Under the pieces are notes generated by a model. That model ran no database searches, was not told the origin of the DNA, and saw nothing but the letters and a program-made list of their open reading frames with translations. From contig JABDAW010000014.1 in the NCBI GenBank assembly GCA_013288905.1, forward strand, positions 1 through 32,615: a stretch of 32,615 bases of DNA, written 5' to 3'. This document shows, piece by piece, positions 1 to 32,615 of the stretch (position 1 is its first letter; each line of letters opens with the position of its first letter). The stretch comes from Bacteroidota bacterium. GTDB lineage: Bacteria > Bacteroidota > Bacteroidia > AKYH767-A > JABDAW01. A program made the translations under genes and the position numbers.

Positions 1-1
1 G

Positions 2-403
2 ATGCTCTTAGATCAACTCCAAGACCAACTCGACATAGAAGAAAGAAAATTCTTCAAACTAATGGAAGCCACCTACAACCATTCAGTAATCTACACCATG
101 AATTCCGAAAAACATTCAAGAGAATTTATCCCGCATATCCGAAATCATATCTATGGCTCCACTACCCATCGCAGATGTTACAGTACATCCGTCAGCTACT
201 CCAAAGATTTCATTTCCTTCACCATGCACCTTATCTCCTGTTATGTAACTCCGGTTCCATTCTATAAAAAATCTGTCCAACTTTCTAAACCTCCAGGATT
301 GCATGGAAAGAAAACTATCAAAGATTTAAAAATAGCTCTGGAATGTAATAGAATGGCAAAACACATCATGAAGCTGATTGCACAGATTGAAAAACTTCAC
401 TGA
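2..403 (+). CDS. hypothetical protein, possibly 5'-truncated
   Basis: An open frame begins at the second base of the window and runs 133 codons to a TGA. The true start may lie upstream, so the protein may be longer. I do not recognise a family. The product is basic and rich in His, Lys and Ser, with no clear signal peptide or membrane segment; the C-terminal third looks helical (KTIKDLKIALECNRMAKHIMKLIAQIEKL). Many codons end in C, unlike the AT-rich genes that follow. The stop codon abuts a stretch of degenerate repeats. It could be a real small gene or a chance frame; nothing in the context decides. Confidence 0.4.
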   Translation: MLLDQLQDQLDIEERKFFKLMEATYNHSVIYTMNSEKHSREFIPHIRNHIYGSTTHRRCYSTSVSYSKDFISFTMHLISCYVTPVPFYKKSVQLSKPPGLHGKKTIKDLKIALECNRMAKHIMKLIAQIEKLH

Positions 404-405
404 TT

Positions 406-520
406 CCTTCCAGGTATTTTTCTCTCCTTTCAGGTATCTTTCCAGAAGGTTTTTTTCTTTCCTTTAAGTTATATTTCCATAAAACTTTTTCCCTTTCCTT
501 TCAAAAGTATCTCCTTAAAT
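406..520. repeat. degenerate ~20-bp repeat, left block
   Basis: Units resembling CCTTTCAGGTATCTTTCC start at 406 and 426 (period 20) and continue in weaker form (AAGGTTTTTTTCTTTCC, AAGTTATATTTCC, AAAAGTATCTCC). The same motif reappears on the other side of the DUF2442-DUF4160 genes at about 1150-1310. The strand is pyrimidine-rich throughout. Function unknown. Confidence 0.55.
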
Positions 521-525
521 AATTC

Positions 526-533
526 TATCTTTG
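526..533 (+). promoter_or_regulatory. -7 promoter element TATCTTTG
   Basis: TATCTTTG matches the Bacteroidetes -7 consensus TAnnTTTG and is followed by CAAC. It lies 78 bases before the DUF2442 start. A weak -33 candidate (TTTC at 499-502) sits 23 bp upstream, slightly long, inside the repeat block. Confidence 0.5.
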
Positions 534-611
534 CAACTCCATAATAATTAAATAACCCTTGAAGATTTCAAAAAAAATATACCGTAATAAACAAATATAA
601 TTTAATAAAAG

Positions 612-902
612 ATGATAGCGAAACCATTGCAAGTAAAGGCAACCGAGAAGTTAAGTATCTGGTTGGTATATGATGATGGAACACAAGGAACAATAGATTT
701 ATCCTACCTGTCACAAAAGCCTGTTTTCAAGAAATGGGAGAGCGAAGATTTTTTTAATAGCGTAACAATTGACAAAGAAACTTATGCAATTCGATGGGAT
801 GAAATGATTGAACTTTGTCCTGAAAGCCTCTATCTGAAACTTAAAGGCATGACATTTGAAGAATGGAAATCCAAGCAACAAACACATGCCTCAAATCAGT
901 AG
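612..902 (+). CDS. DUF2442 domain protein
   Basis: A 96-residue protein with the pattern of DUF2442: an N-terminal strand pair around a 'dG' turn (YDDGTQGTIDL), a central F...W...FF segment, and a C-terminal AIRWDEMIELCPESLYLK block matching the family's 'W..gidl.pe.ly' signature. Small DUF2442 proteins often sit next to DUF4160 genes, and the pair has the size and overlap of a toxin-antitoxin module; that role is inference, not shown here. The gene overlaps the next frame by 17 bp, so the two are probably translated together. The ATG follows an A-rich leader (AATTTAATAAAAG) with no Shine-Dalgarno. Both genes lie between two blocks of degenerate repeat. The family call is fairly secure; the function is not. 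Confidence 0.85.
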   Translation: MIAKPLQVKATEKLSIWLVYDDGTQGTIDLSYLSQKPVFKKWESEDFFNSVTIDKETYAIRWDEMIELCPESLYLKLKGMTFEEWKSKQQTHASNQ

Positions 903-1146
903 ATTTTTCGGAATCATAATCTCCATGTATTATGATGACCACTACCCTCCCCATTTTCATGCCTCTTATGGTGAATTCAATGCCGAAATAGGTATTAATG
1001 ATTTAGCAGTAATTGAAGGCAAGCTTCCTTCAAGGGTGTTGGGTTTAGTGATTGAATGGGCTTCTCAACATAAAGAAGAACTTTTAGACAATTGGACAAG
1101 GATAGAAAAGGGTGTTGCTATTGAAAAGATAACACCTTTAGATTAA
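886..1146 (+). CDS. DUF4160 domain protein
   Basis: The ORF track starts at 856, but the family's conserved N-terminus (MPxISrFfGIiI.Myy.DHyPPHFHA) begins at the ATG at 886, giving 86 residues, the usual length. Diagnostic features are DDHYPPHFHASYGEF (His-rich, probably a binding or catalytic patch), the LPSRVLGLVIEWA segment and a final HKEELLDNW. The start lies inside the end of the DUF2442 gene (17-bp overlap in another frame), indicating translational coupling. DUF4160 is often the downstream partner of DUF2442. A toxin-antitoxin role is plausible from gene size and pairing, but I see no known toxin motif. Confidence 0.88.
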   Translation: MPQISRFFGIIISMYYDDHYPPHFHASYGEFNAEIGINDLAVIEGKLPSRVLGLVIEWASQHKEELLDNWTRIEKGVAIEKITPLD

Positions 1147-1149
1147 TTC

Positions 1150-1310
1150 CAAAAGGTATATTTCCTGAAAGGTATCCCCCTTTCCTTTCAGATATCCCTA
1201 TGACTTCAATTTTTTTTCGCAAGTTTTCCTCCCCGATTTTTCCTCTAAAATAACCATTTCCTTTCAAGTATTTTTCCTTCTTTGAAAGTATTTGATGATG
1301 AAGAAATTTT
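1150..1310. repeat. degenerate repeat, right block, in a 411-bp gap
   Basis: The gap between the DUF4160 gene and the threonine aldolase gene (1147-1557) carries further copies of the left-block motif: AAGGTATATTTCC, AAAGGTATCCCCC, CCTTTCAGATATCCC, CCTTTCAAGTATTTTTCC, TTTGAAAGTATTTG. Spacing is irregular, 15-40 bp. The 116-codon minus-strand ORF at 1118-1468 is built largely from these copies and is not called as a gene. From 1310 to 1500 I see nothing further recognisable. Confidence 0.45.
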
Positions 1311-1508
1311 CCTGTAAAGCCATAAAAGCGATGCCAACATCCCAAATTAAGAGATTTTCCTTGATTCACATTCCAAAATTTTTGACCCTTTGAAAAGTTT
1401 TTCTTTTGAATGGAATCCCTTGCAGTATGGGCATTTTGGAATGATAGACAATAATTACCAACAATCAAATGTTCATAAAAAATTTAAATGTGTTGTTTTG
1501 TTATAATT

Positions 1509-1516
1509 TATTTTTG
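1509..1516 (+). promoter_or_regulatory. -7 promoter element TATTTTTG for the aldolase gene
   Basis: TATTTTTG fits TAnnTTTG and lies 42 bases before the aldolase ATG. No good TTTG is found at the expected -33 distance, so this is a partial match. Confidence 0.4.
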
Positions 1517-1557
1517 TAATTTTGTAATCTTATTCCTCAAAATTTTTCACCATTTAT

Positions 1558-2583
1558 ATGTTACCTAAAACCTTTGCAAGCGATAATTATTCCGGTGTTC
1601 ATCCAGAAATAATGGATGCTCTCATTAGTTGTAATGAAGGGCATGCAAGGTCTTATGGTAATGATGAATACACAATAAAAGCAATTCAAACATTTAAGAA
1701 ATTTTTTGGAGATGAAATTGATGTTTGTTTTGTTTTCAATGGAACAGGTGCAAATGTTCTTGGGCTAAGTTCGATGACAGATTCATACAATGCCGTTCTT
1801 TGCGCGAATACTTCTCATGTTTATGTTGATGAATCTACTGCCCCTGAAAAATTTACAGGTTGTAGGTTTATTCCTCTTGATACTATCAATGGGAAGATGT
1901 CAGTAGAAGAGATTGAGAAAAAGATAAAGCGAATTGGAGATGAGCATCATCCTCAAGTTAAGGTTTTATCTTTAGCACAAACAACTGAATACGGAACAGT
2001 TTATGACATTGATGAATTAAAAGCAATTTCTTCGTGTTTAAAAAAGCATGGTTTATTTCTTCATATGGATGGGGCAAGAATTTTTAATGCTGCTGTGGCT
2101 TTAAATTGCGATTTAAAGGAATTTACTAAAGATGTTGGAGTAGATGTACTGTCTTTTGGTGGGACAAAGAACGGAATGATGTTCGGAGAAGCTGTTGTTT
2201 TTCTAAACAATAAATTTTCAGAAAGTAGAAAATTCAGACAAAAACAAAGTATGCAACTCTCTTCAAAAATGAGATTTATTGCAGCACAGTTTGATGCTCT
2301 TTTGAATAATAACCTATGGTATAGAAATGCTTCACATGCTAACAACATGGCAAAACTACTTGCCAAAAAGTTGGAAATGATTCCAGAAGTTATAATTACC
2401 AAACCTGTTCAAGCAAATGTTGTGTTTGCTATCTTACCAAAAGAGTTTATTTCTAAATTACAGGAACTAGCTTTTTTTTATGTTTGGGATGATAAAATGA
2501 ATGAAGTGAGACTGATGTGCTCTTTTGATACAAATGAAGATGAGATAAATAATTTTATTGAATCTTTTAAAGATTTTAATTAA
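1558..2583 (+). CDS. ltaE: low-specificity threonine aldolase (PLP enzyme)
   Basis: A 341-residue fold-type I PLP enzyme of the beta-eliminating lyase / threonine aldolase family, which splits L-threonine or L-allo-threonine to glycine and acetaldehyde in the cytoplasm. Visible signatures: N-terminal FASDNYSGVHPEI (family FrSDn...t.pm), YGND near residue 33, GTGANVLGL for the cofactor phosphate, H87 in NTSHVYVDE, the HMDGAR block with the PLP-ring aspartate D171, and the Schiff-base lysine K204 in SFGGTKNGM. Length is normal for the family. The gene stands alone behind a candidate promoter, with an unrelated membrane protein 40 bp downstream. Substrate stereochemistry cannot be read from the sequence. 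Confidence 0.92.
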   Translation: MLPKTFASDNYSGVHPEIMDALISCNEGHARSYGNDEYTIKAIQTFKKFFGDEIDVCFVFNGTGANVLGLSSMTDSYNAVLCANTSHVYVDESTAPEKFTGCRFIPLDTINGKMSVEEIEKKIKRIGDEHHPQVKVLSLAQTTEYGTVYDIDELKAISSCLKKHGLFLHMDGARIFNAAVALNCDLKEFTKDVGVDVLSFGGTKNGMMFGEAVVFLNNKFSESRKFRQKQSMQLSSKMRFIAAQFDALLNNNLWYRNASHANNMAKLLAKKLEMIPEVIITKPVQANVVFAILPKEFISKLQELAFFYVWDDKMNEVRLMCSFDTNEDEINNFIESFKDFN

Positions 2584-2623
2584 AAAAATTATAACTAAAT
2601 TAATGTTTTAATCCTTACTAAAA

Positions 2624-3490
2624 ATGGCTGTTAATTTTAAAAATTTTACAAACTATTTTGGAAATGATATTCATACTGCAATATCATTACTTGTGGGATA
2701 TCTTGCTATAATATTTTCCCTTTTTGAACATGTAATATCTAAATTTATTCCAATTGAAAAATTCGATTTAGGAATTTTATTATTATTTGCAATTATGGGA
2801 TTAATATTAGTCGGTCTAGGAGAAGAAATGAAAAAAAGTAAAAAAAATCAAGATCAAGTAAAAAATATTGAAATTAAATTTGATCAATCATTTGAATCGT
2901 TAAAACTACTTATTGATTCATATGGAAACCTCTTTAAAGAATTAAAAAATCATATTTCGGCATATGAACTAATTCATGGACTTGATAACATTACTTTGAA
3001 AGCTAAGGAAGGAATTGAAACTGCAAAACGTGAAATAAGAGCAACAAGTTTTATATGTGCTGATCAGGATGTTGGAGAAGCATATTTTAAGGAATTAGCA
3101 AAAAAAATTAAAAGTGGGACAGTATCCTATTATTGTTGCTTTGATTCAAAATATGACTTTACAATGAGAAAAAAAATTTTCCAAGAACTTAATTTTGTAC
3201 AAGCAGACTATAAGAAAATGCATTATTATAAATTTAACCTTCTTGCATCCTTTCATTTTGACTTTATTTTGATAGATGATCAAATTGCATTTATTGCTTT
3301 TCCAAATATTAAGGATGAAAAGGAAATGAATTTGATGATAAAGGTGGAAGCAAATAGTAAACAAAATAAAGAATTAATAAAAGGTCTTATTGCGTGGTAT
3401 GAAAGTTTACAGAAAATCCAAATTGAAGATACTCAAGAGTTTTATGATACATGGACAATAAAACAGATTTATAAAGATAAACGCTTGTAA
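2624..3490 (+). CDS. two-helix membrane protein with PLD-like soluble domain
   Basis: A 288-residue protein I do not recognise by name. It opens with two hydrophobic helices (about residues 18-38 and 47-67) joined by a short loop. A Lys/Glu-rich, probably coiled-coil, segment (about 70-115) follows. The C-terminal domain (about 120-270) has the pattern of a phospholipase-D-like fold: IRATSFICAD, then YYCCFDSK, then FHFDFILIDDQIAFIAFP, resembling the strand that normally carries 'HxK...D..a.iGS.N'. The HKD catalytic motif itself is absent, so any such domain is probably non-catalytic. The very AT-rich coding sequence may be why the frame is so lysine- and phenylalanine-rich. It starts 40 bp after ltaE and ends 44 bp before tRNA-Phe. 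The PLD assignment is inference. Confidence 0.75.
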   Translation: MAVNFKNFTNYFGNDIHTAISLLVGYLAIIFSLFEHVISKFIPIEKFDLGILLLFAIMGLILVGLGEEMKKSKKNQDQVKNIEIKFDQSFESLKLLIDSYGNLFKELKNHISAYELIHGLDNITLKAKEGIETAKREIRATSFICADQDVGEAYFKELAKKIKSGTVSYYCCFDSKYDFTMRKKIFQELNFVQADYKKMHYYKFNLLASFHFDFILIDDQIAFIAFPNIKDEKEMNLMIKVEANSKQNKELIKGLIAWYESLQKIQIEDTQEFYDTWTIKQIYKDKRL

Positions 3491-3534
3491 GGACAATTGA
3501 AGAAAATTTATTGCTGATGAATAATAAATCATAT

Positions 3535-3607
3535 GGTGACGTAGCTCAGTTGGTAGAGCAAAGGACTGAAAATCCTTGTGTCGGCGGTTCGATTCCGCCC
3601 ATCACCA
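3535..3607 (+). tRNA. tRNA-Phe (anticodon GAA)
   Basis: A complete 73-base cloverleaf: acceptor GGTGACG/CATCACC with one C-A mismatch at the sixth pair, D-stem GCTC/GAGC, anticodon stem AAGGA/TCCTT with loop CTGAAAA (GAA at 3568-3570), T-stem GGCGG/CCGCC with loop TTCGATT, and discriminator A. CCA is not encoded. It lies 25 bp upstream of the 797-residue ORF that leads into pheT and pheS, so the substrate tRNA of PheRS sits beside the genes for its synthetase. Confidence 0.96.
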
Positions 3608-3632
3608 CAAATTAGATAAAAGAAAAAGAATA

Positions 3633-6026
3633 ATGGAAACGAAAATTGATTTTAGTAAATTTAAAAACGAATCTTTCTTTCAAAAGTTGAAAGAGTTTGC
3701 TAGCAAGCCTCCCAAGAAAGATTTGGTGTATGTATTCTTTGGAGGTACTGGTGCTGTAGGCGGGCAGGCTGTAATTGAGATTATTCAAGCATTTGACTTT
3801 ATTGTTTCTGTTAATCCTTCTTGGATTGAAAGTAAACCACTTTTACTTGCGACTGGATTAAGCAAACCTGAAATAGATCGATTCAAAATGAAACTTGAAA
3901 AGGCTTTTGTTTCTGAAAATGGACATGGATTTGAGATGTTTGAAGGAGTTGATAATAGTGCAACCTTAACATTAAAAAGAAAATCAGGAATATCAATTGA
4001 ATTTCATGAATTGGTTGCAAAGCCTACATTTAGTATTGATTTAGTTGAGAAAATAAACGGTAAAAATAAGAATGAAATAAAGGAGTTTTTAAATTCATTA
4101 CCTTCAGTTATTAACTCACCTTTTGAATCGTTTTTGAAAAATTATATTGAAAGAAACAAATTTGATAGTGATTTTAGATTTCAAACTGTTATTTCTGGTA
4201 TCCCAATTCCCTCGGTAGCTGCATATAGTTTTGGAAGTGAAATTGATAAAATTCTCGTAAGTATAGGAGTGAAAAATAATGACCCCAATAAAGAAATCGA
4301 AAGGGCTATTAATGTAAAAATTTTACATGGATTCGCAAATGATTTCGGACAGATAAAAAACAATTTAGCTTATGAAGTGTTAATAGCTCACACTACTTCT
4401 GTAGGTGGTATGTACACTATTGCAGAAGAGGGAAAACCTGTAATTAATTTAGGATATGCACATAGTGCCATGGATGATTTCTTAGTTGAAAAGCAATTTT
4501 ATGCTGAAAATTTGACGGAAAAATATTCTGAACTTGGATTAAAAGTATTAATAACTGCTGCTGCTATTGGTATTGATTCTATTTCAATCAATGAAACATT
4601 GCCAATGAAAAAAAGTATCTTCAAGAAATATAAATCAGCTGAAATGAATGGAAATTTGCCTTATGATTCAAGTAATTTAGTTGAAGAATCAATTGCTATT
4701 TTTCAACCTAAATCTATTGCATTTACTAATAAAGAAAGTGGCATTGAAAATTCAGATAAGATAAATTTTGAGGCTTTTAATGCAGGAACTGTAAGACCTG
4801 AATTTGCTTTAAGAAGTGGTGAAAATGGAATGTTTTCCTTAGATAATGCTTATGCTCTCTATTTAAACATGAAAGTTGCATCCCAGGAAGAGTTGTCGCA
4901 TATTTTGGTATTTAATGCTTTGTTTGGAGATGATAAGCAACGCCCGTGGTTTGAAAATGGAATTTGTTATCAAACTGAAACAGAAAATGCAACTATTGTA
5001 TTTTCCTTGTTAAATAATTATCCTAAATTCAGAAAATATCAGACTTCAGGATTTACACCAAAAGCACTCCAGGATTTAGGTTCTGCTAAACATCAATGCG
5101 AATTGCATACAGTTGGGCTTTATATGCTTTTACATAAACTGAAATCATTAGATACTGATATTTTAATTGAAAAGGTAACTACTCATTACAGCGAAAACGA
5201 TGTATTAAAGTTTGTTGATAACTATACCCCACAACTAACTATTGAGAATATTATCGGATATGACCCTATACAAAAAGCAAAAGAATTTTCGACCTTAATA
5301 ACAATAAATTCATTAGATGAATTAATATCATTTTTTGGTTTTAATGGGGATATTAAAAATGATTTTATTAAAACCTTTTTAACTAACCTATTAAAGATAA
5401 TTAAGCAAACTATCTATACTATTACCTCTTTAGGAACTCCAATCGTTTATCTTGACAAAGAAGAAGTGAGGATTTTAATTGGACCATTTTGTGCAGCTAT
5501 TGAAGGAGCTGACAGCGGGGTAATAAGCCATAATAATTCTTTATTACAATATATTAAGGATAGTGCAAAAAAATCTAATCTTGATTTTAATAATTATTTT
5601 GAATGGGTTGTTGCTAACTCTGGTTTTATTGATTTGAGACCTCAAGCAACAATAACAACTGCAAAGAATTTAAAAACTGGGCTGAATGATAAAATTTGGA
5701 TTGTTCAAAAAGGTAATGACTTTCGAATCAGTATTAATTCAATTAAGAATGAGAATAACTTAAGTTCATCAAATGGTTATTTTACAAGCAGTGGAGTAGT
5801 TGCATTTATTGGGAGGATAACAGGACTTTACGAACAACTTAAAGATTTTGATATTTCACTAGGGACATTAAATAATTGGAAGGCATTATTTCCTATTGAT
5901 TCAAATGAACAACATCCTGTTATCCCAGGCTTAATTGAAGCTATGAGAATGTACACAGAGGGACTTGGAAAAGTTACAGGATTTGAATTACTTTATCCTG
6001 GATTTGGATATTTCCAAAATAAATAA
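3633..6026 (+). CDS. large hypothetical protein with N-terminal Rossmann-like motif
   Basis: The ORF track begins at 3576 inside the tRNA; the first sensible ATG is at 3633, giving 797 residues. I do not recognise the family. Residues 31-50 (LVYVFFGGTGAVGGQAVIEI) form a strand, glycine-rich loop (GGTGAVGG, 37-44) and helix typical of an NAD(P)-binding Rossmann fold. Later segments include LIAHTTSVGGMYTIAEEGKP and LKVLITAAAIGID, which again look like alternating strand and helix, then a long mostly helical C-terminal half with FCAAIEGADSGV. No signal peptide or membrane segment is evident, so it is probably cytoplasmic. It lies between tRNA-Phe (25 bp away) and pheT (21 bp away) on the same strand, suggesting co-transcription with pheT-pheS. 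An NAD(P)-dependent oxidoreductase or epimerase-like role is possible but unproven. Confidence 0.85.
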   Translation: METKIDFSKFKNESFFQKLKEFASKPPKKDLVYVFFGGTGAVGGQAVIEIIQAFDFIVSVNPSWIESKPLLLATGLSKPEIDRFKMKLEKAFVSENGHGFEMFEGVDNSATLTLKRKSGISIEFHELVAKPTFSIDLVEKINGKNKNEIKEFLNSLPSVINSPFESFLKNYIERNKFDSDFRFQTVISGIPIPSVAAYSFGSEIDKILVSIGVKNNDPNKEIERAINVKILHGFANDFGQIKNNLAYEVLIAHTTSVGGMYTIAEEGKPVINLGYAHSAMDDFLVEKQFYAENLTEKYSELGLKVLITAAAIGIDSISINETLPMKKSIFKKYKSAEMNGNLPYDSSNLVEESIAIFQPKSIAFTNKESGIENSDKINFEAFNAGTVRPEFALRSGENGMFSLDNAYALYLNMKVASQEELSHILVFNALFGDDKQRPWFENGICYQTETENATIVFSLLNNYPKFRKYQTSGFTPKALQDLGSAKHQCELHTVGLYMLLHKLKSLDTDILIEKVTTHYSENDVLKFVDNYTPQLTIENIIGYDPIQKAKEFSTLITINSLDELISFFGFNGDIKNDFIKTFLTNLLKIIKQTIYTITSLGTPIVYLDKEEVRILIGPFCAAIEGADSGVISHNNSLLQYIKDSAKKSNLDFNNYFEWVVANSGFIDLRPQATITTAKNLKTGLNDKIWIVQKGNDFRISINSIKNENNLSSSNGYFTSSGVVAFIGRITGLYEQLKDFDISLGTLNNWKALFPIDSNEQHPVIPGLIEAMRMYTEGLGKVTGFELLYPGFGYFQNK

Positions 6027-6047
6027 AATTTATTAATAAAACAAATA

Positions 6048-8477
6048 ATGAAGATTAGTTATAACTGGCTTAAGGAATATCTTGATTTCAATATTTCACC
6101 AAAAGAAATTGGAGAGGTCTTAACAGATTGTGGATTGGAGGTAGAGGAAATAAAAACATTTGAAAGCATATCAGGTGGATTAGAAGGAATAGTAATTGGA
6201 GAGATTAAGGAATTAATAAAACATTCAAATGCTGAAAAACTTTCTATTACCAAAGTTGATGTTGGGGAAATTGATTTACTACAAATTGTCTGTGGTGCTT
6301 CAAATATTAAAGTTGGGCAAAAGGTCGCAGTTGCTTTGATTGGTTCTACAATCAATCATATTAATGGTGAAAAATTAAATATTAAAAAGGCAAAAATCAA
6401 AGGTGTAGAAAGTTTTGGGATGATTTGCGCTGAAGATGAATTAGGATTAGGAATGAACCATGAAGGAATTTTGGAATTACCTCCTGATGTAAAAATTGGT
6501 ACTAATGCATCCGATTATTATAAAATAGAAAGAGATTTTGTTTTTGAGATAGGTTTAACACCAAATAGAGGAGATGCAAATTCACATATTGGTGTTGCAC
6601 GCGATCTTTACGCTGCTTTAAATATTAACAGTAACACAAATGTAAAATTTACCAAACCTGATTTATCAGGTTTTAAAATTGATAATACTAACAGAACTAT
6701 ATCAGTTGAAGTATTAGATTCAGTAGCATGTCCAAGATATTCAGGTATTACAATTTCTAATGTTACTATAAAAGAATCTCCAGATTGGCTAAAAAATAAA
6801 TTAAAAGCAATAGGTGTTCGTTCTATTAACAATGTGGTTGACATTACTAATTACTTGCTTCATGAATATGGACAGCCACTACATGCTTTTGATGCCGATA
6901 AAATTCGAGGTTCAAAAATAGTGGTGAGACAAGAAAAGCAAAATACTTCATTTAAAACTCTTGATGGGAACGAAATAAAACTTAATGCCGATGATCTTAT
7001 CATTTGTGATGCAATTGGTGGAATGTGTATTGCCGGTGTTTATGGTGGATTTGAAAGTGGAATAAATTCAGAAACTACAAAGAATATTTTCTTAGAAAGT
7101 GCTTATTTTAATCCTACTACTATTCGTAAAACTTCAATATCTCATAATTTAAGAACTGATGCAGCCTTGCACTTTGAGAAAGCATGTGACCCCAACATAA
7201 CTGTAGATGTATTAAAACGAGCAGCTATTCTTATTAAAGAAATAGCAGGTGGTGAAATTTCATCAGAAATCATAGATGTTTATCCTAACCCAATTGAAGG
7301 TTTTAGATTCTCTATTTCTTATGATAGAATTATGCAACTTAGTGGATTTCCTATCGAAAAGGAAATCATTAAAAAGATCTTAAACTACCTTGAAGTTATA
7401 ATCGAAAAAGAAGAGTCTGGTAGGCTTGATATTTTAGTGCCAGCCTTTAAAAATGATGTTCGGCGAGAAGCGGACATAGTTGAGGAAATTTTAAGAATTT
7501 ATGGCTACAATAATATTGAACTCACTGATGAGCTTTCGTCAGCATATTTACCAAAAATAAATTTCAATCATTATTATTTTAAACAATTTGAAACTTCAAA
7601 ACTTTTATCTGGAAATGGATTTCAAGAAATCATCTGCAACTCTTTAACAAATCTTTCAGAACTAAAAAATTATTTTGAGCCTTCGAATAATGTTACTGTA
7701 CTAAATTCGAAAAGTGTGGATTTGGATACCCTACGGAGAAGCCTATTAATTTCAGGACTTGAAGCCATTTCCTTTAATATCAAGCATAAACATTCAAACC
7801 TTAAATTCTTTGAATTTGGTAAAGTTTATGAAAAGGTAAACTCTGATTTGAAGGAAGAAAGAATCTTAAGTTTAATGATTACTGGGAACATAAATGAAGA
7901 AAGTTGGTATTCAAAAAACAAGAACGCAGATTTATTTAAACTGCTTTCAATCATTAAAAAAATCCTAACGAAACATGGTATAGAATATACAATAATTAAA
8001 GTTGCTAATAGTCTTTTTCATTATTGTTTAGAATTAAGAGATAAAAGCAACAATGTATTAGGTATTGTTGGCTTAGTTACAGATGATCTCAACAATAAGT
8101 ATGATATAAAAAAAGAAGTTTTTTATGCCGAGTTAAATTGGGATATAATCCTTTCACTCAAAGGTAAACTATCTGTATATAAAGAAATTGTAAAATTTCC
8201 TGAAGTTAGAAGAGACTTATCTTTAATCATAGATAAAAAAGTTACCTATGATGAGATTAAATGTTTGATTTTTGAAAAGTCCGATAAGCTAATTAAAGAA
8301 CTAAATATTTTTGACATCTATGAAAGCGAATCATTAGGAATTGGCAAAAAGTCTTATTCTTTGTCAGTCATTCTTCAAAGCGATATGAAAACATTGACAG
8401 TAGAGGATATTGATAAAGTCATGAACAATCTTATTAATAAGCTCGAATTAAAACTTAATGCAACTATTAGAAAATAA
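6048..8477 (+). CDS. pheT: phenylalanyl-tRNA synthetase beta subunit
   Basis: The 809-residue beta chain of the heterotetrameric PheRS, which charges tRNA-Phe and edits mischarged Tyr-tRNA-Phe. Domains in order: N-terminal start MKISYNWLKEYLDF, EMAP-type tRNA-binding domain (about 40-150, HSNAEKLSITKVDVG...CGASNIKVGQ), B3/B4 editing domain (about 210-400, with RSINNVVDITNY and HAFDADK), B5 (about 405-475, ending NDVRREADIVEEI), the catalytic-like core, and the C-terminal ferredoxin-like anticodon-binding domain (about 713-806, FPEVRRDLSLIIDKKVTYDEI). Length is standard. pheS follows after 12 bp, so the order is pheT-pheS, the reverse of the common pheST arrangement. No Shine-Dalgarno precedes the ATG; the leader is A/T-rich. 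Confidence 0.98.
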   Translation: MKISYNWLKEYLDFNISPKEIGEVLTDCGLEVEEIKTFESISGGLEGIVIGEIKELIKHSNAEKLSITKVDVGEIDLLQIVCGASNIKVGQKVAVALIGSTINHINGEKLNIKKAKIKGVESFGMICAEDELGLGMNHEGILELPPDVKIGTNASDYYKIERDFVFEIGLTPNRGDANSHIGVARDLYAALNINSNTNVKFTKPDLSGFKIDNTNRTISVEVLDSVACPRYSGITISNVTIKESPDWLKNKLKAIGVRSINNVVDITNYLLHEYGQPLHAFDADKIRGSKIVVRQEKQNTSFKTLDGNEIKLNADDLIICDAIGGMCIAGVYGGFESGINSETTKNIFLESAYFNPTTIRKTSISHNLRTDAALHFEKACDPNITVDVLKRAAILIKEIAGGEISSEIIDVYPNPIEGFRFSISYDRIMQLSGFPIEKEIIKKILNYLEVIIEKEESGRLDILVPAFKNDVRREADIVEEILRIYGYNNIELTDELSSAYLPKINFNHYYFKQFETSKLLSGNGFQEIICNSLTNLSELKNYFEPSNNVTVLNSKSVDLDTLRRSLLISGLEAISFNIKHKHSNLKFFEFGKVYEKVNSDLKEERILSLMITGNINEESWYSKNKNADLFKLLSIIKKILTKHGIEYTIIKVANSLFHYCLELRDKSNNVLGIVGLVTDDLNNKYDIKKEVFYAELNWDIILSLKGKLSVYKEIVKFPEVRRDLSLIIDKKVTYDEIKCLIFEKSDKLIKELNIFDIYESESLGIGKKSYSLSVILQSDMKTLTVEDIDKVMNNLINKLELKLNATIRK

Positions 8478-8489
8478 AAGATTAAAACC

Positions 8490-9518
8490 ATGAAAAATCA
8501 AATAGAATCATTACAAAAAGAGATAGATGATTTCCGAATAAACGATAATCAAACTCTCGAAAAATATAGAATAGAATTTCTAAGCAAAAATGGAAAAGTT
8601 CAAAAATTATTTGATGATTTTAAAAGTGTGTCTATTGATCAAAAAAGGGAAATTGGACAAAAACTCAATCTCTTAAAAACTGTTTCTGAAAATAAATATA
8701 ATGAGTCGAAAGAAGCGATTATAAAAACCACATCAAATATAGGAATAGAAGTCCCTGACTTCTCTTTACCTGAAATTCCAAATGAAGATGGGACAATACA
8801 TCCACTATCACAAGTTCTTGAAAAAATAATAAAAATATTTTCTGGTATCGGTTACGATTTGTCTGATGGTCCTGAAATTGAGGATGATTGGCATAATTTT
8901 ACAGCCTTAAACTTCCCTCCCAACCACCCCGCACGAGAAATGCAGGATAGCTTTTTTATTAATAAAAATCCTGATATATTACTTAGAACTCACACATCAA
9001 ATGCACAGGTTAGGATTATGGAATCAGGAAAAATGCCAATAAGAATTATCTCCCCTGGAAGAGTTTACAGGAATGAAGTTATTTCAGCAAGAGCACATTG
9101 CCTATTTCATCAGGTTGAAGGTCTATATATAAATAAAAATGTTAGCTTTAAAGAACTAAAAGATACCATTTATTACTTTGTAAAAGCTATGTTTGGAGAT
9201 AATACAAAAGTTAGATTCAGACCATCATTTTTCCCATTTACTGAACCAAGTGCAGAAGTGGATATCTCATGTTTGATTTGTCATGGTAAGGGTTGTAATG
9301 TTTGTAAATATTCAGGTTGGGTTGAAATTATGGGTTGTGGCATGGTAGATACACAAGTTCTTGAAAATTGTAATATTAATCCAAATGAATTTTCAGGTTT
9401 TGCATTTGGCATGGGTTTAGAAAGGATAACAATGCTCCATTATCAAATTAAGGATTTAAGATTATTTTTTGAGAATGATGTCAGGTTTTTACGACAATTT
9501 CAAAATCAAAACATTTAG
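8490..9518 (+). CDS. pheS: phenylalanyl-tRNA synthetase alpha subunit
   Basis: The 342-residue catalytic alpha chain of PheRS, a class II synthetase. An N-terminal coiled coil (about 1-85) that contacts tRNA is followed by the class II core: HTSNAQVRIM, motif 2 GRVYRNEVISARAHCLFHQVEG, FRPSFFPFTEPSAEVDI, and motif 3 GFAFGMGLERITMLHY near the C-terminus. A cysteine-rich insert (CLICHGKGCNVC) may bind zinc; such an insert is common in many bacterial PheS proteins. The gene lies 12 bp after pheT and is presumably expressed with it. Its stop codon is one base from the stop of the converging alanine dehydrogenase gene, so any terminators must lie inside coding sequence. Confidence 0.98.
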   Translation: MKNQIESLQKEIDDFRINDNQTLEKYRIEFLSKNGKVQKLFDDFKSVSIDQKREIGQKLNLLKTVSENKYNESKEAIIKTTSNIGIEVPDFSLPEIPNEDGTIHPLSQVLEKIIKIFSGIGYDLSDGPEIEDDWHNFTALNFPPNHPAREMQDSFFINKNPDILLRTHTSNAQVRIMESGKMPIRIISPGRVYRNEVISARAHCLFHQVEGLYINKNVSFKELKDTIYYFVKAMFGDNTKVRFRPSFFPFTEPSAEVDISCLICHGKGCNVCKYSGWVEIMGCGMVDTQVLENCNINPNEFSGFAFGMGLERITMLHYQIKDLRLFFENDVRFLRQFQNQNI

Positions 9519-9519
9519 G

Positions 9520-10674
9520 TTAACTTAAATCTAATTTTTGGGATGCCAATAATAATTCAATATCCTTATATGGCATTTTGTATTGTTCACTAATATGTTT
9601 TTTTGTAATTATTCCTTTATACATATATATACCAAATCGCACTCCCTGATCAAACCATACAAATTCTGCCAAACCACCTGCTTTTCCAATATTTAATAAT
9701 ATTGGTGTTATCACATTACTAATAGCATAAGAGGCTGTATGTGCCACTCGTGAAGGTATATTTGGAACGCAATAATGAATTACTCCATATTTGATAAAAG
9801 TTGGGTCAGAATGATTTCTAATCTCTGAAGTTTCAAAACAACCACCGACATCAATATTCACATCAATAATTACAGAACCTGCTGACATTTGGCTAACCAT
9901 TTCTTCGGAAACTATACATCTTGAAATTCCATTTTTCGGAGCCATTGCCCCAATTGCAACATCAGAATTTTTCAAAGACCTTGCTAAGGTATCTGGTGAT
10001 AATATAGATGTAAATAATCTTGAACCAAGATGATTTTGTAATCTTCTTAATTTATATAGCGCACTATCAAATATTTCAACATTCGCACCAAGACCAATTG
10101 CAGTTCTTGCTGCAAATTCACCCACTGTTCCAGCACCAATAATTACTACATTAGAAGGTGGTATTCCAGTAATTCCTCCAAGCATTTCTCCCCTTCCATG
10201 CTTTACATTACTTAAATATTCAGCCGCTATTAGCATTGAGGTACTCCCTGCAATTTCACTCATAGATTGAATGATTGAATATATACCAATTTTATCTTTG
10301 ATAAAATCAAAGGCAAGAGCATTAACTTTTTTTGAAGCTAAATTCAAAAAGAATTTTTCAGTTTGTGTTCCAAATTGAAGCATGGAAATAAGGCTATGAT
10401 TAGCCTTTAAATATAAGATTTCGTTTTCTGTTGGAGGAGCTATTTTTAAAATAATATTTGCCTTGAAAATATCTTCTGTATTATAAACAATTTTTGCTCC
10501 AGCTTCACTGTATTCACCATCAGAAAAGTTCGATAACTTTCCGGCTCCAGATTCAAGAATAATTTCATGACCATTATTACATAATAAAGCAACTGCATTT
10601 GGAACTAAAGGAACTCTATTTTCTTGGAATGATGTTTCCTTTAGAATACCTATAAAAAGACTGTTTTTGTTCAT
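9520..10674 (-). CDS. ald: alanine dehydrogenase family protein
   Basis: A 384-residue member of the alanine dehydrogenase / transhydrogenase-alpha family, which interconverts L-alanine and pyruvate with NAD. Seen: substrate arginine in ENRVPLVP (R20), substrate lysine in LKIAPP (K77), a Rossmann loop IGAGTVGEFAART (180-190), and VIIDVNIDVGGCFETS followed by VIHYCVPNIPSRVAHTAS, which is diagnostic for the family. The catalytic histidine found in characterised Ald enzymes (in an FLHL motif) aligns here with glutamine (SMLQF, Q100); my impression is that related Bacteroidota proteins share this. Function as an alanine dehydrogenase is therefore likely but not certain. It converges with pheS with a single base between stop codons. 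Confidence 0.88.
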   Translation of the reverse strand: MNKNSLFIGILKETSFQENRVPLVPNAVALLCNNGHEIILESGAGKLSNFSDGEYSEAGAKIVYNTEDIFKANIILKIAPPTENEILYLKANHSLISMLQFGTQTEKFFLNLASKKVNALAFDFIKDKIGIYSIIQSMSEIAGSTSMLIAAEYLSNVKHGRGEMLGGITGIPPSNVVIIGAGTVGEFAARTAIGLGANVEIFDSALYKLRRLQNHLGSRLFTSILSPDTLARSLKNSDVAIGAMAPKNGISRCIVSEEMVSQMSAGSVIIDVNIDVGGCFETSEIRNHSDPTFIKYGVIHYCVPNIPSRVAHTASYAISNVITPILLNIGKAGGLAEFVWFDQGVRFGIYMYKGIITKKHISEQYKMPYKDIELLLASQKLDLS

Positions 10675-11006
10675 CTTCAGTTAAGGTGGTAGTTCATTTT
10701 TTTAAAATAAACTTGGTTTAAAGGATTACTAAGTAATTATTCACAATCTCCATATAATCTACTATTAAATTTTTAAAATGACTTTATACTATAATATTTA
10801 ATAAAAGTTCCTAAAGTTGATTTATTACTATTGTGTCCTTACTTTTTCCCAAAACCCCAAGTTTCCAAAACCCCCGTCATTCCTAAATTCCAAAACTATT
10901 TTCCCCATTCTCAACAGGAAACCAATGTTTATTTTCTAAATCGGTAACTATACCCGGTAATAAGAGTATAACATAATAAATTAATAATATTTAAAAAATT
11001 TATGTT
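10675..11006. other. intergenic gap between two divergent genes
   Basis: This 332-bp AT-rich gap must hold promoters for ald (minus) and the 327-residue ORF (plus), but I find no clean TAnnTTTG on either strand. A 13-bp palindrome (ATTACTAAGTAAT, 10725-10737) lies about 50 bp before ald. A C-rich imperfect direct repeat (TTCCCAAAACCCC / TTTCCAAAACCCCC) lies at about 10847-10877. Confidence 0.4.
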
Positions 11007-11990
11007 ATGAAAAAGAGTAAAGTAGAAAAGCTGGAGCTGACTAGCCCAAGAGTAAAATCAGCGTTCGGAGCCTCCTTCGGAATCTTCGGACAAATTATGA
11101 CACTGGGTGTCGCGAATTACGTAACCAACCTTGCAGCCTTCACACTGAAGAACGCAATTTGGGTCCTGGCATGGGCAACACAAATGATGACTGATCTTGC
11201 AGCCGCCAATTTGATGCCGGACAAATCTTCAAGAGCAGGTGCTATTGCAGTAATCAAAACTACATTACGCACAAACACGAAAGCGTGTATTGTCGGCGCA
11301 AATGATTTGTATTCCCTTATCGAACAATCATTTCCCAAAAATCTTTGGGCAGCACAAAAAGAAGCCGCCGGCAGCGCACACTACGGAAAAGCTACCAAGA
11401 AAACCAGCGAATGTTCCACGATGATGAGTATGGGAGTAACCTACATCACCAGCAACCACGCAGCATTAATGACAGGTGGAATGTTAGCAGGTTTTCAGTT
11501 AAGCTTCACAGGTTTAGGCACAGCGTTCGACAATTCAAACACAGCCTATCAAAATGCAATCGAAGCAGCAGCCTTACTTACAGATGCAAAAGTAGCAGCC
11601 TACAATTCAATCTATGCAAGATACCAAGTAATGGCAAAAGTAGGTAAGAACATTTTCAGAAACAACAAAGCCGTTATTGAAGGAATCGTCTATGCACAAA
11701 TCAAGAAGAAACTGAATCCTCCACATCAGGTTGTGCAACCCGTGAACATCCCGATTAATGGTTCCAAAACGATTCACAATGCAGTTCCATTAAGCACCAT
11801 TACAGTAACAGGATTGTATGCAGTCCTAATCTGTAGCGGAAGTTCAGCTTGCAACATAGAAACCGCAACAGTAGTGAACCCCGGACACTCCATTCCAAAC
11901 ACCTTTGGTACAGAAGTAACTTTCACGAACGTAGATCTTCTACACCCAACGAAAGTAACTATCATAAGGTTAGTGAACAAGAACAAATAA
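11007..11990 (+). CDS. hypothetical protein, helical N-terminus and beta C-terminus
   Basis: A 327-residue protein I do not recognise. There is no signal peptide; it begins with a charged MKKSKVEKLEL and then runs through mostly helical, Ala-rich sequence to about residue 230, including TAYQNAIEAAALLTDAKVAA. The last 80 residues (about 245-327, VQPVNIPINGSKTIHNAV...ITVTGLYAVLICSG) look like alternating beta-strands, perhaps an Ig-like sandwich. Codon use is clearly more GC-rich than the neighbouring pheS and ald. The general plan, a helical Ala-rich first part followed by a beta domain, resembles the 213-residue ORF at 22607. A terminator follows 25 bp after the stop, so it is probably a single-gene unit. 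Function unknown. Confidence 0.8.
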   Translation: MKKSKVEKLELTSPRVKSAFGASFGIFGQIMTLGVANYVTNLAAFTLKNAIWVLAWATQMMTDLAAANLMPDKSSRAGAIAVIKTTLRTNTKACIVGANDLYSLIEQSFPKNLWAAQKEAAGSAHYGKATKKTSECSTMMSMGVTYITSNHAALMTGGMLAGFQLSFTGLGTAFDNSNTAYQNAIEAAALLTDAKVAAYNSIYARYQVMAKVGKNIFRNNKAVIEGIVYAQIKKKLNPPHQVVQPVNIPINGSKTIHNAVPLSTITVTGLYAVLICSGSSACNIETATVVNPGHSIPNTFGTEVTFTNVDLLHPTKVTIIRLVNKNK

Positions 11991-12015
11991 AAGGTGCTGC
12001 TAAAATTTCGATAAG

Positions 12016-12047
12016 TCCCCGCTACCAATACAGTGGGGATTTTTTTT
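12016..12047 (+). terminator. rho-independent terminator
   Basis: Stem TCCCCGCT / AGTGGGGA (8 bp, one G-U pair) with an 8-base loop, followed by eight T residues. It terminates the 327-residue ORF. Confidence 0.88.
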
Positions 12048-12059
12048 GCCCTCTCCTTT

Positions 12060-12184
12060 TTTTCTCCGTGTATCTCTGTACCACCTCTGTGCACCTCTGT
12101 GTAATTTTTTTCCTTTTTAATCAATGAATCTGTGGCTAAAAAAATCATATTTTGTCCCTGTTTTCAGCGTCATCTGCGTTCTTA
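12060..12184. repeat. cluster of short repeat motifs of a widespread type
   Basis: Four near-tandem copies of a 10-11 bp motif of the type CCTCTGTGTA lie at about 12064-12103 (CTCCGTGTAT, CTCTGTACCA, CCTCTGTGCA, CCTCTGTGTAA). AATCTGTGGCTAAA follows at about 12126, then CAGCGTCATCTGCGTTC at about 12165-12181. From memory, motifs like these recur in intergenic DNA of many environmental bacteria and give spurious ORFs such as the one at 11774-12148 here. The last motif resembles the arm of the inverted repeat at 23348-23408. It lies between the plus-strand and minus-strand terminators. Confidence 0.55.
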
Positions 12185-12200
12185 TTGTCCCATTCCCCAA

Positions 12201-12234
12201 AAAACAAAAGCCCCCCGATTTCTCGGAGGGCTTT
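12201..12234 (-). terminator. terminator of the rRNA operon
   Basis: On the minus strand, AAAGCCCTCCGA pairs with TCGGGGGGCTTT (12 bp, one mismatch) around a 4-base loop and is followed by TGTTTTTTG. It sits 6 bp after the 5S gene. Confidence 0.88.
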
Positions 12235-12240
12235 AAAAAT

Positions 12241-12351
12241 TATGGCAACGACATACTCTTCCAGCTTTCACACTAGTACCATCTGCGCTGACGGGCTTAA
12301 CTTCTCTGTTCGGGATGGGAAGAGGTGGACACCGCCGCTATAATCACCATA
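12241..12351 (-). rRNA. 5S ribosomal RNA
   Basis: The minus strand contains CCGAACAGAGAAGTTAAGCC and GATGGTACTAGTGTG, the conserved 5S core. Ends were set by pairing TATGGTG with the complementary CGTTGCCATA, giving about 111 bases. Last gene of the operon. Confidence 0.93.
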
Positions 12352-12443
12352 AATATCTTTAATATGATTTATTAGATTTAAAATGATTTTAGAATGAATC
12401 CTACAATCATTTTAATCATACTAATCATAGTACGACATTTAGA

Positions 12444-12458
12444 GAAAGAAAATACAAA
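12444..12458. other. 23S precursor processing stem, 3' arm
   Basis: GAAAGAAAATACAAA here is the exact reverse complement of 15395-15409 on the other side of 23S. Pairing continues with bulges toward the gene (AGAATTCATAGAA with its counterpart near 15373-15386). This is the expected RNase III-type stem. Confidence 0.75.
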
Positions 12459-12485
12459 AGAAACAGAATTCATAGAACGATATAA

Positions 12486-15367
<2,882 letters not shown>

Positions 15368-15394
15368 TATCAAATATTCTTATGAATTTTGATC

Positions 15395-15409
15395 TTTGTA
15401 TTTTCTTTC
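15395..15409. other. 23S precursor processing stem, 5' arm
   Basis: TTTGTATTTTCTTTC is the 15-bp exact partner of 12444-12458, bringing the two ends of pre-23S together. It lies just inside the boxA-like element. Confidence 0.75.
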
Positions 15410-15424
15410 AATATGTCAAAGAAC
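15409..15424 (-). promoter_or_regulatory. boxA-like antitermination element before 23S
   Basis: On the minus strand GTTCTTTGACATATTG. It differs at only two positions from the element before 16S (17426-17441). Position and GTTCTTTGA core fit an rRNA boxA, which binds the NusB-S10 antitermination complex in other bacteria. Confidence 0.6.
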
Positions 15425-15457
15425 CTTAGTTTAACTGTACATTTACAGCAAACTTTG

Positions 15458-15531
15458 TGGAGAATAACGGATTCGAACCGTTGACCCTCTGCGTGCAAGG
15501 CAGATGCTCTAGCCAGCTGAGCTAATTCCCC
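15458..15531 (-). tRNA. tRNA-Ala (anticodon TGC)
   Basis: A 74-base cloverleaf on the minus strand: acceptor GGGGAAT/ATTCTCC with one G-U pair, D-stem GCTC/GAGC, anticodon stem TCTGC/GCAGA with loop CTTGCAC, T-stem AACGG/CCGTT, discriminator A. Standard rRNA spacer tRNA. Confidence 0.96.
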
Positions 15532-15546
15532 CTTAACGAATTTTAG

Positions 15547-15621
15547 TAGTCCCGAGCAGACTTGAACTGCTGACCCCTACATTATCAGTGTAGTGCTCTA
15601 ACCAAACTGAGCTACGGGACT
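15547..15621 (-). tRNA. tRNA-Ile (anticodon GAT)
   Basis: A 75-base cloverleaf on the minus strand: acceptor AGTCCCG/CGGGACT, anticodon stem CTACA/TGTAG with loop CTGATAA, T-stem AGCAG/CTGCT, discriminator A. It lies 15 bp before tRNA-Ala in the 16S-23S spacer. Confidence 0.96.
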
Positions 15622-15622
15622 G

Positions 15623-15650
15623 TTAGATTTACGATTTTAGATTTACGATT
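15623..15650. repeat. two tandem 14-bp repeats beside tRNA-Ile
   Basis: TTAGATTTACGATT occurs twice head to tail, one base upstream of the tRNA-Ile gene in the 16S-tRNA spacer. The rest of the 212-bp spacer holds the 16S processing stem arm and nothing else recognised. Confidence 0.75.
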
Positions 15651-15761
15651 TACAAATTTGATTAAATCAAACAGTACTTCGAACATCGTAAGTCTTATTT
15701 TCCTTCCCTCAGATGGCAGAACCACCATTAAGCTCGTTATGGGTAATATTTCAAATTAGTA

Positions 15762-15786
15762 TTTGAAGATTGGAGGAAGCAACAAG
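15762..15786. other. 16S precursor processing stem, 3' arm
   Basis: AGGAAGCAACAAG (15774-15786) is the exact reverse complement of 17411-17423 upstream of 16S, and TTTGAAG-ATTG extends the pairing outward with one bulge. Together about 25 nt close the pre-16S loop. Confidence 0.8.
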
Positions 15787-15832
15787 AAATAATGTTGTGA
15801 AAACAACGATTACTACAACAAAATCACTCTAG

Positions 15833-17354
<1,522 letters not shown>

Positions 17355-17410
17355 AATTATTTTAAATTGTCTCAGATTTTGTTTCTCAAATTCGAATTAA
17401 CGAAATTTGG

Positions 17411-17437
17411 CTTGTTGCTTCCTATCAATACTTCAAA
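17411..17437. other. 16S precursor processing stem, 5' arm
   Basis: CTTGTTGCTTCCT followed by ATCAATACTTCAAA pairs with 15762-15786 across the 16S gene. Its outer part overlaps the boxA-like element. Confidence 0.8.
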
Positions 17438-17441
17438 GAAC
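17426..17441 (-). promoter_or_regulatory. boxA-like antitermination element in the 16S leader
   Basis: Minus-strand GTTCTTTGAAGTATTG, near-identical to the copy before 23S. It lies about 50 bp downstream of the proximal promoter. Confidence 0.65.
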
Positions 17442-17490
17442 TTTATGTTTTGATTGACCTCGTTAGATCAACTTTTTCTTTTTGGGGCGG

Positions 17491-17521
17491 CAAAGTTATA
17501 AAAACTTTCGGACATCCCAAA
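17491..17521 (-). promoter_or_regulatory. rRNA operon promoter, proximal (P2)
   Basis: On the minus strand TTTG, a 19-bp spacer, then TAACTTTG: a full match to the Bacteroidetes consensus. It is followed directly by CCGCCCC, a C-rich stretch at the likely start point. Confidence 0.85.
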
Positions 17522-17629
17522 CATTTTTAATTTTATTTTTTAAAGATTAGATTTTTCGCTCTTTTTTGAAGACTTAAAAACCTCTCTTTTTTGCTCCTTC
17601 TCAGGAAGACCCTTTTCGTTTTGGGGGCG

Positions 17630-17661
17630 CAAAAATATAAAAATAGATTTACCTGACCAAA
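17630..17661 (-). promoter_or_regulatory. rRNA operon promoter, distal (P1)
   Basis: On the minus strand TTTG, a 20-bp spacer, then TATTTTTG, followed by CGCCCCC. It lies about 140 bp upstream of P2, with the same layout. The ORF-track entry 17540-17725 overlaps this and is not a gene. Confidence 0.82.
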
Positions 17662-18170
17662 CTTTTTTGATATTTATTTTCATATTTCCTTTAACGTACT
17701 GATTATGACTATTATAAACTTTCATTAATTTTTTGTTGTGTTATGATATTTTTAAATTTTTAACCTCGGATGCATAAAAAATGAGAGAAACTAAATGATC
17801 AAAGGATGTATAAAAAATCTTATAGAAGAATGGTGTCTTTTTTTCTCCATTACAAAAATAACTCCTAATCCATTAGAAATAGGTACTGAAATGGATTATC
17901 TGAAATTAGAATACATATTCCCTTTAATCTGATAGCTCATCATCAAGTCCATCCTTTACCTAACACCTCATTCCTGATGCTTCGCTATTAGAGCATTGTT
18001 ATTTTCTATAGCAATTTTAGAAATCACCATAGCCATTCTATATTTCAGAACCCATACCCAAATAAGAATATTCAATTAATAATATATCTGATTTGAAGTT
18101 GATAGAAGCAGCCTTAAGCAAAGAATATCTTTTCATGTTGGAGGTTTCAAATCTAAAGATATTGCAATCC
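17662..18170. other. AT-rich intergenic region
   Basis: About 500 bp between the rRNA promoters and the end of the Kelch protein gene, whose transcription runs toward it. I see a short direct repeat (GGATGCATAAAAAAT at about 17768 and GGATGTATAAAAAAT at about 17805) and no gene, terminator or other site I can support. Confidence 0.4.
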
Positions 18171-20477
18171 TCAATTATTATTAATCACCATCTTTCCTTT
18201 ATCAATAACCCCTTTATCAGTTCTTATCTTCCAGAAATAAATTCCATTGTTCAAATCCAGATTAAGTGTCTCTTTTCCTTCAATGTTGCTAATAGTATAG
18301 GAATAAAGTATTCTTCCAAGCATATCGGTAATAATAAAATCAGCATTTGTATTTTGTGGGATATTATAGATTAAAGTAGAGGTGCCATTGTTTGGATTTG
18401 GATAAAGGGATATTCCATTATTGACATTTAATTCTTCGATTCCATTAAATAGAACACATACTGTATCCGATACATTGGTGCATCCGTTTGAATCTGTTAC
18501 CATAACGGAATAGCAACCTGTTGATGGAGCTAAAAAATAATAATCAGTAGCTCCGGTCATTGGAGAATTATTCAATAACCATTGATTTCCGAAGGCGGTA
18601 CTTGATACAAGCAAATTACCATTAAAAGTTATGATAGGAACGGGAGGAAGGGAATGTACCAAGACAGTTGTATTAGTAGAAGTGCCTACGCAGTTGTTTA
18701 TATCTGTAAGAATTACTGAATAATTCCCTGAAGTATCTGCTGTGATGGTTTGTGTGGTATCTCCATTGTTCCAAAGATAGTGAACTCCAACATCAGATGA
18801 AAGATGAACACTGTCTCCCTGGCAAAATACCAAACTTCCATCTGCAGTTATAACTGGGACAGGAAGCGGATGAACAATAAGCACCGTGACTATGGTACTG
18901 TCGCAATTATGTGAGGAAATCAGATGACTTGTATCCAAAGTATCGTTCATGGAAGTGACCCCATCAGGGAAAGTAAAAGTATCTCCCTGGCAGATAGATG
19001 CCGAAACATATTGCTGGTAGGTTGGAAATACAATCAGGGTCGTGATGATGTTGCTATCACAGTAATGGATGGTCGAAAAATGGCTGGTATGAATACTATC
19101 CACCATTGAAGTTCCGCCATCGGGAAATGTAAAAGTATCACCATGGCAAATAGAAGCTGAATAATTGAAATTATAAGCAGGATGAACAATAAGGGCTGTA
19201 ATATAATTGCTGTCGCACATATTTATTGTACTGAAATGACTTGTCTGAATAGTATCTGTAGCTGCTGTAATTATTGATCCATCGGGAAAAGTATAACTAT
19301 TCCCCTGACATATAGTATCGGTAATAGGATAATAATAAGTTGGATTAACGGTAACTGACATGCTTGCAGTAGAAGTTGCCAGGCATCCATTGAAGTTGAT
19401 ACTAACAGAATAAGTCCCGGAAGTGAGAACCTTGATGCTGCGGCTGGTTCCGCCATTACTCCAGGAATAGTAGGTGGCAGTATCGCAGGTAAGAATTACA
19501 GAGTCGCCTTGACAGAAAGTCGTGGGACCACCTGCCGCGATTACAGGATTTAATAAAGCATTGCAGGGTGTATATTCCCAGAGATCTTTTCGACCATAAC
19601 CATCATACCCCATGGCAATATATCCTTTATCGCCAATCGAAAAACCAACATCTTGCTCTCTGACCTCTGTCCCGACATTGGCCTTTTGTGTCCAGACATT
19701 TGTTGCTTGATCCCATTCATAAAAATCATTAATATCATTATAATTCTGAAGAAGACCAGTACCTATATATCCTTTATTCCCAATAGAAAAGCCCGTTGCA
19801 AGATTTCTTATGCCAGGAGGGAAATTAGCTTTTTGAGTCCATGAGTTGGCTGTCTGATCCCATTCCCAGAAATCGCCCCACCAATTTCCATTGGATCCTG
19901 TTCCAACATAGCCCTTGGTACCTATTGCAAAACCTACCGCGCAATATCTTTGTGAACCGCCAAAGTTTGCCAGTTGAGTCCAGATATTGGTTGCCTGATC
20001 CCATTCCCAAAAGTCGTTGTAATAAAGACCTGTCGAGATGCTGTATCCTGTCCCTGCATAGCCCTTGGTGCCCATCGAAAAGGCAATACCATTCTGATCG
20101 CCACCACCGGGATAATTCGCTTTTTGTGTCCAGGTATTGGTTGCCTGATCCCATTCCCAAAGATGTTTGTCAAAACCTGTGGCGAGATAGCCTTTTGTTC
20201 CAATGGAAAATCCTACTGCATTCATTCGGGCAGCATCGGGCAGGCTGGCAATTTGAGTCCAGGTATCTGTGGCTTGATCCCATTCCCAAAAATCACTGTG
20301 AAATGCAAGATTTTCATCTCTGCCTGTGCCGATATAAGCTTTGGTGCCGATAGTGAAGCACATTGCTTCATACCTGAATCCACCAGCCATATCAGCTTTC
20401 TGGACCCATGAATTCTGTGCGTTTATAATCTGTGCGAAAGAAAGAATCAGTACTATCGTTTGTAAGTTTTTTATCAT
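18171..20477 (-). CDS. secreted Kelch-propeller protein with T9SS sorting domain
   Basis: A 768-residue exported protein. The signal peptide MIKNLQTIVLILSFAQIINA is probably cut before QNSW. Residues about 22-300 hold six Kelch-like repeats of 45-50 residues (FWEWDQATNTWTQKA...FSIGTKGYIGTG), a beta-propeller. Next is an Ig-like domain (FCQGDSVILTCDTATYYSW), then three copies of a roughly 50-residue repeat (SICHGDTFTFPDG...TSHFSTIHYCDSNIITTLIV), two more Ig-like modules, and a C-terminal type A sorting domain (about 690-768, LYPNPNNGTSTLIYN...GIYFWKIRTDKG) that directs export by the type IX system and surface anchoring or release. It begins 21 bp after the beta-helix gene, so the two form an operon. 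Ligand unknown; adhesion or glycan binding is a guess. Confidence 0.92.
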   Translation of the reverse strand: MIKNLQTIVLILSFAQIINAQNSWVQKADMAGGFRYEAMCFTIGTKAYIGTGRDENLAFHSDFWEWDQATDTWTQIASLPDAARMNAVGFSIGTKGYLATGFDKHLWEWDQATNTWTQKANYPGGGDQNGIAFSMGTKGYAGTGYSISTGLYYNDFWEWDQATNIWTQLANFGGSQRYCAVGFAIGTKGYVGTGSNGNWWGDFWEWDQTANSWTQKANFPPGIRNLATGFSIGNKGYIGTGLLQNYNDINDFYEWDQATNVWTQKANVGTEVREQDVGFSIGDKGYIAMGYDGYGRKDLWEYTPCNALLNPVIAAGGPTTFCQGDSVILTCDTATYYSWSNGGTSRSIKVLTSGTYSVSINFNGCLATSTASMSVTVNPTYYYPITDTICQGNSYTFPDGSIITAATDTIQTSHFSTINMCDSNYITALIVHPAYNFNYSASICHGDTFTFPDGGTSMVDSIHTSHFSTIHYCDSNIITTLIVFPTYQQYVSASICQGDTFTFPDGVTSMNDTLDTSHLISSHNCDSTIVTVLIVHPLPVPVITADGSLVFCQGDSVHLSSDVGVHYLWNNGDTTQTITADTSGNYSVILTDINNCVGTSTNTTVLVHSLPPVPIITFNGNLLVSSTAFGNQWLLNNSPMTGATDYYFLAPSTGCYSVMVTDSNGCTNVSDTVCVLFNGIEELNVNNGISLYPNPNNGTSTLIYNIPQNTNADFIITDMLGRILYSYTISNIEGKETLNLDLNNGIYFWKIRTDKGVIDKGKMVINNN

Positions 20478-20498
20478 TGAATATTTTATTTTGATTTA

Positions 20499-21917
20499 TT
20501 ATTCTAAAATCATCTTCCCGATACTCAAGATTTCTTTATTCTCATCCATGACTTTATAGAAATACATGCCGCTTGAGAGTTGTTCTCGGTTAATCGTTAT
20601 TTGTTTATTCGTCCCTACTGGTATGCTTCTGACTTCCTGTCCAAGGAGGTTGTAGATGAATAAGGAGGGGTTATTATAGGTGCCTTGAAGGGTGAGGGTT
20701 GTAGTGGTGGTGAAGGGATTGGGAATAAGAGAAATAGTATTCTCCTTATTATTAATTATTGAAACAGAGGTGGAATTAGAGTTACATGGTGAAATATAAT
20801 TAGGTACCGAGAATGGAACTGGACCTACATTATTACATTCAGTAGAATAAAAAGGAGTGAAGATAGCAATGGGGAGCATATTGTTAAAATAGTAGTCGGG
20901 AATCTTTGCGTGAATGGAAGTAGTATCGGTAGTACACCAATAATTATTCTGCACATTTAAAATAGTTGAATTAGGGAATAATTGGAAATCATAAGAGACA
21001 TTATTACAAAATGTATTACAAACAAACGAACCAGTTGAATAACCAGCATAATCAACAACCCCCAATGTGTCGTATTCAAATCTATTATTACTAAGAACGC
21101 AATTGGTTTCCCATAAAAATCCAAGTTGGTTATACATCAATTCACAATTTGCCATTGAAGTAATTCCACCAACGGCTATATGATTCGAATCAATAATACA
21201 ATTATTTATGTTTACAGTTAATCCTTCAACTCCTCCTATACTATTATAATTTATGATTGAATTTGTAACTGTGGCTCCACCAGATGTACCAGCAATTCCT
21301 GATCTATTACATTCAATTAAGCAGTTTTGAATTGACGAATTGTGCATTTGATTAATGCCGTTGCTATCATTTACTATCACACAAAAAGTTAGCGTTGAGT
21401 TTGATAAATTATCCAAACCATTGAGAATATTATTACTAAATATGCAAGTATCAATAGAACAACTGAAGGCATTTATGCCTGTTTGATTTGAATTAAAAAT
21501 GGAATTTTTTAAACTCAATGTGCCTGATTGTTGTGCTATTAGTGCTATATTGCCGTAATAAAAATTACAATAATTAAAAACTGAATTAGTTGATCCGTTC
21601 AAATTAATAGAATTCCAAAATCCTGGAATAGGAGAAACTGTATCCGCTGTAAATGTTACAGAATCAGTTTCAGTACCTATTGCATTTATAGTAGATTGTC
21701 TAATTTCTAAACCACATAGATGCTTAAATTTTACAGTAACTCCAGGTTGAATAGTAAGAGTTATTCCTGGAAAAACAACAACTGAATCTAGGATTATATA
21801 AGGACTTCCAATGGCTGTCCACGTGGTGTTTGAATAAATACCACCTGATACATTTGTCTGCCCCATTGCGCTCAACCCGATCATCATTACAATCATCACC
21901 AATTTCATTCCTGTCAT
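20499..21917 (-). CDS. secreted parallel beta-helix protein with T9SS sorting domain
   Basis: I place the start at 21917 (MTGMKLVMIV) rather than the tracked 21947, because that upstream ATG overlaps a promoter -7 element and would push the signal peptide inward; 21908 is also possible. The protein is about 472 residues. A signal peptide (to about SAMGQ) is followed by a long Asn/Ser/Ile-rich region (about 40-360) with spaced 'NCxI..N..G' turns (NSIFNSNQTGINAF, NCIIDSNHIAVGGI) typical of right-handed parallel beta-helices, as in pectate-lyase-like folds. The end has a T9SS type A sorting domain (LIPNPFTTTTTLTLQG...SGMYFYKVMDENKEIL). No catalytic residues can be assigned. First gene of the pair with the Kelch protein. 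Confidence 0.9.
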   Translation of the reverse strand: MTGMKLVMIVMMIGLSAMGQTNVSGGIYSNTTWTAIGSPYIILDSVVVFPGITLTIQPGVTVKFKHLCGLEIRQSTINAIGTETDSVTFTADTVSPIPGFWNSINLNGSTNSVFNYCNFYYGNIALIAQQSGTLSLKNSIFNSNQTGINAFSCSIDTCIFSNNILNGLDNLSNSTLTFCVIVNDSNGINQMHNSSIQNCLIECNRSGIAGTSGGATVTNSIINYNSIGGVEGLTVNINNCIIDSNHIAVGGITSMANCELMYNQLGFLWETNCVLSNNRFEYDTLGVVDYAGYSTGSFVCNTFCNNVSYDFQLFPNSTILNVQNNYWCTTDTTSIHAKIPDYYFNNMLPIAIFTPFYSTECNNVGPVPFSVPNYISPCNSNSTSVSIINNKENTISLIPNPFTTTTTLTLQGTYNNPSLFIYNLLGQEVRSIPVGTNKQITINREQLSSGMYFYKVMDENKEILSIGKMILE

Positions 21918-21944
21918 ATCAAATAGTTTTAAATTATTAAGCAG

Positions 21945-21952
21945 CAAAAGTA
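21945..21952 (-). promoter_or_regulatory. -7 promoter element TACTTTTG
   Basis: Minus-strand TACTTTTG fits TAnnTTTG and is followed by CTGC, as at other promoters here. It lies just before the beta-helix gene and argues for the start at 21917. No clear -33. Confidence 0.5.
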
Positions 21953-22089
21953 GAAAAGATTTAGATAAATAGATTTCTCCGATTCTTTTCTTAGTTTTGC
22001 CGCCGATGATTCAAAGGGAGTTAGAGACTTGCAAAATGTTGTAATGTTTCTTTCCAACAGCCTTCCAAAAATAAATTGTCCAGGGGTCG

Positions 22090-22102
22090 GGATTACAAAT
22101 CC
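22090..22102. repeat. short palindrome GGATT-ACA-AATCC
   Basis: A 13-bp hairpin-forming palindrome beside CCGGCGG in the 689-bp gap (21918-22606) between the beta-helix gene and the small FnIII-like gene. I see nothing else in 21960-22220. Confidence 0.45.
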
Positions 22103-22228
22103 TAACCGGCGGAGTGGGAGGCTAAAAATTCTAAAGCTAAGAGAAAAGGTTCTTTAAAAGTCTGTAAGTGTTATTAAAATAGAGGGGTTTAGGCTTGATT
22201 TAGCTTGAAATCCTGAAAAACAAGTGGC

Positions 22229-22480
22229 TCCCCAAGGTTGAGGCGTCATTATCCAAGGATGGGGAATCATTCGCCAAGGCTTGGGAATCGCTATCCAAGG
22301 GTGGGGAATCGTTTGCCAAGGTTAGAAAATCATTCCCCAAAGTTGGGGAGTCGTTGCCCAAGGTTGGGGAGTCGTTGCCCAAGGTTGGGGAGTCATTCCC
22401 CAAGGCTGGGGAGCAGCTATCCAAGATTGGGGAATCGTTTACCAAGGCTGGAGAGTCGTTGTCCAAGGTTGGGGAATGAC
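22229..22480. repeat. 12 x 21-bp tandem array framed by a 10-bp inverted repeat
   Basis: Twelve head-to-tail units of exactly 21 bp, consensus about TNNCCAAGGTTGGGGAATCGT. The core CCAAGGTTGGGGA is well kept and the first three bases vary. No unit gains or loses a base. AAAAACAAGT (22216-22225) on the left and ACTTGTTTTT (22479-22488) on the right are perfect inverted repeats that frame the array. Both strands stay open across it (ORFs 22200-22502 and 22238-22537), as expected for a period divisible by three; neither looks like a gene. Confidence 0.93.
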
Positions 22481-22606
22481 TTGTTTTTGTGGAATCGGAC
22501 ATCTTATATTAATAACATGAGCAGGAAAATCGGATGAAATAATAAATTAAATTTAAAAATAGTTCAATAACAAGAGTATGGAAAAGCGAAGAGAAATTAC
22601 TAAAGC

Positions 22607-23248
22607 ATGAGAAAAGCTAACAAGCTAAAGGTACACGATTCTGACGAGCATATCGCCGAGGAATTGAACACTGCAGGTCCGCTGCTGGCTGGTGATGGCA
22701 ATGTTGATGTTGCCGCTTTGGGTGCGCTGGTGGTAAGTGCCGATGCTGCTTATGTAGCCTCGAGAACTGCCGACAATGCTGCCCAGGTTGCTGCTGAAAC
22801 TGCTACGGACACCAAAAATTCCAAGAAATCACTTGGAATCACGGCGTACAATAATGCGGTGGATGAGGTAAACAAGGTCTATCCTAATGATCCCGACAAA
22901 GTTACTGCGTTGGGGTTGAATGCGTCCAAAGAAAGGACGAATAAAGGGAATTGCCCTAAGATTACCGGCGGAAAAGCAGAGCAGTGGATTCATGATGGTT
23001 TTGCGCAACTTTCGTGGGATTCTTTAGGCGTTCTGGCGGATTATTACACGCTCGAAGAAGCTACCGGAGATCCGGCAGTTGAAACGAACTGGTATGCAGC
23101 GAATCCTCCTGATTCCAAAGAAGCCAAGAAAGTAATCGTGAAGCCAAAGACTTTGAATGTGCCAACTAATTGGAGAGTTACAGGCCACAACACTGCCGGT
23201 GTTGGGGTAGCTCCATCCGATGCATTCGGAGGCGATCCGATTCATTAG
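22607..23248 (+). CDS. small protein with Ala-rich helical part and FnIII-like domain
   Basis: A 213-residue protein with no signal peptide. The first 115 residues are Ala-rich and probably helical (DAAYVASRTADNAAQVAAETA). The remainder (about 118-205) fits a fibronectin type III-like sandwich: AQLSWDSLGVLADYYTLEE, then KVIVKPKTLNVPTNWRVTGHNTAGVGVAPSDAF, where the last part matches the 'yrV.a.N.aG.s..S' end of FnIII. GC content and codon use are far above the flanking genes. From memory, small proteins of this plan are frequent in environmental Bacteroidota; their role is unknown. A strong terminator-like hairpin follows. Confidence 0.82.
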   Translation: MRKANKLKVHDSDEHIAEELNTAGPLLAGDGNVDVAALGALVVSADAAYVASRTADNAAQVAAETATDTKNSKKSLGITAYNNAVDEVNKVYPNDPDKVTALGLNASKERTNKGNCPKITGGKAEQWIHDGFAQLSWDSLGVLADYYTLEEATGDPAVETNWYAANPPDSKEAKKVIVKPKTLNVPTNWRVTGHNTAGVGVAPSDAFGGDPIH

Positions 23249-23274
23249 TCGGACAAAAAAACAGAAAAAAGCTT

Positions 23275-23301
23275 AGCCCTTCGATTCACCATCGAAGGGC
23301 T
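23275..23301 (+). terminator. hairpin terminator
   Basis: Perfect 11-bp stem AGCCCTTCGAT / ATCGAAGGGCT with a 5-base loop, followed by TTCTGTTTGTT. It lies 27 bp after the 213-residue gene. The T-run is interrupted, so efficiency is uncertain. Confidence 0.75.
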
Positions 23302-23347
23302 TTCTGTTTGTTATCAGATAGGGAATATTTTCCAAACAAGCAGCAAT

Positions 23348-23408
23348 AGGAACGCGTATGACGCAGAAAAATAGGTCTAATCTATTTTTCTGCGTCATAC
23401 GCGTTCCT
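23348..23408. repeat. perfect 27-bp inverted repeat, 7-base loop
   Basis: The left arm 23348-23374 begins AGGAACGCGTATGACGC and the right arm 23382-23408 is its exact reverse complement; the loop is GTCTAAT. It lies between the terminator of the 213-residue gene and the stop of the converging SBBP gene. The GAACGC..ATGACGC..AAAA pattern of the arm resembles a single motif on the minus strand at about 12165-12181. Confidence 0.95.
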
Positions 23409-23423
23409 GTTTTCCCAAGAACT

Positions 23424-26237
23424 CTATTTTATGATCACCACTTTTCCTTTTTCAATGACGCTTTCATAAATAGCAGAGCCATCATTCGAAACTATTTCCC
23501 AGAAATAAATGCCATTGCTTAGTGGAAACGTGATGGTTTCTTCTCTTTTGGAATCCTTGAAACTTTTGGAATAAAGCAATCTTCCGAATGCATCATTTAT
23601 TCGAAGATCGTAATTCGCAGTACCTGATTGACGAAGGATAAAAGTTCCATTATTGGGATTGGGGTATAGCAGGGGTATAGAATTTTGAGTTTCTATTTCA
23701 TTGATTCCATTCCGAATTACTGTTACACAAACGGTATCTGAAACGCCTTTGCATCCATTGGAATCTGTTACCATCAATGAATAACATCCGATGAAAGGTG
23801 CATTATAAAAAAAGTTGGTGGCACCTGCAATGGCAGTATCATTCAGCAGCCATTGATTATTGACAGGGGAGCTTGAAACCAACAAACTTCCATTATGAAT
23901 AATAGTCGGCACAATCGGAGTATCAACCACCACAATTGTAGCAGCAGAAGCATTGCTGCATCCGTTGGTATCTGTAATAGTCACCTGGAAATTGCCTGAA
24001 GTATCCGTATAAATCACTTGAGTGGAAGCTCCCGTATTCCAAAGATAGCTTGAACAATTGCTTGAGGATAAAGCGATGCTGTCTCCTAGACAAATAATTA
24101 CAGAACCGCCAGGAGTGATGATGGGAATGGGCAAGGCATTGACTGTAAGGATTGTAATAATTGTACTGTCGCAGGCATGAATCGTAGTAAGATGACTAGT
24201 CTGGATGGTATCATGAAGGGCAGTATAATCAGAGCCATTTGGGAAGGTAAAGATGCTGCCATGACAGATGGATGCGGCAACATTTTGATTGTAAACCGGA
24301 TGGACAGTGAGGGAGGTAATGATAGTACTGTCACAGAATTTTGTGGTCATCAAATGACTGGTTTGAATGGTATCCGAAATTGCCGTAATCGAAGTGCTGT
24401 CAGGGAACGTATAGACATGCCCATAGCAGATGGAAGTTGCGATATTTTGTGAATAAACCGGATTAACAGTGAGCACCGTGACGATGGTACTGTCACAGGT
24501 ATTTGTCGCAATCAAATGACTTGAATGAATCATTGAAACCGTGCCAATAGTGCTATCTGCGAATAGGAAAGTATCTCCCTGGCAAATGCTTATTGTATCA
24601 TGAAAAGAAGTTTGAATAAAGTCAATGGTTATTGTTGAAGATGCCGTGCATCCGCCTGTTCCAGGTATGATCACAGAATAAACTCCTGAAGAATTTACAG
24701 TTATACTTTGATTGGTGCTGCCGGTATTCCAATGGAAGGAAGCAGCAGTATCTGATGTCAGAGTAACAGGATTCCCCTGGCAGAAAATGGTTGTCGAGGG
24801 GGTAATGACGGGAGGAGTAACATAGCACATCTTTAATTTCGCAATAAACACATCATCAAATCCTGCATAAGCATTGACAAGATTGGTAACGCCAAATAGA
24901 ATGGAGTCACTTTCAAATAAACCCGTCAAATAAAGATTTCCGAATGCATCTGCGGTAATGCAAGATGCAAAATCATAATTTGTTCCTCCTGCGCTAATTG
25001 CCCAAAGAGGATTTCCATTCGGATCAATTTTAACAACAAAAATATCTGCCGAATCAGTGCTGTTTTGAGATGTATTCGTTAAAACAATATTGCCAAAGGA
25101 TATTGAATCACTATCGAAAAATCCTGTGACATAACTATTGCCCGCGGTGTCAGTAATTATTGACCAGGGTTCATCATCTTTAAGCCCACCGGATGATAAA
25201 GCCCAGATTGCATTACCATCAGCATCATATTTGGCAATGAAAATATCAGGATAAATTGTAGTGCCTGATTTTATTAAAGTATCAGGTCCGAGCACTACCG
25301 TATCACTGCCAAATTCTCCCGCTACATAAATATAGCCATGTGCATCACTTGAAATGGATTGTATTCCTGCACTGCGTGTTCCACCTGCATTTCTCGCCCA
25401 TATCAAATTACCATTTTCATCATATTTGGTAATAAATAGATTAAAAATACCTTCATTAATCAATGTATCTCCATCGAAGATGAGAGAGGTAGATTGAAAC
25501 GATCCGGCATCATAAATATATCCTGCAATATCTATCGTAACCGCAATTGTTTGGTCAAATTCACCTGTACCTGTTGCGGTTTTTGCCCACAACACGTTTC
25601 CGCTTGAATCATATTTTACAAGAAAGGGACTGTAAGCCCCGGTATTTGGAAGAACAATGGTATCAAAAGTGATATTGGGATAAGAAAAACTTCCCCCGAC
25701 ATAAATATTTCCAAAAGCGTCAGTTACGGCAGAAGAGGGACCATCTATATTTGCACCTCCTGCCCCCTTCGCCCAGAGCACATTACCATTAACATCAAAT
25801 TTGGCAATAAAAACATCAGAACCTCCGGCATTCGTTAACGTATAGGCACCAAACGTGATGCTATAGTTTTCATATTCCCCCACCATGTATAGATTTCCAG
25901 TAATATCAAATGTCAGAAATCGTGCACCATCATTACCATCTGTTCCAAAACTTTTTGCCCAAACGACATTTCCCAATGTATCATATTTGACCAGGAAAAT
26001 ATCTGTATTTCCCTGGCTGGGCAATGAAAAGGAACCAAAAGTAATAGTGTAATGAAAAGAACCTGCAACATAGATATTTCCTGAAACATCTGTTGCAATC
26101 GCATTTCCCACATCGGAGTTGGTATCACCTGCCCTCGCTGCCCAAACCCATTCAGGAACTTGAGCTTTCGTAGTCGAATAAAATAATGTGAACTGAATAA
26201 TCAATCCGAATATCGGGAGAAGGTAATTTTTTTTCAT
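23424..26237 (-). CDS. secreted SBBP beta-propeller protein with T9SS sorting domain
   Basis: A 937-residue exported protein. The signal peptide runs to about STTKA, cut before QVPEW. Residues about 27-470 hold seven repeats of about 60-65 residues (GNVLWAKGAGGANIDG...DAFGNIYVGGSF...DVFIAKFD), the SBBP pattern, predicted to close a seven-bladed propeller. Then an Ig-like module (FCQGNPVTLTSDTAASFHW), three copies of the roughly 50-residue repeat also found in the Kelch protein (SICYGHVYTFPDS...TSHLMTTKFCDSTIITSLTV), further Ig-like modules, and a C-terminal sorting domain (LLYPNPNNGTFILRQ...NGIYFWEIVSNDG). The T9SS carries it across the outer membrane. The shared repeats and tail indicate common ancestry with the 18171-20477 protein, with the propeller exchanged. 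Ligand unknown. Confidence 0.93.
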   Translation of the reverse strand: MKKNYLLPIFGLIIQFTLFYSTTKAQVPEWVWAARAGDTNSDVGNAIATDVSGNIYVAGSFHYTITFGSFSLPSQGNTDIFLVKYDTLGNVVWAKSFGTDGNDGARFLTFDITGNLYMVGEYENYSITFGAYTLTNAGGSDVFIAKFDVNGNVLWAKGAGGANIDGPSSAVTDAFGNIYVGGSFSYPNITFDTIVLPNTGAYSPFLVKYDSSGNVLWAKTATGTGEFDQTIAVTIDIAGYIYDAGSFQSTSLIFDGDTLINEGIFNLFITKYDENGNLIWARNAGGTRSAGIQSISSDAHGYIYVAGEFGSDTVVLGPDTLIKSGTTIYPDIFIAKYDADGNAIWALSSGGLKDDEPWSIITDTAGNSYVTGFFDSDSISFGNIVLTNTSQNSTDSADIFVVKIDPNGNPLWAISAGGTNYDFASCITADAFGNLYLTGLFESDSILFGVTNLVNAYAGFDDVFIAKLKMCYVTPPVITPSTTIFCQGNPVTLTSDTAASFHWNTGSTNQSITVNSSGVYSVIIPGTGGCTASSTITIDFIQTSFHDTISICQGDTFLFADSTIGTVSMIHSSHLIATNTCDSTIVTVLTVNPVYSQNIATSICYGHVYTFPDSTSITAISDTIQTSHLMTTKFCDSTIITSLTVHPVYNQNVAASICHGSIFTFPNGSDYTALHDTIQTSHLTTIHACDSTIITILTVNALPIPIITPGGSVIICLGDSIALSSSNCSSYLWNTGASTQVIYTDTSGNFQVTITDTNGCSNASAATIVVVDTPIVPTIIHNGSLLVSSSPVNNQWLLNDTAIAGATNFFYNAPFIGCYSLMVTDSNGCKGVSDTVCVTVIRNGINEIETQNSIPLLYPNPNNGTFILRQSGTANYDLRINDAFGRLLYSKSFKDSKREETITFPLSNGIYFWEIVSNDGSAIYESVIEKGKVVIIK

Positions 26238-26347
26238 GCTAAAATTTAATATTTTACAATTGTACTTTACACATAGACATCACATACCAAGAATTTCAAA
26301 CGTGCAATTCACTTCCACCATTCTGTTTTTAATCTCATTTCAAGCGA

Positions 26348-26355
26348 CAAAACTA
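26348..26355 (-). promoter_or_regulatory. possible -7 element TAGTTTTG
   Basis: Minus-strand TAGTTTTG fits TAnnTTTG, about 110 bp before the SBBP gene. The only nearby TTTG is at 12 bp, too close for a proper -33, so this is tentative. Confidence 0.3.
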
Positions 26356-26439
26356 TATAAATAATAGCAAATGAGATTATCTATAGGGTTTTTGTGTTCC
26401 GTGATTCACCCTATTAATAAAGCCACAGGAGACATTAAC

Positions 26440-26649
26440 CTCCTCTTAATTGATAATCCAAGGAGGTCAATTGATATTAGAAGAAGGTTAATTTATATTA
26501 TAAGGAGGTTAATTGATAATGCGAGGAGGTTAATTGATATTATAAGGAGGCTAATTGATAATGTGAGAAGGTTAATTGATAATGTGAGAAGGTTAATTGA
26601 TAATGTGTGAAGGTTAATTGATATTGGGAGGGGAATAATCTCTATTGGG
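26440..26649. repeat. ~10 x 21-bp tandem array with an inverted partial copy
   Basis: Consecutive 21-bp units with consensus AGGAGGTTAATTGATAATGTG; eight good copies run from 26461 to 26628 and degraded units lie at each end. Just left, ATTAACCTCCT (26434-26444) is the exact reverse complement of AGGAGGTTAAT, so it can form a hairpin with the units. It lies in the 532-bp gap between the SBBP gene and parE. The rest of the gap (26650-26769) shows nothing recognised. Confidence 0.93.
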
Positions 26650-26769
26650 AACTTTTAACATCAAATGGGCAAAGTTTTTCTGGAATAAAACAAGGGATGG
26701 GATTTGGAAGCGGGTTGTTATTTGGAATATTTGGAAGTTTTTGAAAGGATGAAAAAAAGAATGACAATC

Positions 26770-28626
26770 CTAAAGGGTATTGCCCGCTTCCTCCTCCACA
26801 ATATCCTTTTCAATCCTCAAATTACTTATGATAAATTCAGCACGTTCGGGAGTATTCTTCCCCATGTAATAACTCAACAATTGCTGGATAGCAACTTCCT
26901 TCAAGAGCACCGGTTCGAGGCGAATATGTTTCCCAATAAAGGCTCCGAATTCATCAGGTGAAATCTCTCCCAAGCCTTTGAAACGGGTAATCTCTGGCTT
27001 CGAGCCTAATTTATTTACCGCAATTTGCTTCTCGGTTTCGCTGTAGCAATAGATGGTTTCTTTCTTATTCCTTACCCTGAATAACGGCGTTTGAAGAATA
27101 TAAAGATGCCCGTTCTTCACCAAATCAGGGAAGAAATGCAAGAAGAAAGTTATCAGCAAAAGACGGATATGCATACCATCCACATCGGCATCGGTAGCCA
27201 ATACAATGCGGCTATAGCGCAAGTTCTCCAAGTCATCTTCAATATCTAATGCCGATTGAAGAAGATTAAATTCTTCATTCTCATAAACCACTTTCTTGGT
27301 CATTCCATAGCAATTCAAAGGCTTCCCTTTCAAACTGAATACCGCCTGTGTATTGACATCTCTCGCCTTGGTAATAGATCCGCTCGCAGAATCTCCTTCA
27401 GTAATAAAGAGAGTAGATTCCAAACGAAACTCATGTTTAGAATTCAGATGCACTCTGCAATCGCGAAGTTTCTTATTGTGAAGATTAGCCTTCTTAGCAC
27501 GTTCATTTGCGAGCTTCTTAATACCAGCAATTTCTTTACGCTCCCGTTCCGATTGAAGAATTTTCTTCAGCCATCTATCAGCGGTTTCAGGGTTCTTATG
27601 AAGATATTTATCCAATTCATTCTTCACAAAATCCACAATCCAAGTCCTCAAAACAGGACCTTCCGGGGATACCATTGATGACCCCAATTTAGTCTTCGTC
27701 TGCGATTCAAAAACAGGCTCCTGAACCCGCACACTTATCGCAGCCACAACCGAAGTCCGAATATCACTCGCATCAAAATCTTTCTTATAAAATTCCCGTG
27801 CCGCCTTCACGATACCTTCTCTGAAAGCCGCCTGATGCGTGCCTCCCTGCGTGGTATGCTGCCCGTTCACGAAAGAAAAATATTCCTCCCCATACTGATT
27901 AGTATACGTGATGGCAACCTCAATATCATTCCCCTTCAAATGAATGATCGGATACAACGCCTCATCATTCAAATTCTTATTCAACAAATCCAACAAACCA
28001 TTCTGCGAAAAGTATTTCGTCCCATTAAAATGAATGTTCAAACCGATGTTCAGATAAGCATAATTCCAAATCATCTCCTCGATATATTCATTCTTAAAAT
28101 CATACCCTCCAAAGATCTCCTCATCAGGCAAAAAAGTAATGTCCGTCCCGTTCCTTTCCTTGCTCGCAGCCTCCCGATGATCCTTCAAAATCACACCCTT
28201 CTGAAACTCCACCAACTTCGTCCTCCCATCCCTGTTAGACTGCACCTTGAAGTAAGAAGAAAGCGCATTCACAGCCTTACTCCCGACCCCATTCAAGCCC
28301 ACAGATTTCTGAAAAGCCTGCGAATCATACTTGCCACCAGTATTGATTTTCGAAACACAATCCACCACCTTTCCCAGCGGAATCCCACGACCAAAATCCC
28401 TCACCTCCACCATCTTATCCTTCACCGAAATCTCGATACTTTTCCCATACCCCATCACATACTCATCAATACAATTATCCACGATCTCCTTGAGCAGCAC
28501 ATAGATCCCATCATCCTGCGCCGACCCATCGCCCAGCTTCCCGATATACATCCCCGGACGCAGCCGGATATGCTGCTTCCAGTCAAGGGATTTTATGCTA
28601 TCATCATTATAAATTGCTTCAGCCAT
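26770..28626 (-). CDS. parE: DNA topoisomerase IV subunit B
   Basis: A 618-residue type IIA topoisomerase ATPase subunit, which separates linked daughter chromosomes together with ParC. GHKL ATPase motifs: [10 protein letters not shown] (E47, N51), RDFGRGIP (D77), [15 protein letters not shown] (about 110-124), and the transducer lysine in QTKTKLGSS. The TOPRIM domain carries [10 protein letters not shown] and [11 protein letters not shown] for Mg2+, followed by the C-terminal GEISPDEFG region. Length and the short form without a large insert fit Bacteroidetes ParE rather than GyrB. No parC gene lies beside it; the downstream side is the repeat array. It is preceded by a recognisable promoter. 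Confidence 0.95.
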
Positions 28627-28647
28627 ATTCTATATTATTTGTGGCTG

Positions 28648-28679
28648 CAAAGATACTAATCCTATTAGTTTTATTGAAA
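28648..28679 (-). promoter_or_regulatory. parE promoter
   Basis: Minus-strand TTTC, a 20-bp spacer, then TATCTTTG: a near-full consensus. TTTGCAGCCACAAA from the -7 element across the likely start site is identical to that at the galE promoter. Confidence 0.7.
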
Positions 28680-28830
28680 CGATTTTAGAAAGAATTAGAA
28701 TGAATATTCATAGCTGCTATATATCTTTTAGAGAATTCCATTAGAGTTGAATCAGGGGAATAGGCGAAGAGGTGTGGTGAATTTATCGAAGGTCTTTTGA
28801 TTTTACCATAAAGCAGCCCCATTTTTTTTC

Positions 28831-28838
28831 TATTTTTG
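28831..28838 (+). promoter_or_regulatory. -7 element TATTTTTG of the polysaccharide operon
   Basis: TATTTTTG followed by CAGCCACAAA, 30 bp before the galE ATG. The nearest TTTG upstream (28796-28799) is 31 bp away, too far for a normal -33. Confidence 0.6.
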
Positions 28839-28868
28839 CAGCCACAAAATTAAATTCCAAATTAAATA

Positions 28869-29933
28869 ATGAATATTTTAGTAACAGGTGGAATGGGGTA
28901 TATTGGCTCGCATACTGTTGTAGAACTGATGAATGCCGGACACACCGTTGCTATTCTTGATGATCTGTCTAATTCAAAAGCTGAAGTGTTGGATGCTATT
29001 ATTAAGATTAACGGCAAACGACCATATTTCGAAAAATTGAACATACGCAATCAAAATAAATTGTTCGCTTTTATTGAAGATAAAAAGTTTGATGCCATTA
29101 TTCATTTTGCAGCTTCTATTTTGGTAGATGAATCAGTAGAAAAACCCTTGGATTATTATTATAATAATCTGGTAAGCCTCATTAATGTTTTACAAATATC
29201 AAGAAAATTAGGGATAACAAATTTTGTTTTTTCTTCCTCTTGTTCGGTCTATGGTGAACCGGATGTTTTGCCTGTAACAGAAAATTCTCCTATCAAGAAA
29301 GCTGAGAGCCCTTATGCAAATACCAAGCAAATCGGTGAACAGATGATTCTGGATGCTGTAAATTCTTTTCCACATCAGGTACCAGTAGAAGGAAAGGAAT
29401 TAAAAAAACAACTCAATGCGATCTCATTAAGATATTTTAATCCGATAGGTGCACATGAATCTGCCCTTATCGGTGAAGAGCCTCATGGTAAACCAAGTCA
29501 TCTGATATCGGTTATAACAAGAACAGTTTTCAGTAAAGAAGGTTTCGTCAAGGTTTTTGGGAATGATTATAACACCCCTGATGGTACTTGTATACGCGAT
29601 TTTATTCATGTTACTGATGTCGCCAAAGCACATGTCAAAGCTGTCGAAAGATTGTTGAATAAGATGAACAAAAATCATTTCGAGGTTTTTAATATAGGTA
29701 CCGGCAAAGGGCAATCTGTCCTGGAAGCTATTCAGACTTTTGAGAAAGTTACCGGTACTAAATGTCCTTATGAAATCGTTCCGAGACGAGCAGGTGATAT
29801 AGAGAAAGTTTATGCAGATACAAGTTTGGCTAATGAAGAATTAGGTTGGAAGGCAGAAAAGAGTTTTGATGAAGCAATCTTATCGGCTTGGAACTGGGAA
29901 CTTCAATTAGGAAAAGGAATTAGAAATTATTAA
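28869..29933 (+). CDS. galE: UDP-glucose 4-epimerase
   Basis: A 354-residue extended short-chain dehydrogenase that interconverts UDP-glucose and UDP-galactose using bound NAD. Seen: GGMGYIGS (7-14) for NAD, ILDDLSNS after the second strand, HFAASILVDESVEKPLDYYYNN typical of GalE, SSSCSVYGEP with the catalytic Ser, and the YANTK catalytic Tyr-Lys. ISLRYFNPIGAHES and GTCIRDFIHVTDVAKAH complete the GalE pattern. Two bases separate its stop from the next gene, so this is the first gene of an operon supplying nucleotide sugars for a surface polysaccharide. Confidence 0.93.
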   Translation: MNILVTGGMGYIGSHTVVELMNAGHTVAILDDLSNSKAEVLDAIIKINGKRPYFEKLNIRNQNKLFAFIEDKKFDAIIHFAASILVDESVEKPLDYYYNNLVSLINVLQISRKLGITNFVFSSSCSVYGEPDVLPVTENSPIKKAESPYANTKQIGEQMILDAVNSFPHQVPVEGKELKKQLNAISLRYFNPIGAHESALIGEEPHGKPSHLISVITRTVFSKEGFVKVFGNDYNTPDGTCIRDFIHVTDVAKAHVKAVERLLNKMNKNHFEVFNIGTGKGQSVLEAIQTFEKVTGTKCPYEIVPRRAGDIEKVYADTSLANEELGWKAEKSFDEAILSAWNWELQLGKGIRNY

Positions 29934-29935
29934 TT

Positions 29936-30997
29936 ATGGAGTATAAAAAGAAAATATTAATTACCGGAGGAGCGGGTTTCATCGGGTCTCATGTTGTGAA
30001 AAGATTCGTTAAGAACTATCCCGAATATCAAATCTTTAATCTTGACAAACTGACTTATGCAGGTAATCTTGAAAACCTTCGTGAGATAGAAAATGAATCG
30101 AATTATACCTTCCTCAAAGGCGATATTGTGGAAACTGAATTCATCAATAAAATCTTTGAACACCATCAATTTAATGGAGTCATTCATCTTGCTGCAGAGT
30201 CCCATGTCGACAGGTCTATTGCTAATCCTTTGGAATTTATTATTACGAATATAGTTGGCACTACTACCCTGCTCAATGCCGCAAAGAATACCTGGAAAGA
30301 TAATTCCAACGATAATCTCTTTTATCATATTTCAACAGATGAAGTTTACGGTTCTTTGGGTAAGGAGGGATTCTTTACAGAAGAGACTGCTTATGATCCA
30401 AGAAGTCCATATTCAGCCTCTAAGGCAAGTTCGGATCATTTGGTGAGAGCTTATTTTCATACTTACAAATTACCTGTTGTTATCTCAAATTGTTCTAATA
30501 ATTATGGCTCCTATCATTTCCCGGAGAAGTTGATTCCATTGACGATTAATAACATTAAGAACAATAAGCCTATCCCCGTTTATGGCAAGGGTGAGAATGT
30601 GAGGGATTGGTTATTTGTAGAAGATCATGCAAGAGCTATTGATGTTATTTTTCATAAGGGTAGGATAGGGGAAACCTATAATATTGGGGGTAATAATGAA
30701 TGGACAAATATTGATTTAGTCAATCTTCTTTGCAAAATAATGGATGTAAAATTGTACCGTGAGGCAGGTACTTCAGCTAAGTTAATCACTTTCGTAAAAG
30801 ACCGTGCAGGACATGATTTGCGATATGCCATTGATTCTTCCAAACTTCAAAATGAATTAGGATGGAAACCATCTTTGCAATTTGAAGAAGGTTTGGAAAA
30901 GACCGTGGATTGGTATCTTGCCAATGAAGAATGGTTGAATCATGTAACTTCCGGAGCCTATCAAAACTATTATGAAACACAATATCACAAGAGATAA
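29936..30997 (+). CDS. rfbB: dTDP-glucose 4,6-dehydratase
   Basis: A 353-residue NAD-dependent enzyme that converts dTDP-glucose to dTDP-4-keto-6-deoxyglucose, the first committed step to dTDP-rhamnose and other deoxysugars. Seen: GGAGFIGSHVV, LDKLTYAGNLENL, the HLAAESHVDRSI block, the ISTDEVYGSLG motif with the catalytic Asp-Glu pair, YSASKASSDHLV with the catalytic Tyr-Lys, and NCSNNYGSYHFPEKLIP. All are classic for RfbB/RmlB. rmlA, C and D are not in the window. Part of the galE operon (2-bp gap before, 39-bp gap after). Confidence 0.95.
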   Translation: MEYKKKILITGGAGFIGSHVVKRFVKNYPEYQIFNLDKLTYAGNLENLREIENESNYTFLKGDIVETEFINKIFEHHQFNGVIHLAAESHVDRSIANPLEFIITNIVGTTTLLNAAKNTWKDNSNDNLFYHISTDEVYGSLGKEGFFTEETAYDPRSPYSASKASSDHLVRAYFHTYKLPVVISNCSNNYGSYHFPEKLIPLTINNIKNNKPIPVYGKGENVRDWLFVEDHARAIDVIFHKGRIGETYNIGGNNEWTNIDLVNLLCKIMDVKLYREAGTSAKLITFVKDRAGHDLRYAIDSSKLQNELGWKPSLQFEEGLEKTVDWYLANEEWLNHVTSGAYQNYYETQYHKR

Positions 30998-31036
30998 ATA
31001 TTTATTAAATCGTTAATCATTAATCCAAAAACGTAA

Positions 31037-32035
31037 ATGTATAATACTCCCTTCCACACCAAAGATTTATGTAATTATTCCTTTCTTGTCACTGGAGGAT
31101 CGGGATTTATTGGTTCCAATCTTGTTGAGTATTTATTGAAATATAAAGCAAAGAAAGTTAGGGTTCTTGATGACTTATCTAATGGACATTACAAAAACCT
31201 GTTTCCTTTTAAAAACAATCTCTCTTTTGAATTTATTAAAGACACAATTGCCAACCCTGACGTTTGCATGAATGCATGCAAGGGTATGGATTATGTCTTT
31301 CATGAAGCTGCATTAGGCTCTGTGCCAAGGTCTTTGAAAACTCCTTTAAAAACACATGAAGCTAATGCTACAGGCTTCCTTAATATGCTTGATGCGGCAA
31401 GGAATAATAACATCAAACGATTTGTCTATGCCAGCTCCTCTTCAGTTTATGGAGATGATCAAAATATGCCTAAGATTGAAACAAAAATCGGTAATCCTTT
31501 GTCGCCTTATGCCGTTTCAAAATATACCAACGAACTCTATGCAAAAGTCTTTGCCATGAACTACGGAATGGAGATTATCGGTTTGCGATATTTCAATGTC
31601 TTTGGTCCCAATCAAAGCCCTGAAGGTGCCTATGCTGCGGTCATTCCATTGTTCATGGACGCGTTATTAAACAATAATTCACCGTATATCAATGGTGATG
31701 GCACACAGACTCGCGACTTCACTTTTGTTGAGAATGCTGTGCAGGCAAATATCAAAGCCATTTTCACAGAACATCCTGAAGCCTTGAGTAAAGTTTATAA
31801 CGTTGCAGTTGGGGACACAACTTCCATTAATGATGTCTTTCATGAATTAAAACGATTGACTCGAAGCACTTCAAAAGCCTTATACAGAGAGGAAAGAAAG
31901 GGTGACATCAGAGATTCATTAGCAGATATTTCTGCTGCAAAAACATACTTAGGATATAATCCTCAAATCAAGATTAATGAAGGATTAAAAATAACCTTAG
32001 ACTGGTTCAAAAATGTTAATCATAAATCAAAATGA
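31037..32035 (+). CDS. UDP-GlcNAc 4-epimerase-like protein (WbpP/Gne type)
   Basis: A 332-residue extended short-chain dehydrogenase, third gene of the operon. GGSGFIGSNLVEYLL binds NAD; SSSSVYGD and YAVSKYTNELYA carry the catalytic Ser, Tyr and Lys. HEAALGSVPRSLKTPLKTHEANATGF and LRYFNVFGPNQSPEGAYAAVIP closely fit the WbpP/TviC group that epimerises UDP-GlcNAc or UDP-GlcNAcA at C4, rather than GalE. Exact substrate is inferred. The stop overlaps the start of the next gene (ATGA), showing translational coupling. Confidence 0.88.
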   Translation: MYNTPFHTKDLCNYSFLVTGGSGFIGSNLVEYLLKYKAKKVRVLDDLSNGHYKNLFPFKNNLSFEFIKDTIANPDVCMNACKGMDYVFHEAALGSVPRSLKTPLKTHEANATGFLNMLDAARNNNIKRFVYASSSSVYGDDQNMPKIETKIGNPLSPYAVSKYTNELYAKVFAMNYGMEIIGLRYFNVFGPNQSPEGAYAAVIPLFMDALLNNNSPYINGDGTQTRDFTFVENAVQANIKAIFTEHPEALSKVYNVAVGDTTSINDVFHELKRLTRSTSKALYREERKGDIRDSLADISAAKTYLGYNPQIKINEGLKITLDWFKNVNHKSK

Positions 32036-32615
32036 GTTTCCTTTCCAAAATATTCTCAAAACCAGAGCCGCCTCAAGCAGCGATAGATTATTCGTCAGTC
32101 ATCACGGATATGCACTCTCATATTATTCCTGGCATTGATGATGGTGCGCAAACCATTGAGGATTCTATGATTATCGTAAAGGGTCTTTATAATTTAGGTT
32201 TCAGAAAACTGATTACCACGCCTCACATAATGAGTGATTATTATAAAAACACCCCGGAAAATATTAATGCGGGACTGGAAAAGGTGAGAGAAGCCATTGC
32301 AAAGGATGGGTTGGATATTACAATTAATGCGGCTGCCGAATATTATCTTGATGAGCAATTCATTCAGAAATTAAACAGTCCTGATGTGCTGACTTTTGGC
32401 AATGGTTATCTGCTATTCGAGACCTCATATATCAACCGTCCTGAAAATCTTTACTCAAGTATATTTGCCATTCAATCCAAAGGTTTGAAGCCTGTCTTGG
32501 CTCATCCCGAGAGATATCCATTCTTCTACGAAGACTTCGATGAATACAAAAAACTTCATGACCGGGGAGTGCTTTTGCAATTAAATACCAACTCCCTTAC
32601 CGGATATTATTCCCC
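32032..32615 (+). CDS. PHP-type tyrosine phosphatase, CpsB/YwqE family (3' cut by window)
   Basis: Absent from the ORF track because it has no stop in the window; 194 residues are visible. It starts at the ATG overlapping the previous stop. Seen: DMHSHIIPGIDDGAQ (26-40) with the first metal-binding histidines, TTPHIMSDYY, AAEYYLDE, LAHPERY, and QLNTNSLTGYY, all hallmarks of the manganese-dependent PHP phosphatase family (CpsB, YwqE, Wzb-like). In polysaccharide loci these dephosphorylate the tyrosine kinase that controls chain export. Only about 50 residues are missing, judging from family length. It links the three sugar-nucleotide genes to a capsule or exopolysaccharide locus beyond the edge. 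Confidence 0.93.
   Translation, partial: MSFLSKIFSKPEPPQAAIDYSSVITDMHSHIIPGIDDGAQTIEDSMIIVKGLYNLGFRKLITTPHIMSDYYKNTPENINAGLEKVREAIAKDGLDITINAAAEYYLDEQFIQKLNSPDVLTFGNGYLLFETSYINRPENLYSSIFAIQSKGLKPVLAHPERYPFFYEDFDEYKKLHDRGVLLQLNTNSLTGYYS

Follow-up and report, generated by a model that had tools for sequence, protein, structure and literature searches.

Repeats of the same constant-size, variable-sequence kind as those analyzed here were reportedly described by Subirana and Messeguer in J Bacteriol in 2020. Such bacterial repeats measure 20-23 nt or 52 nt, the 20-23-nt members are found in many bacterial groups, and many of the genomes carry a characteristic short sequence common to their repeats (Subirana and Messeguer, PMC8161180). 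These repeats are non-coding, span about two helical turns, keep one length across unrelated sequence families within a genome, and show a genus- or species-specific abundance that is partly conserved between strains. Borg tandem repeats form a second comparison: their unit is unique to the locus, evolves fast and varies in copy number, partial repeats flank the arrays, and the repeats are nearly absent from host genomes (PMC9879509). Miniature inverted-repeat transposable elements (MITEs) and other non-autonomous inverted-repeat elements provide a third.

We analyzed a window of 32,615 nucleotides, which is the whole stretch of DNA presented above, together with sampled DNA from the same genome (G000), two congeners (G001, G002) and more distant relatives. 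Between two divergent genes of the window lies a tandem array with the following surroundings:

22229..22477, no strand assigned: imperfect tandem array, 11.9 units of 21 bp, unit TCCCCAAGGTTGGGGAATCAT (TRF, lag identity, dyad and indel count)
22216..22225, + strand: left arm AAAAACAAGT of a private 10-bp inverted repeat
22479..22488, - strand: right arm of the private 10-bp inverted repeat (ACTTGTTTTT on the + strand)
20499..21947, - strand: flanking gene for a secreted protein with a Por_Secre_tail (type IX secretion sorting) domain
22607..23248, + strand: flanking divergent gene without a Pfam match, with relatives in both congeners

Within this array, identity is 0.73 at lag 21, 0.75 at lag 42 and 0.74 at lag 63, while off the period it is 0.39 for lags 20 and 22, and for most others 0.14-0.31. 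Compared with its own 42-bp consensus, the array has accumulated 37 substitutions (17% of bases deviate) and zero indel events. An earlier note on this DNA, made from the letters alone, had described twelve exact 21-bp repeats; the exactness applies to length, as no indel shifts the register, and not to sequence, as adjacent units are about 73% identical. Likewise, the array itself is recovered by TRF, but the CCAAGGTTGGGGA core is unbroken in just three of the 12 units. Alignment of units on one face of the helix would follow from 21/10.5. The units are contiguous, with none of the spacers of a CRISPR-type array, and Rfam gave no match for either the array or the end signature described below.

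Several other features were observed in and around the window. The Por_Secre_tail domain of the gene product of 20499-21947 suggests Bacteroidota. In G002 (contig 72:1126-1744), stop codons interrupt the counterpart of the other flanking gene, 22607-23248. A period-35 (and 20) repeat of 2.4 copies lies past the first ORF (405-501), and an rRNA operon in the order 16S-tRNA-tRNA-23S-5S occupies 12240-17353 on the - strand (Rfam). A perfect 20-bp hairpin sits between convergent genes at 23355-23401 and another hairpin at 23275-23301; weak matches of these two to microRNA families are presumably due to chance.

Arrays of this type are abundant in the genus. Sampling 333 kb of the window's genome, we found 35 with a period of 20, 21, 22, 42 or 84, along with 14 in 120 kb of G001 and 26 in 124 kb of G002. 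This corresponds to 10.5 arrays per 100 kb in the window's genome, 11.6 in G001 and 21.0 in G002, the latter two densities being rough, given that the G001 and G002 stretches were partly picked via homology searches. Compared with these 10-21 per 100 kb, arrays were scarce in the sampled relatives outside the genus: none was found in 176 kb of a genome from the same family (G003) and one in 422 kb of relatives from the order and class. Extrapolating from the sampled stretches and searches, at 35 per 333 kb, the incomplete 2.6-Mb genome is estimated to hold about 270. The underlying assemblies are draft metagenomes from short reads, which may truncate or collapse long arrays, and several arrays lie at contig ends. 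A search of GTDB genomes with a two-unit pattern returned no match.

The arrays are predominantly non-coding, with 91 of 99 clear of any ORF that reaches 100 codons once ORFs consisting mostly of array are set aside. It is very improbable that they encode heptad-repeat protein, in which 21 bp would represent seven codons. The period is divisible by three, the remaining eight of the 99 fall within an ORF of that size, and open frames number 2.7 versus 2.0 in column-permuted controls; however, 22-bp arrays occur, a second array in the window has no frame open throughout, and over most arrays the ORFs arise from the array itself. Searches of the literature yielded no relevant work on intergenic repeats of heptad or 21-nt type. 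The genus stretches include 128 intergenic regions no shorter than 250 bp, and 64 of them hold an array. Occupancy of about half would suit a nucleoid or regulatory protein that polymerizes on DNA with a two-turn step, such that spacing is selected and sequence drifts. We regard this explanation as unlikely, and the arrays in these regions have no clear preference for gene orientation, which counts against it.

Length is the property held constant. The three congeners share one repeat length over unrelated units: the period is 21 in 74 arrays and 42 in 20, with three of 22, one of 84 and one of 20. That the 21-bp spacing is what is conserved had been proposed in the earlier note, and it holds in all three species and for dozens of units unrelated in sequence; unit length varying freely in relatives, which the note had named as contrary evidence, was not seen. 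Across 91 arrays, 2189 substitutions were counted versus 57 indel events (38 per indel), and 74 of the 91 have no indel. We infer the constraint on length mainly from the spectrum of periods and less from this ratio. Several of our statistics were chosen post hoc, and thresholds for calling arrays differed a little from one script to another. Beyond the called arrays, exact direct repeats of at least 12 bases in intergenic DNA are spaced by 21 in 11 cases and by 14 in 10, compared with two in total for the other spacings of 16-27. These may be nascent arrays or relics. At L040:3578-3951 there is an array of 53 copies of a 7-bp unit, and spacings of 7 and 14 bp recur in intergenic DNA as well.

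Unit sequence, in contrast, is free. Of 4465 pairs of units, only 24 are related, and a shared core motif was rejected because no universal short word exists among units: no 5- to 7-mer is commoner than the highest value from random sets of units, and the small number of 8-mers in excess trace to small related families. These results argue against the protein array. They are set against the constant 21-bp step with tolerated substitutions and the uneven variation of columns inside units, seen in 75% of arrays, both of which it would explain; a protein array has also been suggested for such repeats (PMC8161180).

Comparisons between units and between sites point to local turnover. Units are more alike at even lags than at odd ones, and their identity falls as they lie further apart (0.83 for lag 2, 0.79 for 4, 0.77 for 8, 0.71 for 10), as is expected from local duplication of unit pairs; this decay is a further argument against the protein array. 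Two copies of one element at different G002 loci (L132, L144) differ by a clean 42-bp gap, equivalent to two units. Between the same two flanking genes, there are 414 bp with an array in the window's genome and 59 bp without one in G001, and at some sites an array present in one congener is missing in another. Conservation of position with turnover of units appeared striking at the first sites and was then abandoned: for orthologous flanks, arrays were present in both genomes at 7 sites, in the own genome only at 14, in the relative only at 8 and in neither at 37 (Fisher p 0.21). This lack of significant between-species conservation likewise counts against selection for a protein array.

Some arrays lie in duplicated DNA. 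In L052, two paralogous arrays have upstream sequences that are 75% identical and a 3' flank that is nearly identical. They belong to a segmental duplication (3867-6498 and 7968-10599) in which identity jumps at or near the array, which probably places a conversion junction within the array or close to it. A 770-bp inverted duplicate, 97% identical and containing a 22-bp palindromic array, is present at L047:7695-8464 and L054:16283-17051, with a related copy in G002 contig 52. Copies of other elements have uncertain boundaries and no clear target-site duplication. Separately, short dispersed elements at L050:14991-15107 and 18292-18352 have many matches in congeners on both strands.

On the basis of these sequence comparisons, we lean towards a genus-specific expansion of constant-length, variable-sequence non-coding satellites, which would have spread by slippage and recombination; we hold this to be slightly better than an even prospect. 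Slippage or unequal recombination between neighboring units would cause arrays to grow and shrink, hairpin folding may aid both, and duplication and gene conversion would carry arrays to new sites. The 21-bp step could reflect an intermediate spanning about two turns of the helix, or else the phasing needed by some factor bound to the array. Three observations count against this explanation. Slippage alone leaves unexplained why one genus has the 21-bp step when its family does not; the uneven column variation could also come from selection on a bound motif; and a terminal signature shared by some arrays is more structure than plain slippage requires.

Folding is relevant to this satellite model. 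A 293-nt stretch of the window has a predicted fold of -122 kcal/mol with the inverted repeat at its base (z -4.9 versus dinucleotide shuffles), but a null preserving repeat structure gives z of -1.3 and +0.7. The large hairpin suggested earlier is hence physically plausible, yet unexceptional for the window array once repeat structure is kept. Over 74 arrays, self-complementarity exceeds that of repeat-preserving shuffles, with a mean z of -1.9 on both strands and 45-49% of arrays below -2. Significantly dyadic units make up about 27%, among them that of the window array (CCCCAA-GG-TTGGGG, p 0.005); a universal hairpin unit was rejected on account of this proportion. Compensatory evolution of the dyads was also rejected, being weak (summed z 2.3, 17 double changes). 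Flank-to-flank inverted repeats reach a score of 12 in 7% of arrays versus 0.2%, and 14% of non-palindromic arrays versus 0.3% have inverted unit copies, which lie at or just past the array ends or, in a few cases, inside the array.

The excess of self-complementarity on both strands would also be consistent with transcription of the arrays into hairpin-rich regulatory RNAs, and satellites of Bacillus coagulans are transcribed (PMC8625621). With covariation this weak, strong dyads in about a quarter of units, inconsistent orientation to genes and no Rfam match, such a role is improbable.

The frame of the window array was confirmed. The perfect 10-bp inverted repeat reported in the earlier note was found with both arms, each a single copy within the window. 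Exact 10-bp matches at most 16 bp from array ends occur in 0.06% of mismatched flank pairs, and in a test of 90 arrays, for which chance predicts 0.06 such matches, this frame was the best. The idea that it marks a defined mobile element was not supported: AAAAACAAGT has 12 copies genome-wide and is paired solely here, no second array in the genome has the same frame, an outcome that the note had listed as contrary evidence, the remaining arrays carry different frames or none, and no target-site duplication abutting the frame was found. On the same evidence of unpaired copies, we rejected the frame as a shared, MITE-like terminal inverted repeat. The genus arrays resemble MITEs and related elements in that some lie in dispersed 350-420-bp units and some are framed by inverted repeats; unlike MITEs, they lack both a terminal inverted repeat in common and an established target-site duplication, and the window frame is private. 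Most likely, this frame is a product of the same foldback process rather than a transposon end.

A second array in the window has a different kind of end:

26446..26630, no strand assigned: second 21-bp array, unrelated unit TTAATTGATAATGTGAGAAGG, 8.8 copies (TRF)
26434..26445, no strand assigned: inverted unit fragment abutting the array end, score 9 (3% of null comparisons reach the same)
26423..26437, - strand: terminal signature TAATGTCTCCTGTGG, common to many genus arrays of unrelated unit

The signature and the inverted fragment overlap by a few bases, and the region (26423-26630) lies downstream of a DNA gyrase B/ParE-type gene. Derived from words enriched outside arrays, the shared signature reads TTAATGTCTCC[G/T]NCG[G/A]. 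At a strict threshold, 11 of 97 arrays pass with 0.2 expected, using a weight matrix derived in part from the arrays that it scored; the second array passes and the array at 22229-22477 fails. A genome-wide pattern search, largely independent of the discovery data although some sites, such as L115, L120, L124 and L131, are discovery loci again, placed an adjacent array beside 15 of 23 signature sites in the three congeners, compared with 0 of 7 in G003 (among the matches listed). Genes beyond the signature differ in family and strand, and the signature was therefore rejected as the promoter of one gene family. As far as our searches reach, it appears to be new.

An end of this kind would suit a mobile element or dedicated array builder, in which an enzyme would read the conserved end, lay or copy 21-bp units and disperse elements of 350-420 bp. 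Its occurrence beside arrays of unrelated unit and the enrichment of arrays at signature sites are in line with this proposal, as are signature arrays that belong to dispersed 350-420-bp units whose homology stops near the element edges. We nevertheless consider it quite unlikely. The signature is missing from most arrays, no constant end was seen opposite it, and no target-site duplication has been established. In addition, no viral contig contains the signature, and it has only two exact matches in GTDB genomes, which are in unrelated taxa and look like chance.

The genus arrays stand closest to the repeats of Subirana and Messeguer, with which they share their non-coding nature, two-turn length, single repeat length over unrelated families within a genome and lineage-specific abundance. 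They differ in a step that is nearly always exactly 21 with higher-order 42-bp pairs, in filling about half of long intergenic regions, in the signature outside the repeats of some arrays and in the inverted unit copies at some ends; unlike many of those genomes, they share no characteristic short sequence. As far as our searches reach, the end signature, inverted unit copies and density are additions to the known class. The traits listed above for Borg repeats apply to the genus arrays as well, but Borg units are perfect or near-perfect, variable in length and about half in ORFs (PMC9879509), whereas the genus arrays are imperfect, fixed in length and mostly intergenic.

It is doubtful that a dedicated system reads the end signature and the 21-bp step, leaving unit sequence free while fixing unit length and the element end. 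If true, this system would be a new kind of array-forming genetic element, restricted to this genus. The known satellite class has been described but not explained, and the genus offers an unusually dense set of arrays together with an array-poor relative of the same family. It also offers a dispersed pair of copies separated by a whole number of units, a single site where the array is missing and an end signature that is conserved, so that how the repeat length is set can be tested both by comparison and at the bench.

Follow-up and report, generated by a model that had tools for sequence, protein, structure and literature searches.

A perfect 27-bp palindrome in a Bacteroidota genome as a probable gene-less relative of GxxExxY-nuclease elements

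What kind of element is a long, perfectly matched hairpin between two genes of a Bacteroidota bacterium, and which enzyme, if any, is responsible for its presence? The hairpin lies in a stretch of 32,615 nucleotides, hereafter the window, whose relevant features are given in Table 1. The initial annotation of the window proposed that it belongs to a REP-like repeat family, with single and palindromic forms, that is moved by a REP-associated (Y1) transposase encoded elsewhere.

The 27 bp of perfect pairing and the seven-base loop are confirmed. When one mismatch is allowed, the arms extend to 30 nt (23345–23374 and 23382–23411, 97% identity). The stem was rightly called unusual: the next perfect stem of the window has only 11 bp (that at 23275–23301), and the longest perfect stems in Markov-1 resampled windows (n = 10) have 8–10 bp. 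The hairpin folded as RNA has an energy of −51.3 kcal/mol (z = −14). The description of the site as lying between converging genes and not being a plain terminator is a fair one: the terminator scan flags a T-rich tail at the big hairpin, which is weak (TGTTTT) and present on one side only, and a better, conventional terminator adjoins it between the same two genes. The window also contains intergenic arrays of 21-bp tandem units (22229–22477 and 26446–26630), the unit sequences of which differ; arrays of similar period and other sequences were seen by eye on contigs C42, C91 and C17 (L077, L082 and L072).

Table 1. Features of the window referred to in the text (positions are those of the window)
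Feature	Position	Strand	Remarks
Left arm of the perfect hairpin	23348..23374	+	core GGAACGCGTATGACGCAGAAAAATAG; imperfect extension from 23345
Loop, 7 bases	23375..23381	.	GTCTAAT
Right arm of the hairpin	23382..23408	-	reverse complement of the left arm; imperfect extension to 23411
Outer module TTTCCCAAGAACTCTA	23411..23426	+	TTTCCGAAGAAGTCTA with 2 mismatches; overlaps the stop codon of the minus-strand gene
Upstream converging ORF, 213 aa	22607..23248	+	no Pfam match
Downstream converging ORF, 937 aa	23424..26237	-	SBBP beta-propeller repeat and T9SS sorting domain
Ordinary terminator-like stem-loop, 11 bp, loop 5	23275..23301	.	T-rich tail; between the same converging genes
Single arm of the window-hairpin family (GAACGCAGATGACGCTGAAAACAGGGACAAAATATGATTTTT)	12139..12186	-	pattern match
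Single arm similar to the class-A (CACAGAGG) inverted-repeat type, that of a different GxxExxY nuclease clade	12064..12104	-	by inspection, unscored

The arm of the hairpin is a member of a repeat family. The genome is a 2.64 Mb bin, 58.7% complete, and copies were counted by pattern searches. Since contigs C35, C76 and C100 have arms less than 100 bp from an end, the copy numbers may be undercounts. The arm pattern with at most one mismatch has 31 matches in the genome and none with the reversed control (46 versus 13 for a looser pattern with two mismatches), which disposes of the idea of an isolated hairpin. In the window itself, three matches were observed versus zero expected, and the resemblance noted to a minus-strand motif at 12165–12181 is real.

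The expectation that single and palindromic forms coexist is borne out, and there are tandem copies as well: single arms are found on C19, on C31 and at position 12166 of the window, tandem arms on C50, C57 and C1, and 12–13 inverted pairs occur in the genome. In these pairs GAACGC is outermost except at one variant end, and the ends read GGAACGC/GCGTTCC with a sole exception, which begins AACAC. Eleven inverted pairs are 92–100 nt long, that of C87 has 90 nt and is variant at one end, and the shortest, with 59 nt, is that of the window. Whereas the window hairpin has a convergent site, other copies, mostly intergenic, occur in tandem and divergent intergenic regions according to a rough ORF call. 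The solo elements contain no gene and have cores of 59–100 bp, well under 600 bp, as in MITEs. The two arms of an element resemble each other more than they resemble those of other elements (identity of 0.947 within versus 0.876 between 11 elements, permutation P = 5e-5). Both arms of the window hairpin carry an identical departure from the family, CGCGTATGACGC in place of CGCAGATGACGC.

Next to the end of an rRNA operon, just past the 5S gene, a pair of adjacent single arms on the same strand represents different classes (12064–12186 of the window). Other sequences surround the palindromes. The outer module TTTCCGAAGAAGTCTA flanks several sister palindromes of the window hairpin, and at L070 (C6), L071 (C11), L072 (C17), L073 (C26) and L074 (C8) a module TAGACTTCTTCGGAAAATAG...CTATTTTCCGAAGAAGTCTA encloses palindromes whose arms belong to several families (GCAGATT, CACAGATT and CACGGATT); on C26, this module forms a palindrome by itself. 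An outer TAGACTTCTTCGG...CCGAAGAAGTCTA module gave the idea that the elements insert into pre-existing palindromes. This idea was rejected: the inverted score of an element's own flanks (16.0) equals that of flanks taken from different elements (16.3), and the outer module therefore gives no element-specific signal.

The suspicion that genes of the GxxExxY family are often flanked by such repeats was put to the test. The genome has two PF13366 genes, both of which match TIGR04256 (GxxExxY protein, a name that NCBI took from the motif only), and each lies within inverted arms. The gene on C160 is located between GGAACGCAGATAAAAATGATTGCTTATGAAAAGATATGAT and inverted copies of near-identical sequence. 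Its arms, GGAACGC(A/T)GATAAAAATGATTG.TTATGA.AAGATATGAT, depart from those of the solo palindromes mostly across one short stretch, so that, as in MITEs, the solos and a gene-bearing element of the same genome have their inverted repeats in common. The gene on C23 is enclosed by a second type of long inverted repeat (CACAAAGGGTGCACAAAG). Solo palindromes of the second family (CACAAAGGGCACAAAG-type), the nuclease gene of which is on C23, are present at L144 (G000:C23 15015–15102) and at G000:C193 699–786.

The same arrangement is found in other genomes. PF13366 is present in 25 of the 42 genomes of the order. Inverted flanks, defined by a score of at least 28, occur at 43 of the 55 nuclease loci of the order with enough flanking sequence, compared to 0 of 102 controls in which the positions were shifted along the same loci. 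Similarly, 52 of 75 loci of clade-B-relative nucleases in public genomes have inverted flanks (0 of 269 shifted controls), and the other 23 have no clear ones by this score. These public loci span Bacteroidota, Ignavibacteria, Chloroflexi, Cloacimonadota, Nitrospinia, Desulfobacteraceae and others. Since one side of a locus often holds more than one arm, 31 of the 75 loci reach the threshold with direct repeats as well. The clade-B arms start with AATRGAACRCNGATNACRCNGAT, which matches the start of the window arm; the best match of the latter is GGAACGCGGATAACGCAGAAAAA, in an arm of the nuclease locus L210. The complete element would have a single GxxExxY (PF13366) nuclease gene between two inverted copies of a repeat of about 40 bp.

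The type of arm goes with the type of nuclease. Clade A (LGPGLLE) is found with CACAGAG/GCAAAG-type arms, clade B (GYGFLEKVYE) with GAACRCNGAT arms and clade C (GNGFQE) with GTCTGAA arms: 36 of the 37 classifiable loci agree (18 A–A, 7 B–B, 11 C–C and one off the diagonal), the others being unclassified on one or both sides. Since the arm classes were named after some of the loci had been viewed, a class-free test was also run. In Mantel tests, the similarity of the nucleases correlates with that of the arms (r = 0.30, P = 5e-4), compared to r = 0.06 (P = 0.04) for the DNA located 400–570 bp upstream.

The association is also strong across whole genomes. Among 395 genomes of the class, the degenerate arm is present in 30 of 38 genomes with a clade-B nuclease, versus 49 of 357 without (odds ratio 24; Fisher P = 9e-17, a value that treats related genomes as independent), with 527 arms in total and 2 for the reversed control. 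Among the 37 genomes with at least five arms, 18 have no detected clade-B nuclease; their solo palindromes may have outlived the nuclease, may be moved by another one, or the gene may fall in an assembly gap.

The structure model of the nuclease has a pLDDT of 91. The residues E33, D72, E82, K84, Q96 and Y100 (E..D..ExK..QxxxY) are invariant in alignments of 24 and 38 members. A search of the PDB by sequence gave no match; the best folds are those of SSO0001 (a Cas4 protein) and LHK-Exo, both weak matches (E about 4e-4, TM 0.4–0.6). The modelled fold of this PD-(D/E)XK nuclease is nearest to Cas4 and lambda-type exonucleases.

As regards mobility, no arm (one mismatch allowed) and no PF13366 gene was found in G001 and G002, two genomes of the same genus that are 97–98% complete. 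The empty-site comparison covered three other copies, those of C5 and C20 and the nuclease element of C160: at each, one or both of these genomes keep the flanking genes and lack the element. The ends of the nuclease elements at 45 loci show no excess of direct repeats that would indicate a target-site duplication (mean longest shared word of 5.62 bp for own ends and 5.56 bp across elements), and the footprint of a conventional DDE-type transposition is therefore missing. Among the solo elements, the one clear, isolated candidate is the 13-bp direct repeat AACACTGCTTTTC, which flanks the C29 element together with its outer module (L024, G000:C29 ~3860–4030); weaker look-alikes were seen by inspection at C5 and C9.

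The hairpin is probably a solo, gene-less, MITE/REPIN-like palindrome of a GxxExxY-nuclease element, a reading to which we give a probability of roughly 0.72. From the association of arm and gene we infer that the nuclease mobilises the palindrome. The nuclease would recognise the repeat, which may then be folded into a single-stranded DNA hairpin, and process the ends of its own repeats, and copying would be completed by host replication or repair. Solo palindromes that have lost the gene would move in trans. Copying as a folded unit, or correction by template switching, would explain why both arms of the window hairpin have the same departure from the family.

The mover proposed in the initial annotation was a RAYT, a Y1 HuH transposase acting on REPs and REPINs. 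The layout of the family, with inverted doublets, singlets and clusters, is indeed REPIN-like, and the lack of a general target-site duplication is what is expected of Y1 movement. The genome contains Y1 genes or relics, but its PF01797 matches are fragments or frame-broken, and the only one adjacent to an arm is the relic on C128, which has an arm about 130 bp downstream. The search, which covered PF01797 in this genome and twelve relatives and the C128-like fragment in the 395 genomes, leads to the rejection of a RAYT as the main explanation: the arm is absent from all 28 Y1 loci of the twelve relatives (1.7–3.4 kb per locus), it does not end with a GTAG or CGTC tag, and it follows the nuclease much more strongly, with an odds ratio of about 20 within Y1-positive and Y1-negative genomes alike. 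The presence of Y1 is weakly associated with that of the arm (34% versus 14% of genomes, a comparison against all other genomes which is not a clean one); a weak association remains among the genomes without a clade-B nuclease (the arm is found in 24 of the 102 that have Y1 and in 25 of the 255 that lack it). A scan of the 28 loci and others of the class showed inverted repeats at many Y1 loci, usually of a different type, e.g., CCACGACCTTTAGGTCGTGG, and none at others. Movement by a RAYT is thus quite unlikely. Many Y1 genes of the class (L128, L132, L136, L139 and others) are flanked by inverted repeats, several of which have a CTTTAG/CTGAAG-like core; these are apparently a separate REP type. 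On C128 (G000:C128 4783–6442), the Y1 remnant comes directly after a 454-aa transposase-like ORF, which suggests that an insertion sequence may have disrupted the Y1 gene.

The chief rival is that the nuclease gene is only the passenger cargo of an inverted-repeat element moved by some other transposase encoded elsewhere. A nuclease by itself is seldom enough for transposition, a catalytic role of this one is putative, and solo palindromes persist where no clade-B nuclease is seen. However, a passenger is not expected to have an arm class that follows its clade, as is the case in at least three classes, and no gene other than the nuclease was seen inside the repeats at those loci that were inspected; this explanation seems unlikely. 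Selection of the hairpin by the host, as a bidirectional terminator or an mRNA 3' stabiliser, would agree with the very stable fold, the convergent-gene site and the intergenic position of the copies. It is highly unlikely, given the ordinary terminator already present at 23275–23301, the other copies in tandem and divergent intergenic regions (rough ORF call), the lineage-specific presence of the family and the empty sites that correspond to other copies in the same genus. Nothing but the perfection of the hairpin speaks for an origin without any family, by chance or by a local inversion duplication, and this reading is already refuted by the dozens of family members and by control windows whose stems do not exceed 10 bp.

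The GxxExxY-nuclease element resembles several known systems. REPIN/RAYT systems have short repeats in inverted doublets, singlets and clusters, linked to the gene of a cognate enzyme (Bertels and Rainey 2011, PMC3116915). Intergenic doublets, singlets and clusters, an enzyme gene next to its own type of repeat, and the matching of repeat and enzyme types are common to both, but here the enzyme is a PD-(D/E)XK nuclease instead of a Y1 HuH transposase, the GTAG tag is absent, the arms have internal repeats of about 10 bp (ACGCAGATG ACGCAGATT) and the gene is inside the inverted arms. Likewise, the TIRtrons (TIR-associated tyrosine transposases; Di Nocera 2013, PMC3733652) have just one small gene, for an enzyme, and it is flanked by long inverted repeats that are also found as solo dimers and clusters; their enzyme is a Y1 transposase, whereas that described here is Cas4/lambda-exonuclease-like. 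The CGTC-tagged REPs (PMC3733652) are palindromic, are reported from Bacteroidetes as well and have no known dedicated transposase, but they have stems of 8–9 bp, loops of 4–5 bases and CGTC at the terminus, whereas the stems are 27 to about 45 bp long and GCGTCA is internal in the family studied here. The MITEs of DDE transposons are likewise short, gene-less, inverted-repeat relatives of a gene-bearing element in the same genome; unlike them, the present palindromes have no general target-site duplication, and no DDE transposase was identified with the elements. Finally, Rpn/transposase_31 proteins (PMC5350276) are PD-(D/E)XK nucleases tied to recombination and horizontal transfer, but they are set apart by their assignment to another Pfam family (PF04754).

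In the literature searched, which had preprints and most subscription papers outside its reach, no description of the association between arms and GxxExxY genes was found, nor any mention of PDDEXK_3 or TIGR04256; GxxExxY occurs in two papers, one of which (PMC8934634) names it once and incidentally, and PF13366 in a third. At a more general level, it is at even odds that a widespread class of bacterial mobile elements has GxxExxY proteins as its only enzymes. Such elements would spread by means of a Cas4/lambda-exonuclease-like nuclease and encode neither a transposase nor an integrase, and their gene-less palindromes would account for some of the REP-like repeats that lack an explanation in Bacteroidota and other phyla.

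The pairing of nuclease and arm is directly testable, because the arm class follows the nuclease clade. These observations provide a candidate role for a widespread nuclease family that has no functional name, and connect a class of palindromic repeats with a candidate enzyme. If this is confirmed, the system would be REPIN-like in layout, with an unrelated nuclease fold as its basis, and would bear on how bacterial palindromes arise and stay perfect.
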